From an uncultured Flavobacteriaceae bacterium (GTDB lineage Bacteria > Bacteroidota > Bacteroidia > Flavobacteriales > Flavobacteriaceae), in NCBI GenBank assembly GCA_905182295.1, contig CAJJAZ010000006.1, positions 124,001-188,000 of the forward strand: DNA of 64,000 nt, given 5' to 3'. The translations under genes were made by a program, and so were the position numbers. The notes beneath the pieces are model-generated. The model made no database searches. It had not been told where the DNA came from and saw nothing but the letters and a program-made list of their open reading frames with translations. Position 1 is the first letter of the stretch. Each line of letters starts with the position of its first letter. Below, piece by piece: positions 1 through 64,000 of this stretch.

Positions 1-36
1 AATAAGTGGCATGGCCACTTTAGGTAACTTGTCCAT
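1..36 (-). CDS. 5' end of an unidentified gene running off the window
   Basis: Downstream of fabG on the minus strand an ATG at 36-34 opens a frame reading MDKLPKVAMPLI to the window edge. It is too short to identify. A near-consensus -7 element TACCTTTA lies at 52-59, about 15 nt before the ATG, which suggests that the gene could have its own promoter rather than only reading through from fabG. This is inference from 12 codons; the frame could be spurious. Confidence 0.4.
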   Translation of the reverse strand, partial: MDKLPKVAMPLI

Positions 37-75
37 AATTTATATTTTTAATAAAGGTACAATAAAAATGTACGT

Positions 76-822
76 TTAGGTTAGCATTCCTCCATCTACA
101 TTTAAAACCTGACCAGTGACATAAGCAGATAAGTCAGAAGCCAGAAACACACAAGCATTGGCCACGTCTTCTGGGCTTCCTCCACGTTTTAGTGGAATGC
201 CATCTCTCCATGATTGTACTGTTTTTTCATCTAACTTATCCGTCATTTCCGTTTCAATAAAACCTGGAGCAATAGCGTTACAACGAATGTTTCTAGAACC
301 CAATTCAAGTGCGATGGATTTTGTAAATCCAATCATACCTGCTTTAGATGCAGCGTAATTAGATTGACCTGCGTTTCCTTTTACACCAACCACACTACTC
401 ATATTAATAATACTACCAGAGCGTTGCTTTAAAAACGTTCGCTGGGCAGCTTTGGTCATATTAAACACAGATTTTAAGTTAATTTCTATGACTGCATCAA
501 AATCCTCTTCAGACATGCGCATGAGTAAATTATCTTTAGTTACACCTGCATTATTGATCAGAATGTCTATGGTACCAAAGTCTTCTATTACTGCTGCTAC
601 TAAGGCTTCTGCTTCCTCAAATTTAGAAGCGTCGCTTTTGTATGCCTTTGCTTGAACGCCTAATTGGGTTAATTCTTCTTGTAATGCAATTGCAGGTGCT
701 TCACTAGAAGCATATGTAAAAGCTACATTGGCTCCATGAGAAGCAAATATTTTAGCAATTCCCATCCCAATACCTCTACTCGCACCGGTGATTATAGCCG
801 TTTTGTTTTCTAATAGTTTCAT
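76..822 (-). CDS. fabG: 3-oxoacyl-ACP reductase FabG
   Basis: Cytosolic NADPH-dependent reductase of the type II fatty acid synthesis cycle, reducing 3-oxoacyl-ACP to 3-hydroxyacyl-ACP. At 248 aa it has the usual FabG length. The classical short-chain dehydrogenase marks are all present: the cofactor glycine motif TGASRGIG near residue 12, NNAG near residue 90, the catalytic Ser in the SSVVG segment, and the YAASK Tyr-Lys pair near residue 156. The C-terminal end VTGQVLNVDGGM is typical of FabG rather than of other SDRs. It follows sucD on the same strand but is separated from it by a terminator, and two TATATTTA near-consensus -7 elements lie at 833-840 and 847-854, so it is probably transcribed on its own. 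Confidence 0.95.
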   Translation of the reverse strand: MKLLENKTAIITGASRGIGMGIAKIFASHGANVAFTYASSEAPAIALQEELTQLGVQAKAYKSDASKFEEAEALVAAVIEDFGTIDILINNAGVTKDNLLMRMSEEDFDAVIEINLKSVFNMTKAAQRTFLKQRSGSIINMSSVVGVKGNAGQSNYAASKAGMIGFTKSIALELGSRNIRCNAIAPGFIETEMTDKLDEKTVQSWRDGIPLKRGGSPEDVANACVFLASDLSAYVTGQVLNVDGGMLT

Positions 823-880
823 GTTATTGTATTAAATATATTGTGGTAAATATAATAGAAGTAGTGAGCTTAGCCCAAAA

Positions 881-904
881 AAAATCCCGCAAAAAGCGGG
901 ATTT
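881..904 (-). terminator. Rho-independent terminator after sucD
   Basis: A 9-10 bp inverted repeat (AAATCCCGC / GCGGGATTT) with a 5-nt A-rich loop lies 20 bp after the sucD stop. It separates sucD from fabG. Flanking A and T runs mean that it could work in both directions. Confidence 0.85.
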
Positions 905-922
905 AATATATAAGAATACATA

Positions 923-1795
923 TTATCCCAAAACTTCTTTTACTTTCTTTCCAATTTCTGCAGGAGAATCTACTACGTGAATACCACAAGCGCTCATAAT
1001 GGCTTTTTTAGCTTGAGCGGTGTCATCTGATCCACCAACAATAGCACCAGCATGTCCCATTGTTCTACCGGCAGGAGCAGTTTCTCCCGCTATAAAACCA
1101 ATGATTGGTTTTTTGCTGCCACTCTCCTTGTACCATTTAGCAGCGTCTGCTTCTAATTGACCGCCAATTTCTCCAATCATAACCACTGCTTGGGTCTCTG
1201 GATCATTGATAAGTAATTCAACCGCTTCTTTAGTAGTGGTTCCAATGATTGGATCTCCACCAATGCCAATAGCAGTTGTAATACCCAATCCTTGTCTTAC
1301 AACCTGATCAGCCGCTTCGTAAGTTAAGGTTCCTGATTTAGAAACAATACCTACAGTACCTTTCTTAAAAACAAAACCTGGCATAATACCCACTTTAGCT
1401 TCTCCTGGTGTAATGACTCCTGGACAGTTAGGACCAATTAACCTGGTAGGCATATTTTTAATGTAATCATTTACTTTCACCATATCTGCCACAGGAATAC
1501 CTTCAGTAATGGTAATAATTACTTTTATTCCTGCATCTGCCGCTTCCATAATGGCATCGGCCGCAAAGGCTGGTGGTACAAATAAAATAGAAGTGTCTGC
1601 GCCAACTTGAGCAACAGCATCTGAAACTGTGTTGAAAACTGGTTTCCCTAGGTGGGTTTGACCTCCTTTACCTGGAGTAACTCCTCCTACAACCTGCGTT
1701 CCGTATTCGATCATTTGTTCCGCGTGGAAAGTACCCTCTGCTCCAGTGAAACCTTGAACTATAATCTTTGAATCTTTATTGACTAAAACACCCAT
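923..1795 (-). CDS. sucD: Succinate-CoA ligase, alpha subunit
   Basis: The alpha subunit of succinyl-CoA synthetase binds CoA and carries the phosphohistidine intermediate in the TCA-cycle reaction succinyl-CoA + NDP + Pi to succinate + NTP. Its 290 aa match the family. The N-terminal CoA-binding Rossmann domain opens with VQGFTGAEG, the ligase domain contains the phospho-His loop [13 protein letters not shown] near residue 247, and the CPGVITPGE stretch is diagnostic. The beta subunit sucC is not in the window, as is usual in Flavobacteriaceae where the two are unlinked. It has its own -7 promoter and a downstream terminator, so it is a single-gene unit. Confidence 0.97.
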
Positions 1796-1817
1796 ATCTC
1801 TATTTTAAAATTTTAAG

Positions 1818-1825
1818 CAAAAATA
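1818..1825 (-). promoter_or_regulatory. -7 promoter element of sucD
   Basis: TATTTTTG on the minus strand matches the Bacteroidota -7 consensus TAnnTTTG and ends 22 nt before the sucD ATG. No clear -33 TTTG was seen. Confidence 0.6.
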
Positions 1826-1851
1826 GCCTTTTGTAAGGGAAAATTAAAAAT

Positions 1852-2793
1852 TTAAAGGGCTTTATTCTGTTTGTTTTGCAACAATTTTGGCAACTGCTTT
1901 AGTTGGGCCAATTGTTTTAATTGTTCTCTAGACTCCTGCACTGGTGTACCAAAATAAGACTTTCCACCTGGTATTGACTTAGTCACTCCAGTTTGGCCCA
2001 TTACGACTGCTTTTTCACCAATAGTGATTCCACTAGTGGTACCTACCTGACCCCAAAGGGTTACACGATCTTCTATAATGACACAACCAGCAACCCCTGT
2101 TTGAGAGGCAATGAGACAGTGTTTGCCAATCACTGAATCATGCCCAATATGCACTTGATTGTCTAATTTTGTGCCTACGCCAATAGTTGTTATTCCACTA
2201 ACCCCTTTATCTATGGTACAAAGGGCCCCAATTTCTACATGATTTTCAATTTTGACCGTTCCGGTCGATATCAATTTATCATGACCCTCTGCCCTATTTT
2301 TATAGTAAAATGCGTCTGCACCAATAACCGTACCTGCATGAATGGTCACATGATCTCCAATAGTACAATGGTCATAAATTACCACATTAGGGTGTATGAC
2401 ACAATGCTTCCCAATAGTCACATGATTACCAATAAAGGCCTGAGGCTGAATAAGGGTATGTTCCCCTATTTTAGCAGTTGCAGCAATATTTACTTGAGCA
2501 GGTACAAAAGGCTTGAAGTGCATGCTTAGCATATTGAAATCACGGAAAGGATCTTCAGAGATGAGTAGTGCCTTTCCTTTAGGACAAGGCACTACCTTAT
2601 TGATCAATATTATGGTTGCAGCAGTGTTTAATGCTTTTTCATAATACTTGGGATGGTCTACAAATACAATATCTCCAGGGGTTACTACATGAATTTCGTT
2701 CATCCCTGTAACTTCGAACATTGGATCTCCAACAAAAGGGATACCGATGATTTTAGCAATATCTTGGAGTGTTTGAGGCGTTGAAAATTTCAT
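1852..2793 (-). CDS. LpxD-like hexapeptide N-acyltransferase (second copy)
   Basis: A second LpxD-family protein of 313 aa, last gene of the lipid A operon. It has an N-terminal uridine-binding-like domain (residues 1-100) followed by a left-handed beta-helix of hexapeptide repeats and a C-terminal helical extension rich in Lys, Gln and Leu. The catalytic-His region IGHDSVIGKHCLIASQ aligns with [16 protein letters not shown] in the other copy, so the acyltransferase centre appears conserved. The N-terminal domain is clearly diverged from the 337-aa LpxD upstream. It could acylate a different sugar or use a different acyl chain. The ATG lies 4 bp after the efp stop, so it is translated from the same mRNA. 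Confidence 0.85.
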   Translation of the reverse strand: MKFSTPQTLQDIAKIIGIPFVGDPMFEVTGMNEIHVVTPGDIVFVDHPKYYEKALNTAATIILINKVVPCPKGKALLISEDPFRDFNMLSMHFKPFVPAQVNIAATAKIGEHTLIQPQAFIGNHVTIGKHCVIHPNVVIYDHCTIGDHVTIHAGTVIGADAFYYKNRAEGHDKLISTGTVKIENHVEIGALCTIDKGVSGITTIGVGTKLDNQVHIGHDSVIGKHCLIASQTGVAGCVIIEDRVTLWGQVGTTSGITIGEKAVVMGQTGVTKSIPGGKSYFGTPVQESREQLKQLAQLKQLPKLLQNKQNKAL

Positions 2794-2797
2794 TAGA

Positions 2798-3364
2798 CTA
2801 CTCTTTCACTCTTTCCATATAGGCACCTTTCTCGGTATCTATCTTAATCTTATCACCTTCGTTAATAAAAAGAGGGACATTGACTTGTGCTCCAGTTTCT
2901 ACCGTAGCTGGCTTAGTCGCATTTGTAGCCGTATTTCCTTTTACTCCTGGTTCCGTGTAAGTCACTTCTAATACAATACTAGCAGGCATATCCACAGATA
3001 ATGGCGCACTGTCCTCTGTATTGAATAAAATAGTGACAACAGTACCTTCTTTTAATAGCCCTGGAGCGTCTAAAGAAGATTCAGGAAGGGTAATTTGATT
3101 GTAATCTTCTGTGTTCATAAAGTGATAAGTATCTCCTTCAGGATATAGATATTGATAAGATCTTGTCTCTACCCTAACTTCTTCAATTTTATGACCTGCA
3201 GAAAAGGTATTGTCTAATACTTTACCATTACTGACACTTTTAAGTTTAGTTCTAACAAATGCTGGACCTTTACCAGGCTTAACATGAAGAAATTCGATGA
3301 TTTTATAAATGTCGTTATTGTATTTAATACACAAGCCTTTTCTAATATCTGATGTAGATGCCAT
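2798..3364 (-). CDS. efp: Translation elongation factor P
   Basis: EF-P binds between the P and E sites of ribosomes stalled at polyproline and stimulates peptide bond formation. The 188-aa protein has the usual KOW-like N-terminal domain and two OB domains. The tip loop HVKPGKGPAFV carries Lys at the position that is modified in E. coli (K34). No modification gene is visible here. It sits inside the lipid A operon, 12 bp after lpxA and 4 bp before the second lpxD-like gene, so its expression is tied to outer-membrane synthesis. Confidence 0.97.
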   Translation of the reverse strand: MASTSDIRKGLCIKYNNDIYKIIEFLHVKPGKGPAFVRTKLKSVSNGKVLDNTFSAGHKIEEVRVETRSYQYLYPEGDTYHFMNTEDYNQITLPESSLDAPGLLKEGTVVTILFNTEDSAPLSVDMPASIVLEVTYTEPGVKGNTATNATKPATVETGAQVNVPLFINEGDKIKIDTEKGAYMERVKE

Positions 3365-3376
3365 AATTTTATTGTC

Positions 3377-4162
3377 TTAATTATTACTAAAATATCCTTT
3401 CATAATACCTCTTTGAGAATCTCTGATAAACTGGAGAATTTCATCACGTTCATTAGTAGCTTCCATTTCTGCTTCTAAAATTTGAACCGCTTGGGTATTG
3501 TTATAATTTCTTTGGTACAGTATTCTATAAATATTCTGAATCTCTCTTATTTTATCAGTATCAAACCCCCTTCTTCTTAGACCTACAGAATTTATTCCCA
3601 CATAAGAAAGTGGCTCTCTAGCCGCTTTAACAAATGGCGGAACGTCTTTTCTTACCAAAGAGCCCCCTGTTACAAACGCATGCTGCCCAATAGATACAAA
3701 CTGGTGTACTGCCACTAGACCTGCTAAAACAACATTTTCACCAATAGTTACATGTCCAGCTAAAGTAGAGTTATTTGAAAAAATAACATTATTTCCGACA
3801 AAACAATCATGGGCAATATGGCAGTATGCCATAATGAGACAATTCGAGCCAATAACGGTTTTCATTCTATCCGTAGTTCCCTTGTTAATGGTAACACATT
3901 CTCTTATGGTAGTGAAATCTCCTATTTCTACGGTCGTTTCCTCTCCATTGTATTTTAAATCTTGAGGGGGCGCAGAAATAACCGCTCCTGGGAAAATATT
4001 ACAATTTTTTCCAATTCGAGCACCTTCCATAATAGTGACGTTAGATCCTATCCAAGTACCTTCTCCAATAATAACATTGTTATGTATGGTCGTGAAAGGA
4101 TCTACAACTACATTTTTGGCGATTTTCGCACTTGGGTGTATGTATGCTAAAGGTTGATTCAT
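3377..4162 (-). CDS. lpxA: UDP-N-acetylglucosamine acyltransferase LpxA
   Basis: First committed acyl transfer of lipid A synthesis: 3-hydroxyacyl-ACP onto the 3-OH of UDP-GlcNAc. The 261-aa protein has the expected size, with about 190 residues of hexapeptide repeats and a helical C-terminal domain (FDTDKIREIQNIYRILY). The catalytic His is in CHIAHDCFVGNN, equivalent to His125 of E. coli LpxA. It starts directly after the lpxC/fabZ stop with no spacer, which points to translational coupling. Confidence 0.97.
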   Translation of the reverse strand: MNQPLAYIHPSAKIAKNVVVDPFTTIHNNVIIGEGTWIGSNVTIMEGARIGKNCNIFPGAVISAPPQDLKYNGEETTVEIGDFTTIRECVTINKGTTDRMKTVIGSNCLIMAYCHIAHDCFVGNNVIFSNNSTLAGHVTIGENVVLAGLVAVHQFVSIGQHAFVTGGSLVRKDVPPFVKAAREPLSYVGINSVGLRRRGFDTDKIREIQNIYRILYQRNYNNTQAVQILEAEMEATNERDEILQFIRDSQRGIMKGYFSNN

Positions 4163-5563
4163 TTATTTCTTTTTAACGATTTGAGCCATTAATTCTGCTT
4201 CACAAACCAATTTATTATTTGCATAAGCATAGGCTTGCATATGGCATATCCCCCTTCTTATAGGAGAAATAAGGCTACAGTGGAAAATTAATGTATCTCC
4301 CGGAATTACTTTTTGTTTGAATTTCACATTATCCATTTTCATAAATAAAGTGAGGTAATTTTCTGGATCTGGTACCGTACTCAACACGAGAACACCTCCA
4401 GTTTGTGCCATTGCTTCAACCTGTAAAACACCTGGCATTACTGGTGCTCCAGGGAAATGTCCCACAAAGAAATCTTCATTCATTGTGACATTTTTCATTC
4501 CAACTACGTGGGTGCCTGAAAGCTCAATAATACGATCAATAAGTAAGAATGGTGGTCTATGCGGCAACATATCCATGATCTGATGAATGTCCATTAATGG
4601 AGCAGCATTCAAATCGCATTTAGGAATTTGATTTCTTTTTTCAGTTTTAATCATCGCGCAGAGTTTCTTAGCAAATTGGGTGTTGACAAAATGCCCTGGT
4701 TTTGTTGCTATGACCTTACCTCTAATGCGTGTTCCAGCTAAAGCCAAGTCGCCAATAACGTCGAGCAACTTGTGTCTTGCTGCTTCGTTAGGTTGATTTA
4801 AAGTAAGGTTGTCTAAAATTCCATTAGGCTTTACGGATAATTTAGACTTGTTAAACGCTTTTTCAAGCTTGCTCATTGTTTCTGGAGAGATTTCCTTGTC
4901 TACGTAAACAATGGCATTATTTAAATCTCCCCCTTTGATTAAACCGTGGTCTAATAAGGTTTCTAATTCATGAAGAAAACTAAATGTTCTCGCCTCTGAA
5001 ATCTCGGTTTTAAATTCCGAAATATGATTTAATGTAGCATTCTGAGTACCCAAAACTTTAGTGCCAAAATCCACCATGGTGGTCACTTGATAGTGATCAG
5101 CAGGGATTAAGGTAATTTCAGATCCTGAGTTTTCATCTGTGAAAGTAATCACTTCTGTCACCACAAATTCTTCTCTAAGTGCCTCTAAAGTTTTTATGCC
5201 TGCTTCTTCTAAAGCAGCAATGAAAAACTTCGAAGAACCATCCATGATTGGAGGTTCCGCAGCATTTAATTCTATGAGTACATTATCTATTTCCAAACCT
5301 ACTAATGCAGCGAGAACGTGCTCTGAGGTCTGAATACTTACACCGGCTTTTTCTAAATTTGTACCCCTTTGGGTATTGACTACATATTGTGCTTCTGCTT
5401 GAATCGTTGGCGTTTCCTTTAGATCTACTCTTTTAAATCTATACCCTGTGTTTTCCAAGGCTGGTTTAAAAGTCATGGTCACTTCTGCTCCTGTGTGGAG
5501 CCCTACCCCAGTAAGACTTACTTCTTTAGCAATGGTAGTTTGTGCAATTGTTTTTTCTAACAT
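4163..5563 (-). CDS. lpxC/fabZ: Bifunctional LpxC deacetylase / FabZ dehydratase
   Basis: A fusion of 466 aa. Residues 1-300 are UDP-3-O-acyl-GlcNAc deacetylase, the committed Zn-dependent step of lipid A synthesis; the zinc ligands sit in TSEHVLAAL (about residue 79) and in HKLLDVIGDLALAG (about residue 265). Residues 320-466 are 3-hydroxyacyl-ACP dehydratase FabZ, with MLPHRPPFLLIDRI and the active-site segment GHFPGAPVMPGVLQVEAMAQTGG. The fusion is a known Bacteroidota trait that couples hydroxyacyl-ACP consumption for phospholipids with that for lipid A. Its start codon overlaps the stop of lpxD at 5563, and its stop abuts the lpxA start. Confidence 0.98.
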   Translation of the reverse strand: MLEKTIAQTTIAKEVSLTGVGLHTGAEVTMTFKPALENTGYRFKRVDLKETPTIQAEAQYVVNTQRGTNLEKAGVSIQTSEHVLAALVGLEIDNVLIELNAAEPPIMDGSSKFFIAALEEAGIKTLEALREEFVVTEVITFTDENSGSEITLIPADHYQVTTMVDFGTKVLGTQNATLNHISEFKTEISEARTFSFLHELETLLDHGLIKGGDLNNAIVYVDKEISPETMSKLEKAFNKSKLSVKPNGILDNLTLNQPNEAARHKLLDVIGDLALAGTRIRGKVIATKPGHFVNTQFAKKLCAMIKTEKRNQIPKCDLNAAPLMDIHQIMDMLPHRPPFLLIDRIIELSGTHVVGMKNVTMNEDFFVGHFPGAPVMPGVLQVEAMAQTGGVLVLSTVPDPENYLTLFMKMDNVKFKQKVIPGDTLIFHCSLISPIRRGICHMQAYAYANNKLVCEAELMAQIVKKK

Positions 5564-6576
5564 TACAAATAATCTTTTGTATCTAGTTTATGAATGGTTT
5601 TCGGCAAATTTTTAAAATGAACATAAGATTTATTAAAATCTTGGTATCCAAATGCAGGTGATCCTTGCAAGATTTCCTTGGATTTTACATTTCTTCCAAC
5701 GCCTGATTGCGCCTGAACTTTCACATAATCACCAATGGTAATGTGGCCTACAATACCCACTTGACCACCTATCATGCAGTGCTTTCCAATTTTAGTAGAG
5801 CCTGCAATTCCCGTCTGGGCGGCAATAACTGTATGTGCGCCCACTTCTACATTGTGTGCGATCTGAATCTGATTGTCTAATTTAACGCCTTCTCTAATCA
5901 CGGTTACACCAATAGTAGCCCTGTCTATCGTTGTACCTGCGCCAACATCTACATGGTCCTCAATAATAACATGACCAATTTGTGGAATCTTGGTGTAACT
6001 ACCATCTTCTTGTGGCGCAAAACCAAAACCATCTGAACCAATAACTGCATTAGAATGAATGACACAGTAATTGCCAATCACAGTGTCTGCACATATTCTC
6101 GCTCCAGGGAAAATAGTCACCTCATTACCTATAGTTACATTTTCCGCAATATAAACATTGGGATGAATCGTCACATTATTCCCTATTTTAGTATGGGCAC
6201 CAATATAAGAAAATGCACCAAGGTAAAGGCTCTTACCATATGTGGCTTCTTTGTTAATATGACTTGGAGACTCAATCCCCGATTTGGTTTTCTTTATGCT
6301 GTCGTAATAAGACAGTAATTTAGAAAAAGCAACATAAGCATCTGGAACTTTGATCAATGTGGTGCTCAACTCTTTTTCTGGAACAAAGGTGTCATTCACA
6401 ATAGTGATAGACGCATTTGTTTTGTATATGTAAGGCGTGTATTTCTGGTTAGATAAAAAGGTTAAGCTTCCTTTTTCTCCTTCCTCAATTTTAGAGACCG
6501 ATTGAACCTCCACGTCTGGATTGCCTTCTACTTCACCATCTAGGATCGTAGCAATTTGGCGCGCTGTAAATTTCAT
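5563..6576 (-). CDS. lpxD: UDP-3-O-(3-hydroxyacyl)glucosamine N-acyltransferase LpxD
   Basis: Third step of lipid A synthesis, N-acylation with a 3-hydroxyacyl chain. The 337 aa comprise an N-terminal uridine-binding domain ending near residue 100 ([15 protein letters not shown] is typical), hexapeptide beta-helix turns, and a short C-terminal helical tail. The catalytic His lies in [13 protein letters not shown]. First gene of the lpxD - lpxC/fabZ - lpxA - efp - lpxD2 operon. A perfect -7 element ends only 4 nt before its ATG (see findings), so the mRNA may be nearly leaderless unless transcription enters from the HD gene 23 bp upstream. Confidence 0.96.
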
Positions 6577-6580
6577 AGTG

Positions 6581-6588
6581 CAAAAGTA
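6581..6588 (-). promoter_or_regulatory. Candidate -7 element of the lpxD operon
   Basis: TACTTTTG on the minus strand fits TAnnTTTG. It ends 4 nt before the lpxD ATG, so the predicted start of transcription would fall at or beside the start codon. Confidence 0.45.
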
Positions 6589-6599
6589 AGAAATAATAC

Positions 6600-7823
6600 T
6601 TAAAAGCCTTTTTTAGGATAGCATATATAATACTTCTCTACGTTATGGGTCAAGGCTTCGAAAAAAGAAGGTGCCAATTGTGTGGCTATATTGACTTTTT
6701 TGCCTGATTTTTTTATCATATAGATAGGCGTATTTAAGGGATTATAAGCCAGATTAGAAAAAGTTCCAGAGAATACAAAATACGGCCATGTCTCTTTACT
6801 GTAACCTCCTGCCTCTAGTAACTTTGTTTTTGCTGCTTTTTTCGTTTCAGAGAATGGGGTTTCTTTGATTTTTATTTTTAACAAACTGCGGTTCAATATC
6901 ATGACACACAAATGCGACAAAACAACATCTTTATGATCGCTCCAAGTTTTTATGGCTGCATAAATGTCTGTGTCGTCTAGTTTAGAGAATTGCGCCATAG
7001 TTTGGTCCGACAATTGTATGTCATCACTGTGATTTAAAAAATACATTAATGCATCACTGGCTTGCAAAAGTGCTCCTTGTTTAAGTAAGGTCTTTGCCCT
7101 TTCAAAAATCTTAATCAAAATGGCTTCAGCGGCAATACCTGTTTTATGTAAGTATACTTGCCAGTACATAAAACGTCGGGCCATGAGGTATTTTTCTACA
7201 GAATAAAGTCCTTTTTCTTCAATGACAAGTGTCTGATCAACCACATTAAGCATACTGATCAATCGCTCAGAATTAATATTCCCTTCTGCTACACCAGTAT
7301 AAAAGCTATCTCTTTTAAGATAATCAAGTCTATCTACATCTAACTGACTAGAAACGAGTTGATTAAAAAATAACCTTTCACTTTCTCCTTTAAAAATAGT
7401 GATGGCTAAAGATAAAGCGCCATTAAATTGATCATTTAAAATCTGCATGAACTTTAAAGAAAGGGTTTCATGACTGATCTTTGGTATTATGCTATGCTCC
7501 ATAGCATGAGAAAAAGGACCATGGCCAATATCGTGAAGCAAAATAGCGATTTGTAAAGCCCTTGATTCAGCGGTGCTTATAGCTACCCCTTTAGATTGCA
7601 ACACACTGATAGATTGCTGCATGAGATGCACACATCCTAATGCATGATGAAACCTTGTATGGTGTGCTCCAGGATACACTAATGAAGACAAGCCTACTTG
7701 TGCGATTCTTCTAAGTCTCTGAAAATAAGGTGTTTCAATAAGTTCCAAAATTAGGGGATCATTAATCCTGATAAAACCGTAAATTGGATCGTTGAATACG
7801 TATTGTTTTAAATTGGTTTTCAA
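6600..7823 (-). CDS. HD-domain phosphohydrolase (SpoT/dGTPase-like)
   Basis: Member of the HD superfamily of metal-dependent phosphohydrolases, related to deoxynucleoside triphosphate triphosphohydrolases; substrate not known. Metal-binding marks are the His in [10 protein letters not shown], the HD pair in [16 protein letters not shown], and the Asp in [11 protein letters not shown]. The ORF track starts at 7874, but a perfect -7 element (7842-7849) lies inside that extension. A TTG at 7823-7821 gives the N-terminus [17 protein letters not shown], which matches my recollection of how this family begins, so I place the start there (407 aa). The gene is divergent from porX and just upstream of lpxD. 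Confidence 0.85.
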
Positions 7824-7841
7824 AAGCCAGATTGTTTTAAA

Positions 7842-7849
7842 CAAATATA
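7842..7849 (-). promoter_or_regulatory. -7 element of the HD phosphohydrolase gene
   Basis: TATATTTG on the minus strand, 18 nt before the TTG at 7823. It argues against the upstream start at 7874. Confidence 0.6.
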
Positions 7850-7857
7850 CACACTTA

Positions 7858-9402
7858 ATGAATAAACATTGCATTTTATGGATAGATGATGAGGTGGATT
7901 TTCTAAAACCACACTTCCTTTTTTTAAATAAAAAAGGCTATGAAGTTATTGGATGTAACAATGCTAGGGAAGGCTTAGCTTACCTAGAGGAAAATGAGGT
8001 GGGTATTGTTTTATTAGATGAAAATATGCCGGGTATATCTGGTTTAGAGACCTTAGCGGTTATTGAGGACAAGGGGATTAATGTTCCAGTAATTATGGTC
8101 ACCAACAACCAAGAGGAATACACCTTAAACGAGGCACTATCTAATAAGGTTGTTGGTTTTCTGCTCAAGCCAGTACACCCTAATCAAGTGTATGTATCAG
8201 TTAAAAAAGTGTTGGAGCAAAAACAAATCGCAATCGAAAAAAAACAATTCGATTTTCTAAGCAGTCATTTAGAAATAGCTGAAGATATTTATGAAGCTAA
8301 AAGTATGGAAGCTTTTTACAAGTTGTATCAATCCCTTGTGAAATGGCAGATCGAATTTGAAAACAGCAAAAATAAATTACTCTTAGAAATGCTTGAAGGG
8401 CATTTTCAAAATGCCAATTTGAAATTTTCAGAATTCGTAGCAGACTCTTATGAATCTTGGATTCAAAATGGAGATGGCCCTATTTTTTCTCATGAACTAT
8501 TAGACAAAAAAATCATCCCTTTACTCAAAGGAAAAAAAACTTTGGTGTTGCTTCTAGACAATCTAAGAGCAGATCATTGGCAAACCATTAAACCTTCTTT
8601 AGAAGCGCAATTTAATGTAGTAAGAGATGACTTTTATACGGCTATTCTACCCACAGTGACACAATATGCTAGAAACGCTATTTTTGCTGGTTTACTTCCT
8701 ATTGAAATTAAAAACAAATACCCCAAGCAATGGAAAGAAGATATTGAGGAAGGGTTAAAAAATGAATTTGAAGCATTATTTTTTAAAGAATACTGTGAAA
8801 GGAAAGGCTTAAATATTTCTCATTCCTATGCAAAAATCAATCACAGTAAGCAAGCCTCCGACTATATTAAAGATTTTAAAAAAATAGCAAAAAATGAACT
8901 GAATTTTGCTGTTGTTGGCTTTATAGACCAGCTTTCTCATGCCAAAATAACCCACCCAATTATAAACGACATTACCCATAACAATAAAGCGTATAGAGAT
9001 ACTACATTGAATTGGTTCTCAAATACTTATTTACAAGATATTTTAAAACTTACTTTGGACCATAATATTCAATTAATTATTACGACTGATCATGGAGCTG
9101 TTCAAGTAGACCATCCAAGTGTATTAAATGGGAACAGGGACCATACAGATAATTTGAGGTATAAAAACGGTCATAGAATACACAGTAGCTCCAAATCAAG
9201 TTTTCAGATAGATGTTCCAGAAAGCATTGGTCTTCCAAAAAGTAGCTTGGCAAGCACCTATATATTTGCTAAAAACAAATCCTTCTTTGTCTATCCCAAT
9301 GACTTTAACAAATTTGCGGAGAAATATAGAAATTCCTACCAGCACGGAGGTATTTCCATGGAAGAAATGATCGTCCCATTTGTGGTTTTAGTCCCTAAAT
9401 AG
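7858..9402 (+). CDS. porX: PorX response regulator with PglZ domain (T9SS control)
   Basis: Two-component response regulator that controls the type IX secretion system in Bacteroidota with the kinase PorY. From the ATG at 7858 it is 514 aa. The receiver domain (residues 1-120) has the acidic pocket WIDDEVDF, phospho-acceptor Asp in VLLDENMPG, and Lys in LLKPVHP. A helical linker follows, then a PglZ/alkaline-phosphatase-type domain (residues 200-514) with LLLDNLRADHW, the metal-site Thr region TVTQYARNAIF and the ITTDHGAVQ metal site. The PglZ domain of PorX is described as a phosphodiesterase acting on cyclic or linear oligonucleotides. The ORF track starts 22 codons too early at 7792; MNKHCILWIDDE is the family start. 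porY is not in the window. Confidence 0.95.
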   Translation: MNKHCILWIDDEVDFLKPHFLFLNKKGYEVIGCNNAREGLAYLEENEVGIVLLDENMPGISGLETLAVIEDKGINVPVIMVTNNQEEYTLNEALSNKVVGFLLKPVHPNQVYVSVKKVLEQKQIAIEKKQFDFLSSHLEIAEDIYEAKSMEAFYKLYQSLVKWQIEFENSKNKLLLEMLEGHFQNANLKFSEFVADSYESWIQNGDGPIFSHELLDKKIIPLLKGKKTLVLLLDNLRADHWQTIKPSLEAQFNVVRDDFYTAILPTVTQYARNAIFAGLLPIEIKNKYPKQWKEDIEEGLKNEFEALFFKEYCERKGLNISHSYAKINHSKQASDYIKDFKKIAKNELNFAVVGFIDQLSHAKITHPIINDITHNNKAYRDTTLNWFSNTYLQDILKLTLDHNIQLIITTDHGAVQVDHPSVLNGNRDHTDNLRYKNGHRIHSSSKSSFQIDVPESIGLPKSSLASTYIFAKNKSFFVYPNDFNKFAEKYRNSYQHGGISMEEMIVPFVVLVPK

Positions 9403-9491
9403 TAAATCAGTATAAAACGCTAATAGTGTGGATAATTAATAAGGCTATGGTGATCATACTAAAGAAATTATAATACTTTAAAAACTGTTCC

Positions 9492-9499
9492 TATATTTG
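9492..9499 (+). promoter_or_regulatory. Candidate -7 element for tsaE-ald
   Basis: TATATTTG lies 64 nt upstream of the tsaE ATG in the 161-bp gap after porX. No convincing -33 partner was seen. The rest of the gap is featureless AT-rich sequence. Confidence 0.45.
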
Positions 9500-9563
9500 A
9501 ATGTTTTAACAATATGGCTTAAAATTTTTCAAGCCCATCACAAAAGCTCAATTTTTCGATTAA

Positions 9564-9977
9564 ATGCTAGATATTATCTATAAAGAGTCAGATTTAGAAA
9601 ATCTTTCTCAGGTATTAATAAAAGAATTACCCTCCAAAATCGTTTGTTTTGATGCCCCAATGGGTGCAGGAAAAACAACACTCATAAAAGCTATTTTAAA
9701 AACTCTTGAAGCCTCTGTCAGTGCTCAAAGCCCTAGTTTTGGTATTGTCAATGAATATCCGGATGCTTTTGGAAAAACTTTAGCCTATCATTTTGATTTG
9801 TACAGGCTCAACACCATAGACGAGGCTTTGGATTTTGGCATTGAAGAATACCTTGATTTTGATGGATGGGTGTTTATTGAATGGCCTGAGTTAATTAAAA
9901 ATTTGCTCCCTGCAAATGCTGCTTTTTTAGAAATAAGTATCTTGGATCCCACAACAAGGCAACTATACATACATTAA
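9564..9977 (+). CDS. tsaE: tRNA threonylcarbamoyladenosine ATPase TsaE
   Basis: P-loop ATPase needed, with TsaB, TsaC and TsaD, for t6A at position 37 of ANN-decoding tRNAs. At 137 aa it has family length. The Walker A motif is DAPMGAGKTTLIKA (residues 31-44), followed by the SAQSPSFGIVNEY switch-like segment and the YHFDLYRL and FIEWPE motifs that are diagnostic for TsaE. It is separated from ald by one base, so the two are co-transcribed; this linkage recurs in Flavobacteriaceae. Confidence 0.95.
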   Translation: MLDIIYKESDLENLSQVLIKELPSKIVCFDAPMGAGKTTLIKAILKTLEASVSAQSPSFGIVNEYPDAFGKTLAYHFDLYRLNTIDEALDFGIEEYLDFDGWVFIEWPELIKNLLPANAAFLEISILDPTTRQLYIH

Positions 9978-9978
9978 A

Positions 9979-11175
9979 ATGAATCCGACCTCACCTTTTA
10001 GCATAGAAGAACTCAAAACACAAGAAGAAAGATTAGAGATTCTCAGTAAAAAAGGGGACTTGAGTATTGGGGTGCCTAAAGAAGATCCTGCTTTTGAAAA
10101 AAGGGTTTGTCTTACCCCAGACGCAGTATCTGCTTTAATAGCTAATAACCATAAAGTCCTTATTGAGTCTGGAGCAGGCACAGCCTCAAGCTTTACCGAT
10201 GAAGATTACATAAAAGCTGGTGCATTGGTGACTAAATTCAAAAAAGAAGTTTTTGAGTGTCCGCTTATTTTAAAAGTGTCCCCCCCTAGCCTTTTAGAAA
10301 TTGAATTAATTAAACCCAATAGTGTGCTTATTTCTGCCATTCAGAAGAAAACACAGCAAAAAACTTATTTCACTGCTTTGGAGGCAAAAAAAATAACCGC
10401 TATTGGCTTTGAGTTAATCACGGACAGAGATGGAAGTTTTCCTGTGTTAAAATCTTTGAGTCAAATTGGAGGTACTGCTGCGGTACATATAGCAGCTGAA
10501 CTAATGTCCTCTTCCCATAACGGAAAAGGGCTTTTATTTGGTAATATGAGCGGAATACCACCTGTAGAGGTTGTTGTTTTTGGTGCGGGAACTGCTGGGA
10601 GTTATGCTGTAAAGTCTGCCCTTAACTTTGGGGCTTCAGTAAAAGTTTTTGACGCATCGGTCTCAAGACTTAGGACGCTACAGGACAGTTTAAATGTACC
10701 TATTTTCACTTCTACCCTACAGCCAAAAAACATTCTCAAGGCACTCAGAAGGTGTGACGTAGCTATTGGCGCTCAAATGGGCAAAAATCACAGCCCAATT
10801 ATTGTGCAGGAATCTATGGTGTCCCATATGAAAAAAGGAGCTGTAATCATAGATATGAGCATTGATCAGGGAGGCTGCTTTGAAACTTCAGAGCTCACCA
10901 CCCATCAAAAACCAACCATTGAAAAATTTGGTGTAATTCATTATTGTGTTCCTAATATTCCTGCCAGATATCCTAAAACAGCTACTGTTTCTATTAGTAA
11001 TATATGTCTCCCATACCTTTTGCAAATTGCTGAAAAAGGCGGTTTAGAAAATGCACTTAGATATGATAATGGTCTAAGAAATGGCTTGTATCTTTACCGT
11101 GGTATTTTAACCAATGCTGCTTTGGCAGAATGGTACGAATTGCCATTTAACGACATTAATTTTTTAATATTCTAG
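9979..11175 (+). CDS. ald: Alanine dehydrogenase
   Basis: NAD-dependent interconversion of L-alanine and pyruvate plus ammonia. The 398-aa protein has an N-terminal catalytic half beginning at SIGVPKEDPAFEKRVCLTPDAV, where the Lys and Arg contact pyruvate in the family, and a Rossmann half with VVVFGAGTAGSYAV near residue 204. About 35 extra residues precede the conserved start of the family, as is normal for the flavobacterial form. Middle gene of tsaE - ald - DUF4258 protein, with one-base spacing on both sides. Confidence 0.92.
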   Translation: MNPTSPFSIEELKTQEERLEILSKKGDLSIGVPKEDPAFEKRVCLTPDAVSALIANNHKVLIESGAGTASSFTDEDYIKAGALVTKFKKEVFECPLILKVSPPSLLEIELIKPNSVLISAIQKKTQQKTYFTALEAKKITAIGFELITDRDGSFPVLKSLSQIGGTAAVHIAAELMSSSHNGKGLLFGNMSGIPPVEVVVFGAGTAGSYAVKSALNFGASVKVFDASVSRLRTLQDSLNVPIFTSTLQPKNILKALRRCDVAIGAQMGKNHSPIIVQESMVSHMKKGAVIIDMSIDQGGCFETSELTTHQKPTIEKFGVIHYCVPNIPARYPKTATVSISNICLPYLLQIAEKGGLENALRYDNGLRNGLYLYRGILTNAALAEWYELPFNDINFLIF

Positions 11176-11176
11176 C

Positions 11177-11566
11177 ATGCCCTTTATAAAAAGATTAGGT
11201 TATTTCTTGTTTGGATTGTCTATTGGTTTGGTTTTTTTAGCTTTTTTTTTAAATAAAAAAACCAAGGAAACAGGTACCTCATTTTGCTACCTACCCAACT
11301 GTAGGGTTTTAAAAGACATGAGGAGCAAACCAGTGTACTTTAGTGAAAGTATTGACCAAGATTTATTAAATAAAAATTTAGACAGCCTCACCATCAATTA
11401 CTTTTTCCTGGAGGGAGATGTTAACTTCTCTTTGAGCGACACAAAATCTGTTCCCTGTAGAACCTATGTCATAGCGGCTGAAATTGACAATAAAGAGGCA
11501 TTACTTACGGTTAAAAATTGCACCTCTAAGCTAGAAGTTCAAAAATTTGAATGGACTAAAGATTAA
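11177..11566 (+). CDS. Small membrane-anchored protein, DUF4258 type
   Basis: 129 aa. A single hydrophobic segment at residues 9-25 (FLFGLSIGLVFLAFFL) anchors the protein, followed by a soluble domain with three Cys residues in CYLPNCR and a later PCRTYV and NCTS. From memory this matches the DUF4258-containing proteins that follow ald in many Flavobacteriaceae; I cannot confirm it here. No function is known. It starts one base after the ald stop and ends 7 bp before the convergent proline dehydrogenase gene. Confidence 0.75.
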   Translation: MPFIKRLGYFLFGLSIGLVFLAFFLNKKTKETGTSFCYLPNCRVLKDMRSKPVYFSESIDQDLLNKNLDSLTINYFFLEGDVNFSLSDTKSVPCRTYVIAAEIDNKEALLTVKNCTSKLEVQKFEWTKD

Positions 11567-11573
11567 GCTAGAT

Positions 11574-12743
11574 CTATTGAATTTTTCTTCTTTTTCTTTC
11601 TTTAGCCAAAAGATCTAATTCCCTGTTTGTTTGCCCAGCTACAGAAGTATTCTCTTCTGCACGCCTCATTAAATAAGGCATAACATATTTAACGGGTCCA
11701 AAAGGAAGGTATTTAGACACATTATAGCTGTTGGCTCCTAAATTATAGGAGATGTGGTCACTCATTCCATATAATTGACCAAACCATATTCTTGGGTCGT
11801 TTTTAGAAATACCCTTATTCTCCATAGCATTCATCAGTAAATAAGTACTTTCTTCATTGTGTGTACCTAAAAAAATAGCCATACGGTCTAAATGAGTTAG
11901 CATGAAATTAACCACTTCATTGAAATTTTCATCTGTGGCTTTCTTATTCTCGCAGATTGGACTCTTATAACCCTTTTCAGCAGCCCGAACACGCTCTTTT
12001 TCCATATAAGCGCCCCTAACTACTTTAACACCTATTTTAAAATCAAGTGAAATAGCGTATTCATTTAACGCTTTAATATAGGCAAGTCTATCCCATCTGT
12101 ATGCCTGTAAAGTATTGAATATAAGTACTTTGTCTTTATTAAACTCTTGCATCATTTCACACACCAACTGATCTGCAGCATCTTGCATCCAACTCTCTTC
12201 TCCATCTATGAGTAGCGGAATATTACAATGACTCGCTGCTACGCAAATAGACCTAAATCTTGTCTTAACCATAGACCAATCTTGTTTTTCCTGATCTGAA
12301 AGAGGCGCATTTAGTCCTACTTTTTCATAAAGGGATATTCGGCCTAATGCCGTAGGCTTAAAAACCACAAAAGGAATATGCTTTTTAGTAGTGGCAAAAA
12401 CAATAAGAGATTCTATTTTATGTTGGACCTGATCAAAATAAGTATCGTTTGACTTGCCTTCTACGGAATAATCTAATACAGAAAAAACATTTTTTGAATA
12501 CATAGCGTCCATTACTGGCTCACAATCGCGTTCATTTACACCACCGCAAAAATGATCAAATACAGTAGCACGTATTAAACGCTCCACTGGCAAGTTGGCC
12601 TTTAGCGCAAAATTTGTTACGGCAGTTCCAATTTTAACCAAAGGCTCCTTAGATATCAATTTAAATAAAAAATAAGCACGTTCAAGTGCTGTGTCTGACT
12701 TTACTGAAAAAGCAGTTGCAGTATCCTCAAAAATTCGCTTCAT
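11574..12743 (-). CDS. Proline dehydrogenase
   Basis: FAD-dependent oxidation of proline to pyrroline-5-carboxylate, first step of proline catabolism. This is the stand-alone form (389 aa) with no P5C dehydrogenase domain fused. The beta/alpha barrel shows VKVVRGAYMEKER near residue 245, GTHNEEST near residue 300, and QLYGMSDHISYNL, with the final YLMRRAEENTS carrying the Arg pair that binds the proline carboxylate. It carries its own promoter and is divergent from aroB. Confidence 0.94.
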   Translation of the reverse strand: MKRIFEDTATAFSVKSDTALERAYFLFKLISKEPLVKIGTAVTNFALKANLPVERLIRATVFDHFCGGVNERDCEPVMDAMYSKNVFSVLDYSVEGKSNDTYFDQVQHKIESLIVFATTKKHIPFVVFKPTALGRISLYEKVGLNAPLSDQEKQDWSMVKTRFRSICVAASHCNIPLLIDGEESWMQDAADQLVCEMMQEFNKDKVLIFNTLQAYRWDRLAYIKALNEYAISLDFKIGVKVVRGAYMEKERVRAAEKGYKSPICENKKATDENFNEVVNFMLTHLDRMAIFLGTHNEESTYLLMNAMENKGISKNDPRIWFGQLYGMSDHISYNLGANSYNVSKYLPFGPVKYVMPYLMRRAEENTSVAGQTNRELDLLAKERKRRKIQ

Positions 12744-12765
12744 TTATAACAATTTGTCAACGGAT

Positions 12766-12773
12766 CAAATATA
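12766..12773 (-). promoter_or_regulatory. -7 element of the proline dehydrogenase gene
   Basis: TATATTTG on the minus strand, ending 22 nt before the ATG. Confidence 0.6.
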
Positions 12774-12834
12774 AGTACAGAATTTATAATCTGTAGTGAT
12801 TTTTTATCTTTATTTTGTACCAATAGCCCGTAAT

Positions 12835-13899
12835 ATGAAGTCCATAAAAACACCTAATTCAATGGTCCATTTTTCAGACATTGCCATTGAAAAAATGAAT
12901 GATCATCTGAGCAAAACAGATTACTCTACCGTTTTTATAATCGTAGATGAAAATACACATGAGCACTGTTTGCCCCTATTCCTTCCCAAAGTGGCGTCAA
13001 ATGCGGCAATAGAAATTATTGAATTAGAATCTGGAGAAGAAAATAAAAATATTGAAACCTGCACACAGGTTTGGAACGTGCTTTCGGAACTAGGTGCAGA
13101 TAGGAAAAGCTTAATGATTCATTTAGGGGGCGGCGTTTTGACTGACATGGGTGGTTTTATTGCAGCTACTTTTAAACGTGGCATACAGTTTATTAACGTA
13201 CCTACCACACTTTTAGCTATGGTAGACGCTTCTGTAGGAGGCAAAACTGGCGTTGATCTTGGTGCTTTGAAAAATCAGATAGGGGTTATTATTGAGCCTG
13301 AAATGGTGCTTATTTTACCTGAATTTTTAAATACCCTAGAAGAAAGACAGTTGAGAAGTGGGTTTGCAGAAATGCTTAAGCACGGACTAATCCAAGATCC
13401 TGCGTATTGGGAAATCTTATCTAAAACAAACCATTACAGAGATTTGTCTGCATTAATAAAAACTTCTGTTGAAATTAAAGCTGCTGTTGTCATTGAAGAT
13501 CCTACAGAACAACACAAAAGAAAGGTCTTGAATTTTGGACATACCTTAGGACATGCCATAGAATCTTATTGCCTTGAAAACAAGGATATAAAAACCCTGC
13601 TGCACGGTGAGGCTATTGCGATTGGAATGATTTTAGAAGCTTTTGTTTCCTATAAGACTTCTGGACTAGCGCTTGACGCAGCATTAGAAATTAAGAAGGT
13701 TTTTAACGCCCATTTTAGTAAAGTGCATTTCATTGAGCAGGATATAAATCAATGCCTTGATTATTTAAAATTTGACAAGAAAAACAGTCACGGAGAAGTA
13801 AAATTTGCGCTTCTTTCTAACATGGGAAAACCCGTTATAGATGTATTGGTTCCAGAAGAAACCATTAGAGAAGCTTTTTTGTTTTATCTAAACGACTAA
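12835..13899 (+). CDS. aroB: 3-dehydroquinate synthase
   Basis: Second shikimate-pathway step, NAD- and metal-dependent cyclisation of DAHP to 3-dehydroquinate. From the ATG at 12835 it is 354 aa; the 13 residues added by the ORF track read as non-coding (MIFYLYFVPIARN). NAD-binding HLGGGVLTDMGGF, the PTTLLAMVDASVGGKTGVD block, metal-binding FGHTLGHAIE and the HGEAIAIGM motif are all intact. Transcribed divergently from proline dehydrogenase across about 90 bp. TATCTTTA at 12805-12812 is a weak -7 candidate. Confidence 0.96.
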   Translation: MKSIKTPNSMVHFSDIAIEKMNDHLSKTDYSTVFIIVDENTHEHCLPLFLPKVASNAAIEIIELESGEENKNIETCTQVWNVLSELGADRKSLMIHLGGGVLTDMGGFIAATFKRGIQFINVPTTLLAMVDASVGGKTGVDLGALKNQIGVIIEPEMVLILPEFLNTLEERQLRSGFAEMLKHGLIQDPAYWEILSKTNHYRDLSALIKTSVEIKAAVVIEDPTEQHKRKVLNFGHTLGHAIESYCLENKDIKTLLHGEAIAIGMILEAFVSYKTSGLALDAALEIKKVFNAHFSKVHFIEQDINQCLDYLKFDKKNSHGEVKFALLSNMGKPVIDVLVPEETIREAFLFYLND

Positions 13900-14034
13900 A
13901 CAAATTTTTATTGAAGTCTTTATCGCTGTAATCGCTATTGTGTCAGTGAACACTATAAAAGTTTTTGTACTAGCAATTACTTTTTAGCTGTTACAGTACA
14001 TTTCATCATGCCAAATAAAAAAATAAAATTATTA

Positions 14035-14070
14035 GCGTTATTTGAAAAAGTTTAATTTTTCAAATAACGC
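14035..14070 (-). terminator. Terminator hairpin overlapping the end of the dinB-family gene
   Basis: A perfect 15-bp inverted repeat, GCGTTATTTGAAAAA and its complement, with a 6-nt loop. On the minus strand its first arm is the last coding sequence of the DinB-family gene (RYLK-N), the stop codon TAA lies in the loop, and the second arm is followed by a T-rich run (TTTTATTTTTTTATT). This fits an intrinsic terminator whose 5' arm is coding. Confidence 0.8.
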
Positions 14071-14591
14071 GTTTCAATAATATTAAAATGGTGCATTAAA
14101 TGTCCTGATAAAATAAATCCTGAAGCAGCAACACCCATTTCAGAACCACTAGCCAAACCTTTGGCCTTGAGTTGCTGTGGAGAAAAACTCTTAAAAAGAG
14201 AAAGGGTAGATTTTCTAAGATCAATAAGCTCTTCTATAATTGACGCTAAAGTACGTTGGGCAGCATTAGAATTGGATACGTATGCATTTTCGTCAAAACC
14301 AGGGAGGACAGTATTATCGCCTCTTGAAAAACACAAAGACCTGTACTGAAAAATTCTTTCCGTGTCTGCCAAATGAATGAGCACTTCTGCGACGGTCCAT
14401 TTTAAAGGAGCATAAGCAACTTTAAGATCCGATTCGGTGAGTGTCAAAAACAAATGGTCTATTTGCAGTAAACCATTGGACAAGCTTTCTAAAAGTGTGC
14501 TGTCACCATTGTAATCTATATAAGACTTATAAAAAGGATTGTAGTCCCCGGAATTTAAATCTGAAATGGTAATCTGCTCTAGTGAGTTCAT
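14052..14591 (-). CDS. DinB-family protein (putative metal-dependent transferase)
   Basis: 179 aa, four-helix-bundle DinB/YfiT superfamily. The presumed metal-binding His residues are in WTVAEVLIHLADTERI (about residue 72) and in SGHLMHHFNIIETRY near the C-terminus, and RSLCFSRGD plus PGFDENAYV are typical of the family. Members include bacillithiol and other thiol transferases, but no substrate can be assigned. The gene starts where the Lrp-type regulator gene ends (both at 14591), so the two form an operon. Its 3' end is part of a terminator hairpin. Confidence 0.88.
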   Translation of the reverse strand: MNSLEQITISDLNSGDYNPFYKSYIDYNGDSTLLESLSNGLLQIDHLFLTLTESDLKVAYAPLKWTVAEVLIHLADTERIFQYRSLCFSRGDNTVLPGFDENAYVSNSNAAQRTLASIIEELIDLRKSTLSLFKSFSPQQLKAKGLASGSEMGVAASGFILSGHLMHHFNIIETRYLKN

Positions 14592-15070
14592 TACAATTCA
14601 TTGAATATAGTATGCATTAAACGTTTTTTATCGTTAATGCTTTCTTCCAAAGAAATCATTGTTTCCGTTCTGCTAATTCCATCTATATCATCTATTTTAA
14701 AAATGATATTTTTTGCATGGTTGGTGTCTTTTGCTCTAATCTTACAAAAGATATTGAATTTACCTGTGGTAATATGAGCTACAGTAACGTTAGGAATAAG
14801 ATTCAATCGCTCTAAAACAAATTTAGTTTGGTGTGTTTTTTCCAAAAAGATTCCCACATAGGCAATAAATGCATAGCCTAACTTCTCATAATCAACCGTA
14901 AGTGAAGATCCTAGTATAATACCTCCTTCTTCCATTTTTTTTACACGTACATGAACTGTACCTGCAGAAATAAGCAATTTTTTTGCAATATCGGTGAATG
15001 GCGTTCTAGTATTGTCTATTAACATATCTAGAATCTGGTGGTCTATTTCATCTAACTTTATCTTACTCAT
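14591..15070 (-). CDS. Lrp/AsnC-family transcriptional regulator
   Basis: 159 aa. Residues 1-60 form the winged helix-turn-helix (LDEIDHQILDMLIDNTRTPFTDIAKKLLIS), followed by the RAM/AsnC ligand-binding domain from about residue 65. Such regulators usually sense amino acids. No nearby target is obvious apart from the co-transcribed DinB-family gene and the gene's own promoter, which has both -33 and -7 boxes. Confidence 0.93.
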   Translation of the reverse strand: MSKIKLDEIDHQILDMLIDNTRTPFTDIAKKLLISAGTVHVRVKKMEEGGIILGSSLTVDYEKLGYAFIAYVGIFLEKTHQTKFVLERLNLIPNVTVAHITTGKFNIFCKIRAKDTNHAKNIIFKIDDIDGISRTETMISLEESINDKKRLMHTIFNEL

Positions 15071-15093
15071 AAGTAGGGTATTAAATTATCTAG

Positions 15094-15124
15094 CAAAAAT
15101 AATACAGAAATAGATATAATTCAA
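15094..15124 (-). promoter_or_regulatory. Promoter of the lrp-dinB operon
   Basis: On the minus strand, -33 TTG (15122-15124), a 20-nt spacer, then -7 TATTTTTG (15094-15101), ending 23 nt before the ATG. Both boxes and the spacing fit the Bacteroidota housekeeping promoter. Confidence 0.7.
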
Positions 15125-15168
15125 TAAAATATGCGTTTTTTTAATAAAAATGCAATACTCTTAACAAT

Positions 15169-16287
15169 TTAGACACATATAGCTGCTACAATATCCCTAA
15201 TATTATGTAGAACAGTAGTTTGGAGATCCGATTTAAGAACGGACAAATCTACAATTCTATGAAAAGAGAACTTATTTTCCTGGTCAATAGCGTGAAATTC
15301 TGGTATAAATCTAATTTCACCAGCTTCTAAGACCTCCTTATATTGTATGGCCACTACACTGTCTTTAGGAATATGCTTATTCACTAAGTGGGGGTGAATA
15401 ACGCCTATATCTAAAAAGTTTTTCTGATTTTCTGGGATATCAAAATAGGCGTCTATTGGGTAACTACTATAAGATTCACAGGCTATAGAATTTACTGCTG
15501 AAAATAAGGCATGAAAAACCAATGCTCGGGAGACTTCTCTTTTGTAATCTTCAGGGTAGTGTCCTGCCTCAAAGAGTATCGTTGGCACACCCAGTTCTTG
15601 AAAATAATCACCCACACATTGGTTGTTAAAAGCGTCGTCGAACCTACCTATTTGATTTGGAATCATTTGTTGCAATGTATCATTGATCACTGCTATGAGC
15701 TTCATCGCTATTTCTCTAGATGGCGTTAAAGCGCAGTCTTTGTCTGCAGCAGGTGCTAGAAATGACATAGTAGCTGGCTTTGCAGGTGATCCAACACTGA
15801 AAATAGTCCTTTGGTCATGAAGGTTAAAACAAAAATCAGGAGATACATGGTCAAATACGGATTTTAAAAAAACACTTTCTGGTTGAGAAAAATCTTGAAA
15901 GTCTCTATTTAAGTCTACTTGATTCTTATTAAATCGTGTATATGCGCTTGCTCCATCTGGGTTAAGAATTGGTATAACAATTAGCGTGCACTGATTGAGT
16001 ATTTTATTGGATGTTTCGGAATCAGTGTTCAAAAAACCAATAAAATCTATTAATCCTTTGGTTGTAGTGGATTCGTTACCATGCATCTGAGACCACATTA
16101 AGATCGTTTTATTTCCAAATCCAAAACGGTAAACAGGAATAGAATTTCCATTTACAGACACACCAATAAGATCTTTAATAACAAAACTATCCCAACGTTC
16201 TGTGATTTGTTTTAGATCTGTCCATGGCAAATAGCGGCCTTCTATGGAAGGGTTTTTATAATTGAGGTGTGAAAAAGAATCTATCAA
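15169..16287 (-). CDS. M14-family zinc carboxypeptidase
   Basis: 372 aa, no signal peptide, so probably cytoplasmic. The HxxE zinc motif is in SQMHGNESTTTKGL near residue 70, the third zinc His in FNLHDQ near residue 157, and the substrate-binding Arg/Asn in NKNQVDLNRDF; FEAGHYPED may hold the general base. The start must be the TTG at 16287, because the next Met residues lie at the active site and no ATG precedes them. This fits the -7 element at 16305-16312, 17 nt upstream. The product could act on peptides or peptidoglycan stems; substrate unknown. It is divergent from an XRE regulator across an operator array that probably controls it. Confidence 0.88.
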   Translation of the reverse strand: MIDSFSHLNYKNPSIEGRYLPWTDLKQITERWDSFVIKDLIGVSVNGNSIPVYRFGFGNKTILMWSQMHGNESTTTKGLIDFIGFLNTDSETSNKILNQCTLIVIPILNPDGASAYTRFNKNQVDLNRDFQDFSQPESVFLKSVFDHVSPDFCFNLHDQRTIFSVGSPAKPATMSFLAPAADKDCALTPSREIAMKLIAVINDTLQQMIPNQIGRFDDAFNNQCVGDYFQELGVPTILFEAGHYPEDYKREVSRALVFHALFSAVNSIACESYSSYPIDAYFDIPENQKNFLDIGVIHPHLVNKHIPKDSVVAIQYKEVLEAGEIRFIPEFHAIDQENKFSFHRIVDLSVLKSDLQTTVLHNIRDIVAAICV

Positions 16288-16301
16288 AATATATTTATTA
16301 A

Positions 16302-16403
16302 TTACAAATGTAACAATTAGAATAATTACAATTGTAACTTACAATTATTTACATTTGTAATATAATTATCTCCTTCAAAACAGGATTTTGATTACATTTG
16401 TTA
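16302..16403. promoter_or_regulatory. Operator array of repeated TTACAWWTGTAA palindromes
   Basis: Four copies of a 12-bp dyad lie between the divergent M14 peptidase and XRE regulator genes: TTACAAATGTAA (16302-16313), TTACAATTGTAA (16326-16337, perfect palindrome), TTACATTTGTAA (16349-16360) and TTACATTTGTTA (16392-16403). The first three start 24 and 23 bp apart, about two helical turns. A fifth, weaker copy TTACAATGATAA (16549-16560) overlaps the regulator start codon. Sites 1, 3 and 4 contain TACATTTG, a match to the -7 consensus: site 1 on the minus strand for the peptidase, sites 3 and 4 on the plus strand for the regulator. A protein bound there would block RNA polymerase in both directions. 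Confidence 0.75.
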
Positions 16404-16553
16404 CTTGCTGTAGTGGTGTTCATTATAAATAATATTAAATTACTTATTATCAGTAATTTAAATTATCTTATCTAAAGTATTGATCAATATAATTACTTCA
16501 CAATTATTCAAATAAAATAAAATTACTATGATCATATAAATATTAAAGTTACA

Positions 16554-16997
16554 ATGATAAACAGTTCAGATTTCATAAAAAGATTACAAATAATCATTGA
16601 TTTTTATCAGCTTTCTGCTGCTACATTAGCAGATAAAATTGACGTACAAAGGTCTGGTATTTCACATTTATTGTCAGGAAGAAACAAGCCTTCTCTAGAG
16701 TTTGTTTTAAAGCTTATTAAGCAATTTCCAGAAGTAAATTTATATTGGCTACTCAATGGTGTAGGAAATTTTCCCGCTACCCTATCTGACACCATAGCGC
16801 CTAAAATCCAGGAGCCTATTATTTCAAAACACCTTAAAGAAAGCAGTCCTATTAACAAAGAAAAAGCGAATGAAATAACCAACCCAATTAATGAAGATAT
16901 AGTACGATCTATTCAAAACAAAAACCAAGGCGATATTGAATCCATTATTATTTGCTACAAGAATGGCAATTTTAAAGCCTATAAAAACATTGACTAA
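16554..16997 (+). CDS. XRE-family helix-turn-helix regulator
   Basis: 147 aa. Residues 5-62 form a Cro/CI-type HTH (LQIIIDFYQLSAATLADKIDVQRSGISHLLSGR), followed by the NLYWLLNG segment usual in Bacteroidota members, a poorly conserved linker, and a short conserved tail SIIICYKNGNFKAY. No ligand domain is visible. The divergent operator array directly upstream suggests autoregulation and control of the M14 peptidase. Other targets are unknown. Confidence 0.9.
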   Translation: MINSSDFIKRLQIIIDFYQLSAATLADKIDVQRSGISHLLSGRNKPSLEFVLKLIKQFPEVNLYWLLNGVGNFPATLSDTIAPKIQEPIISKHLKESSPINKEKANEITNPINEDIVRSIQNKNQGDIESIIICYKNGNFKAYKNID

Positions 16998-17022
16998 GCG
17001 CTTTTCTGCTTATTTTTAGACC

Positions 17023-17394
17023 ATGAAACTTATATATATCACAGTATTGGCATTAGTATTGATAGCTTGCAATCCTCCTCAAAGAAATTGCACTGACTTT
17101 AAAACAGGTAGTTTTGAATTTACAGCTGAAATTAATGGCGAAACCACCACCACTTCGTTTTTCAGAAACGACACCTTAGAAGTAGAAAATTTTAATGGCA
17201 AAATTGACAGTAGTAGCATTAAATGGGTCAATGATTGTGAATACATACTTAAAAATCTCCATCCGGTAAATACTGCTGAGGAAACTCCACTATTAATAAA
17301 AATTCTGACCACCTCAGAAGATCGTTACACTTTTGAGTATGGGACAGTTGGAAATGCACAAAAAGCCCGTGGAACTGCTGTAAAAATCAAATAG
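17023..17394 (+). CDS. Small lipoprotein of unknown function
   Basis: 123 aa with a lipoprotein signal (hydrophobic core TVLALVLIAC; lipobox-like LIAC with Cys16). The mature part is a small beta-rich domain with Cys23 and a second Cys near residue 73 (NDCEY). From memory, homologues next to terC and parC in Flavobacteriaceae are sometimes named DNA topoisomerase IV. Nothing in this sequence supports that name, and the export signal argues against it. It ends 2 bp before terC and is probably co-transcribed with it. Confidence 0.85.
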   Translation: MKLIYITVLALVLIACNPPQRNCTDFKTGSFEFTAEINGETTTTSFFRNDTLEVENFNGKIDSSSIKWVNDCEYILKNLHPVNTAEETPLLIKILTTSEDRYTFEYGTVGNAQKARGTAVKIK

Positions 17395-17396
17395 AC

Positions 17397-18182
17397 ATGT
17401 TTGAAATATTTTTAAGCCCAGACGCTTGGGTCGCGCTACTAACCCTTACTTTTTTAGAAATTGTTTTAGGGATTGACAATATTATTTTTATTTCCATAGC
17501 TGCAGGAAAACTTGCAGAGGGAGATAGAAAGAAAGCGACAAACATTGGCTTGGTACTTGCCATGGCGCTTAGAATCCTTTTGCTGCTTGGAATTTCTCTT
17601 TTAACTGCTTTAAACGAGCCATTGTTTCATTTTGACACCAAATGGATACAAGGAAGTATTAGCGGACAAGCGATCATATTATTTCTTGGAGGCTTATTCC
17701 TTCTCTACAAGAGTACCAAGGAAATACATGAGAAAATTGAAGACAAGACACATGATGCCAATCAGGTGGCCTCAAATCAAACCAAATCTTTAAGAGCAGC
17801 TATTGTTCAAATTACAGTCATTAATATTGTCTTTTCTTTTGACTCTATACTCACCGCTATTGGAATGACCAATGGGATTTCAAGCAATCCAAATGATGCA
17901 TTGGTGATTATGATCATAGCTGTCGTAATATCTGTGCTGATCATGATGTTGTTTGCCAAACCAGTAGGAGATTTTGTCAACAAAAACCCAACCATACAAA
18001 TATTAGGACTCTCCTTCCTAATTTTAATTGGATTTATGCTCACCACAGAAGCGGCGCATTTATCCCATTTAATCGTTTTTGGACAAAGCATAGGAAATAT
18101 TCCCAAAGGATACCTCTATTTCTCCATAGCTTTTTCACTCATGGTAGAGTTCTTGAATATGACTATTCGAAAGAAAAATTAA
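17397..18182 (+). CDS. TerC-family integral membrane protein
   Basis: 261 aa with about seven membrane segments. The two conserved acidic motifs are LEIVLGIDNIIFIS (residues 20-33) and VFSFDSILTAIGM (residues 145-157), which form the presumed metal pathway. TerC proteins export Mn2+ and help metallate secreted enzymes; the tellurium name is historical. A hydrophilic loop (residues 105-135) separates the halves. Its stop codon overlaps that of the convergent parC gene in a shared TTAA. Confidence 0.92.
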   Translation: MFEIFLSPDAWVALLTLTFLEIVLGIDNIIFISIAAGKLAEGDRKKATNIGLVLAMALRILLLLGISLLTALNEPLFHFDTKWIQGSISGQAIILFLGGLFLLYKSTKEIHEKIEDKTHDANQVASNQTKSLRAAIVQITVINIVFSFDSILTAIGMTNGISSNPNDALVIMIIAVVISVLIMMLFAKPVGDFVNKNPTIQILGLSFLILIGFMLTTEAAHLSHLIVFGQSIGNIPKGYLYFSIAFSLMVEFLNMTIRKKN

Positions 18183-20851
18183 AACAAGGTTGGCTGACTT
18201 CCTTCTTGTCCATCACTAGATTTATTTGGCGCAGTATTTTCAGATATTTCTTTAAGGTTTTCAGATACTTCCTTAAGGTTTTCCGATACCTCCTCAGGAT
18301 CTTCTACAACGATGTCTACGGCTTCAATGGCTTCTTCAAGCTCATATGGTAGTGGGTCCAGCGCTGCTGAATTTTTAATTTTATCTGTACTCAGCTGATT
18401 TCCTTGCGCTTTAATTCCTTTAGGAACAATGAATTCTTCCATATTTATCCTTGCAGCAGGTTTGGCTTCTTTTCCCCTAGGCTTATTGAATTCTATTTCA
18501 AAAACAGGCCTCCAATCAGTAGAAACTATCTCCAAATAGGAATTTTCGTGTTCTGTAATAAATAAATCTTCCCTGTTAGATTGCTCAATTAAGAATCGCT
18601 TACCAAAGTATTTGTCCTTTTCTCCGTCAAAATAGATAGCCGAAATTGGTTTCAAAGGCACCCATTTTTCCAAAACAATCATATCCTCATCAAAGTGAAT
18701 TGATAGGTCGGGTGTCATAGTTTTTGCTATCCCTTTCTGTGTGATGACCAATAGCAAATCGTCTCCTTTAAATGCACCAAGTAAATTACCTCTTCCATCT
18801 ACATTAAGGCGTTGAACAACCTCATCGAACCATATATTTCTAGGCTTAAGCGTAGAGACCCCTTTCTCCTTAAGTTCTATACGCTTTACCGCATATTTAG
18901 ACACAAGATTTCCTTTTGAGTTTCTACCTTTGATTAACACATCCGAAAAGTCTATGTCCCATTTTAATTTCTTTATGCTGCCTACCTGTCTCAATAAAAC
19001 CGTAATGACCTCTGCCTCTCCGTTTGGATTGGCACTAAAGTAAAGCACCTCAGAGCCAGAATTACCATTTGTTAGGTCATAGGCCCTATCTCTTGTAACA
19101 CCAGTTATATTAAATCTCTTAATGTAACTGGGTCCGTTTTTACCGTCCTTATAGACTAAATTATAGGTAGTGCGTTTGTCTTTTTTCTTAAACACGGCTA
19201 CATGAAGGATGTTTTTAGCTACAAATGTCTTGGTATCTACTTTTGTAATCATGACATTACCGTCTGCTGTAAAAACAATCACGTCGTCAATATCACTGCA
19301 ATCAGTCACATACTCTTCCTTTTTCAATGAAGTCCCTACAAAGCCCTCTGCCCTATTGACATAGAGCTTGGTGTTTCTCATCACTACTTTGGTCGCTTCT
19401 ATGTCGTCAAATATCCTGATCTCAGAAAGGCGTTCCCTACCTTTTCCAAAGGTTTCTTTAAGGTTTTTAAAGTAGTCAATGGCAAAGTCTATCAAATGAG
19501 CCAAATGATGCTTTATTTGGGCCATTTTATCTTCTAAACTACTGATGTATTGCTGCGCCTTATCAATATCGAACTTAGAAATTCTTTTGATTCGAATTTC
19601 TGTTAAACGGGCAATATCTTCTGTTGTAATAGGTCTTTTTAGGTGGGCTATATGGGGCTTTAATCCTTTGTCAATAGCGCTAATAACACCTTCCCAAGTT
19701 TCCTCTTCTTCAATATCTCGATAGATTCTATTCTCAATAAAAATACGCTCCAAAGAAGAAAAGTGCCACTGCGCTTCCAGTTCTTCTAATTGTATTTCTA
19801 ATTCAGACTTTAACAAAGCCACCGTACGCTCCGTAGAACGTCTTAACATATCACTCACACCAATAAACAGGGGCTTGTTGTCTTCAATAATACACCCTAA
19901 AGGAGATATAGAAGACTCACAGGCTGTAAATGCGTAAAGTGCGTCTATAGTTTTATCTGGAGAAATACCCACTGGAAGATGGATTAAAATCTCTACCTGA
20001 GCCGCTGTATTATCCTCAATTTTCTTGACTTTTAATTTCCCTTTCTCATTGGCTTTCAAAATAGAGTCAATTAAAGAAGAGGTATTTGTTCCAAAAGGAA
20101 TCTCTGTAATGACTAAAGTATTTTTGTCATATTGACCAATCTTTGCCCGTACCCTGATCTTTCCGCCCCTTAATCCTTCATTGTATTGACTTACATCAAT
20201 CACTCCTGCAGTAGGAAAATCAGGAAATATATTAAATTTCTGGCCTTTGAGCTGCTTTATAGAAGCATCTATTAACTCATTAAAATTATGAGGTAAAATC
20301 TTTGTAGACAATCCCACTGCAATTCCCTCTCCTCCTTGAGCGAGTAGTAATGGAAATTTCACAGGTAAATTTATAGGCTCTTTTCTTCTTCCGTCATAAG
20401 AGCTTTGCCATTCTGTTATTTTTGGACTAAATACTACGGCTAAAGCAAACTTAGAGAGTCTAGCCTCTATATATCTCGAAGCAGCAGCACTATCTCCTGT
20501 CAATATATTTCCCCAGTTACCCTGTGTGTCTATGAGCAGGTCTTTTTGACCTATTTGAACCATAGCGTCTGCAATACTAGCATCTCCATGGGGGTGGTAC
20601 TGCATACTATGTCCCACTACATTGGCCACTTTATTGTAACGACCGTCATCCAATTCCTTAAGCGCATGCATAATTCTTCTTTGCACCGGTTTAAAACCGT
20701 CTTCAATTGCCGGAACTGCTCGCTCTAATATCACATAGGATGCATAGTCTAAAAACCAATCTTTATACATGCCAGAAACCTTTGTTAAGGTCTCTTCTGT
20801 ATTTAGTGACTCCTGAGAATCAGGAAAATTTTCTTGCTCAAATTCTTCCAT
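18179..20851 (-). CDS. parC: DNA topoisomerase IV subunit A
   Basis: 890 aa. The breakage-reunion domain has the catalytic Tyr in AAASRYIEARLSKFA near residue 128 and begins with YASYVILERAVPAIEDGFKPVQRRI. A coiled-coil segment follows (residues 430-470), then a partly degenerate beta-pinwheel C-terminal region and an acidic tail with three heptapeptide repeats (EEVSENL type). The adjacent type IIA B subunit identifies the pair as topoisomerase IV rather than gyrase; the lack of a clear GyrA-box fits this. The gene starts 3 bp after parE. Confidence 0.93.
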   Translation of the reverse strand: MEEFEQENFPDSQESLNTEETLTKVSGMYKDWFLDYASYVILERAVPAIEDGFKPVQRRIMHALKELDDGRYNKVANVVGHSMQYHPHGDASIADAMVQIGQKDLLIDTQGNWGNILTGDSAAASRYIEARLSKFALAVVFSPKITEWQSSYDGRRKEPINLPVKFPLLLAQGGEGIAVGLSTKILPHNFNELIDASIKQLKGQKFNIFPDFPTAGVIDVSQYNEGLRGGKIRVRAKIGQYDKNTLVITEIPFGTNTSSLIDSILKANEKGKLKVKKIEDNTAAQVEILIHLPVGISPDKTIDALYAFTACESSISPLGCIIEDNKPLFIGVSDMLRRSTERTVALLKSELEIQLEELEAQWHFSSLERIFIENRIYRDIEEEETWEGVISAIDKGLKPHIAHLKRPITTEDIARLTEIRIKRISKFDIDKAQQYISSLEDKMAQIKHHLAHLIDFAIDYFKNLKETFGKGRERLSEIRIFDDIEATKVVMRNTKLYVNRAEGFVGTSLKKEEYVTDCSDIDDVIVFTADGNVMITKVDTKTFVAKNILHVAVFKKKDKRTTYNLVYKDGKNGPSYIKRFNITGVTRDRAYDLTNGNSGSEVLYFSANPNGEAEVITVLLRQVGSIKKLKWDIDFSDVLIKGRNSKGNLVSKYAVKRIELKEKGVSTLKPRNIWFDEVVQRLNVDGRGNLLGAFKGDDLLLVITQKGIAKTMTPDLSIHFDEDMIVLEKWVPLKPISAIYFDGEKDKYFGKRFLIEQSNREDLFITEHENSYLEIVSTDWRPVFEIEFNKPRGKEAKPAARINMEEFIVPKGIKAQGNQLSTDKIKNSAALDPLPYELEEAIEAVDIVVEDPEEVSENLKEVSENLKEISENTAPNKSSDGQEGSQPTLF
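18237..18299 (-). repeat. Three tandem 21-bp repeats in the parC tail
   Basis: Three head-to-tail 21-bp units in the parC 3' end encode a degenerate heptad of the form SEN-LKE-V/I. The two units nearer the stop differ at only a few bases; the upstream unit is more diverged. They lie in an acidic, probably disordered tail. Confidence 0.8.
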
Positions 20852-20854
20852 AAA

Positions 20855-22726
20855 TTATTCGCTTATGGGTGCTGTTTCAGAGATAACATCCAGTTCTACC
20901 TTGAGGTTATTTATTATAAATTCTTGTCGCTTTGGGGTGTTTTTTCCCATATAAAACTCAAGGAGCTGGTCAATAGACATTTTCTTATCTAACATAACGG
21001 GTTCGAGCCTAATGTCTTGACCTATAAAATGCTTAAACTCATCCGGAGAAATCTCTCCTAATCCTTTAAATCTTGTAATTTCAGGTTTAGCACCTACCTT
21101 TATCATAGCAGCTTCTTTTTCCTCTGGAGTATAACAATAATAAGTATCTTTTTTATTTCTAACTCTAAATAGTGGTGTTTGAAGAATGTAGAGGTGATTG
21201 TCTTTAATAAGCTCAGGGAAAAATTGTAAAAAGAAGGTGATTAACAACAACCTAATGTGCATTCCATCTACATCTGCATCTGTTGCAATAACAATATTGT
21301 TATAGCGCAAATCTTCCATGGAGTCTTCAATGTTTAGGGCCGCTTGCAGTAAGTTAAACTCTTCGTTTTCATACACAATCTTCTTGCTCATCCCATAGGA
21401 ATTGAGTGGTTTTCCCCTTAGACTAAATACCGCTTGAGTATTCACATCCCTGGACTTCGTTATAGATCCAGAGGCAGAATCTCCCTCTGTAATAAAAAGG
21501 GTACTCTCCAAACAACGGTCGTGTTTTGTGTCTGGTAAATGTACCCTGCAATCTCTCAGTTTCTTATTGTGCAGATTGCTCTTTTTGGCACGGTCTCTCG
21601 CTAACTTTCTGATCCCAGAAAGTTCTTTTCGCTCTCTTTCTGCTTGAACGATCTTTCTTTGTAATGCCGCTGCAGTCTGAGGGTTTTTATGTAAAAAATT
21701 ATCTAAGTATTGGCCAATAAAATCATTGATGTAGGTTCTTACGGTAGGCATTTCTCCTCCCATATCAGTAGAACCGAGTTTGGTCTTTGTTTGACTCTCA
21801 AAAATTGGCTCCATGACCTTAATGGAAATGGCAGAAATAATTGATTTTCTAATATCTGCTGCCTCGTAGTTCTTTCCGTAAAAATCTTTAATGGTACGGG
21901 CAATGGCCTCTCTAAAAGCAGTCTGGTGGGTACCTCCCTGAGTGGTGTGCTGACCATTCACAAAAGAGTGGTATTCTTCGCTATACTGTGTTTTACTATG
22001 GGTAATAGCTACTTCAATATCTGGGCCTTTAAGGTGAATGATTGGATACAGCATATCTTCTGCTGCATTATTGTCTTCCAGAAGGTCCTTTAAACCATTT
22101 TCAGAAAAATATTTTTCCCCATTAAAAACGATCGTCAGTCCAGGATTGAGGTATACATAATTTTTAAGCATGCTAATCACATACTCAGCCCTGTATTTAT
22201 AATTTTTAAATATGGCCGCATCTGGAATGAAACGAACTTTTGTTCCTTTTCGTTTTGAGGTGTCCAAAGGACCTTCTTCTGAAATTAAATTCCCTGCCTC
22301 AAAGGTGGCGGTCTTTAATAAATTGTCCCTACTTGAGGAAACTTCAAACATAGAAGAGAGTGCGTTCACCGCTTTTGTTCCTACCCCGTTGAGTCCAACA
22401 GATTTTTTAAATGCCCTACTGTCATATTTACCTCCAGTATTCATTTTAGAAACCACATCTACCACTTTTCCAAGTGGAATACCCCTTCCGTAATCCCTCA
22501 CGGTAACTTCTATATCTTTTATGAAAATCTCAATGGTTTTACCAGCCCCCATGACAAACTCATCAATACAGTTGTCTATAACCTCTTTTAAAAGGATGTA
22601 AATACCGTCGTCTGCAGAGGAGCCATCTCCCAACTTACCTATATACATACCAGGACGCATACGTATATGCTCCTTCCAGTCTAAAGAACGAATATTGTCT
22701 TCTGTATATTGTGTTTGTTGCTCCAT
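20855..22726 (-). CDS. parE: DNA topoisomerase IV subunit B
   Basis: 623 aa GHKL-ATPase subunit of the decatenase. The Bergerat fold shows [27 protein letters not shown] and [17 protein letters not shown]; the transducer Lys region QTKTKLGS and the TOPRIM motifs ([21 protein letters not shown]) follow. GyrB-type proteins of the phylum are usually longer, so the length favours ParE. First gene of parE-parC. Confidence 0.95.
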
Positions 22727-22777
22727 GATTTATAGCAATAGGATAGGGAGCTAATATAGTGAGGTCTTCAAAAAAAT

Positions 22778-22822
22778 AAAACCCAATCAGGTTAAAGTAA
22801 TTAACAATAATGATTGGGTTTT
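22778..22822 (-). terminator. Rho-independent terminator after ychF
   Basis: A 12-bp inverted repeat (AAAACCCAATCA / TGATTGGGTTTT) with a 21-nt loop is followed on the minus strand by TATTTTTTT. It separates ychF from parE. Confidence 0.75.
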
Positions 22823-22844
22823 TGTTGATAGGTACTGAAGTATA

Positions 22845-23939
22845 CTACACATTAAATCTAAAATGCATGACATCTCCATCTTGCACAATATATTCTTTGC
22901 CTTCTACACGCATTTTTCCAGCTTCTTTTACTTTGGCCTCACTGCCATAGGATTCATAATCTGCATAAGAAATAACTTCTGCCCTAATGAAACCTTTTTC
23001 AAAATCTGTGTGAATTACACCAGCAGCTTGAGGTGCAGAGGCTCCAATAGGAATGGTCCAAGCCCTAACTTCCTTAACGCCTGCAGTAAAATAAGTCTCT
23101 AAATTTAATAAACTATAGGCGCCTCTGATGAGTTTTGCAGATCCTGGCTCATCTAAGCCCATATCTTCCAAAAACATTTGTCGCTCTTCGTAGCTTTCTA
23201 ATTCTGTAATATCTGCCTCTGTTCCAACCGCTAAAAAAATCACTTCTGCCTGTTCATCTGCAACAGCTTCTTTAACTTTGGTTACATATTCATTTCCACT
23301 AACAGCAGCGCCTTCAGAGACATTACACACATACATGACTGGCTTGTCTGTAATAAATTGCAGCGGCTTTACAAAAGCTTCCCTATCTTCTTTAGAAAAT
23401 TCAATCGCTCTAATAGACTTACCTGCCTCTAAGCCTTGTTTAAGCGCTAATAAAACAGCCTCCTCTTTCTGGGCTTCTTTATTGCCTGTCTTGGCTGCGC
23501 GTTTTACTTTTTCTAATTTTTTATCGACTGTTTCCAGATCTTTGAGCTGCAATTCCATGTCTATGGTTTCTTTATCTCTAATCGGGTTTACATTGCCGTC
23601 TACGTGAACAATATTGTCGTCGTCAAAACAACGTAGCACATGTAAAAGGGCGTCTGTTTCTCTAATGTTTCCAAGAAATTGATTTCCCAAGCCTTCTCCT
23701 TTGCTCGCTCCTTTAACCAGACCAGCAATATCTACTATTTCAACAGTCGCTGGAACAACGCGCTCTGGATCTACCAAAGATTCTAATTTTTCTAGTCTTG
23801 GATCTGGTACATTCACCACCCCTATATTGGGTTCAATAGTACAAAAAGGAAAATTGGCACTCTGCGCTTTAGCGTTTGAGAGACAATTAAAAAGGGTAGA
23901 TTTTCCTACATTAGGAAGGCCAACAATACCTGCTTTCAT
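22845..23939 (-). CDS. ychF: Redox-regulated ATPase YchF (OLA1 family)
   Basis: 364 aa Obg-related P-loop protein that hydrolyses ATP and binds ribosomes; implicated in the oxidative-stress response. G1 is GLPNVGKSTLFN (residues 6-17), G3 is DIAGLVKGAS, and the G4 position NVSE replaces NKxD, the hallmark of ATP rather than GTP preference. A helical insertion (residues 120-190) and a C-terminal TGS domain (LETYFTAGVKEVRAWTI onward) complete the family layout. Confidence 0.97.
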   Translation of the reverse strand: MKAGIVGLPNVGKSTLFNCLSNAKAQSANFPFCTIEPNIGVVNVPDPRLEKLESLVDPERVVPATVEIVDIAGLVKGASKGEGLGNQFLGNIRETDALLHVLRCFDDDNIVHVDGNVNPIRDKETIDMELQLKDLETVDKKLEKVKRAAKTGNKEAQKEEAVLLALKQGLEAGKSIRAIEFSKEDREAFVKPLQFITDKPVMYVCNVSEGAAVSGNEYVTKVKEAVADEQAEVIFLAVGTEADITELESYEERQMFLEDMGLDEPGSAKLIRGAYSLLNLETYFTAGVKEVRAWTIPIGASAPQAAGVIHTDFEKGFIRAEVISYADYESYGSEAKVKEAGKMRVEGKEYIVQDGDVMHFRFNV

Positions 23940-23961
23940 ATGCTTGGGTTTTAATTGGTGG

Positions 23962-23969
23962 CAAATATA
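23962..23969 (-). promoter_or_regulatory. -7 element of ychF
   Basis: TATATTTG on the minus strand, ending 22 nt before the ATG. Confidence 0.6.
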
Positions 23970-24022
23970 AGACTAAGCTTTTAAAAAAAGCCTATAAAAA
24001 AAGGGAAGTAAAATAAGAATGC

Positions 24023-24382
<360 letters not shown>

Positions 24383-24405
24383 TTAAGTTAATCAGGTGTA
24401 TTGAT

Positions 24406-24413
24406 TACTTTTG
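24406..24413 (+). promoter_or_regulatory. -7 element of the LuxC-like reductase gene
   Basis: TACTTTTG on the plus strand, 38 nt before the ATG, with a -33-like TTTA at 24382-24385 and a 20-nt spacer. It faces the ferredoxin promoter. Confidence 0.6.
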
Positions 24414-24415
24414 CA

Positions 24416-24447
24416 CAAAGGTAAAACCTAAAAACCGCTCAAACAAA
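24416..24447 (-). promoter_or_regulatory. Promoter of the ferredoxin gene
   Basis: On the minus strand, -33 TTTG (24444-24447), a 20-nt spacer and -7 TACCTTTG (24416-24423), ending 42 nt before the ferredoxin ATG. This is a full match to the Bacteroidota consensus. Confidence 0.75.
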
Positions 24448-24451
24448 TATT

Positions 24452-25498
24452 ATGCCCACATATCAAGATAGATTTAATGCTGTTGTTGCTTTTGGAAAAA
24501 CACTCCAAGATTTGGTCCAGGCTAAAGAGGAAAACAAGCACGATGTACCCTATTTTGAACAGTGGGAAAAACTCATTGCTCTAGCGGGTCATAAAAATGG
24601 ATGGTTCACGGAGGAAAATATTTGGTTTGCCACAGCACAGTGGGCCAATGAATTGACTGTTGAAAACCTTCAAAACTGGTTAGCCTCCTATCCCACCCCC
24701 ACAAAAAAACCCATTGTGCTTTTAATTATGGCGGGCAATATTCCGTTGGTTGGGTTTCATGACTTTCTAACGGCCTATTTGGCCGATGCCAAAATTCTAA
24801 TAAAATTAGCCTCAAATGACCAGATATTACTCCCATGGATTTTGAATTTCTTGCAGGAGCAAACCCAAGAAGACTCAGATCATGTCAAAGTATTGGAGAA
24901 AATCAATGCCTCTTATGACGCTTTAATTGCTACAGGTAGTGACAATACCGCCAGATATTTTGAGTATTATTTTGGACACAAACCTAATATCATTAGAAAA
25001 AATAGAAATTCCGTTGCCGTAATTACTGGAAAAGAAAGTCCTGAAGTGCTTCAAAAACTCGGTGAAGATGTCTTTAGGTATTTTGGATTAGGTTGTAGGT
25101 CTGTTTCTAAAATATATGTGCCTGAAGGATATGATTTTGACCTACTATTCAAAGCCCTTTACGGGTATAAGGACCTTATTGAGTACGAAAAATACAGCAA
25201 TAATTACGATTATAACAAGGCGGTATATTTAATGAGTTTATTTAAAATACTAGACAATGGTTTTTTAATAATTAAAGAAGACTCCGGCCTCACCTCTCCT
25301 ATTGGATCACTTCATTTTGAATATTACACCTCCCTTGAAACATTGGAAAAGGAGCTGGGGGCCAAATCTGATTTGCTTCAATGTATTGTTGGGCCCTCTG
25401 GATTCCTAAATAGTATTGCATTTGGAGAAACCCAAAACCCAAGCCTGACGGATTATGCAGATGGAGTAGACACTATGGATTTTATTTTATCCTTATAA
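24452..25498 (+). CDS. LuxC-like acyl-CoA reductase
   Basis: 348 aa protein of the aldehyde-dehydrogenase-like LuxC family, which reduces activated fatty acyl groups with NADPH. The putative nucleophilic Cys is in GLGCRSVSKIYVP near residue 208; the cofactor region includes MAGNIPLVGFHD and ATGSDNTARYFEYYF. It is shorter than true LuxC (about 480 aa), as is usual for the Bacteroidota form, whose real substrate is not known. It lies upstream of serC on the same strand. Confidence 0.85.
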   Translation: MPTYQDRFNAVVAFGKTLQDLVQAKEENKHDVPYFEQWEKLIALAGHKNGWFTEENIWFATAQWANELTVENLQNWLASYPTPTKKPIVLLIMAGNIPLVGFHDFLTAYLADAKILIKLASNDQILLPWILNFLQEQTQEDSDHVKVLEKINASYDALIATGSDNTARYFEYYFGHKPNIIRKNRNSVAVITGKESPEVLQKLGEDVFRYFGLGCRSVSKIYVPEGYDFDLLFKALYGYKDLIEYEKYSNNYDYNKAVYLMSLFKILDNGFLIIKEDSGLTSPIGSLHFEYYTSLETLEKELGAKSDLLQCIVGPSGFLNSIAFGETQNPSLTDYADGVDTMDFILSL

Positions 25499-25573
25499 AA
25501 TTCTCTTAAAGCGCTCACTTTTTAGATTAAATATAAGACCTTTGTTAGCTGAATTTCGACTAAAGAAACTTTG

Positions 25574-26638
25574 ATGAAAAAACATAATTTTAGTGCTGGA
25601 CCCTGCATACTTCCTAAAGAAGTATTGGATAAAGCGGCTCAAGCAGTAGTTAATTTTAACGATTCTGGGCTCTCCTTAATAGAGATCTCTCACCGATCAA
25701 AGGATTTTGTGGGGGTAATGGATCAGGCACAAGAATTGGCTTTATCACTTTTAAATTTAGAGGACAAGGGCTACAAAGCCCTATTTCTTCATGGTGGCGC
25801 TAGTTTGGAATTTTTAATGGTAGCTTATAACTTATTAGAAACCAAAGCCGCTTATGTAAACACGGGGACTTGGAGTGATAAAGCCATTAAAGAAGCTAAA
25901 GCTTTTGGTGAAGTGATCGAGGTATGTTCTTCAAAATCAGAGGAATACAAGTATATTCCAAAAAATATTGAAGTACCTACAGACGTAGATTATTTACACC
26001 TCACCTCCAATAACACCATCTACGGAACACAATTTCAACAGTTTCCAAAAGTGAGTGTCCCTATGGTTTGTGACATGAGTTCAGACATATTTTCAAGGAC
26101 TATGGATTTTTCTGCCTTTGACCTAATATATGCGGGAGCACAAAAAAATATGGGCCCTGCGGGAACTACACTTGTGGTGGTTAAAGAATCGATTCTTGGA
26201 AAAGTTTCTAGACATATTCCAGATATGTTAAACTACCAGACCCATATAGAAAAGGAAAGCATGTTTAATACACCCCCGGTTTTCCCTGTATATGTATCTA
26301 TGTTAACCATGTCTTGGCTTAAGGAACTTGGAGGAATTGCTGCAATTGAAAAAATTAATAGAAAAAAAGCCAGATTACTTTACTCTGAAATAGATCTAAA
26401 TCCCTTGTTTACAGGTTATGCAAACAAAGAAGACCGATCATATATGAATGCTACATTCACCCTTTCTGATCCTGCCTTAGAGACGCGTTTCAATGAAATG
26501 TGTGCTGCTGGCGGCATAAATGGCTTAAACGGTCATAGGTCTGTGGGGGGATATAGAGCGTCTATGTACAATGCGCTTTCACTTGAAAGTGTAGGTGTAC
26601 TGGTAGATATAATGAGTGATCTAGAAAGAAAAGCATAA
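25574..26638 (+). CDS. serC: Phosphoserine aminotransferase
   Basis: PLP enzyme of serine synthesis, 3-phosphohydroxypyruvate plus glutamate to O-phosphoserine; the same fold can serve in PLP synthesis. 354 aa from the ATG at 25574 (the ORF track begins at the preceding TTG). It starts with the family signature HNFSAGPCILP; the Schiff-base Lys is in YAGAQKNMGPAGTT near residue 191, and the C-terminus has GLNGHRSVGGYRASMYNA. It is followed 3 bp later by serA, so both steps are co-expressed. Confidence 0.97.
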   Translation: MKKHNFSAGPCILPKEVLDKAAQAVVNFNDSGLSLIEISHRSKDFVGVMDQAQELALSLLNLEDKGYKALFLHGGASLEFLMVAYNLLETKAAYVNTGTWSDKAIKEAKAFGEVIEVCSSKSEEYKYIPKNIEVPTDVDYLHLTSNNTIYGTQFQQFPKVSVPMVCDMSSDIFSRTMDFSAFDLIYAGAQKNMGPAGTTLVVVKESILGKVSRHIPDMLNYQTHIEKESMFNTPPVFPVYVSMLTMSWLKELGGIAAIEKINRKKARLLYSEIDLNPLFTGYANKEDRSYMNATFTLSDPALETRFNEMCAAGGINGLNGHRSVGGYRASMYNALSLESVGVLVDIMSDLERKA

Positions 26639-26641
26639 TAA

Positions 26642-27595
26642 ATGAAGATTTTAGCGAATGATGGTATTCATCTAAGTGGCATTAAACACTTAGAAGAAGC
26701 TGGTCACCAAGTAGATACCACTGCAGTATCTCAATCACAATTAGCCCATTACATTAATGAACAACATATTGAGGTAGTTTTAGTGCGATCTGCAACCGAG
26801 ATAAAAGAAGCTATCATTGACCAATGTCCAAGTATTAGAGTCATTGGAAGAGGTGGCGTTGGTATGGATAATATTGCTGTAGATTATGCTATCTCCAAGG
26901 GCATTAAAGTGATAAATACCCCAGATGCTTCTGCGAGAGCAGTGGCGGAATTAAGCTTCGCTCATTTGTTATCTGGTGCACGATTTTTGTATGACGCCAA
27001 TAGAAATATGCCCTTAGAAGGCGACACCCATTTTAAAGACCTGAAAAAATCTTATGCTACCGGTGTTGAATTAAAAGGAAAGACATTGGGGATTTTTGGG
27101 TTTGGTAATATTGGTCAAGAAACCGCTAAGATTGGACTTTCTATGGGTATGAATGTGCTCTTTTTTGATCCTGAAATAAAAAGTATCTCTCTTGAATTAG
27201 ACTTTTTTAATGGAAAAAAAGTATCCTTTCAACTAGAGGGGAGTAGCAGAGAAAGTGTCTTACAAGAATCCGATTTTATTTCCCTACACGTCCCCTCTCA
27301 AAGTGAATATTGTATAGATAGAAATGCATTTAGCCTATTAAAAAAAGGCGTCGGCATAATCAATACAGCGAGGGGAAATGCCTTGGATGAAGTAGCTCTT
27401 ATTGAGTTTTTAGACAATGGCACCGTGGCTTTTGCTGGATTAGACGTATTTGAGTCTGAACCAAAACCAGAAATAAAAATACTCATGCATCCAAATATTT
27501 CATTGACACCTCACATAGGCGCAGCTACTCTTGAAGCTCAGGAGAAAATAGGTCTTTCTTTAGCCAAAAAAATTATTTCTTTTGATCATGCATAA
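26642..27595 (+). CDS. serA: D-3-phosphoglycerate dehydrogenase
   Basis: First step of serine synthesis. The 317-aa short form has no ACT regulatory domain, so feedback inhibition by serine of the E. coli type is not expected. Residues marking the 2-hydroxyacid dehydrogenase family are RGGVGMDNI, the Rossmann GFGNIGQETAKIG (about residue 157), NTARGNALDEVAL with the catalytic Arg, and the terminal PHIGAATLEAQEK with the catalytic His. Directly downstream of serC; its 3' end overlaps the next small gene. Confidence 0.95.
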   Translation: MKILANDGIHLSGIKHLEEAGHQVDTTAVSQSQLAHYINEQHIEVVLVRSATEIKEAIIDQCPSIRVIGRGGVGMDNIAVDYAISKGIKVINTPDASARAVAELSFAHLLSGARFLYDANRNMPLEGDTHFKDLKKSYATGVELKGKTLGIFGFGNIGQETAKIGLSMGMNVLFFDPEIKSISLELDFFNGKKVSFQLEGSSRESVLQESDFISLHVPSQSEYCIDRNAFSLLKKGVGIINTARGNALDEVALIEFLDNGTVAFAGLDVFESEPKPEIKILMHPNISLTPHIGAATLEAQEKIGLSLAKKIISFDHA

Positions 27596-27923
27596 ACCCT
27601 CCTATTTTTCTAAATTAAAAGACAAATGGGCGGTTTCCTCCAACAGAGCACTTGTCGTTATTTTTATAGTCTTTTCAATTACTGGAAGTAGCGCTTTAAA
27701 ACTGGCCAGACCAGTTTTAAACCTATTTGGATTGGAGCGCAGTGCTTTTGAAGACCACTGGTATACCTTGATTTTTTATTGGGCCATGAGGATATTAATT
27801 ATATTTCCAATCTACCAAATATTACTTGTAGCTATTGGCGGGTTGTTTGGTCAATTTAAGTTCTTTTGGAATTTTGAAAAGAAAATGCTGAAACGCATGG
27901 GTTTGGGTTTTCTATTCAAATAG
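27588..27923 (+). CDS. Small two-span membrane protein (DUF6787-like)
   Basis: 111 aa from the ATG at 27588, which overlaps the serA stop by 8 bp (the ORF track starts at a TTG two codons earlier). Two hydrophobic segments, about residues 20-42 and 60-88, are separated by a polar loop with FEDHWYTL; the C-terminus FWNFEKKMLKRM is basic. It resembles a family I remember as DUF6787, sometimes mislabelled prolipoprotein diacylglyceryl transferase; its length excludes that enzyme. Translationally coupled to serA. Confidence 0.75.
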   Translation: MHKPSYFSKLKDKWAVSSNRALVVIFIVFSITGSSALKLARPVLNLFGLERSAFEDHWYTLIFYWAMRILIIFPIYQILLVAIGGLFGQFKFFWNFEKKMLKRMGLGFLFK

Positions 27924-27966
27924 ATATTTAACACTTCTTTATGAATTATCTCTATCCCTAAATCCA

Positions 27967-27974
27967 TATATTTG
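27967..27974 (+). promoter_or_regulatory. Candidate -7 element of the metal-uptake cassette
   Basis: TATATTTG on the plus strand ends 4 nt before the ATG at 27979, so the predicted transcript would be leaderless or nearly so. Confidence 0.45.
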
Positions 27975-27978
27975 AAAT

Positions 27979-28281
27979 ATGTTTACCACACGTGGAATAT
28001 ATGGGATCTTGTTTGTACTTCTTTTTTTCTTAAAAAGTAGTAGCCTACACGCTTATACCCATGACAACCACCACGCAGATAAAACAAGTCATTGCCAGAC
28101 CTGCGAGATCCAACAACTTCAGTCTCCTTTACTATTAGTAGCTGAAATAGATTCTATTGCTAACAATGACATTGTTGTTGTTTCCTCAAAGCATAGCATT
28201 CAAACACTTCCGCAAGTTTTAAAACATTCATTTTACACCAATATCTGGTCAAGACCACCCCCGTCTGACTATAATTCATAG
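27979..28281 (+). CDS. Small exported His/Cys-rich protein
   Basis: 100 aa with an N-terminal signal peptide (hydrophobic GILFVLLFFLKSSSLHA, residues 9-25). The mature N-terminus is rich in possible metal ligands: HDNHHADKTSHCQTCE. The C-terminus ends WSRPPPSDYNS. The combination of a CxxC next to His residues and a terminal R-PPP motif recalls small periplasmic proteins (DUF2946-like) encoded beside copper-related TonB receptors. That likeness is from memory and not proven. It precedes the receptor gene by 47 bp. Confidence 0.75.
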   Translation: MFTTRGIYGILFVLLFFLKSSSLHAYTHDNHHADKTSHCQTCEIQQLQSPLLLVAEIDSIANNDIVVVSSKHSIQTLPQVLKHSFYTNIWSRPPPSDYNS

Positions 28282-28288
28282 ATATTGA

Positions 28289-28305
28289 AGTGCTCCTTTA
28301 GCACT
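28289..28305 (+). other. Short hairpin between the exported peptide and receptor genes
   Basis: AGTGCT - CCTTT - AGCACT, a 6-bp stem with a 5-nt loop in the 47-bp gap before the receptor ATG. No T-run follows, so it is more likely a processing or attenuation element than a terminator, if it has any role. Confidence 0.35.
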
Positions 28306-28328
28306 AGTTGTAATTTGAATATGTATTC

Positions 28329-30710
28329 ATGAAATATACTTTATTATTGTTTATGGCGCTTGTATTGGCTACTGCCAATGCACAAGACTGCCACTTTGTC
28401 CTTCAAGGAAAGGTAATTGACCAACACGATGGAAAACCCTTAAAGGGGGCTATTATAGCTATTTACGGTCTCGAAAAAGAAGTATTTTCAAACGAAAATG
28501 GAGACTTTGTTATACAGGGATTGTGCGTAGGTTTTTATGAGATTGAAATCTCTCATATAGATTGTGGCACTCAATTTGTTCCCATTAAATTAGAGCGAAA
28601 TATAACCAAGACTTTCTACTTAGAGCATCATGTAGAAGCATTGAATGAGGTAGCGCTGATTAAGAAAGTCAATAATTTACTGGCACAGCAAACCATAGAT
28701 GCGACTGTTTTCGAAAACAAACTCAGTCAAAGTTTTGCAGAGGCACTCACTGAAATACAAGGTATTAATACCCTTAAGACAGGTAACTCCATAGCAAAAC
28801 CATTGCTTCAAGGAATGTACGGAAGTAGGGTGCTTACCAATAACCAAGGGGTTAGAATGCAGGATATGGAATGGGGTGCAGAACACGCGCCAAATATAGC
28901 TACTTCTAGTGTAGAAGGGGTATCACTTGCTGTTGGGGCAAAAGCGCTTAAATACGGTGGAGATGCTGTGGGTGGTGTGATTGTGCTAGATCCTAGAAAA
29001 CCTGTTTTTAAGAACAGACAAAAACACACTGCCATTTTTTCTGCTTATTCCAATGGTCTTGGTGTATTGAGCAGTCAAAAATTCGAGAAAGATTTTAAAA
29101 ATGGCCTTTTCTACGGAATTCAAGCCAGCTATAAAAAAGCAGGTAATAATCATAACGCCGCTGGTTACTTACAAAATACTGGATTAGAACAGACCAGTAT
29201 ATCTATTCCTTTTGGTTGGCATTTGGCCCACAAAGGAATAGATGCTTATATCTCTTATTTTAAAGCTAATAATGGTATCCTTAGGAATTCTCATATTGGC
29301 AACCTTCAAGATTTAATCAATCAAATTAATGGAGACACCGCTATTCCCATTGGGGATTTCACCTATAATATAGAAAACCCAAGACAGGATGTTTCTCATA
29401 TATTGACCAAAATTTCTGCCTATTACCATTTTGAAAATCTAGGTAGGTGGACCCTTCAATACGATTTTCAACAGAATAATAGAAAAGAGTTCGATGTAAG
29501 ACTTGGCGATAGAAATAAACTACCTGGAACAGATTTACAACTACAAACCCATGGTTTTCAATCTAATTTTAAATTAGACACCTCTTACGACAAAGTACTC
29601 GAACTCGGTGTAGAAACAGCCTATCAGACACATTTTCCAAATCCAGCGACTGGTGTAAAAAGACTTATACCAGATTACAATAGCTTAAATTTTGGGGCTT
29701 ATTTATACGGATTAAAAACCCTCTCTCCCTCATGGGAGATTGAAGGGAGTATAAGAACAGATAGGGTTCAAATTAAGGCAGATAAATTTTATAAAACCTC
29801 TAGATGGGAATCTTTAGGCTACAATACTGATTTTTTAGATTTTGTAGTTGCAGACTTTGAGACCCAAATTCTTACAGCGGCTAAATTGAACTTCAACACC
29901 CAATCTGCTGCGCTTAGTTTCCATTATAACCAACAAGGACACCGCGTTAGTACGCACCTTCAATATATAGAAAGAGCCCCTAATCCAGCGGAGTTATTTA
30001 GTGAAGGTCTACACCACTCTGCGGCAAGAATAGAACTGGGTTCTTTGAGAATGAGGAAAGAAAAAGCACATAAATTAGGGGTTCAATACAGCTATAGTTC
30101 TGATCAAAGAACTTTTTTACTGGCCCCTTATTTTAATCGCATAAACGATTTCATGGCACTTATTCCTTCTGGGCTAGAATTCACCATAAGGGGTGCGTTT
30201 CCAGTTTGGGAATACCAGCAAACCAATGCGAATTTCACTGGAGTAGATTTTAAATGGACAGAGCATTTTTCAAACGAACTAAAATTTACCAATGGGGCTT
30301 CTTTAGTGAAGGCTATTGACCTAAAAAACAATACACCCTTTCCAAACATCCCCCCTGTAAGTACCCAACACGAATTAGAATATTTGTTTAAGAATATCAA
30401 GGGACTTAGTGTTCAGTTAGCAGGGGAATACAATTTTAGGCAAAACGAAGTGCCTGAAGACTTAATGATTTTTAATCCATACACACAAAAAGAACAACTC
30501 CTAGAGATAAACAAAGCACCCAATGGCTATTTTTTGCTTTCTTCCCTAGTGGAGTACCAATTTCCCAAAAGCGGTACCACCCAATATAAATTGAGACTTA
30601 GCGGTGAAAACCTCACCAACCTTGCCTACCAGAATTACCTCAATAGGCTTCGCTATTTTTCCAATGAATTGGGAATAAACTTTCAATTACAATTGCAAAT
30701 CAATTATTAA
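28329..30710 (+). CDS. TonB-dependent outer-membrane receptor, probably for a metal
   Basis: 793 aa. Signal peptide (residues 1-18, ending ATANA-QD), then a carboxypeptidase-regulatory-like domain (CHFVLQGKVIDQHDGKPLKGA to about residue 95) with an unusual Cys pair, then the plug (LAQQTIDATVFENKLSQSFAEAL, RVLTNNQGVRMQDMEWGAEHAP), and a 22-strand barrel ending in the aromatic GINFQLQLQINY. The absence of a SusD gene and the small size argue against a glycan utilisation locus. Neighbouring His/Cys-rich peptide and acidic lipoprotein suggest a metal (zinc or copper) substrate; this is inference. Confidence 0.88.
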   Translation: MKYTLLLFMALVLATANAQDCHFVLQGKVIDQHDGKPLKGAIIAIYGLEKEVFSNENGDFVIQGLCVGFYEIEISHIDCGTQFVPIKLERNITKTFYLEHHVEALNEVALIKKVNNLLAQQTIDATVFENKLSQSFAEALTEIQGINTLKTGNSIAKPLLQGMYGSRVLTNNQGVRMQDMEWGAEHAPNIATSSVEGVSLAVGAKALKYGGDAVGGVIVLDPRKPVFKNRQKHTAIFSAYSNGLGVLSSQKFEKDFKNGLFYGIQASYKKAGNNHNAAGYLQNTGLEQTSISIPFGWHLAHKGIDAYISYFKANNGILRNSHIGNLQDLINQINGDTAIPIGDFTYNIENPRQDVSHILTKISAYYHFENLGRWTLQYDFQQNNRKEFDVRLGDRNKLPGTDLQLQTHGFQSNFKLDTSYDKVLELGVETAYQTHFPNPATGVKRLIPDYNSLNFGAYLYGLKTLSPSWEIEGSIRTDRVQIKADKFYKTSRWESLGYNTDFLDFVVADFETQILTAAKLNFNTQSAALSFHYNQQGHRVSTHLQYIERAPNPAELFSEGLHHSAARIELGSLRMRKEKAHKLGVQYSYSSDQRTFLLAPYFNRINDFMALIPSGLEFTIRGAFPVWEYQQTNANFTGVDFKWTEHFSNELKFTNGASLVKAIDLKNNTPFPNIPPVSTQHELEYLFKNIKGLSVQLAGEYNFRQNEVPEDLMIFNPYTQKEQLLEINKAPNGYFLLSSLVEYQFPKSGTTQYKLRLSGENLTNLAYQNYLNRLRYFSNELGINFQLQLQINY

Positions 30711-30729
30711 TTAAATTAAATCACATCTT

Positions 30730-31272
30730 ATGAAAAAGATTTTTACTACCCTATTTACCTTATCCTTATTTATGATATTTTTATCTTGTAGCGACAATGA
30801 CAGTCCAGAGCTCATCCAAGAAGAAGAAGTAATTACTTCCGTGATTGTGACACTTCAATCAGGAAGTAACACAGTTACTTTAAGCTCAGTAGACCTAGAT
30901 GGAGACGGGCCAAACGAACCTGTAATAACGGCTCAGGGCTCATTAAACTCAGACACTACTTATTCAGGTGCTGTTCGCTTTTTAAACGAATCTGTATCTC
31001 CAGTAGAAGATATTACAGAAGAAGTTGCAGAAGAAGCAGAAGAGCACCAAGTATTTTACTCATTTACTTCGCCTATCAGTTCAGTGGCTTCTTCGGATAC
31101 AGATTCAAGTGGAAACCCATTGGGACTCGTTTTCACTTTAACGACAGGAGATTCAGGAAATGCAACGTTTGGACTTACACTCAGACATAAGCCTAAAAAA
31201 CCAAACACAGGAATTTTAGATGCTGGTGGAGAAACAGATGTAGCCGTAAATTTTAGTGTTTCTGTTCAGTAA
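30730..31272 (+). CDS. Acidic lipoprotein of the TonB-receptor cassette
   Basis: 180 aa. Lipoprotein signal with LFMIFLSC (Cys21), then a strongly acidic region and a beta-rich domain. Notable segments are DLDGDGPNEPV, which resembles a Ca-binding loop, a run of acidic residues with DITEEVAEEAEEHQVFY, and HKPKKPNTG. From memory, close homologues are labelled type 1 periplasmic-binding-fold superfamily protein and regularly follow this receptor type. The gene begins 19 bp after the receptor stop. A surface or periplasmic metal-binding partner of the receptor is a reasonable guess. Confidence 0.82.
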   Translation: MKKIFTTLFTLSLFMIFLSCSDNDSPELIQEEEVITSVIVTLQSGSNTVTLSSVDLDGDGPNEPVITAQGSLNSDTTYSGAVRFLNESVSPVEDITEEVAEEAEEHQVFYSFTSPISSVASSDTDSSGNPLGLVFTLTTGDSGNATFGLTLRHKPKKPNTGILDAGGETDVAVNFSVSVQ

Positions 31273-31273
31273 A

Positions 31274-32140
31274 CTACTTTTTAAAACCACTTAGGTTTTG
31301 ACTTAAAAAGTCTTTTGGGAAATTTTCATCCCCATCAAACCCGAGGGTTAGGTGGGGATTTTTTTTAGGCACATAAGAAGTATTGAATAGGTAGTCCCAA
31401 ATACTTAAACTAATCCCAAAATTTACGCCAAAACGACCTTTAGGAAGTGATTTTGCATGGTGGTAAAGGTGCATTACTGGATTGTTAAGCACATATTTTA
31501 AAGGGCCCCAATCCAGCGCCAAATTAGCATGGTTTAAATGGCCAATAGTAATTGCAGCAAAGTGGATAATAAAAGCCTGACTGGGCTCAAACCCTCCTAA
31601 AAGCATAATAGCAATGGTTTTAAAAGGCTTGTATAATATATTTTCCATCCAGTGGTACCTCAAATGGGCTGCAAAGCCCATTTCCTTCACCGAATGATGC
31701 ACTTTGTGGAACTGCCATAGAAAAGGTGTTTTATGCAATAAAACATGGGTAAACCATTGAACAAAATCTAACAACACAAAGAAAATAAGCAATCCAAACC
31801 AATTTGGCAATGCTTGTATGTCTATAATGGATATAGCGTCCATACTTATTCCAACGTTTGAAAAAGCATTTGAAATTAAAGCATAAACACCACTGATAAC
31901 AACGGTGAATAGGAAGAAATTAAAGTACATATAGAATGCGTCTAACCAAAAGTCTTTTCTGAAAAAAGATTGGTTTTTTCTCCAAGGGAACAACATCTCA
32001 AGGCCCCAAATCACAAATGAAATGAGGGTTAAACCCCAAAAGTAATTTTGGTGCCATGGTACGTCGAATAACACAGACCTATAAAACCAATGAAGGCTCC
32101 CTGTCAAAGACTTTAAAACAATTTCAATTGCAGTGGTCAT
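31274..32140 (-). CDS. Sterol desaturase / fatty acid hydroxylase superfamily protein
   Basis: 288 aa membrane protein with about four hydrophobic segments and the di-iron His clusters of the family: HVLLHKTPFLWQFHKVHHSV (residues 132-151), GHLNHANL (about 208), and HLYHHAKSLPK (about 226). Such enzymes hydroxylate or desaturate lipids; the substrate in Flavobacteriaceae is unknown, but hydroxylation of a sphingo- or sulfonolipid chain would suit this genome. Convergent with the lipoprotein gene, leaving only one base between stops. A -7 box ends 4 nt before its ATG. Confidence 0.9.
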   Translation of the reverse strand: MTTAIEIVLKSLTGSLHWFYRSVLFDVPWHQNYFWGLTLISFVIWGLEMLFPWRKNQSFFRKDFWLDAFYMYFNFFLFTVVISGVYALISNAFSNVGISMDAISIIDIQALPNWFGLLIFFVLLDFVQWFTHVLLHKTPFLWQFHKVHHSVKEMGFAAHLRYHWMENILYKPFKTIAIMLLGGFEPSQAFIIHFAAITIGHLNHANLALDWGPLKYVLNNPVMHLYHHAKSLPKGRFGVNFGISLSIWDYLFNTSYVPKKNPHLTLGFDGDENFPKDFLSQNLSGFKK

Positions 32141-32144
32141 AATA

Positions 32145-32152
32145 CAAAATTA
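32145..32152 (-). promoter_or_regulatory. Candidate -7 element of the desaturase-like gene
   Basis: TAATTTTG on the minus strand, ending 4 nt before the ATG; the third case in the window with this very short distance. Confidence 0.4.
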
Positions 32153-32259
32153 TTAATTTTAGCGTAACACAACAAATCGAAACCCAGACATTAAAACTTT
32201 GGAGCTTCTGTAGGCATTGCAAAAGATTCCATTCAAAATGATTACAAACACTTTTTAAT

Positions 32260-32856
32260 CTAAGATAAGCTGCTGCTAATAAGCTTCATAAATTCATTTC
32301 TAGTGGCAGTTTTTTCAAACAAACCTCTAAATCCTGATGTTGTCGTTACAGAATTCTGTTTTTGAACGCCACGCATCATCATACACATGTGTGAGGCCTC
32401 AATAACTACAGCTACTCCTTTTGGAGAAAGCGTTGAATTAATACACTCTAAAATATCATGTGTAAGTCTTTCTTGTACTTGGAGACGTCTGGCAAAAACA
32501 TCTACTATTCTTGGAATCTTACTTAACCCAACAATATGTCCATTTGGAATATATGCAATATGAGCTTTGCCAAAAAAAGGAAGCATATGATGTTCACACA
32601 TAGAATACAATTCAATGTCTTTGATAATCACCATGTCGTCATAATCTTCTTTAAACATAGCACCTCTAAGAATCGCTTGAGGGTCTTGATCATAACCTTG
32701 TGTCAAAAACTGGATTGCTTTAGCAGCTCTTTCTGGTGTTTTAAGTAGTCCCTCCCTTGAAGGGTCCTCGCCTATTGCATTTAATATGTGGTCGTAATTT
32801 TTTTTAACGCTTTCAGTAATGGGGGCATCATATGAATCTAAATGGGTATAAGACAT
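32260..32856 (-). CDS. folE: GTP cyclohydrolase I
   Basis: First step of tetrahydrofolate (or queuosine precursor) synthesis, GTP to 7,8-dihydroneopterin triphosphate. The 198-aa protein has the Zn and catalytic residues in [22 protein letters not shown] (Cys90 and His93 region) and the second Zn Cys in [31 protein letters not shown] is the usual N-terminal signature. Single-gene unit with its own promoter. Confidence 0.97.
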
Positions 32857-32890
32857 TTCTTTTGTTTAATATTTTGATAATAACTATAAA

Positions 32891-32898
32891 CAAATTTA
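32891..32898 (-). promoter_or_regulatory. -7 element of folE
   Basis: TAAATTTG on the minus strand, 34 nt before the folE ATG. Confidence 0.5.
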
Positions 32899-32997
32899 CG
32901 ATAAAATAATCATCCTAATACTATAAATACGCCAAGAATAAACTTGAAACAAACCGAATCATTATATTTACGATCTAATTAAATAATTATCGAATAA

Positions 32998-33654
32998 ATG
33001 ATCAAAGCGAATAATATTCGAAAATCATATGGAGACCTAGAAGTATTAAAAGGGGTGAACATTCAAATTAAAGAAGGTGAAATAGTTGCTATTGTAGGAG
33101 CCTCTGGCGCCGGAAAAACGACCCTACTACAAATATTAGGCACCCTAGAGCAACCTACTAATAGAGAAGCCTTACTTGAAATAAATCATAAAAGTGTCCC
33201 CCTCTTAAATCCAAAAGAACTCGCTGCCTTTAGAAATAAAAATATAGGTTTTATTTTTCAATTTCATCAATTACTTCCTGAATTTACTGCCATTGAAAAT
33301 GTTTGTATTCCTGCATTTATCCATGGTAGCTCTAAAGAGCAAGCAACAAAAGACGCTACTGAATTACTTCATTTTCTGGGCCTTTCAGATAGAATACACC
33401 ACAAACCTGAGGCGCTTTCTGGAGGAGAACAACAAAGGGTTGCTGTAGCAAGAGCGCTAATAAACAAACCTGTCGTTATATTTGCAGATGAACCCAGCGG
33501 TAATCTCGATTCAGAAAGTGCACAAATACTGCATCAGCTTTTTTTTACGCTAAGAGACACCTATAACCAAACATTTGTACTCGTGACGCACAATGAGTCA
33601 TTGGCAAAAATGGCAGACAGAACTATTACCATGACGGACGGACGTATGAATTAA
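32998..33654 (+). CDS. lolD: LolD-type ABC transporter ATP-binding protein
   Basis: 218 aa ATPase of the MacB/LolD type, which drives release of lipoproteins from the inner membrane with LolC/E partners. Walker [13 protein letters not shown] (residues 34-45), Q-loop [12 protein letters not shown], signature [15 protein letters not shown], Walker [13 protein letters not shown] and the switch His in LVTHNESLA are intact. The permease genes are not adjacent, as is usual in Flavobacteriaceae, so the name rests on family resemblance. Confidence 0.9.
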
Positions 33655-33666
33655 GTAAAAAAAATA

Positions 33667-34428
33667 ATGAATAAAGAGACCGTCAGTTCATTTCTAGAGG
33701 AGAAAGTACTCCAATACCAACAACCCCAGTTCATTATTAGTGATCCCATTCAAATCCCTTATCTTTTTAGTAAAAAGGAAGATATAGAAATTAGTGCTTT
33801 TATAGCTGCTACTTTGTCTTGGGGCAATAGAAAAAGTATTTTAAAAAGCGCCAATGCATTTATGGAGTTTATGGACCACGCACCTCATGAATTTATTATT
33901 AATGCTACTGAAAATGATTACAAATCACTTTCTAATTTTAAGCACCGGACTTTTAATGGAGAAGACGCTAGGTTGTTTTGCCAATCTCTAAAAAATATCT
34001 ATCTCAACCATGGAGGCTTAGAAAATGTCTTTTTTACCGACCCAGATTGTTCTTTACAAGAAAACATCAGTTTGTTCAAAACGATTTTTTTCAACATTCC
34101 TCATCCCCAAAGAACGACAAAACATGTGTCTGACCCCTTAAAAGGTTCTGCAGCCAAAAGAATTAACATGTACCTCAGATGGATGGTCAGAGATCATAGC
34201 CAAAAGGTAGATTTTGGGATATGGAGCAAGATTAAGCCCAGCCAACTTTCCTGCCCCTTAGATGTTCACAGTGGTAGGGTTGCAAGAAAATTAGGACTAT
34301 TAAATAGAAAACAAAATGACGGAAAAGCGGTTACTGAATTAGACAATTCCTTAAGACTACTAGATCCAACAGACCCAGTTAAATACGATTTTGCTCTTTT
34401 TGGACTGGGTGTTTTTGAAGGGTTTTAA
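33667..34428 (+). CDS. TIGR02757-family protein
   Basis: 253 aa conserved protein of unknown function. The sequence has the family's characteristic SWGNRKSILKSANAFMEFMD, GSAAKRINMYLRWMVR and PLDVHSGRVARKLGLL segments; the pattern of a helical bundle ending in a DxH-type region recalls HhH DNA glycosylases, to which the family is distantly compared. No signal peptide or membrane segment. It follows lolD by 12 bp and is probably co-transcribed. Confidence 0.85.
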   Translation: MNKETVSSFLEEKVLQYQQPQFIISDPIQIPYLFSKKEDIEISAFIAATLSWGNRKSILKSANAFMEFMDHAPHEFIINATENDYKSLSNFKHRTFNGEDARLFCQSLKNIYLNHGGLENVFFTDPDCSLQENISLFKTIFFNIPHPQRTTKHVSDPLKGSAAKRINMYLRWMVRDHSQKVDFGIWSKIKPSQLSCPLDVHSGRVARKLGLLNRKQNDGKAVTELDNSLRLLDPTDPVKYDFALFGLGVFEGF

Positions 34429-34489
34429 TTCCCTTAGTTTCAATTTATTTTTATTAAATTAGGTGACATAAAAAACCAATTCATCATCT

Positions 34490-35980
34490 ATGAGATTTAA
34501 AATCATTTTTTTTGCCATCCTTTTTTCTTCAGGATCAATCTGCTGGAGTCAAAGCAGAACACTTCCTTCAGATACCAGTGTAACCACCAAACACAAACTC
34601 ACTACACAAAGTGACTCTTTCAATTATACAGCCAGTACAGGAACACAACCTGTTTGGGATGAGAATGGAGATCCTATAGCTAGTCTACACTATACTTATT
34701 ACACCAAAGACAATGTGGGTAATAAGTCTCAGAGACCCTTAGTTATTTCTTTTAATGGAGGTCCAGGTTCAGGTTCCGTTTGGATGCATTTAGCCTATAC
34801 AGGTCCAAGGGTATTAAATATAGATACTGAAGGGTATCCAGTGCAACCATATGGAATATCTAACAATCCCTACTCTATTTTAGATGTAGCAGATATTGTA
34901 TATGTAAATCCTGTAAATACAGGGTATTCAAGAACGATTCCAGCCTCTGGAAAAGAGATAGACCGGAGCAAATTTTTTGGTGTAAATGCAGATATTGCCT
35001 ATTTAGCAGAGTGGCTTAATACCTTTGTGACCAGAAACAACCGATGGTCGTCTCCTAAATATCTTATAGGAGAAAGCTATGGCACCACAAGGGTTTCAGG
35101 ATTGGCCTTAGCCTTGCAAAACAATCAATGGATGTATTTAAACGGTGTTATTCTTGTTTCACCTACTGAATTAGGAATCAATAGAGAAGGCCCTGTAGAG
35201 GTAGCCAATAGGCTCCCTTATTTTGCCGCTGCAGCTTGGTACCAGAAAAAACTTCCAAGTACATTGCAAAATAAACCTTTGACAGAAGTATTAGAAGAAG
35301 TTGAAGCTTACACCATCAATACCGTTTTACCAGCAATGGTGATGGGAGGTTTCTTAGCTACTGATAAAAAAGAGGCCTTAGCTGAAAAAATGGGGTATTA
35401 TTCAGGAATTAAGCCCAGTGTTTATTTAGATCATAATTTAGAAATACCCTATCCTTACTTTTGGAAAGAATTATTAAGAGAAGACGGATATACCGTTGGA
35501 AGACTGGATTCAAGGTATTTAGGAATAGACAGAAAAAGAGCAGGAGAAAGCCCAGATTACAATTCCGAACTAACTTCATGGTTGCACTCTTTTACACCTG
35601 CAATCAATTATTACCTTCAAGAAGAGCTTAATTTCAAAACAGATATTAAATACAATATGTTCGGTCCTGTGCGTCCTTGGGATAGAAGTGGAGACAATAC
35701 TGGAGAAAACCTGAGACAAGCCATGGCACAAAACCCTTATTTACATGTAATGACACAGTCCGGTTATTTTGACGGAGCTACGACCTATTTTAATGCAAAA
35801 TATAATATGTGGCAGTTAGACCCCTCTGGTAGAATGAAAAACAGATTGAGTTTTAAAGGATATGAAAGCGGTCATATGATGTACTTAAGAAGGGAAGATC
35901 TCAAGAATGCCAATGAGGACATCCGTCAGTTTATTAAAAATAGTCTTCCAGGGAATAAACCCGCTAAATACACGAACTAA
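34490..35980 (+). CDS. S10-family serine carboxypeptidase, secreted
   Basis: 496 aa with a signal peptide (residues 1-20, FFAILFSSGSICWSQ). The oxyanion segment FNGGPGSGSVWMH and the catalytic Ser in IGESYGTTR (about residue 206) match the serine carboxypeptidase-like family; the Asp and His lie in the C-terminal part (SGYFDGATTY and YESGHMMYL). It releases C-terminal residues from peptides, here probably in the periplasm. No T9SS C-terminal domain. Its stop abuts the start of the SGNH hydrolase gene at 35981. Confidence 0.9.
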   Translation: MRFKIIFFAILFSSGSICWSQSRTLPSDTSVTTKHKLTTQSDSFNYTASTGTQPVWDENGDPIASLHYTYYTKDNVGNKSQRPLVISFNGGPGSGSVWMHLAYTGPRVLNIDTEGYPVQPYGISNNPYSILDVADIVYVNPVNTGYSRTIPASGKEIDRSKFFGVNADIAYLAEWLNTFVTRNNRWSSPKYLIGESYGTTRVSGLALALQNNQWMYLNGVILVSPTELGINREGPVEVANRLPYFAAAAWYQKKLPSTLQNKPLTEVLEEVEAYTINTVLPAMVMGGFLATDKKEALAEKMGYYSGIKPSVYLDHNLEIPYPYFWKELLREDGYTVGRLDSRYLGIDRKRAGESPDYNSELTSWLHSFTPAINYYLQEELNFKTDIKYNMFGPVRPWDRSGDNTGENLRQAMAQNPYLHVMTQSGYFDGATTYFNAKYNMWQLDPSGRMKNRLSFKGYESGHMMYLRREDLKNANEDIRQFIKNSLPGNKPAKYTN

Positions 35981-36649
35981 ATGAAATCATATTTAAGCCT
36001 TTTAGCCATTGTAATTTTTACCAATATGAATGCACAAGACTGGGCAAATGTAGCTCGTTTTAAAGCAGAAAATGAACGTGTCATAGAAAACAAAGCCCCT
36101 GTAAAACTGGTATTCATGGGGAACTCTATTACGGAGGGATGGAAGTCATTTGATCCAAATTTCTTCAATTCAACTGACTATGTGAACAGAGGTATTGGTG
36201 GCCAAACCACCCCTCAAATGCTCGTCCGTTTTAAACAAGATGTGTTAGATCTCAAACCTAAAGGAGTTGTTATTTTAGCTGGCACAAATGATATTGCTGA
36301 AAATACGGGCCCTATGAGTATTCAAGAAATCTACAATCAAATAGAAAGTATGGCGGGATTGGCCGCTTTAAATAAGATTGAAGTTTTTTTGTGTAGCCTA
36401 CTGCCAGTATTTGATTATCCATGGAAGACAGGATTAAAACCAGTGCCAAAAATTCTAGCCCTAAATGAAATGCTAATGGCCTTAGCTGTAGAGAAAGACT
36501 ACCAATACGTAGATTATTTTTCTGAAATGTCCGATAAAAAAAACGGCTTAAAAGCATCATTGGGTGCTGATGGTGTTCACCCAAACGAAAAGGGCTATGA
36601 AATCATGAAAAAGGTTTTAGTACAAGCACTTGGTCCTTCTTTTAAATAA
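35981..36649 (+). CDS. SGNH/GDSL-family lipase or esterase, exported
   Basis: 222 aa with a short signal peptide (SLLAIVIFTNMNAQ). Block I is VFMGNSITEGW (Ser about residue 48), block II Gly in NRGIGGQTTPQM, block III Asn in LAGTNDIAENT, and block V DGVHPNEKGY with the Asp-His pair. The set suits a periplasmic carbohydrate esterase or lysophospholipase-type enzyme; substrate unknown. Immediately follows the S10 peptidase gene. Confidence 0.9.
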   Translation: MKSYLSLLAIVIFTNMNAQDWANVARFKAENERVIENKAPVKLVFMGNSITEGWKSFDPNFFNSTDYVNRGIGGQTTPQMLVRFKQDVLDLKPKGVVILAGTNDIAENTGPMSIQEIYNQIESMAGLAALNKIEVFLCSLLPVFDYPWKTGLKPVPKILALNEMLMALAVEKDYQYVDYFSEMSDKKNGLKASLGADGVHPNEKGYEIMKKVLVQALGPSFK

Positions 36650-36699
36650 AGGAAACGTGATATTTATTAAATTAGGATCGACTATTGTAAATGGTTTGT

Positions 36700-36707
36700 T
36701 ATTTTTG
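36700..36707 (+). promoter_or_regulatory. -7 element of the dihydroorotase-like operon
   Basis: TATTTTTG on the plus strand, 36 nt before the ATG at 36744. Confidence 0.5.
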
Positions 36708-36743
36708 CATGGTTTTTAAAGGCCTATATCTAAATCTACTCAA

Positions 36744-38000
36744 ATGAATATATTAATTAAGAACGCCACTATAGTAGAAGAATCTAACCCAAGTATTCAT
36801 TTAAAAAGAGTAGATATTGCCATAAAAGATGGCGTTATAATAAAAATAGGTCCGAAAATTAAAGATTTTAAAGCAAACCAAACTGTAGCAATAAATAACC
36901 TACATGTCTCTGCTGGATGGTTAGATACAGGTATTAGTGTTGGAGAACCTGGATATGAGTCTAGAGAAACTTTTCAAAATGGAGTTTTAACAGCTGCCAA
37001 AAGTGGTTTTAGCACTGTTTTTTTAAACACCAATACTGATCCGGTACCCGACCAACAAAACGCTATAGGATATATTCGAAATGCAGCATCAAATGCCCCC
37101 ATAAACGTTTACCCATTAGGAACGCTAACCAAAAGTGCTAAGGGTGAAGACCTGGCAGAGTTATACGACATGCAACGACAAGGCGCGGTTGGTTTTTATG
37201 ATTACAATGCTCCTATTGACAATCCCAACTTACTGAAAATTGCTTTGCAGTACACCCAATCTTTCGATGGCTTGGTATTTAGCTTCCCAAAAACCTCCAA
37301 AATTTCCAACAGCGGTTTAGCGCATGAAGGTGTTGTGGCAACGCAAATGGGATTAAAAACTGATCCGAGTCTATCTGAACACCTTCAAATTCAAAGAGAT
37401 ATTCATCTTTTAAGATATAGTGGAGGAAAACTCCATATTCCTACTATCTCTTCAAAAGAGAGTGTTTTATTAATAAAAGCTGCAAAAAAAGAAGGTTTAG
37501 ATATTAGTTGTAGTGTTTCTTTGCACCATATATATGCCAATGAAAATGCATTAAATGATTTTAACACAAATGCTAAGGTAGCGCCTCCACTAAGATCTAA
37601 AGAGGACCAAAAAGCCCTACAGAAAGCTCTTCTAGAGGGCTCTATAGATTTTATGACTACAGACCATAATCCTTTAGATATAGAACTAAAAAACCTTGCT
37701 TTTGATCATGCACATTATGGTTCTTTAGGCTTAGAAGCTGCATTTGGCGTACTTAATTCATTGTATACTACTGCTCAAGCCATAGAAATTCTTCAGAGGG
37801 GCTATAACCGCTTCAAGTTGGAAAAGCCCACTATTTCAGTGGGTAATAAAGCAGTGCTTTCACTATTTGACCCTAGTATGGAATACACACAAACACTAGA
37901 AGACTTGTATGCCACCTCTAAAAACTCTCTCTATTTAGGAGGAATGTTGAAAGGAAAGGCTCTAGGAACGATAGTAAATGAAAATATTACGACTATATAA
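36744..38000 (+). CDS. Dihydroorotase-like protein lacking the HxH metal motif
   Basis: 418 aa amidohydrolase of the type I dihydroorotase (PyrC) family. The strand-1 motif that normally reads D-x-H-x-H-x-R-x-PG is here DTGISVGEPG, so both metal His residues are replaced. Other parts are kept: the His of SVSLHHIYANE, the Asp of TTDHNPLDIE, and NTDPVPD in place of NTxP. Loss of the HxH pair is typical of the inactive pseudo-DHOases that serve as structural partners of aspartate transcarbamoylase. It may be that, or it may use another metal site. Followed 2 bp later by a small membrane protein gene. Confidence 0.85.
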   Translation: MNILIKNATIVEESNPSIHLKRVDIAIKDGVIIKIGPKIKDFKANQTVAINNLHVSAGWLDTGISVGEPGYESRETFQNGVLTAAKSGFSTVFLNTNTDPVPDQQNAIGYIRNAASNAPINVYPLGTLTKSAKGEDLAELYDMQRQGAVGFYDYNAPIDNPNLLKIALQYTQSFDGLVFSFPKTSKISNSGLAHEGVVATQMGLKTDPSLSEHLQIQRDIHLLRYSGGKLHIPTISSKESVLLIKAAKKEGLDISCSVSLHHIYANENALNDFNTNAKVAPPLRSKEDQKALQKALLEGSIDFMTTDHNPLDIELKNLAFDHAHYGSLGLEAAFGVLNSLYTTAQAIEILQRGYNRFKLEKPTISVGNKAVLSLFDPSMEYTQTLEDLYATSKNSLYLGGMLKGKALGTIVNENITTI

Positions 38001-38002
38001 TC

Positions 38003-38332
38003 ATGGGAATGCAAAAAGAAATTAAAGGTAAAAAACCAGCTATTCTTGCTTACTTCACTATAATAGGGGCTGTTATAGCAATTAGTATGCACAACAATAA
38101 ACCAGAGGTTTTTTCTAGGTTTCATGTTAGACAAGCCTTTGGAGTGCATTTGTTATTTCATGCATTCGCCTTGTTTATTAGCCAGTGGTTTAATGAATTT
38201 GCCTTTTTAGGATTATACGCCATGTATTTATTACTATGGGGTTTTGGTTTTTATTCCGCACTTCAAAACACTAAAAATTCATTGCCCGTCATTGGAACTT
38301 ATTTTCAACAGTGGTTTACGTTTATCAGATAA
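38003..38332 (+). CDS. Small membrane protein (DUF4870-like)
   Basis: 109 aa with three hydrophobic segments (about residues 14-30, 47-64, 66-85) and the characteristic short motif FSRFHVRQAFGVHLLFHAF, which resembles the FHxRQ segment of DUF4870 and related import-component-like proteins. No function known. Lies between the dihydroorotase-like gene and an alpha/beta hydrolase gene, with 1-2 bp spacing on both sides. Confidence 0.8.
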   Translation: MGMQKEIKGKKPAILAYFTIIGAVIAISMHNNKPEVFSRFHVRQAFGVHLLFHAFALFISQWFNEFAFLGLYAMYLLLWGFGFYSALQNTKNSLPVIGTYFQQWFTFIR

Positions 38333-38333
38333 T

Positions 38334-38984
38334 ATGTACAAGCCCTTATATTGTATCGAAAGACCTGCCAAATCTTCAAAAATAAAAGCCATTCCTCTCT
38401 TTTTAATCCATGGATATGGCAGCGATGAAAATGATTTATTTTCTTTCGCTGAGGGAATACCCGAACAATATCACATAATCTCTGTCAGAGCCCCCTACCC
38501 TATGGAACCCTATGGAAATGCTTGGTATGCAATAAATTTTGACGCAGAAAAGGGAAAATGGTCAGACCTTGAAGAAGCTAAAATATCTAGAGATTTACTC
38601 CACCATTTTATTCAAGAGAAATGTGCAGAAAACCAATTAGATATTAATAAGATTTGCGTGTTGGGCTTTAGTCAAGGAAGTGTTTTGAGTTATGCATTGG
38701 CCTTCCAATATCCTGAATTTTATCATAAATTTATATGCTTGAGTGGTTATATCAATGAGGAATTAGCAGAGATAAAAGCTGACATTGAAGGGTACAGAAA
38801 CATTCATGTATTCGCTTCTCATGGAACCCAAGACCAAGTAATTCCATTTGATTGGGCAGAAAAAATACCCTCACAACTCAATGCTTTAGGAATAGACCAT
38901 GCGTTTAAATCATACCCTATTGGACATGGAGTATCTCCTCAAAATTTCGCAGACTTATTAGAATGGCTGAAAATAAACAACTAA
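38334..38984 (+). CDS. Alpha/beta hydrolase (phospholipase/carboxylesterase type)
   Basis: 216 aa from the ATG at 38334; the 30-residue extension of the ORF track overlaps the upstream gene and lacks family likeness. The nucleophile elbow is LGFSQGSVLS (Ser about residue 112), the Asp in HGTQDQVIPF, and the His in PIGHGVSPQ; the oxyanion segment is LIHGYGSDENDL. Related to small cytosolic carboxylesterases (abhydrolase 2). Its stop is directly next to the stop of the convergent gene at 38985. Confidence 0.9.
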   Translation: MYKPLYCIERPAKSSKIKAIPLFLIHGYGSDENDLFSFAEGIPEQYHIISVRAPYPMEPYGNAWYAINFDAEKGKWSDLEEAKISRDLLHHFIQEKCAENQLDINKICVLGFSQGSVLSYALAFQYPEFYHKFICLSGYINEELAEIKADIEGYRNIHVFASHGTQDQVIPFDWAEKIPSQLNALGIDHAFKSYPIGHGVSPQNFADLLEWLKINN

Positions 38985-39485
38985 TTATCTGTAAAGAAAA
39001 GCGTCTTCTGTTAAAAAATTCACCACACCATTATTTATTGAAAACTGTAAAATAGCCTCCCCCCAAACTGTTCCGTTTGTAAAGTTTGCAATGAGCCATT
39101 TTTGATTTAAAACCTTTACAGTATTAAACACGTATTTTGCGTTTTCGGATTTAAAAGGAATTAAAGCGTGTTGCAATTCTTTATTAATATTAGTTTGAAT
39201 GAGTGCATCTGAAATAAAATCACTTACATCTTGTGGTCCCTTATACTGACTTTCTAATGCTACTTGTCCCTCCTGATTGTATGTTAGATCAAACAATTGA
39301 GCCATTTCCAATTGTGCCTCAAGTGATTTAATCTGAGAGGAGATTTTTGAGTATTCCTCTGCAGTTTCTTGATATTTCGCAAGGGCTACTTGTGTGTTTT
39401 CTACATAATTTGAAGCACTTTTAAATTGATATAGTGCAATCAGTGCAGTGAAAATAAATAAGTACATAAAAATTCTTGACTTCAT
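38985..39485 (-). CDS. Membrane-anchored protein of unknown function
   Basis: 166 aa with an N-terminal membrane anchor or uncleaved signal (IFMYLFIFTALIALYQF), a coiled-coil region (residues 30-62, KYQETAEEYSKISSQIKSLEAQLEMA), and a C-terminal small beta domain (KWLIANFTNGTVWGEAILQF). I do not recognise the family. It follows the MBL hydrolase gene by 2 bp on the same strand and is likely co-expressed with it. Confidence 0.75.
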   Translation of the reverse strand: MKSRIFMYLFIFTALIALYQFKSASNYVENTQVALAKYQETAEEYSKISSQIKSLEAQLEMAQLFDLTYNQEGQVALESQYKGPQDVSDFISDALIQTNINKELQHALIPFKSENAKYVFNTVKVLNQKWLIANFTNGTVWGEAILQFSINNGVVNFLTEDAFLYR

Positions 39486-39487
39486 AA

Positions 39488-40252
39488 TTAAATAGATAAG
39501 GTGAGTGAATCATATGCCAGATAGATGTTTTCTGGTAGTTTTAACGCTACCTGATCGTGAAAGCCTAAATGATGGCTTATATGGGTGAAGTAAGTTTTTT
39601 TTGCGCCTACCCTTTGGGCAAATGCTATGGCTTCCTCCAGATTGAAATGGCTGTAATGTGGTTCTTCTCTCAGTGCATTCACCACAAGCACTTCAAGTCC
39701 TGATAGTTTAGAGGTTTCAGATGCTGAAATGGTTTTAATGTCTGTTAAATACGCGAATGTATCTATTCTGTAACCAAATACCTGTAAAGTATTGTGTTTT
39801 GCATTAATCGGAATAACTTGTTTTCCGTTGAGATTAAAAGGGTTATTTTTCTTTACCCTATGCGAAACTACTGAAGGTGCCCCAGGGTATTTATTGGCCT
39901 CATTAAAAATATAGCCAAATCTTTTCTTTAACGACTTTAATACGCGCTTATGCGCATAAATTGGAATAGCACCCTGTCTAAAGAAAAATGGCCTAATGTC
40001 GTCTAAACCAGCTGTATGGTCTGCATGCTCATGGGTAAATATCACACCCTCTATAGATGCTGGATTCACTGCTAACATTTGTGCCCTAAAATCTGGACCG
40101 CAGTCTATTACATAGTTAAAATGATCCCATGATATTAAAACAGATACACGCAGTCTTTTGTCCTTGGGATTGTCACTTAAACATACAGGGTGATTGCTCC
40201 CAATTACTGGGATTCCTTGAGAAGTTCCGGTACCTAAAAATCGAACAATCAA
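39488..40252 (-). CDS. Metallo-beta-lactamase-fold hydrolase (PhnP-like)
   Basis: Metal-dependent hydrolase with the double-metal motif FTHEHADHTAGLDD, further His/Asp ligands in VIDCGPDFRAQM, and C-terminal THISHHLGFHD. The layout resembles PhnP cyclic phosphodiesterases; substrate unknown. No ATG is available. The TTG at 40270 used by the ORF track overlaps a perfect -7 element (40268-40275), while the TTG at 40252 gives MIVRFLGTGTSQG, close to the usual MxIxFLGTGTSQG start, so I prefer it (254 aa). Confidence 0.87.
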   Translation of the reverse strand: MIVRFLGTGTSQGIPVIGSNHPVCLSDNPKDKRLRVSVLISWDHFNYVIDCGPDFRAQMLAVNPASIEGVIFTHEHADHTAGLDDIRPFFFRQGAIPIYAHKRVLKSLKKRFGYIFNEANKYPGAPSVVSHRVKKNNPFNLNGKQVIPINAKHNTLQVFGYRIDTFAYLTDIKTISASETSKLSGLEVLVVNALREEPHYSHFNLEEAIAFAQRVGAKKTYFTHISHHLGFHDQVALKLPENIYLAYDSLTLSI

Positions 40253-40267
40253 AAGCGTTATTTTTTT

Positions 40268-40275
40268 CAAATTTA
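40268..40275 (-). promoter_or_regulatory. -7 element of the MBL hydrolase gene
   Basis: TAAATTTG on the minus strand, ending 15 nt before the TTG at 40252. Confidence 0.5.
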
Positions 40276-40309
40276 TGATATTAATAGGGATTAGCTTCTA
40301 CAATCTTTT

Positions 40310-40317
40310 TAACTTTG
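40310..40317 (+). promoter_or_regulatory. -7 element of the conserved 483-aa protein gene
   Basis: TAACTTTG on the plus strand, 20 nt before the ATG at 40338; it lies inside the ORF-track extension and argues for the later start. Confidence 0.6.
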
Positions 40318-40337
40318 TTGTAATTAAAACAATCTAC

Positions 40338-41789
40338 ATGGCTTCTGTTTTGAAAAAAGAAACTGCTTTTGAAAATATGCCTTCAACAAAGGCAAAAACA
40401 CTTAGAATAAATTTAAACCCCGACATCTACGGAACCTTCTCTGAGATTGGTGCTGGACAAGAAACTGCCAGGCACTTTTTTAGAGCTGGAGGTGCCTCAG
40501 GAACTATAGCTAAAGCAATGAGTGCTTATGACAAGGATTTTAGCGATGCAATTTATGGTATTGAGGACGACGGTAGGTATGTGACACAGCCTAGATTAAA
40601 AAAGATGTTGGCCCATGAAATGAATCTCATGAAAGACAGGATTAGCAGAAAGTCTCATCCAGATAGATTGTTCTTTTCTTACGCCAACACAGTAGCTACT
40701 ATAGATTTTGCTAAAAAATTTAAAGGACACGGTTGGGTTGGAATTAAATTTCAATTAGATCCAAATCAAAAAGAATTGGATGAAATTATACTCCACGTAA
40801 GATTTAAGCAAAATGAAGCAAGATTGCAACAAGAGACACTAGGTGTTTTGGGTGTAAACCTTATCTATGGTGCTTTCTATAAATACGATAAACCAAAGAA
40901 AATATTAAAATACCTATACGACCATATTGAGAAAGATATTCTAGAAATAGATATGATTAATTTCTCAGGGCCTAATTTCAAGAATATAGACAATAGGTTA
41001 ATGAGTTTAGAACTCATTAAAAATGATATGACAGATGCGGTTATGTTCGGCCCTGACGGGAACAACCTTCTTCCTGCCGCTGTTTTATACAAGAAAAACA
41101 TACTTGCCCTTAGAGGTAGTTTTAGACCCGTAACGAAGGTCAATATGGATATGTTTGAAAAATCTTTCGATATATTCAGAAAAGAAGCTACAGTAGATCC
41201 TGAAAATACTATAGTTATATTTGAAATTACCTTATCAAATCTCAAGGCCTCTGGAGAAATAGACGAACAAGATTTTATGGACCGAGCAGAATTACTTTGC
41301 TCTTTGGGTCACACCGTGCTCATTTCCAAATTCCAAGAATACTATAGGCTAGTAGAGTATTTTAATAACTATACAAAAGCTAAAATTGGTTTAACCATGG
41401 GGGTTAACAACCTCGTGGATATATTTGATGAGAAGTATTACAGACACCTTAGTGGGGGCATTTTAGAAGCTTTTGGAAAACTTTTCTTCAAGGACCTTAA
41501 AGTGTACTTATATCCCATGAAAGACCAAGAAACAGGTCAAATTTTAACTTCTAACAGTGTTAAGGTGCACCCTAGAATGAAAGAGCTTTATAAGTTCTTC
41601 AAATACAATGGTAAGCTAATGGACATCATAGATTACGATCCTGAAGTATTGGATATTTTCTCTAGAAAGGTATTTGAAATGATTGCTAACAATACCTCTG
41701 GTTGGGAGGAGGAATTGCCTAAGGGTATAGCAGAGCTTATAAAACAAAAAGATTTATTTCAAAACAATGCCACTGCTTTAAAAGCATAG
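40338..41789 (+). CDS. Conserved cytoplasmic protein of unknown function
   Basis: 483 aa from the ATG at 40338; the 21-residue upstream extension contains the promoter. No signal peptide or membrane span. Conserved-looking stretches are FSEIGAGQETARHFFRAGGASGTIAKAM near the N-terminus, MFGPDGNNLLPAAVLY in the middle and TMGVNNLVDIFDEKYY further on; several recall nucleotide or acyl-transfer folds but none is a motif I can name. Homologues in public genomes are, as I recall, called nicotinate-nucleotide adenylyltransferase, yet the HxGH motif is missing, so I leave the function open. The end of the gene is part of a terminator hairpin. Confidence 0.85.
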   Translation: MASVLKKETAFENMPSTKAKTLRINLNPDIYGTFSEIGAGQETARHFFRAGGASGTIAKAMSAYDKDFSDAIYGIEDDGRYVTQPRLKKMLAHEMNLMKDRISRKSHPDRLFFSYANTVATIDFAKKFKGHGWVGIKFQLDPNQKELDEIILHVRFKQNEARLQQETLGVLGVNLIYGAFYKYDKPKKILKYLYDHIEKDILEIDMINFSGPNFKNIDNRLMSLELIKNDMTDAVMFGPDGNNLLPAAVLYKKNILALRGSFRPVTKVNMDMFEKSFDIFRKEATVDPENTIVIFEITLSNLKASGEIDEQDFMDRAELLCSLGHTVLISKFQEYYRLVEYFNNYTKAKIGLTMGVNNLVDIFDEKYYRHLSGGILEAFGKLFFKDLKVYLYPMKDQETGQILTSNSVKVHPRMKELYKFFKYNGKLMDIIDYDPEVLDIFSRKVFEMIANNTSGWEEELPKGIAELIKQKDLFQNNATALKA

Positions 41790-41803
41790 TGGCCTTGTTT
41801 TAA
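41769..41803 (+). terminator. Terminator overlapping the end of the 483-aa protein gene
   Basis: GCCACTGCT ... AGC-AT-AGTGGC forms a 9-bp stem with a 2-nt bulge, followed by CTTGTTTTAATTT. The first arm is coding and the stop codon TAG lies in the second arm. It also sits just past the end of the convergent bcp gene and may serve both. Confidence 0.55.
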
Positions 41804-41822
41804 TTTATTTAAATGTATTGGA

Positions 41823-42275
41823 TTACAACGCTAATATTTGTGCGGCGTGTTCTTTTGTTTTCACTTTCTCAATGACGTGAGAGACCGTTCCGTTTTCCAC
41901 CACAAAAGTCATTCTGTGTATCCCATCATATTCTCTACCCATAAACTTTTTTGGACCCCATACCCCAAAAGCGGCAATCACAGATTTATCCGTGTCTGCT
42001 AACAAAGGAAATGGAAAACTGTATTTATTTCTAAACTTAGTTTGCTTGCTAGCGTCGTCTGCACTTACCCCTACAATACTAAACCCCTTTTCATTGAGCA
42101 CTTCATAATGGTCTCTCAAGTCACAAGCCTCTGCAGTACATCCTGGCGTATTTGCCTTGGGATAGAAAAAAACCACTAATTTAGTGTCTTGATAATCTGA
42201 TAAGTTGAATGGGCTTCCGTCTTGAGTAACCGCAGTAAATGAGGGAACTTTGTCTCCTACTTGTAAGGTTTTCAT
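41823..42275 (-). CDS. bcp: Thioredoxin-dependent thiol peroxidase Bcp (PrxQ)
   Basis: 150 aa atypical 2-Cys peroxiredoxin that reduces hydrogen and organic peroxides. The peroxidatic Cys is in FYPKANTPGCTAEACDLRD (about residue 45) and the resolving Cys is five residues later, as in the PrxQ class. TKFRNKYSFPFPLLAD is also typical. It is divergent from nth and has a -7 element. Confidence 0.96.
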   Translation of the reverse strand: MKTLQVGDKVPSFTAVTQDGSPFNLSDYQDTKLVVFFYPKANTPGCTAEACDLRDHYEVLNEKGFSIVGVSADDASKQTKFRNKYSFPFPLLADTDKSVIAAFGVWGPKKFMGREYDGIHRMTFVVENGTVSHVIEKVKTKEHAAQILAL

Positions 42276-42313
42276 CTTGGCAATTTTTAGCTTTTTACAG
42301 TTGTTTTCAAAAA

Positions 42314-42321
42314 CAAAAGTA
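42314..42321 (-). promoter_or_regulatory. -7 element of bcp
   Basis: TACTTTTG on the minus strand, 38 nt before the bcp ATG. Confidence 0.5.
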
Positions 42322-42351
42322 AATATTATATTAGTTTAAAATTACGCATTA

Positions 42352-43023
42352 ATGACCAAACTAGAAAAAGTAAATTTCACCATTAAAACCCTGGAGGATT
42401 TATATCCCGAGATACCTATTCCTTTGGATCATAAAGACCCATACACCCTTTTAATAGCCGTACTATTGTCTGCTCAAAGCACAGACGTTAGGGTAAATAA
42501 GATCACGCCACTGCTCTTTAAAAAAGCAGACAATCCTTTTGATATGGTGAAACTAAGCGTCAAAGAGATTCAGGACATTATTAGGCCTGTAGGGCTCTCC
42601 CCAATGAAGGCTAAAGGAATACACGGACTTTCTAAAATCCTTGTAGAAGCGCACAATGGTATAGTCCCTCAAGATTTGGAAACACTAGAGACTTTTCCAG
42701 CAGTAGGACACAAAACTGCCAGTGTAGTGGTGGCTCAAGCCTTTGGAATTCCTGCATTTCCGGTAGACACTCATATCCACAGATTAATGTATAGGTGGGG
42801 ATTTACCAATGGAAAAAATGTAGTGAAAACAGAAAAAGACGCCAAGCGATTATTTCCAAAAGAGCTGTGGAACGACCTTCATTTACAAATCATTTGGTAT
42901 GGAAGAGAATATTCTCCTGCTAGAGGCTGGGATCTTGAGAAGGATATTATCACAAAAACCATAGGACGCAAAACAGTGATTGATCAATACTTAAAGAAAA
43001 ACGTTAAGTATTCGAATAATTAA
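42352..43023 (+). CDS. nth: Endonuclease III-family DNA glycosylase lacking the FeS cluster
   Basis: 223 aa base-excision repair glycosylase/AP lyase that removes oxidised pyrimidines. The HhH motif is LETFPAVGHKTASVVV with the catalytic Lys (about residue 122), and the catalytic Asp is in PVDTHIHRL (about 140). The C-terminal C-x6-C-x2-C-x5-C loop that holds the [4Fe-4S] cluster in classical Nth is absent; the corresponding stretch reads GREYSPARGWDLEKD, and the whole protein has no cysteine. Function as a glycosylase still seems likely. It is divergent from bcp. Confidence 0.93.
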   Translation: MTKLEKVNFTIKTLEDLYPEIPIPLDHKDPYTLLIAVLLSAQSTDVRVNKITPLLFKKADNPFDMVKLSVKEIQDIIRPVGLSPMKAKGIHGLSKILVEAHNGIVPQDLETLETFPAVGHKTASVVVAQAFGIPAFPVDTHIHRLMYRWGFTNGKNVVKTEKDAKRLFPKELWNDLHLQIIWYGREYSPARGWDLEKDIITKTIGRKTVIDQYLKKNVKYSNN

Positions 43024-43060
43024 TCAGGATAGATGGTCTTGGAAGTGGGTGCTAAATACA

Positions 43061-43750
43061 CTAAGAAGCCAATAGGTCTATGTGGTTTTCTGAGGCCATT
43101 TTTCTGATATTTATGAGTGCATACCTCATTCTACCAAGTGCAGTATTAATGCTAACACCTGTTTGTTCCGATATTTCCTTAAAACTAAGCTCTTTAAAAA
43201 TTCTAAGAGAAACCACCTCCAATTGATCTGCTGGCAAACAATTTATTATGTGGTGCAAGTTAGACTCTATATGCTCCTGTATCATAGTTTCCTCCTTGGT
43301 TTTTGAGGAATCAGATAGGAAAGAAAAGACAGAATAATCAGACTTTTCATATTGCATGGGCATTTTTTTTAAACGCCTAAAGTGGTCAATAACTAGGTTG
43401 TGCGCAATTCTCAACATCCAAGAAACAAACTTACCTTCATCTCTATACCCTCCTTTATCCAAGGTTTTAATCACTTTCAAAAACGTATCTTGAACAATGT
43501 CTGAAGCGACCTCTGCATCTTGAACCTTAGCATATATAAACCTATAGGTCTTTGGTCTGTGTCTTTCTACTAAAATAGATAAAGCCTGACGCTTGCCATT
43601 CAAATAGCGAGAAACTAATTGGCTATCAGAAGGTACTGTTGCATTAAAATTATTGGATTGGGTGTTATTTAAAATACTTTGCATAAGAATACTTTTTAGA
43701 CATAAATCAGTAGCTACCCTATTTAATACAGGGGCTAAAAAAAAATTCAT
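43061..43750 (-). CDS. ECF-type RNA polymerase sigma factor
   Basis: Region 2 covers QALSILVERHRPKTYRFIY to FRRLKK, with the core-binding DIVQDTFLKV; region 4 covers LPADQLEVVSLRIFKELSFKEISEQTG with a helix-turn-helix. No ECF-specific extra domain. The start is uncertain: the ORF track uses a TTG at 43786, the first ATG is 43750 (229 aa) and the ATG at 43684 gives 207 aa, nearer the usual ECF size. I list 43750. No anti-sigma gene follows it. It is divergent from uvrA, and its target regulon cannot be read from the window. Confidence 0.88.
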   Translation of the reverse strand: MNFFLAPVLNRVATDLCLKSILMQSILNNTQSNNFNATVPSDSQLVSRYLNGKRQALSILVERHRPKTYRFIYAKVQDAEVASDIVQDTFLKVIKTLDKGGYRDEGKFVSWMLRIAHNLVIDHFRRLKKMPMQYEKSDYSVFSFLSDSSKTKEETMIQEHIESNLHHIINCLPADQLEVVSLRIFKELSFKEISEQTGVSINTALGRMRYALINIRKMASENHIDLLAS

Positions 43751-43800
43751 GATGGTTAAAAGTATCCGTGTTTTATAGGCAAACAATTAAATATTACAAT

Positions 43801-43808
43801 CAAATATA
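43801..43808 (-). promoter_or_regulatory. -7 element of the sigma factor gene
   Basis: TATATTTG on the minus strand, 14-50 nt before the possible starts of the sigma gene. Confidence 0.5.
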
Positions 43809-43848
43809 TTAAAAAAATATAGTAAAACACCTATCTTTAAAACTTAAT

Positions 43849-43856
43849 TACTTTTG
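43849..43856 (+). promoter_or_regulatory. -7 element of uvrA
   Basis: TACTTTTG on the plus strand, 21 nt before the ATG at 43878. It overlaps the TTG at 43854 that the ORF track uses. Confidence 0.6.
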
Positions 43857-43877
43857 AATCATTCCCCTATATTTCCT

Positions 43878-46679
43878 ATGACCCTGCACACCAAACTACC
43901 TTATAAAAACATTGAAGACATAGACCCTAAAAAGAATATCATCATTAAGGGGGCTAAATTGCACAACTTAAAAAACATAGATGTTGTCCTACCAAGAAAC
44001 AAATTTATTGTGATCACTGGTCTTTCAGGCTCAGGAAAATCTTCTCTAGCCTTTGATACCTTATACGCTGAAGGACAAAGAAGGTATGTAGAAAGTTTGT
44101 CTGCCTATGCAAGGCAATTTTTGGGAAAATTAGACAAACCTCAGGTAGATTACATTAAAGGAATTGCTCCAGCAATTGCCATAGAACAAAAAGTAAATAC
44201 CAGTAACCCTAGATCTACGGTAGGGACTTCTACAGAAATTTATGACTACCTAAAGCTGTTATATGCTAGAATAGGAAGAACCTATTCTCCCATCAGTGGT
44301 ATGGAGGTAAAAAAGCATTTAGTGTCAGATGTTGTCAATCTTATAAAAACCTTTCCCCTGAAGCATAAATTACTGCTCCTGGCTCCAATTGAAGTACCCA
44401 AAGACAAAGACCCTGTGAAAATGGTTCAATTGTTTTCAAAACAGGGCTTTGCAAGGATAGAGGTTAATGGGGAAGTGATCCGAATTTCAGAGGAAATCAC
44501 TGGCCTTCCAAACAAGTTTAACTTAGTGGTAGACAGAATAGTTACCGCAGAGGATGAAGATTATTTCAACAGGCTCTCTTCAGCGATTGAAGCCGCATTT
44601 TTCGAAGGCAAAGGGTACTGTATTGTTAGAGATTTAAGCACCAAAGAGACCGTAGATTTTAGCAATCTTTTTGCACTAGACAGTCAAGAGTTCACCATAC
44701 CCTCTCTACACCTATTTAGTTTTAACAATCCCTACGGAGCATGTGAAGCATGTGAAGGATACGGAGATATTATGGGTATAGATCCAGATCTGGTCATTCC
44801 CAATACAGGCTTATCTATCTATGAAAATGCCATTACACCATGGAGGGGAGAAAGTATGAGTAAACACAAAGACAAACTCATCGATAAAGCAGCAGCCTCT
44901 AATATACCCATACACAAACCTTGGTTTGAGTTATCTGAAGCTCAAAAAGAACTGGTTTGGAATGGAAATAAAACCTTTAAAGGAATTCATTCTTTTTTCC
45001 AAACACTAGAAGAAAAAAGCTATAAAATTCAAAATAGGGTCATGCTCTCTAGATATAGAGGAAAAACCATATGCAATAAATGTCATGGTGCCAGGCTAAA
45101 AAAAGAATCTTTTTATGTTCAAGTTGGTGGAAAAGATATTGGCGAATTGGTGGCTATGCCTATAGACAAGCTTCAATTATTTTTCCATCAATTAAAGCTA
45201 AGTGAAACCGATGAAACTATTTCTAAAAGAATCTTAGCAGAGATAAACAGTAGGTTGTCTTTCTTAAGCCAGGTAGGATTAAACTACCTCACTTTAAATA
45301 GAAAATCCAATACATTGTCTGGGGGTGAAAGTCAGCGAATTAACCTAGCGACCTCTTTAGGGAGTAGTTTGGTGGGATCCATGTATATTCTGGATGAGCC
45401 TAGTATAGGCCTGCACCCAAAAGACACCTCAAACCTAATCGAAGTACTCAAACGCTTAAGAGACCTTGGAAACACGGTTATAGTGGTGGAGCACGATGAG
45501 GATATTATGAAAGCTGCAGACCTTGTTTTTGACATTGGCCCTGAGGCTGGAACGCTAGGGGGAGAATTGGTGGCGCAGGGCACCCTCAAAGAAATATTAA
45601 AAACAAACACCCTAACCGCGCAATATTTAGATGGTCGTATGGAAATTCCCCTACCAAAAAAAAGAAGGGGGTCTGATCAGTACGTCAAAATTAAGGGAGG
45701 AAGAGAACACAACCTTCAAAACATAGATGTCACTGTTCCACTAGGAATGCTTACCATCATTACAGGGGTTTCAGGATCGGGAAAATCTACCTTAGTTAAA
45801 AAATTACTCTATCCAATTGTTCAGAAGGAACTAGGGGGATTTGGAATGAAAATTGGTCAACACAGCAGTTATGAGATGCAGCATAAAAACCTTAAAAATG
45901 TGGAGTATATAGACCAAAATCCTATTGGAAGGTCTTCTAGATCTAACCCTGTAACCTATCTAAAAGCTTACGACGACATTAGGGCTATTTTTTCCAAAGC
46001 ACCCATGAGCAAACTCAGGGGTTTTCTACCCAAACACTTTTCTTTTAATGTAGAAGGAGGGCGCTGTGAAAAATGCAAGGGAGAAGGAGAAATTACTATT
46101 GAAATGCAGTTTATGGCAGATGTGCACCTAGGGTGCGATGCCTGTGGGGGTAAAAGATTTAAAAAAGAAGTCTTGGAAGTAAAGTTTCACGACAAGTCCA
46201 TCTTTAATGTACTGGAAATGACCGTGTCGGACGCACTGGCATTTTTTAAACTTCATGGAGTAAACAAACTCTGTCAAAAGATTCAGGCACTTGAAGACGT
46301 TGGACTGGGCTATGTGGCTTTGGGTCAATCCTCCTCTACCCTTTCTGGCGGAGAAGCCCAGCGTATAAAATTGGCTTCTTTTCTAGTGAAAGGTAACACC
46401 AAAGACAAGACCTTATTTATATTTGATGAACCCACAACCGGGCTTCACTTTCATGACATCAATCGCTTGCTGGGGGCCTTTAATGCCCTTTTAGACAAAG
46501 GGCATTCCATGGTGGTTATAGAACACAATATTGATTTGATCAAATGTGCAGATCATATCATTGACCTAGGTCCTGGTGGTGGAATCCATGGAGGGCAAGT
46601 CATTGCCCAAGGCCCCCCAGAAGTGTTAGCAAAAGATAAAAACTCTGTAACTGCTGTTTATTTGAAAGAGAAATTGTAG
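43878..46679 (+). CDS. uvrA: Excinuclease ABC subunit A
   Basis: Damage-sensing ATPase of nucleotide excision repair. 933 aa from the ATG at 43878. It has two ABC modules with Walker A motifs TGLSGSGKSSLAFDTLYAEGQ and TGVSGSGKSTLVKK, signatures LSGGESQRINLA and LSGGEAQRIKLA, and Walker B LDEPSIGLH and FDEPTTGLH. Zinc modules are CEACEGYGDIMGIDPD with CNKCHGARLKKES, and CEKCKGEGE with CDACGG. The family SLSAYARQFLG motif is present. A stand-alone gene; uvrB and uvrC are elsewhere. Confidence 0.98.
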   Translation: MTLHTKLPYKNIEDIDPKKNIIIKGAKLHNLKNIDVVLPRNKFIVITGLSGSGKSSLAFDTLYAEGQRRYVESLSAYARQFLGKLDKPQVDYIKGIAPAIAIEQKVNTSNPRSTVGTSTEIYDYLKLLYARIGRTYSPISGMEVKKHLVSDVVNLIKTFPLKHKLLLLAPIEVPKDKDPVKMVQLFSKQGFARIEVNGEVIRISEEITGLPNKFNLVVDRIVTAEDEDYFNRLSSAIEAAFFEGKGYCIVRDLSTKETVDFSNLFALDSQEFTIPSLHLFSFNNPYGACEACEGYGDIMGIDPDLVIPNTGLSIYENAITPWRGESMSKHKDKLIDKAAASNIPIHKPWFELSEAQKELVWNGNKTFKGIHSFFQTLEEKSYKIQNRVMLSRYRGKTICNKCHGARLKKESFYVQVGGKDIGELVAMPIDKLQLFFHQLKLSETDETISKRILAEINSRLSFLSQVGLNYLTLNRKSNTLSGGESQRINLATSLGSSLVGSMYILDEPSIGLHPKDTSNLIEVLKRLRDLGNTVIVVEHDEDIMKAADLVFDIGPEAGTLGGELVAQGTLKEILKTNTLTAQYLDGRMEIPLPKKRRGSDQYVKIKGGREHNLQNIDVTVPLGMLTIITGVSGSGKSTLVKKLLYPIVQKELGGFGMKIGQHSSYEMQHKNLKNVEYIDQNPIGRSSRSNPVTYLKAYDDIRAIFSKAPMSKLRGFLPKHFSFNVEGGRCEKCKGEGEITIEMQFMADVHLGCDACGGKRFKKEVLEVKFHDKSIFNVLEMTVSDALAFFKLHGVNKLCQKIQALEDVGLGYVALGQSSSTLSGGEAQRIKLASFLVKGNTKDKTLFIFDEPTTGLHFHDINRLLGAFNALLDKGHSMVVIEHNIDLIKCADHIIDLGPGGGIHGGQVIAQGPPEVLAKDKNSVTAVYLKEKL

Positions 46680-46689
46680 TATTAGTTTG

Positions 46690-48150
46690 TTAAAACAGCC
46701 TCTTTTTACCCCTATTTACAAGACCGTTAAAAGTTTCTGACAATTTGGAAAAATACAGTAATCCAACGTATATAATAGCGGTTAAAATGGTATTTATCCC
46801 AATAGATAAATACCTGTTTTCTATGTTAGGAATCCATTGGACCAATGCAAAAGAGGAGATAATAATAATGAGCAAGTAAGCGGTTCCTCTACTAAAAGGC
46901 TGCATATTATACTTAACATTCACATAAATTACTTTGGCAGTATCGTAGAGGCTAATCGCTAAAAAAGAGGCTATAGCAGCACCTTTTATACCAAATTTAG
47001 GAATGAAAAAATAATTTAACACTACCGTCATAAAAGCTAAAAAGATCCCAAATCGCAAAATACTTTTATAATAGGGAGAGTTAAATAATATAGCATTGTT
47101 ATTTCCCAGCAATGCGTCGTAAAATTTACTGGAACCAATTAAGAGTACCAATACCGTGGTTCCTCCATAGGCTTGAGGAATAAACTTGTAAATGGTCTCC
47201 AAGTTTACAGCCAAAAGCAATAAAACACCACCTGCAGCCATCCCTAAATTCAATGAACTTTGTTTGTAGAGTGATTGTAAACCTTTAAAATCATTCTCAT
47301 GAAGTAATCTGGCCGTAATAGGCGCAGTAATTTGATACATAGACCGAGCTGGAACACCAACTATGGTGGCCATAAAAACAGCTACCGTATAAAAAGCCAC
47401 TTGATCAATATTGACAAAAGTATAAATCATAAGCTTGTCTATTTCCAAAATGACTACCGCTGCAGTACCCCCTAAGAACATAAATAAACTGTAATTTAAA
47501 TAAGACTTTAACTTCTCTGGACGTCTAAAAGAAAAAGAAATGTCACAATACCTCCAGAGGTAAACATACATCACTAATGCCCTTAAAAAATGCACCCCTA
47601 CCAAAAACACAAAGAATTGTTCTAGCGTTAGCCCATCTAAATAGAGTCCTAAAAGACCCAATGCAATACAAAGTCTGTGAAATATCTCTTTAAGGATATT
47701 ACCAAAAGCAGTCTTTAATACTACCCTAGCCTGAGCATAGCCGATTTCAAAATAAGTCATTCCAATACCTATGCCAAGAATATGCCAAGAATAAGGTGCC
47801 ACATAAGCATATTTTTGAAGTAAAAATGGAAATACACCTAACTTAAAAATAAGCACAAAAGTAAAGGCTAAAAAGATAAAAAATAAAGGGAAATACAATG
47901 AAAAAGCGTTGAGTCTAGCAGACTCTTCAGCAGACGTATTTTTATTATAAAATTTAATGATCGTATTAGGGAGTCCAAAAAGAAACAAAGGCAATAGCAA
48001 AGTAGCTACAGAGAGCTGAATGGATAAAAGTCCATAAGAAGACACCGGTAAAATACGGGTGTACAATACCAAGGTGTTTATTGCCCCTAGTCCAAAGCCC
48101 AAATAAGTGCTTATGGTATTTTGAATGGATTGCCTTACCACTACCCCCAT
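46690..48150 (-). CDS. Polysaccharide flippase (MOP superfamily, Wzx-like)
   Basis: 486 aa with about 12-14 membrane segments spread along the whole length, starting with the Wzx-type STYLGFGLGAINTLVLYTRIL. Such proteins translocate undecaprenyl-linked oligosaccharide units across the inner membrane. The gene is the last of a minus-strand operon (DUF4834 - YfhO - glycosyltransferase - flippase); its ATG is 2 bp from the glycosyltransferase stop. Confidence 0.88.
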   Translation of the reverse strand: MGVVVRQSIQNTISTYLGFGLGAINTLVLYTRILPVSSYGLLSIQLSVATLLLPLFLFGLPNTIIKFYNKNTSAEESARLNAFSLYFPLFFIFLAFTFVLIFKLGVFPFLLQKYAYVAPYSWHILGIGIGMTYFEIGYAQARVVLKTAFGNILKEIFHRLCIALGLLGLYLDGLTLEQFFVFLVGVHFLRALVMYVYLWRYCDISFSFRRPEKLKSYLNYSLFMFLGGTAAVVILEIDKLMIYTFVNIDQVAFYTVAVFMATIVGVPARSMYQITAPITARLLHENDFKGLQSLYKQSSLNLGMAAGGVLLLLAVNLETIYKFIPQAYGGTTVLVLLIGSSKFYDALLGNNNAILFNSPYYKSILRFGIFLAFMTVVLNYFFIPKFGIKGAAIASFLAISLYDTAKVIYVNVKYNMQPFSRGTAYLLIIIISSFALVQWIPNIENRYLSIGINTILTAIIYVGLLYFSKLSETFNGLVNRGKKRLF

Positions 48151-48151
48151 A

Positions 48152-49486
48152 TTAAGATCTCTTCAAATTTTTTATTATTTTAGACAATTCTTCCGTTAAA
48201 TTTTTGCGCTCGTATTTGCGCAAGGCTGGATCTGTTTTTGAAGCAATTTCTGTCCCTACATTAAATCTGTGTGCTATAAATGATTTGACCAAAGACTTAT
48301 CTTGATAAGTCCCAAGGGCATTTGAATTATTTTCAGGAAGTACCTGAGCTACATCCCAATCTTGTGGACCAATAGCTAGTATAGGTCGTGAAGATTGGAG
48401 GTATTCAAAAACTTTACCCGGTATAATCCCTTTATGCGCTTCAGAGTCAATTTCAATAAGCAGCAATAAATGGGCTGTATATTGTTGCTTTCTCGCTTCA
48501 TCATGAGAAATATATCCGTAAAAATTACAATAGGATGTTAAGCCATGAGCGGCAATAGATTCTTTAACTTCATCACTCACTAGACCCACAAAATCTAGGC
48601 TGAACTGGCCTGCAAACACTTTATTTTCTGTAACCAATTCCCCTATGGCTTCCCATAGTATTTTTGGGTTTCTCTTAGAGAGTAAAGACCCAATATGAAC
48701 CAGGCTAAATTTATTTTCTTCGGGTCTCATAAGCCCTGAGTACTCAAAAGGTTCAAATCCATTGGTAATGACTTCTATTGGTGTGGAGGTTTTTTTTGAA
48801 AAAAGGGCTTTAGTAGTGTAACTGGTCGTTAAAATCATGTGGGCGCTTTGTAAAACAGCACTTTCCAGCTTTAAATGCTTTTTCTGAGCCCATGGCGTCA
48901 TATATAAATCATTGTGATAGCCAATGGTGGTCCAAGGGTCTCTAAAGTCGGCAATCCATTTAAGATTGACGTGAGTTTTAACCAATTCATTGGCTATAAG
49001 ATGCATGCTATGTGGGGGACCAGTAGATATAATGGTCTTTATACCGTGCTCTTTTATATACTGTGACAAAAAGGCTACTGAAGGAGCCACCCAGGAAACT
49101 CTTGCATCTGGAATAAAAAAATTACCCCTAACGAATCGCATAAAACGCTCCAAAAAACTCGGTTTGTTTTCTTGAATCAAACCTTGACTCAATTGTTGGG
49201 TCTTGTTTTTAAACAACCAAGAAACCCATGTATAGGGTTCGGAAATGGGTCTTTTAATGAGGATTACTTCGTTAGGTAAAGCTTCTGTTAGACTGTGATC
49301 TACAATAGGATATTGTGCATTTTCAGGAACATAGACCACTGGAGTAATACCAAATGAAGGCAAGTGCCTTACAAAGTGATACCAACGCTGTACACCAGGA
49401 CCACCAGCTGGGGGCCAATAATAAGCTATCACCAACACCTTTTCATTGGTATTGAGACTAGCTTGGTTGTTCCTCTTTTCTTCCAT
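48152..49486 (-). CDS. GT4-type glycosyltransferase
   Basis: 444 aa. The N-terminal Rossmann domain begins with VIAYYWPPAGGPGVQRWYHFVR, a signature of this flavobacterial GT4 subgroup, and the C-terminal GT-B domain contains VHIGSLLSKRNPKILWEAI and KGIIPGKVFEYLQSSRPILAIG, where the donor nucleotide-sugar is bound by the E-x7-E type element. The acceptor and sugar are unknown. It acts on the cytosolic side, probably for the lipid-linked glycan moved by the adjacent flippase. Confidence 0.9.
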   Translation of the reverse strand: MEEKRNNQASLNTNEKVLVIAYYWPPAGGPGVQRWYHFVRHLPSFGITPVVYVPENAQYPIVDHSLTEALPNEVILIKRPISEPYTWVSWLFKNKTQQLSQGLIQENKPSFLERFMRFVRGNFFIPDARVSWVAPSVAFLSQYIKEHGIKTIISTGPPHSMHLIANELVKTHVNLKWIADFRDPWTTIGYHNDLYMTPWAQKKHLKLESAVLQSAHMILTTSYTTKALFSKKTSTPIEVITNGFEPFEYSGLMRPEENKFSLVHIGSLLSKRNPKILWEAIGELVTENKVFAGQFSLDFVGLVSDEVKESIAAHGLTSYCNFYGYISHDEARKQQYTAHLLLLIEIDSEAHKGIIPGKVFEYLQSSRPILAIGPQDWDVAQVLPENNSNALGTYQDKSLVKSFIAHRFNVGTEIASKTDPALRKYERKNLTEELSKIIKNLKRS

Positions 49487-49512
49487 TGAGTTGATCGCTA
49501 AGCAATAAGTAG

Positions 49513-52035
49513 TTATTGAATAGACTTCTTTTTAAAAGCGTAATAAATTCCTATACCCATGAGCAGCGTAAAAATAAAATAACTTAAAAGGGCTATTTTA
49601 CTGCCTTGATAAACTACCCCAGGCTTATATTCAAAAACAATTTCATGAGACCCTTTAGGTACCTCTATTCCCCTTAAAGCATAGTTCACTTTTTTTATGG
49701 GTGCCAATTCCCCGTCTATACTTGCAGTCCAACCAGATGGATAGTGCATTTCCGAGAAAACAGCAAAGCCCCTATCCGAATGATTGGATTGGTAAAGCAT
49801 CCGATTGGTACTGTAGGAGATTAAATCAATAGACGGTATTATATCTCGATCATTTAATAAATTATTGGGTAAATTATCCTCTTTTAAATCACCTATAACA
49901 TAGGCTCCACTAACGGTATTGGGTTGAATTAAACCATTTTCTTTAAAAAATTCTAAATCACTTAGAAGCAAGCTTGCCTGAGACTTTGTATTTAAACCAT
50001 TAAGCCCTTGTAACCAATCGTTATGGTCTTTAACACCCACCAATTCTTTTACAAACCATGCATTCCCATTTGCATTTTGATTGATTGCCAAACTTGGGGT
50101 GCCAGATTCAGAAGGCTGAATGACGTATTTTACATTCAACATATGTAAAATTTCCAAATGACTTTGGTGAATATGAAATTCAAATAGGTCTTCTATTGCG
50201 CTAGGTTTGGCCGCATGATAACCCCCAATTGATTTATGAAAATAGGAAGTTCTTGCGCCGTTAAAGCCTTCAGACATATCGTATACACGGTAAACAGTCG
50301 TGTCTTTTAAGATCTCTTTATCTATGGCATTGGCCGTAAATGGTTTATTAACTTTTGCTGCAGAAACAAAATTATCTGCATTTACATACCTCTTGGCTAC
50401 ACCTACTAAATCTATGAGAACAACAATACTAACTAAAGCAAGTGTTTTGAATATACTCCAATGCTTTTTTATTCCCCACCATAAACCACCGAGGAGTACT
50501 GAAAGTAAAAGAAAGGATCTTATCAGGTCTGACCTCAAGGCATAAGCCCGGTCTTTTTGAATGACCTCTAAAAGTGCATCGCCATACATGGCGGCTAATT
50601 GAGAATCCGAGTTTCCTTGATAATCTAGTATAAAACTCACCCCAAATATAAGTGTTAATACTACCGAAAGGATAGCTGCAACAAGTCTGATCGCTTTTAA
50701 TTTATCTAATTCCTTAAGCTCTTTTTTGACCAATAAGTAGTTCAAACCAATACTGGCTAGAGCAGGCACACAAAGTGCCACGATTACTTGAATGGATGAA
50801 ACTGCTCTAAATTTGTCATACAAAGGGAAATAATCAATCATTAGATCCGTGAGTGGCATAAAAAACTTACCCCAAGAAAGCATGAGGGTGAATAATGCCC
50901 CAATTAAAAAAACCCAACGCAGCTTATTTTTATACAATAAAAAACCAATGAAAAATAAGGCAACAACACTAATACCTAAGTAAGCTGGACCAGATGTCGG
51001 GGGCTGTGGACCCCAATAAAGCGGTAGATTACTTGAAAAATCTAATGCATTGGTAGTTGAAACACCCTGGGCTAATAAAAATGCATAGGTATTTGAATCT
51101 TTACCTAAAGACTCTTTAAATGAACCTCCCGCAAGCCTTGGAACCATCAAATTTAATGACTCTAACGGACCATAGGAATAATAGGTTATATAGTCTTTAT
51201 CCAGTCCTGAACTAGGGGCTTTCTGGCTGCCATCTGTCGCAATAGTGACTGGGGAGGGGCCTCTGGTACTCCAATCTGCATATTCCTTAGTAGAAAGTAA
51301 CATAGAGGCATTCATCCCAATACCGAGCAGCACTGCGAAGAGTAATATTCCCACTGTCTTAAAAAATGATTTGAGCTGTTTTTCTTTATAGGCAAACCAT
51401 AAAAAAACCATTCCTAAAATGAGCACCAACAGCATAAAGTAAAAAGTCATTTGAACGTGGTTGGCTACAATTTCTAATCCCATAGCAAGGACTGTTACAC
51501 CAAATCCCAACCAATATTTTTTGTCAAATGTCCATAAAATTCCAGCCAAAACCATGGGCATATAACCCAAAGCATGGGCTTTGGCGTTGTGTCCTACCCC
51601 TAATATTATAATGAAATAAGTGGAAAAACCATAAGCTAAAGCACCTAAGACAGCGATTCTATAATCAATTTTAAGGCTACAGAGTAGTAAATAAAAACCC
51701 ATAAAATACAGGAATAAATAATCTGCCGGCCGGGGAAGAAAACGAATCGTCCTGTCTAGTGATTTTATGAAATTATTTGGGAATTGAGCTCCTAATTGAA
51801 AGGTAGGCATACCCCCAAAAGCACTGTTGGTCCAATAAGGCTCCTCCTCTGTTTGTGATCTAAAGTCATTTTGCTCTTTGGCCATTCCTGTATATTGAAC
51901 TATATCTGATTGTTCAATTTGTTTGTCTTGCAAAACAGGATAGAAAAAAGAAACAGAAACAATCGCAAAAAGCAATAGCACCCCAAGCCCTTTTAGGAGG
52001 CTATTTACCACCCCTTTATCAATAAAATTATTCAT
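49513..52035 (-). CDS. YfhO-family integral membrane protein
   Basis: 840 aa with roughly 12-14 membrane segments and a large non-membrane region (residues 560-800) near the C-terminus that ends in the YPSGWTASIDGELAPIKKVNYALRGIEVPKG motif typical of the family. YfhO proteins in Bacillus help glycosylate lipoteichoic acid, so a GT-C-like transfer of a lipid-linked sugar in the periplasm is a likely role. The linkage with a glycosyltransferase and flippase fits surface glycan assembly. Confidence 0.88.
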   Translation of the reverse strand: MNNFIDKGVVNSLLKGLGVLLLFAIVSVSFFYPVLQDKQIEQSDIVQYTGMAKEQNDFRSQTEEEPYWTNSAFGGMPTFQLGAQFPNNFIKSLDRTIRFLPRPADYLFLYFMGFYLLLCSLKIDYRIAVLGALAYGFSTYFIIILGVGHNAKAHALGYMPMVLAGILWTFDKKYWLGFGVTVLAMGLEIVANHVQMTFYFMLLVLILGMVFLWFAYKEKQLKSFFKTVGILLFAVLLGIGMNASMLLSTKEYADWSTRGPSPVTIATDGSQKAPSSGLDKDYITYYSYGPLESLNLMVPRLAGGSFKESLGKDSNTYAFLLAQGVSTTNALDFSSNLPLYWGPQPPTSGPAYLGISVVALFFIGFLLYKNKLRWVFLIGALFTLMLSWGKFFMPLTDLMIDYFPLYDKFRAVSSIQVIVALCVPALASIGLNYLLVKKELKELDKLKAIRLVAAILSVVLTLIFGVSFILDYQGNSDSQLAAMYGDALLEVIQKDRAYALRSDLIRSFLLLSVLLGGLWWGIKKHWSIFKTLALVSIVVLIDLVGVAKRYVNADNFVSAAKVNKPFTANAIDKEILKDTTVYRVYDMSEGFNGARTSYFHKSIGGYHAAKPSAIEDLFEFHIHQSHLEILHMLNVKYVIQPSESGTPSLAINQNANGNAWFVKELVGVKDHNDWLQGLNGLNTKSQASLLLSDLEFFKENGLIQPNTVSGAYVIGDLKEDNLPNNLLNDRDIIPSIDLISYSTNRMLYQSNHSDRGFAVFSEMHYPSGWTASIDGELAPIKKVNYALRGIEVPKGSHEIVFEYKPGVVYQGSKIALLSYFIFTLLMGIGIYYAFKKKSIQ

Positions 52036-52043
52036 GCCCTAAG

Positions 52044-52292
52044 TTATTCAATTTCTTCAAAATCTATATACTCCCCAACGGGTGTTTTTTCTTTGGCAAT
52101 AGGGGGCTTTTTTGAATTATCCCGTTTAGGTGCTGTTCCTTGGTTTTCTGCAAAACCAGTGAAAGAGTTCTTCATTTTTTTTTGTAACCTTTTTAAGGCA
52201 AATGCCATGATTTTAGGAGCAAATAACCTCAAAAGCCATTTAAAAACATAAAACCCCAACAGTATATAGAGAAGTGTACTTAAAAAACCCAT
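52044..52292 (-). CDS. DUF4834-family small membrane protein
   Basis: 82 aa from the ATG at 52292 (MGFLSTLLYILLGFYVF). The ORF-track start at 52322 lies upstream of a perfect -7 element at 52312-52319. One hydrophobic N-terminal segment is followed by a basic linker (LKRLQKKMKNS) and an acidic tail EYIDFEEIE. Function unknown. It starts the flippase operon and is 9 bp from the YfhO gene. Confidence 0.82.
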   Translation of the reverse strand: MGFLSTLLYILLGFYVFKWLLRLFAPKIMAFALKRLQKKMKNSFTGFAENQGTAPKRDNSKKPPIAKEKTPVGEYIDFEEIE

Positions 52293-52311
52293 TATCTTTA
52301 TTAAATTTATC

Positions 52312-52319
52312 CAAAAATA
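52312..52319 (-). promoter_or_regulatory. -7 element of the surface-glycan operon
   Basis: TATTTTTG on the minus strand, 19 nt before the ATG at 52292. Confidence 0.6.
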
Positions 52320-52368
52320 CAATTCTACAACCGCACAAAAGCTTGTGTGGGATTAAAATAATCTTAAA

Positions 52369-53259
52369 ATGCATAAAAAACCTACTATTCAAGGCCCATT
52401 AATACTTAAAATGAGCTTATTTACCGTAGGGCTTCTATTCAGTATATGTAGTTTTTCTCAGTATACAGATATTATTAACTCCAACAATCCAGGAAATAGC
52501 ACAGGCGCTTATAGTGTGGGCAAAAGGGTGTATCAGATAGAAAGTGGTTTTAGTGTAGATCGGTTAAGAGGAGTAGCTTTACAATCTGAATCTCTTTTTA
52601 ATAATGGGAATTTGGCCTTGAGGGTGGGACTATTTTCAGAAGTTATAGAACTTATATACGAGGGGTCCTATACCATGGAATTTTCTACCAGCCCTGTTCC
52701 AGGGGGAAAAATTGGTATTGACCAAGGATTCACCTCTAATAGAATTGGTGCAAAAATTATGTTGTTTGATCCCTTTAAAAATCCTAACAATAGGCCTATT
52801 AACGTGTATAGTTGGAAGAAAAACAACGGTTTTAGGTGGAGAAATATCTTACCTGCTGTAGCACTCTATGCTGGAGCTAATATAGGTCTAGAAAGTAGCC
52901 CATACTTAATAGATAACCCGTCTTTTGCCCCTAGAGCAATGATAGTTACTCAAAGCCATTTAACGCCAAAAATGGTGCTTATACTCAATGGAATTTACGA
53001 CTTTATTGGTTCAGAAACCTTGGCGGAAAAAACGATAATAGCCTCCCTTTCTTATGCCATTAAGAGGAAATGGAGTGTGTTTGTAGAAGGTCAATACAGT
53101 ATATTACCAAACTACGAAGAGCAAATTATCAGAACTGGCGGTGCTTTCTTGTTTAGAAAAGACCTTCAATTTGACCTTTACACCGGAATAAATTTTCAAA
53201 AGGAACCTTCTAGGGAAGTTATCGGACTTGGATTTTCTTACAGGTTAGACAGGCATTAA
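52369..53259 (+). CDS. Outer-membrane beta-barrel protein, transporter-like
   Basis: 296 aa with a signal peptide (FTVGLLFSICSFSQ, residues 18-31, after a longer basic N-terminus) and amphipathic alternation through the mature part. The SVGKRVYQIESGFSVDR opening and LQFDLYTGINFQKEP near the end resemble the phenol-degradation meta-pathway outer-membrane protein family (MetA-like). It ends in a charged FSYRLDRH, not the usual aromatic last residue. Substrate unknown. Divergent from the glycan operon. Confidence 0.78.
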   Translation: MHKKPTIQGPLILKMSLFTVGLLFSICSFSQYTDIINSNNPGNSTGAYSVGKRVYQIESGFSVDRLRGVALQSESLFNNGNLALRVGLFSEVIELIYEGSYTMEFSTSPVPGGKIGIDQGFTSNRIGAKIMLFDPFKNPNNRPINVYSWKKNNGFRWRNILPAVALYAGANIGLESSPYLIDNPSFAPRAMIVTQSHLTPKMVLILNGIYDFIGSETLAEKTIIASLSYAIKRKWSVFVEGQYSILPNYEEQIIRTGGAFLFRKDLQFDLYTGINFQKEPSREVIGLGFSYRLDRH

Positions 53260-53296
53260 CAACTAGTGGCCCCATAAATAAATTTAAAAATTATAC

Positions 53297-54415
53297 ATGA
53301 TAGAGATTAGAGAAGCCATTGGTAAGAAAGGAATCAAAGACTTTGTTTGTTTTCCATTCTCTTTATATAAAGACAATCCTTATTGGGTACCTCCTATTAT
53401 TAAAGATGAAATGGAGGTTTTTGATCCTTCAATTAATCCGGTTTTCAAAACAGCTCAAGCACATTTTTTTTTAGCCTATATGGATGGTGAAATTGTAGGA
53501 AGGGTTGCGGCTATGATCAACTGGATTGAGGTTAAAGAGCAAAAAATAAAGAAAATGCGCTTTGGTTGGATGGATTTCATAGACAACAAAGAAGTCTCTA
53601 AAGCGCTCATCGAAAAAGTAATCGTCATTGGTCGTGAACACGAATTAACCTATATGGAGGGTCCAGTAGGCTTTTCTAACTTAGATAAGGTAGGTTGCCT
53701 TATTGAAGGTTTTGATCACATAGGGACCATGATTACTTGGTATAACCACCCTTATTATGCAGCACATTTTGAATCATTAGGATTTGTCAAGGAAAAGGAA
53801 TACATGGAAAACACCTTTCCATTTAGCAATATAGATCCAAGCCTTTTTAATAAGGCACAGGAACTCATCAAAAGACGTTATAAACTCAGAGCACTCAATT
53901 TCACTAAGACCAAAGATATTTTACCATACGCAGATAAAATGTTCGGTTTATTCAATGAAAGCTATGCAAATCTATCTTCTTTTGTGCCTATCACGGAGGT
54001 GCAAAAAGCGTTTTTCACCAAGAGATACTTGTCTTTCATTAATCCTGAATTTATAAAATTTGTTTTTGATGAAGCAGACAACTTAGTGGCTTTTGCCATT
54101 TTAATGCCCTCCTTTTCAAAAGCCTTACAAAAAGCCAATGGACGTTTATTCCCCTTTGGATTATTTCACTTACTACAAGCGAGAAGAAAATCTAAAGACA
54201 TTATCTTTTATCTCATTGGGGTCCATCCAAAATATCAAAACAAAGGACTTACAGCCATTCTATTTCATGAATGTTGGATTGCATGTAATAAAAAAGGCAT
54301 TGAAAAATGTATTAGAACCCCTGAACTAGAAGAGAATATAGCCATAAAAAATTTGTGGAGTGCTTTTGATCCAAAAGTGCACAAGCGCAGGAGAACCTAT
54401 AAAAAATCCTTATAA
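53297..54415 (+). CDS. GNAT-like acyltransferase
   Basis: 372 aa cytosolic protein. Family marks are FVCFPFSLYKDNPYWVPP, MEGPVGFSNLDKVGCLIEGFD and the C-terminal acetyltransferase-like IGVHPKYQNKGLTAIL with a pyrophosphate-binding Q/R-x-x-G/A-like loop. Homologues are sometimes misnamed GTP cyclohydrolase. The substrate is unknown. It lies 37 bp after the barrel protein gene and ends in a strong bidirectional terminator. Confidence 0.82.
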   Translation: MIEIREAIGKKGIKDFVCFPFSLYKDNPYWVPPIIKDEMEVFDPSINPVFKTAQAHFFLAYMDGEIVGRVAAMINWIEVKEQKIKKMRFGWMDFIDNKEVSKALIEKVIVIGREHELTYMEGPVGFSNLDKVGCLIEGFDHIGTMITWYNHPYYAAHFESLGFVKEKEYMENTFPFSNIDPSLFNKAQELIKRRYKLRALNFTKTKDILPYADKMFGLFNESYANLSSFVPITEVQKAFFTKRYLSFINPEFIKFVFDEADNLVAFAILMPSFSKALQKANGRLFPFGLFHLLQARRKSKDIIFYLIGVHPKYQNKGLTAILFHECWIACNKKGIEKCIRTPELEENIAIKNLWSAFDPKVHKRRRTYKKSL

Positions 54416-54450
54416 AAAAGCCTGATAGTAAAACTATCAGGCTTTTTTTT
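54414..54450. terminator. Bidirectional intrinsic terminator
   Basis: AAAAAAGCCTGATAGT and its complement form a 16-bp perfect stem with a 3-nt loop, flanked by A and T runs on both sides. It lies between the convergent GNAT-like and CapB-like genes and fits both directions. Confidence 0.9.
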
Positions 54451-54476
54451 ATGTGTTTGACTTCTTGGAAAAATAT

Positions 54477-55736
54477 CTATTCTCCCATAGCAGCACTTAC
54501 TGCAGCAGAAAGTCTTTTATAAGTGCCATTTTCTAAACGCTCTCTGATCGCTGAGAAAGCGGTTAACGTAAGGTCTATATCTTCTTGTATATGGGTTGCT
54601 GTAGGAATTAATCTCAATAAAATCAAGCCTTTAGGTATTACAGGATATACTACTATAGAACAGAAAATTCCATGGTTTTCTCTAAGGTCTTTTACCAAGG
54701 CCATAGCCTCTGGTATACTTCCATTCAAATACACAGGGGTAACACAACTTGTCGTAGTCCCTATATCAAAGCCTTGTGCTTTTAGACCCGATTGCAACGC
54801 ATTAACATTACGCCATAAATTTGCCTTGAGCTCTGGTTGAGTTCTAAGCATATCTAAACGCTTCAAAGCTCCTTTAACATAAATCATTGGAAGCGACTTT
54901 GCGAACATTTGCGAACGCAAGTTGTATTTTAAATAGTCAATAATTTCTTTATCTGCAGCAATAAATGCACCAATACCTGCCATAGATTTTGCGAAAGTTG
55001 CAAAATAAACATCTATGTCTGCCTGTATGCCTTGTTCCTCACCTGCTCCAGCACCTGTCTTACCAAGTGTTCCAAAACCGTGGGCGTCGTCTACTAATAA
55101 TCTAAAGTTAAATTTTTGTTTAAGGGCTACAATTTCTTTTAGTTTTCCTTGCTCACCCCGCATACCAAACACACCTTCTGAAATCACTAAGATCCCTCCA
55201 CCAGTTAGTTCTGCCATTTTGGTAGCGCGCTCTAGGTTTTTTTCTAAACTCTCCATGTCGTTGTGCTTGAAAGTAAAACGTTTACCCATATGCAAACGAA
55301 CGCCATCTATAATACAAGCGTGTGCGTCTAGATCATAAACGATAATGTCGTCCTTAGAAACCAAGGCGTCTATGGTAGACATAATACCCTGATAACCAAA
55401 ATTTAAAAGATAAGAAGCTTCTTTTTCTACAAATTCTGCCAATTCATTTTGTAATTGCTCGTGAAAATCAGTATGACCACTCATCATTCTAGCCCCCATA
55501 GGATAAGCAGCACCATGTTCTAGCGCTGCAGCACCATCTACCGCTTTAATCTCTGGCAAATTAGCTAATCCTAAATAATCATTGATGCTCCAGGTAATGA
55601 CTTCTTTTCCCCTAAAAGACATTCTATTGGAAATAGGTCCTTCTAATTTAGGAAATACAAAATACCCTTCTGCTTGTGAAGCCCATTTTCCTAATGGGCC
55701 TTTATTTTCTTTAATTCTTTCAAAAAGATCTCTCAT
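54477..55736 (-). CDS. Alpha-oxoamine synthase, probable cysteate C-acyltransferase (CapB-like)
   Basis: 419 aa from the ATG at 55736 (the -7 element at 55756-55763 excludes the ORF-track start). PLP fold-type I, alpha-oxoamine synthase family: the PLP Lys lies in YFATFAKSMAGIGAFIA, the Asp in LLVDDAHGFGTLGK, and NLRSQMFAKSLPM is conserved. The motif is nearer to serine palmitoyltransferase than to BioF or Kbl. Because a cysteate-synthase-like gene directly precedes it, condensation of a long-chain acyl-CoA with cysteate to make the sulfonolipid backbone of capnine is my best reading. Serine palmitoyltransferase is the alternative. Confidence 0.85.
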   Translation of the reverse strand: MRDLFERIKENKGPLGKWASQAEGYFVFPKLEGPISNRMSFRGKEVITWSINDYLGLANLPEIKAVDGAAALEHGAAYPMGARMMSGHTDFHEQLQNELAEFVEKEASYLLNFGYQGIMSTIDALVSKDDIIVYDLDAHACIIDGVRLHMGKRFTFKHNDMESLEKNLERATKMAELTGGGILVISEGVFGMRGEQGKLKEIVALKQKFNFRLLVDDAHGFGTLGKTGAGAGEEQGIQADIDVYFATFAKSMAGIGAFIAADKEIIDYLKYNLRSQMFAKSLPMIYVKGALKRLDMLRTQPELKANLWRNVNALQSGLKAQGFDIGTTTSCVTPVYLNGSIPEAMALVKDLRENHGIFCSIVVYPVIPKGLILLRLIPTATHIQEDIDLTLTAFSAIRERLENGTYKRLSAAVSAAMGE

Positions 55737-55755
55737 GCGTGTTTTTTCTAAGCTA

Positions 55756-55763
55756 CAAAAGTA
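55756..55763 (-). promoter_or_regulatory. -7 element of the CapB-like gene
   Basis: TACTTTTG on the minus strand, 19 nt before the ATG at 55736, so the gene has a promoter of its own. Confidence 0.6.
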
Positions 55764-55841
55764 ATTAATTTTTAACAAGACACCTCAATTATTTAGTGTC
55801 TGTGTCTGTACTTATTTTAATTTAAGTATGATTTAAAGGCA

Positions 55842-56876
55842 CTATAGTGAAGTCTTTTGCGCTTCTAATACTTGAGACTCCTCTAAGAAGCCTTGTGCAG
55901 ACATCCACTCGTCAGAGTAAATCTTACTCATATATTTTGAACCGTGGTCAGGAAATATCACAACGACCTTAGCGTTTTTATCGAAGACGCCAGAGGCATG
56001 AAGTTGCTTCACTCCCTGTAACGCAGCTCCAGAGGTATATCCTGCAAAAATACCTTCGGTTTTGGAAATTTCTCTTGCTGTATGAGCACTTTCATGATCG
56101 GTCACTTTTATGAAATAATCAATGGCGCTAAAATCAGTGGCTGTGGGGATTAGGTTTTTCCCTAAGCCTTCTATTCTATAGGGGAAAATGTCTTCTGGAT
56201 TAATTTCACCAGTCTCATGATAGCCTTTTAAAATAGATCCATATGCATCTATTCCAATCACTTTAATAGCCGGATTCTGCTCTTTTAAAAACTGCGCCGT
56301 CCCAGAAATAGTTCCACCAGTTCCGCTACAAGCTACCAAATGGGTGATTTGACCATTGGTGTCTTCCCATATTTCAGGACCTGTACTGCGGTAGTGAGCC
56401 TCTGTATTAAGGCTATTGAAATACTGGTTAATATAAATAGAGTTTGGGGTGTTTTTATGAATGGTCTTAGCTACCTCGTAATAAGATCTTGGATCGTCTG
56501 CGCTAACATGTGCTGGGCAAACATGAACCTCAGCGCCCATAGCCCTTAACATATCTATTTTATCTGGAGAAGATTTAGAGCTCACTGCCAAAATACATTT
56601 ATAGCCTTTTATAGCGCTCACCATGGCCACGCTAAAGCCTGTGTTTCCTGAGGTAGTTTCTATAATAGTGTCTCCTGGTTTCAATAAACCTTTTTCTTCT
56701 GCTATAGCAATAATATGTTGTGCAATTCTATCTTTTGCGGAATGACCAGGGTTAAAAGCTTCTAATTTGGCGTAAAATTCACCGTCAAAACCACGAACGG
56801 TTTTTTGAAGTTGTACAAGCGGTGTTTTTCCTATAAGGGGTAGGATACTGTTGTGAGCATGTATCTTTTTGTGCAT
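55842..56876 (-). CDS. Cysteine-synthase-family PLP enzyme, probable cysteate synthase (CapA-like)
   Basis: 344 aa fold-type II PLP enzyme. The Schiff-base Lys is in [12 protein letters not shown], where CysK has P-x-SSVKDR; the PLP phosphate loop is [13 protein letters not shown], and the Gly-rich [11 protein letters not shown] also binds the phosphate. The departure at the Lys motif and the extended C-terminus set it apart from housekeeping CysK. CapA converts O-phosphoserine and sulfite to L-cysteate, the headgroup of sulfonolipids. I base the CapA call on the CapB-like gene 100 bp downstream (55842 to 55736), so it is inference. Confidence 0.82.
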
Positions 56877-56895
56877 GTAACTGTTTTTGATTTAG

Positions 56896-56913
56896 GTATT
56901 CTCAAGAGAATAC
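56896..56913 (-). promoter_or_regulatory. Palindromic operator at the CapA-like promoter
   Basis: GTATTCTC-AA-GAGAATAC, a perfect 8+2+8 dyad, lies 4 nt downstream of the -7 box, over the predicted start of transcription. A 2-nt loop is too tight for a stable RNA hairpin, so a dimeric DNA-binding protein is the likelier reader. Confidence 0.6.
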
Positions 56914-56917
56914 ATAG

Positions 56918-56925
56918 CAAATTTA
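56918..56925 (-). promoter_or_regulatory. -7 element of the CapA-like gene
   Basis: TAAATTTG on the minus strand, 41 nt before the ATG and beside the operator palindrome. Confidence 0.6.
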
Positions 56926-56936
56926 ATTGTTTTTTT

Positions 56937-58997
56937 TTAAACGACTATTTTTTGGGCTAAATCTAAAATAAAGGCATATTCTTTGGCAATTTCTTTTAAA
57001 GCCTCGAACCTACCTGAAGCACCTGAATGTCCTGCTTCCATATTAGTGTTAAATAGTAAAGTATTTTGATCGGTCTTTAAGTCCCTTAATTTAGCTACCC
57101 ATTTGGCAGGCTCCCAATACTGTACTTGAGAATCGTGATAACCCGTTATAATCAATGTATTTGGGTAGTCTTGGGCACTGACATTGTCATAAGGAGCATA
57201 AGACATCATATAGTTGTAATAATCCGCTTCATTTGGGTTACCCCATTCGTCATATTCCCCAGTAGTGAGTGGAATACTACTGTCTAACATGGTGGTGACT
57301 ACATCTACAAATGGCACACTGGCAATAATCCCTTTGTATAAATGTGGGGCCATATTCATGACTGCCCCCATTAAAAGTCCACCAGCAGATCCGCCATAGG
57401 CGAACAAACAGTTAGCAGCAGTGAATTTTTCTGAAATTAAAAATTCAGAACAGGCTATAAAATCTGTAAAAGTATTGCGCTTACTAAGCAATTTACCGCC
57501 ATCATACCAAGGTCTTCCCAAATATTCACCCCCACGAATATGTGCAATAGCGTAAACAAATCCCCTGTCTAATAAACTCAGCCTTACGGTAGAAAAATAA
57601 GGATCTGAGGTATGCCCATAAGAACCGTAACCGTATTGGAGTAAAGGACTGCTTCCATCCAAGGGGGTGTCTTTGTGGTACACCAATGAAATAGGAACCT
57701 TTACACCGTCTTTAGCAGTAGCCCAAACCCTTTGAGAAGCATAATTTTCCTCTTTAAAAGCCCCCCCTAAAACTTCTTGCTGCTTCAAAAGTTCTTTGGA
57801 TTTAGTAGCCATGTTATAATCATATACACTAGCAGGAGTAGTCATACTATTGTACCCAAAACGTAGCATTTCTGTGTCAAAATCTGGATTTGTTCCTACA
57901 TATGCGGTATAGGTTTCATTGTCAAAAGGCAGGTAATGAGGCGGTGTACTGCTGTCCCATGGAACGATTTGAATACAGCTTAAGCCGTGGCTTCTCTCTG
58001 AGAGTATGTAGTAGTCTTTAAAGATGGTAATGTCTTCAAGCAACACTTCAGGTCTATGGGGTGTAAAATCCTCCCAATGAGACATATGGGTGTTAGATTC
58101 ATGAACTTTCATGACCTTGAAATTAATCGCTTCATCTTTGTTTGTCAATACATAAAAGTGATCTCCATAATGGTTTAAATCATATTCTAAACCTCTTGTT
58201 CGAGGGCTAAAAACAACTGGGGTAGCTTCTGGCTGATCTGCTGGAAATATACTGTATTCCGTCGTTAGTGTACTCGAAGACCCAATGACAATATATTTCT
58301 TGCTCTTGGTTTTAAATACATACGCATTAAAAGTTTCATCCAATTCTTCATAAATCTTTACATCATTACTGTCTTCACCTAATTTGTGTCTAAAGATAGC
58401 CTCTGATCGCAAGGTCTTCTCGTTTTTAGAAGTATAAAAAAATGTTTTGTTGTCTGCAGCCCAACTGGCACTTCCTGTCGTATTCTCAATTCTGTCGGTC
58501 AACAGCTCACCCGTAATAATATTTTTAACATGCAAGGTGTACTGTCTCCTAGACACCGTATCTGTAGAAAAAATACATAAAGTATTGTCTGGACTCACAG
58601 AGAAACCTCCCAAACTAAAATACTCGTAGTTTTCAGCCAAAACATTACAGTCTAACAACAATTCTTCTTCAGCAGACAAATGCCCTTTTTTACGGGTATA
58701 AATAGGATATTCTTTTCCTAGCTCATACTTGGTAATATACCAATAGCCGTTGTGCTTATATGGAACAGAACTGTCGTCTTCTTTTATCCTAGACTTCATT
58801 TCTTCAAAAAGAAGGTCTTGAAAGTCTTTTGTATGTGCTGTAGCCTGTTCGTAATAATTATTCTCTGCTTCTAGGTACTCGATCACTTCTGGGGCATCTC
58901 TTTCATTCATCCAGAAATATGGATCTACTCTTTCGTAACCTAAATGTGATAGTGTTTTATTTTTCTTTGCTGCCTGAGGCGTATTAGGAATAGTCAT
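56937..58997 (-). CDS. S9-family oligopeptidase (oligopeptidase B type)
   Basis: 686 aa from the ATG at 58997; a -7 element at 59018-59025 coincides with the GTG used by the ORF track. The N-terminal seven-bladed propeller (residues 1-400) is followed by the alpha/beta hydrolase with the Ser in AYGGSAGGLLMG, the Asp in GYHDSQVQYWEP and the His in EAGHSGASGRF. YGYGSYGHTSDPYFS and HIRGGEYLGRPWYDGGKL are oligopeptidase B marks. It lacks a signal peptide, so it is cytosolic or periplasmic by another route, and degrades peptides after basic residues in the classical family. Confidence 0.93.
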   Translation of the reverse strand: MTIPNTPQAAKKNKTLSHLGYERVDPYFWMNERDAPEVIEYLEAENNYYEQATAHTKDFQDLLFEEMKSRIKEDDSSVPYKHNGYWYITKYELGKEYPIYTRKKGHLSAEEELLLDCNVLAENYEYFSLGGFSVSPDNTLCIFSTDTVSRRQYTLHVKNIITGELLTDRIENTTGSASWAADNKTFFYTSKNEKTLRSEAIFRHKLGEDSNDVKIYEELDETFNAYVFKTKSKKYIVIGSSSTLTTEYSIFPADQPEATPVVFSPRTRGLEYDLNHYGDHFYVLTNKDEAINFKVMKVHESNTHMSHWEDFTPHRPEVLLEDITIFKDYYILSERSHGLSCIQIVPWDSSTPPHYLPFDNETYTAYVGTNPDFDTEMLRFGYNSMTTPASVYDYNMATKSKELLKQQEVLGGAFKEENYASQRVWATAKDGVKVPISLVYHKDTPLDGSSPLLQYGYGSYGHTSDPYFSTVRLSLLDRGFVYAIAHIRGGEYLGRPWYDGGKLLSKRNTFTDFIACSEFLISEKFTAANCLFAYGGSAGGLLMGAVMNMAPHLYKGIIASVPFVDVVTTMLDSSIPLTTGEYDEWGNPNEADYYNYMMSYAPYDNVSAQDYPNTLIITGYHDSQVQYWEPAKWVAKLRDLKTDQNTLLFNTNMEAGHSGASGRFEALKEIAKEYAFILDLAQKIVV

Positions 58998-59017
58998 ATA
59001 ATTACATTTAAAAGCCA

Positions 59018-59025
59018 CAAAATTA
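59018..59025 (-). promoter_or_regulatory. -7 element of the S9 peptidase gene
   Basis: TAATTTTG on the minus strand, 20 nt before the ATG at 58997. Confidence 0.6.
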
Positions 59026-59059
59026 CCTAATAAATAAGAGGACTCACTTACATTATACG

Positions 59060-60082
59060 TTAAAAACGATTTAAAATTGACAATAAATGGCTGTGCATTT
59101 CATCGGTGTAATTAAGGTGGGTCACCAATCGCAATTTTCCTGATCCCATTGAAATTAACCTAATGTTGTTTTTATTCATTTTATCCATAAACGCATTGGT
59201 GTCCAATACAGACTCATTGAGCTCAAAAATGATGATGTTCGTATCTACAGGAGATACAGAGAAAATAAAGGCTTTCTCAGATAAGATTGCTTCAATCTCC
59301 TTGGCTTTCCTATGGTCCTCTTTAAGTCTTTCTCTATGATGGTCTAAAGCATAAATACCCGCTGCAGCTAAGAATCCTGCTTGTCTCATACCACCACCAA
59401 AAACCTTTCTTACCCGAAGTGCTTTGGCTATAAAATCTTTAGATCCCAATAGTACAGAGCCCACTGGGCAACCCAAACCTTTAGAAAAACAGACACTTAA
59501 AGAGTCAAATAAGGTGCCGTAAATTTTTGGATCTTCTCCAGTCACAGCGAGTGCATTCCAAATTCTTGCCCCATCTAAATGAAATTTAAGTCCGTTAGCG
59601 GTGCACACTTCTTTAATCGCTTTCATTTCCTCGAAATCCCAAATAGCTCCTCCACCTTTGTTGGTCGTGTTTTCTAAGCTTACCAAAGTGGTCATAGGAC
59701 TGTGGTAAAAGTCCGGAGGATTAATGGCAGCTTTTACCTGCTGAGCGGTAATCATACCCCTGTGTCCTTCTATTAATTTACAAGACACTCCAGAATTAAA
59801 GCTCACTCCCCCACCCTCATAATTAAAAATATGGGCATAATGATCACATATGAGCTGCTCTCCTGGTTGTGTGTGAACTTTAATCGCAGTTTGGTTGGCC
59901 ATAGTCCCCGACGGAAAAAACAAAGCAGCTTCCATACCAAATAGTGCCGCAGTTTTTTCTTCCAGGGCATTTACCGTTGCGTCTTCTTTAAATACGTCGT
60001 CTCCTACTTTAGCAGACATCATGGCCTCTAACATACCTTTGGTAGGCGTAGTGACCGTATCGCTTATTAAATTAATTTCCAT
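59060..60082 (-). CDS. ltaE: Low-specificity threonine aldolase
   Basis: 340 aa from the ATG at 60082 (the ORF track starts one codon earlier at TTG). PLP enzyme that cleaves threonine and allo-threonine to glycine and acetaldehyde. DTVTTPTKGMLEAMMSAKVGDDVF is the family N-terminal signature; the PLP Lys is in DSLSVCFSKGLGCPVGSVL near residue 200 and the Asp in FHLDGARIWNA. The ATG is 10 bp after the stop of the metalloprotease gene, so it is in an operon with it. Confidence 0.95.
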   Translation of the reverse strand: MEINLISDTVTTPTKGMLEAMMSAKVGDDVFKEDATVNALEEKTAALFGMEAALFFPSGTMANQTAIKVHTQPGEQLICDHYAHIFNYEGGGVSFNSGVSCKLIEGHRGMITAQQVKAAINPPDFYHSPMTTLVSLENTTNKGGGAIWDFEEMKAIKEVCTANGLKFHLDGARIWNALAVTGEDPKIYGTLFDSLSVCFSKGLGCPVGSVLLGSKDFIAKALRVRKVFGGGMRQAGFLAAAGIYALDHHRERLKEDHRKAKEIEAILSEKAFIFSVSPVDTNIIIFELNESVLDTNAFMDKMNKNNIRLISMGSGKLRLVTHLNYTDEMHSHLLSILNRF

Positions 60083-60092
60083 CAATACAGAA

Positions 60093-62489
60093 TTAAAATG
60101 AGCAATTCATCCCTATAGGAGATCCATCTGGTTCAGTTGGAGCAGGAATTACCTTAAAGGATTCTGGAGATTTCATGAATGCGTTATACCTTCTGAAAAG
60201 CTCTTGGTCATACAAATCTTTAGAGATCGATAATTTCCCTGCCTTTTCTTTTAAAAAGGAATGTACTACAGCATTCACTTGTGGGTGAACCATTTCTTGC
60301 TGGGCCAAATTCAATAAATGCGTAAACACCCTAAAGTTAATGTTCCACTGCACATTTTTAATATAGTTATCCTTGTGTTTTAGGCCAATAGTGCCCTGCC
60401 ATAAAGCAGACAACACAGCCTGTAAGTCTAACTGACTGTTGTCTAGCGCCTTTTGCTGAATTAATCTAGTAGCCCGCTGTGGGTGTAACAAAAATCCTAA
60501 AGTCATGTCTGCAGAAGTTTCTGGTGCAGACAAAGGGTCAAATGTCACGCCTGTTTTTCCTTTAAAAGATTCTCTACCACTATTATAAGAAGGAGATCTG
60601 GGAGGGAAAAGTGTTAATTTTTCTTCAGGAATAGCCATTTCAGCAGCGTTTAAAGTGCGTAACAACATCCTAAGCGCCTCTTTTTGGTCTTTGACAGCAA
60701 TAGTATAAGCATCTGATTGATTACTCCCTTTTACCTGGTAGCTATAATCAATACCACCAATGACTTTAGCGACTGCCTCTGCCTGATAGCGATGAAAAAA
60801 ATACAAAGGCACAAACACGTCTTCTAATACAGATAGCGGTTCTCCTTGGCGAATATTATGAATACCAAACTGATCAATCGCTTTAGAACGCACCTCCAAA
60901 ACGTCATTTAATCCCTGTGCTGCTGTTGCGCCATTGTCCCAAAGGTGGGCAAAAGCACTCGCACTTCCAGCAGGTCTCGCATCTGAATCTGATAAGTATT
61001 TTTGGCCTTCAGCCGATGCCGCTTCCAAAATAGCATTCAAAGCAGCTTGCTCATCTTTTACACTGTCTGGAAAATCACTGTAGGAATAGGCAACACTTAC
61101 CTTATCCCAAGACCCAATACCCGTTTCATAAGCATTAGAAAAAGATACTTCACCTTCTTTAAGCTCGAATTGAGGGTGTGGGTAATCCATTACAGAGGCT
61201 TTTTGGTGTGCACTTGCAGCAAAATTGTGCATAAAACCTAAGGTGTGGCCAATTTCATGGGCAGACAATTGTCTGATTCGAGAAACAGCCATAGCTAACA
61301 TATCTTGGTGGTTTTCATCTCCATCTTTAAAGGGTTCTTTACTGAGCGCTTGTGCAATCATAAAGTCTTGTCTAATTCTTAAACTTCCCAAACTCACATG
61401 TCCTTTTAAAATTTCTCCAGTACGAGGATCCGAGACGTTACTACCATAACTCCACCCCCTAGTAGACCTATGAATCCATTGAATGACATTATACCTTACA
61501 TCTAGAGGATCTGCGTCTTCAGGCAACATTTTAACTTGAAAAGCATCTTTGTATCCTATGGCTTCAAAAGCCTGATTCCACCATCTACCTCCCTCTAAAA
61601 GTGCTGTTCTCACTGGTTCTGGAGTCCCATTGTCTAAATAATAAATAATAGGCTCAACTGCTTCACTCACTGCGGCATTGGGATCTTTTTTTTCTAATCT
61701 ATGTCTGGCTATATATCTTTTTTCAATAGGGCTACTCACAGCTGTAGCATAATCTAAATAAGAAAAGGAGTATGCTCCAGACCTAGGATCGTACTTTCTT
61801 TTTTCAAAATCCAATTCAGGTAAGGCCACAAATGAATGGTGTTGTGCTACAGTCACAAGATCTGGACTAGGCACCACAGACCTTAAATACCTTCCTTTGG
61901 CTTTTCCCTTAAAGGTGAGCATAACATCTATTTCAATATTTTTTGGAAAAGCTTTTGTGCGTGCCAAATTCATAGCACTTTTGGATTTATCTAAAGTAAA
62001 ACTTCCCTGATTCGATTGTTGTAAACGATCGCTCACACCATGGGCATCTTGCATTAAAAAATCAGTAATATCTATAATATAGTTACCGTTAGACATGCTT
62101 TCAATAGGGAAACCAAATAATACGGAAGAAGCAAACGCCTGCTTAACAGATTCCTTTTCCAGGACATTGTCCGTAAGGGCCCTATATTGAAGGTTGGGCT
62201 GAATGAGCATGAGCTTATGCCCCATTTTTTTAAATGACACCACACGTTCCCCATCCAATTGGCCTCGATCTAAACCAATATCATTACTACCAATACCGCT
62301 GCTCAGGGAATTAATGTAGAGAAACTCTTGGTCTAATTTTGCCACCTCTAAATAAATTTTATCTGAGTCAATATCGTAATAGAAAGGAAAATAGCCATCG
62401 AATTTTTGAAATTGGGTTTTGTTTAAATTGAATTGACCAAAAACAAAACTGCTCATTAACAAGCAACAAAGGGTGTGAAAAGCGCGCAT
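60093..62489 (-). CDS. Secreted zinc-dependent metalloprotease (DUF5117 type)
   Basis: About 798 aa from the ATG at 62489, which begins a clean signal peptide (FHTLCCLLMSSFVFGQ). The ORF-track ATG at 62525 adds 12 residues and cannot be excluded. The zinc site is HEIGHTLGFMHNFAAS (about residue 418 from 62525), with the Met-turn-like SVMDYPHP; this marks a metzincin-like protease of the DUF5117/DUF4953 group. No T9SS C-terminal domain is seen, so a periplasmic or membrane-associated location is likely. It is first in an operon with ltaE. Confidence 0.88.
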   Translation of the reverse strand: MRAFHTLCCLLMSSFVFGQFNLNKTQFQKFDGYFPFYYDIDSDKIYLEVAKLDQEFLYINSLSSGIGSNDIGLDRGQLDGERVVSFKKMGHKLMLIQPNLQYRALTDNVLEKESVKQAFASSVLFGFPIESMSNGNYIIDITDFLMQDAHGVSDRLQQSNQGSFTLDKSKSAMNLARTKAFPKNIEIDVMLTFKGKAKGRYLRSVVPSPDLVTVAQHHSFVALPELDFEKRKYDPRSGAYSFSYLDYATAVSSPIEKRYIARHRLEKKDPNAAVSEAVEPIIYYLDNGTPEPVRTALLEGGRWWNQAFEAIGYKDAFQVKMLPEDADPLDVRYNVIQWIHRSTRGWSYGSNVSDPRTGEILKGHVSLGSLRIRQDFMIAQALSKEPFKDGDENHQDMLAMAVSRIRQLSAHEIGHTLGFMHNFAASAHQKASVMDYPHPQFELKEGEVSFSNAYETGIGSWDKVSVAYSYSDFPDSVKDEQAALNAILEAASAEGQKYLSDSDARPAGSASAFAHLWDNGATAAQGLNDVLEVRSKAIDQFGIHNIRQGEPLSVLEDVFVPLYFFHRYQAEAVAKVIGGIDYSYQVKGSNQSDAYTIAVKDQKEALRMLLRTLNAAEMAIPEEKLTLFPPRSPSYNSGRESFKGKTGVTFDPLSAPETSADMTLGFLLHPQRATRLIQQKALDNSQLDLQAVLSALWQGTIGLKHKDNYIKNVQWNINFRVFTHLLNLAQQEMVHPQVNAVVHSFLKEKAGKLSISKDLYDQELFRRYNAFMKSPESFKVIPAPTEPDGSPIGMNCSF

Positions 62490-62597
62490 AGAATAGGTTT
62501 TTAAGGCGGTTATTAAAAGAGACATCGGCCTGGAAAGGCCATAAATTAAGTAAAAACTAAATTTACTAAAATAGATGGTACAACCAAGGGTAAATAG

Positions 62598-62605
62598 TAT
62601 TTTTG
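62598..62605 (+). promoter_or_regulatory. -7 element of prfB
   Basis: TATTTTTG on the plus strand, 6 nt before the first possible ATG (62612) and 15 nt before the second (62621), so the prfB leader would be very short. Confidence 0.5.
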
Positions 62606-62611
62606 CTCAAA

Positions 62612-63722
62612 ATGATTACTATGCTTACTACAGATCAATACAAAGGTCTTTTAGATCGCCTTGGTGCGTTAAGGAGGTATCTTTGACGTAGATGCCAAGC
62701 GCATTGAAATAGAAAACGAGGAAGAAAAGACCCTCGCACCTGACTTTTGGGACCAACCCCAAAAAGCACAAGCGCACCTCAAATTCATACAATCAAAGAA
62801 AATATGGGTGCAAGGCTATGAAAAAGTCAAAACACTCATTGAAGACCTAGAAGTCATGATGGAATTTGCTGCTGCGGGTGAAATTAGTGAGGAAGAACTT
62901 AAGGCAGCCTACCAAAATACTTTGGATGTTTTAGAAGATCTGGAGTTTAGAAACATGCTTTCGGAAGAAGGAGACAACCTCTCTGCTGTACTGCAAATTA
63001 CCGCTGGTGCTGGTGGAACGGAGAGTTGTGACTGGGCTGCCATGCTCATGCGCATGTATATGATGTGGAGTCAAAAAGCAGGTTTTAAAATTAAAGAACT
63101 CAATTATCAAGAGGGAGATGTTGCTGGAGTTAAGACAGTAACCCTAGGTATTGAAGGCGATTTTGCTTTTGGTTGGTTAAAAGGAGAGAATGGGGTCCAC
63201 AGGTTGGTCCGTATTTCACCCTTTGATAGCAACGCCAAAAGACACACCTCATTTGCCTCTGTATATGTGTATCCGCTTATTGATGACTCCATTGAAATTG
63301 TCATTAACCCTGCAGATATTTCTTGGGCCTTCGCAAGGTCTGGAGGCGCCGGTGGTCAGAATGTCAATAAAGTAGAAACAAAGGTGATCTTAACCCACCA
63401 CCCTACTGGTATTATTATTCACAATTCAGAAACACGTTCTCAATTAGACAATAGAGAAAATGCCATGAAACTCCTCAAGTCTCAGTTGTATGAAATTGAG
63501 CTCAGAAAAAGGCAAGAAGCGCGTTCTGAGATTGAATCTTCCAAAATGAAAATTGAATGGGGGTCTCAGATTAGAAATTATGTACTACATCCCTATAAAT
63601 TAGTAAAAGATGTTCGATCCGGCACAGAAACTGGAGATGTAGACGCTGTTTTAGACGGCCATCTAGACCCTTTTCTTAAGGGTTTCTTAATGCTTATGGG
63701 ACAAAACGAGGAAACAGAATAA
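62612..63722 (+). CDS. prfB: Peptide chain release factor 2, with programmed +1 frameshift
   Basis: RF2 recognises UAA and UGA. The ORF track shows only the part from 62808, because the gene is split by an in-frame TGA. From ATG 62612 the first frame reads 24 codons to CTT TGA; a +1 shift at 62681-62687 enters the long frame ([11 protein letters not shown]) and gives about 369 aa, close to the E. coli length. Domain features are the SPF codon-recognition tripeptide in [15 protein letters not shown] and the GGQ motif in [14 protein letters not shown]. The start could be ATG 62612 or 62621. Confidence 0.96.
62672..62687 (+). other. prfB +1 programmed frameshift site
   Basis: AGGAGG-TAT-CTT-TGA-C: an SD-like AGGAGG 3 nt upstream of the slippery CTT, then the in-frame UGA followed by C. 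RF2 shortage lets the ribosome shift to +1 and read on, giving autoregulation. The layout matches the classical prfB element. Confidence 0.95.
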
Positions 63723-63793
63723 ATTGTTTTAACAAACCTTTAACTTTTAAAGACTAAACCAAGGTCTAATTTTAAAATCTAACAAATATTACT

Positions 63794-64000
63794 ATGAAAG
63801 CAATCAAAACCCTTTTATTGATTTTACTCACTTCTTTGAGTACAGAAGCCTTTGCGCAATTTGGCATGGGAGGCATGGGAATGGGTAGAAATCCTCAAAC
63901 TGGTAGGAGACAATCTCTAGCCCCTCAAGCGCCTCAAAGACAAGAAAAACCAGAAAACCTCACCGCAGAACAGATTGTAGACCTTCAGATGGACGCATTT
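63794..64000 (+). CDS. Exported Gly/Met/Gln-rich protein, truncated by window end
   Basis: Partial frame from ATG 63794, not in the ORF track. The signal peptide (TLLLILLTSLSTEAFAQ) is followed by a low-complexity FGMGGMGMGRNP segment, a Pro/Gln/Arg stretch, and the start of a folded part (NLTAEQIVDLQMDAF). I do not recognise it. The gene starts 71 bp after prfB. Confidence 0.8.
   Translation, partial: MKAIKTLLLILLTSLSTEAFAQFGMGGMGMGRNPQTGRRQSLAPQAPQRQEKPENLTAEQIVDLQMDAF

Follow-up and report, generated by a model that had tools for sequence, protein, structure and literature searches.

The three consecutive genes at positions 27979-31272 of the window, a 64,000-nucleotide stretch of DNA from an uncultured Flavobacteriaceae bacterium, probably form an operon for metal uptake under the control of a nascent-chain sensor, zinc being the likeliest metal. 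Support for the mechanism is all computational: motifs with their conservation and spacing, the gap hairpin and where it lies, the order of the genes and what surrounds them. As proposed, a nascent protein would read the metal level and open or close the mRNA of its own transporter, so that a "hypothetical" cassette, seen in roughly half of the sampled flavobacterial genera, becomes a testable regulatory device. If true, CruR/CutF-type control would reach to a ZnuD-like receptor, probably for zinc; CruR-type sensing would be coupled to SecM/CutF-type hairpin output; and a new family of metal-partner lipoproteins would be defined in abundant marine bacteria.

Table 1 Features of the cassette (positions in the window)
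Feature	Position	Strand	Remark
TATATTTG, match to the Bacteroidota -7 promoter element TAnnTTTG	27967..27974	+	12 nt before peptide ATG
Exported peptide, 100 aa	27979..28281	+	Proposed metal-sensing arrest peptide (CruR/CutF-like upstream ORF)
CxxC, codons of C39-Q-T-C42	28093..28104	+	From sequence; proposed nascent-chain metal site
RxPP arrest-type motif, codons of R92-P93-P94-P95, five residues from the C-terminus	28252..28263	+	
Predicted hairpin, 18 bp, -9.8 kcal/mol	28270..28325	+	From the last peptide codons to 4 nt before receptor ATG
ZnuD-like TonB-dependent receptor, 793 aa, N-terminal carboxypeptidase-D-like domain	28329..30710	+	By homology
Acidic lipoprotein, 180 aa	30730..31272	+	Proposed metal-binding partner of the receptor

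A conserved cassette and its neighbourhoods

The three open reading frames share the + strand, with intergenic gaps of 47 nt and then 19 nt. Among 80 homologous loci the peptide gene lies immediately 5' of the receptor gene in 78, and the lipoprotein gene immediately 3' of it, again in 78; the set is therefore real and conserved and not a chance juxtaposition. The peptide stays the first gene even in loci where lipoprotein and receptor have swapped order. The original prediction had seen a tiny exported protein, a TonB receptor and an acidic lipoprotein in succession, had stated that the set recurs in Flavobacteriaceae, and had suggested a survey of gene neighbourhoods. The reading frames and the linkage bear this out, and the survey, now carried out, also places paralogues in zinc-type neighbourhoods.

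Receptors of the sister type that come with this kind of peptide adjoin genes for a Fur-family (Zur-like) regulator, a ZigA-type GTPase, MerC and DUF4625, and their cassettes often stand behind a palindromic operator resembling TGCAAC-N3-GTTGCA. In one locus (L077) focal and sister cassettes occur in tandem. Downstream of several focal cassettes come a second peptide of this type and an ABC-2 ATPase/permease set, which resembles the Zur-regulated znuGHI of Caulobacter. A cassette intermediate between the two receptor groups (L094) has a regulator and an operator and is without the peptide. Most focal cassettes have no zinc-type operator, and a Zur-like operator near the window cassette was rejected, the number of matches being equal to chance. 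In genomes of the bacterium's genus and of G104 no ZnuA is seen, and Fur-family genes number one at most. A Riemerella zinc study was set aside as a guide, its long lists of TonB genes not being mapped onto the window's receptor family.

The receptor, its proposed lipoprotein partner and the metal

The receptor has CarbopepD_reg_2 and TonB Plug domains (Pfam). Its best profile match in the PDB is ZnuD (E 7e-31), ahead of OprC (1e-23) and BtuB (about 1e-11), and ZnuD is also its best fold match (E 3.9e-39), with OprC as the next nearest structure. The zinc ligands of ZnuD include H100 and H499 (PMC4557270), which align with H186 and H562 of the receptor, kept in 39/39 and 37/39 focal-type receptors, respectively. 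Within the ZnuD site D/H100/E340/H499, the residue preceding the H100 equivalent is Asp or Glu, and the E340 position is not alignable. That this is a ZnuD-like TonB-dependent transporter for metal uptake is well supported; zinc is our best guess for the metal, and copper has still to be reckoned with. The earlier idea that the genes serve uptake at the outer membrane, with a metal as the probable substrate, is supported, and relatives point to zinc. As also noted there, the receptor has no SusD: no SusD-like gene lies beside it, and the third gene has neither a SusD match nor any other significant match in Pfam.

Against NCBIfam NF038289 (ZnuD) the receptor scores 39.9 bits, below the cut-off of 950, and TonB-hemin outscores ZnuD by 61 to 40 bits, both far under cut-off. 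This ranking would suit a receptor that imports haem, a siderophore or vitamin B12, as would the earlier misannotation of ZnuD itself as a receptor for haem (PMC4557270). Such a substrate is nonetheless very improbable: ZnuD is favoured by profile and fold searches, the partner protein is neither SusD nor a member of any described lipoprotein family, and a riboswitch or other known RNA family was rejected after an Rfam search of the locus returned no cobalamin riboswitch or other family above threshold.

The same architecture and regulation could also serve copper: the peptide would then correspond to CruR in flavobacteria, and the receptor would import copper for oxidases. CruR responds to copper and is the first gene of an operon with a TonB transporter (PMC9426467), CxxC counts as a copper motif, OprC comes second behind ZnuD by fold, and the window has no zinc operator. 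Copper remains rather unlikely, however, given that the Cys/Met ligand positions of OprC are Glu in the receptor, that no copper genes recur near focal cassettes, and that zinc-type genes accompany sister cassettes and second peptides.

The lipoprotein (mature pI 4.05) carries the export-type signal C20-SDND and is, judging from this sequence, probably surface-exposed. It is a new family, with no significant Pfam match and no match to any described lipoprotein family; its model is a small, Ig-like beta-sandwich for which the PDB holds no structural match at E below 0.001. Invariant residues are the lipobox Cys, E33, Y78, E93, E98, E102, H106, L151, H153 and G167, and we propose that the E93/E98/E102/H106/H153 set in the model makes it a metal-binding partner of the receptor. 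The DxDGDG loop singled out in the original prediction is common but missing in divergent orthologues, and the conserved set is E/E/E/H plus H. Since the loop is not invariant, a calcium-binding reading of it was rejected.

The leader peptide, the gap hairpin and the proposed control

The peptide has a hydrophobic export-type N-terminus (the signal sequence was judged by eye), the segment HDNHHADKTSHCQTCE and the C-terminus ...SRPPPSDYNS. The CxxC is preceded by H24, H28, H31, H32 and H38 and is present in 50/78 homologous peptides. Its distance to RxPP is 49 residues in the window peptide and 43-54 across homologues, with a mode of 45 in one subgroup. The tail R/K-[GAP]-PP sits 2-8 residues before the stop; it is RAPP or RGPP in 50/78 relatives and RPPP in the window peptide, and Lys replaces the Arg, reported as irreplaceable for arrest, in 12/78. 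RxPP is a strongly avoided arrest tetrapeptide, listed as arrest-inducing where x is G, A, S or P, and RPPP is partly arrest-permissive in ApdA/ApdP (PMC12992588). Similar tails occur elsewhere in the loci in only 7/842 other proteins, all of them exported His-rich peptides. Between the conserved ends, the interior of the peptide diverges.

Membership in DUF2946 was rejected: a Pfam search with the window peptide up to E 10 gave no family, PF11162 (DUF2946) included, four relatives had no DUF2946 match up to E 1, and in a survey of the phylum only 5 of 148 Bacteroidota genomes had a match. The Leptospira LIC10965 family was also dropped as kin, its full-length match being very weak (E 0.08 and 0.33). 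The expression report on LIC10964/LIC10965 is a curiosity only, and LIMLP_04825 is a Fur-like regulator, not a TonB receptor.

The start of the peptide gene is near-leaderless, with the TAnnTTTG match 12 nt ahead of the ATG. In many loci this element lies 12-15 nt ahead; it starts 11-30 nt before the ATG about 30 times in 61 peptide loci, compared with 71 times among 900 other genes, and falls within the peptide-receptor gap in only 1/78 loci. Peptide-receptor gaps fold far more stably than shuffles or control gaps: their mean z against shuffles is -2.51 (n=70 loci), compared with 0.01 between receptor and lipoprotein (n=21), -0.35 in gaps that precede the peptide (n=31) and -0.84 in the remaining gaps (n=213). 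Taken alone, the hairpin of the window cassette shows only moderate stability against shuffles (z = -1.5). The 5' arm lies within the footprint of the stalled ribosome in 64/70 loci and the 3' arm ends a median of 8 nt upstream of the receptor ATG; we propose that the hairpin closes the receptor's ribosome-binding region. In a RAPP subgroup the stem is conserved, and the sequence was too invariant to yield covariation. The idea that the RxPP codons base-pair directly with the start of the receptor gene was rejected: such pairing did not exceed shuffled controls, although cognate pairs showed a small excess over permuted ones. The model does not need this pairing.

The RxPP tail, the fixed CxxC-RxPP spacing, the leading position and the gap hairpin point to a nascent-chain metal sensor that controls the receptor. 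Translation would arrest at the C-terminal RPPP, with the CxxC/His segment just out of the ribosome tunnel. With metal scarce, the ribosome would stay stalled and keep the hairpin open, and receptor and lipoprotein would be made. With metal bound, the nascent chain would fold or be pulled, arrest would end and the ribosome would leave, upon which the hairpin would close and receptor synthesis stop. By homology, the receptor would carry the metal, whether as free ion or as chelate, through the outer membrane, and the surface-anchored lipoprotein may capture or gate it over the receptor via its conserved Glu/His set. More tentatively, a zinc-sensing arrest peptide might control zinc uptake across marine flavobacteria via the stall-gated hairpin, taking the place of Zur in streamlined genomes with neither Zur nor ZnuA. 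Several observations count against the sensor reading: the missing window zinc operator, the Lys tails, the window's z value, the peptide-less L094, the bias of CruR-type peptides towards copper and the lack of a DUF2946 match.

The original prediction had the His/Cys peptide handing metal to or from the receptor and knew of no described mechanism. Mechanisms do exist, in CruR (PMC9426467), CutF (PMC9973294) and the RAPP/RGPP peptides upstream of TonB genes (PMC12992588). The hand-over of metal is not supported, and a carrier role for the peptide is improbable. A stable secreted chaperone, delivering metal to either the receptor or the lipoprotein, would account for the export-type N-terminus, the His/Cys-rich segment and the strict receptor linkage, but would leave unexplained the avoided RxPP at the C-terminus, its spacing from CxxC, the gap hairpin and the divergent interior between conserved ends; mature CruR and CutF are, moreover, reported to be short-lived. 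We hold it to be improbable. Slightly more doubtful still is a SecM-like arrest peptide that monitors export or oxidative folding, with receptor synthesis tracking export capacity. RAPP-type arrest peptides are best known from Sec/YidC monitoring (PMC10987492, PMC10951233) and CxxC could form a disulfide, but the segment is rich in His and Cys, metal-type genes lie downstream in several paralogous operons, and no sec, yidC or dsb gene follows the peptide.

Comparison with known systems

The sensor reading has its closest parallel in CruR-BfrG/CrtA-BP2921 of Bordetella pertussis (PMC9426467, PMC12914433), likewise an exported CxxC/RxPP peptide, a TonB transporter and a third gene. The window peptide shares with CruR the CxxC and the place as first gene of a TonB-transporter operon. 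The CxxC-RxPP spacing of CruR is 45 residues, a value found exactly in one subgroup of the window family; the 49 of the window peptide falls outside 45 within one or two residues. Unlike CruR, the window peptide is not DUF2946 by Pfam and has RPPP in place of RAPP; the gap to the receptor is 47 nt with a hairpin, compared with 162 nt with copper-triggered, Rho-dependent termination; the third gene encodes a surface lipoprotein and not PepSY_TM; and the receptor is zinc-type. CruR and most studied peptides of such kind sense copper. CutF of Rhodobacter capsulatus (PMC9973294) likewise acts as a sensor while nascent and exported, has a Cys motif and a C-terminus rich in proline, and is followed by a stem-loop ahead of the next gene. 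By the CutF-like filters of that study the window peptide has 100 aa, P93-P95 and a receptor 47 nt downstream, with the stem-loop over the next gene's start region by prediction only; 40% (normalised) of CutF-like proteins come from Bacteroidota, with TonB-type genes as frequent neighbours. CutF turns a copper oxidase on with copper, whereas metal in the window system should turn an uptake receptor off. SecM, ApdA and ApdP (PMC10951233, PMC10987492, PMC12992588) likewise have a C-terminal RxPP-type motif near the stop of a short exported upstream ORF, in SecM with a downstream stem-loop, but monitor the secretion machinery, while the His/Cys segment here suggests a metal signal. ZnuD of Neisseria (PMC4557270) is nearest to the receptor in sequence and fold, with two zinc ligands conserved; the window receptor differs in scoring far under the ZnuD family cut-off, in its extra N-terminal carboxypeptidase-like domain and in its lipoprotein partner. 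XusAB and BtuBG of Bacteroides (PMC13142918) also pair a TonB receptor with a downstream lipoprotein, probably surface-exposed in our case, but the window lipoprotein, modelled as a small beta-sandwich of Ig-like type, has no fold match to the solved lids, and the substrate is probably a metal ion, not a siderophore or B12.

The cassette and its recurrence

The original prediction was a set of three consecutive genes that recurs in Flavobacteriaceae. All three open reading frames are indeed present, with gaps of 47 nt (peptide-receptor) and 19 nt (receptor-lipoprotein). Recurrence is borne out as well: of 201 family genomes (nearly one per genus), 98 carry a receptor relative at E <= 1e-40, with lipoprotein relatives beside it in largely the same genomes. 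In 80 loci taken from named genomes (Cellulophaga, Aquimarina, Polaribacter, Winogradskyella and others), the lipoprotein gene lies just downstream of the receptor on the same strand in 78, and an exported His/Cys peptide with an R/K-x-PP end lies just upstream, likewise in 78. The flanks are often syntenic housekeeping genes (serC, serA, DUF6787, FolE, ABC ATPase), and the trio is also kept in unrelated contexts and with the receptor/lipoprotein order swapped. The convergent hydroxylase gene of the window adjoins folE and is OlsE-like (ornithine lipid hydroxylase; 83 bits, cut-off 475).

A -7 promoter element (TAnnTTTG) stands 12 nt upstream of the window peptide start and, in many of the L112-L191 upstream regions, 12-15 nt upstream of the peptide ATG, a placement suggesting leaderless or nearly leaderless mRNAs. 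Since the peptide start has this element and only 1 of 78 peptide-receptor gaps does, the cassette genes probably form one near-leaderless transcript.

Coordinates of the features discussed (L numbers denote compared loci)
Feature	Locus	Position	Strand
-7 promoter element	window	27967-27974	
Exported peptide, 100 aa	window	27979-28281	+
TonB receptor, 793 aa	window	28329-30710	+
Lipoprotein, 180 aa	window	30730-31272	+
Fatty-acid-hydroxylase gene	window	31274-32140	-
TGCAAC-N3-GTTGCA	L053	12457-12513	
TGCAAC-N3-GTTGCA	L062	6517-6573	
TGCAAC-N3-GTTGCA	L067	6261	
TGCAAC-N3-GTTGCA	L094	10910	
TGCAAC-N3-GTTGCA	L055	2032	
Operator, lipoprotein, receptor, Fur-family gene	L094 (G182:C12)	7479-10929	
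Second-family peptide	L071	7133-7450	
Second-family peptide	L090	11177-11566	
Second-family peptide	L092	6212-6532	
Second-family peptide	L127	9033-9323	
Second-family peptide	L059	7475-7777	
Second-family peptide	L061	7437-7736	

Arrest-type motif and predicted gap hairpin

A Pfam search with the window peptide returned no family. Its tail, R/K-[GAP]-PP, is shared by 77 of 78 peptides, 2-8 residues before the stop (RGPP 33, RAPP 17, RPPP 15, KAPP 7, KPPP 5), and, among 842 other proteins (100 aa or longer) from annotated loci, by 7, all of them similar exported His-rich peptides. Arrest is induced by RxPP in which x is G, A, S or P, and in ApdA/ApdP no other residue can replace the Arg (PMC12992588); in vitro, CruR arrests at its RAPP. 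Tails with Lys for Arg (KAPP, KPPP, KPPS) occur in L116, L117, L123, L128, L139, L144, L146, L156, L157, L160, L182 and L189; either arrest on these ribosomes tolerates Lys, or these copies act differently. A few Bacteroidota outside Flavobacteriaceae (L192-L196) encode proteins that score close to or above the DUF2946 cut-off.

The CxxC precedes RxPP by 43-54 residues, most often by 45 or by 49-51; in CruR, a spacing of 45 is required (PMC9426467). The 49-residue spacing of the window peptide is kept in a second relative, and its closest relative keeps 21/24 and 14/16 residues at the ends and 24/38 in the interior, length unchanged. The peptide gene is always first. The original prediction was that the peptide could pass metal to or from the receptor; the RxPP tail, the CxxC spacing, the conserved ends around a drifting interior and the first position point instead to a sensor that acts in cis, not to a chaperone that is delivered.

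From the last peptide codons to the receptor ATG, the gap has a mean folding z of -2.51 over 70 loci (39 below -2), against 0.01 for receptor-lipoprotein gaps, -0.35 before the peptide and -0.84 for other co-directional gaps. In the predicted folds, the 5' arm begins within the footprint of an RxPP-stalled ribosome in 64 of 70 loci; from the end of the 3' arm to the receptor ATG the median distance is 8 nt. The 5' arm in a RAPP subgroup consists of the Phe-Ser-stop codons, which would account for the conserved FS at the C-terminus. The A4 alignment (L145, L147, L154, L167, L169, L174 and others) has an inverted repeat, TTCTTAA...TTAAGAA, with its 5' half encoding Phe-Ser-stop and its 3' half a few nt upstream of the receptor start codon. 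The window hairpin is moderate alone (z -1.5); across the window and its two nearest relatives, 87% of its 18 bp are kept, with three two-sided changes, and at most 46% in a slid-register control.

Receptor, lipoprotein and zinc-type neighbourhoods

The receptor has an N-terminal carboxypeptidase-D-like domain (Bacteroidota type) and a Plug. ZnuD leads the solved-structure profile search (E 7e-31), followed by XusA, OprC, Cir, PhuR and BtuB, and is the best fold match of the AlphaFold model (pLDDT 82; E 3.9e-39). The buried zinc site of ZnuD is given as D90/H100/E340/H499 (PMC4557270). Residues were matched with a chain offset of 14, and the alignment suggests that "D90" is perhaps D99, the aspartate adjoining H100. 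ZnuD H100 corresponds to window H186, preceded by Glu or Asp and kept in 39/39 focal-type and 8/8 sister-type receptors, and H499 to H562, kept in 37/39 focal-type receptors and Asn in the sister type. The copper-ligand Cys and Met of OprC align with Glu181 and Glu185. Together, the matched histidines and these glutamates argue for a metal of the hard or borderline class, for instance zinc; homology alone cannot fix the substrate.

The lipoprotein gave nothing above chance in Pfam, and its model, a beta-sandwich (pLDDT 88), had no match in a PDB fold search. E33, Y78, E93, E98, E102, H106 and H153 are invariant among 38 orthologues, several of which (L086, L094, L099, L100) have His-rich inserts, as in zinc-binding proteins. 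The C-S-D-D-D start matches the Bacteroidota lipoprotein export signal (PMC5080379) in 30/38. By analogy with XusB and BtuG (PMC13142918) rather than by homology, we propose a surface metal-capture partner.

Same-family peptides elsewhere head sister cassettes with a paralogous receptor, DUF4625 lipoproteins, MerC, a Fur-family regulator, a second FolE and a ZigA-type GTPase (564.6 bits, cut-off 600). The palindrome TGCAAC-N3-GTTGCA lies upstream of their regulators and peptides and recurs 5' of Fur-family, MerC, peptide, and ABC and lipoprotein genes; we infer a Zur box, a candidate Zur operator of Flavobacteriaceae. None was found in the window. At L094, the operator precedes a focal-type lipoprotein gene, then a receptor branching between the focal and sister groups and a Fur-family gene (best NCBIfam match Zur, below cut-off), without a peptide; transcriptional control may perhaps replace the arrest peptide there. 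The window's genus and G104, a further genome, have at most one Fur-family gene and no ZnuA that we could find, genome G000 being only 61% complete.

Focal and sister cassettes stand in tandem at L077. In four loci (L071, L090, L092, L127) another RxPP peptide and an ABC-2 ATPase/permease set come after the focal cassette; at L124 only the set does. Such peptides form a second exported family (RxPP/KPPP) at the head of an ABC-2/DUF3526 transporter operon, in many cases immediately after the focal cassette. In Caulobacter, a like ABC set is Zur-regulated and adjoins a TonB receptor (znuK, znuGHI; PMC4176598).

Proposed mechanism and known systems

CutF-like peptides are common in Bacteroidota, often preceding TonB genes (PMC9973294), and ORFs with RAPP/RGPP lie upstream of TonB genes in Gram-negative bacteria (PMC12992588), both from published bioinformatics. 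The literature searched yielded no description of the cassette, its lipoprotein, the ZnuD-like receptor link or the gap hairpin. In low metal, a ribosome arrested at RPPP would keep the hairpin open, and receptor and lipoprotein would be made. Enough metal, bound by the nascent CxxC/His, would release the arrest; the ribosome would depart, the hairpin would close and uptake would stop. We infer the on/off polarity of this model from CruR and its output device from SecM/CutF (PMC9973294).
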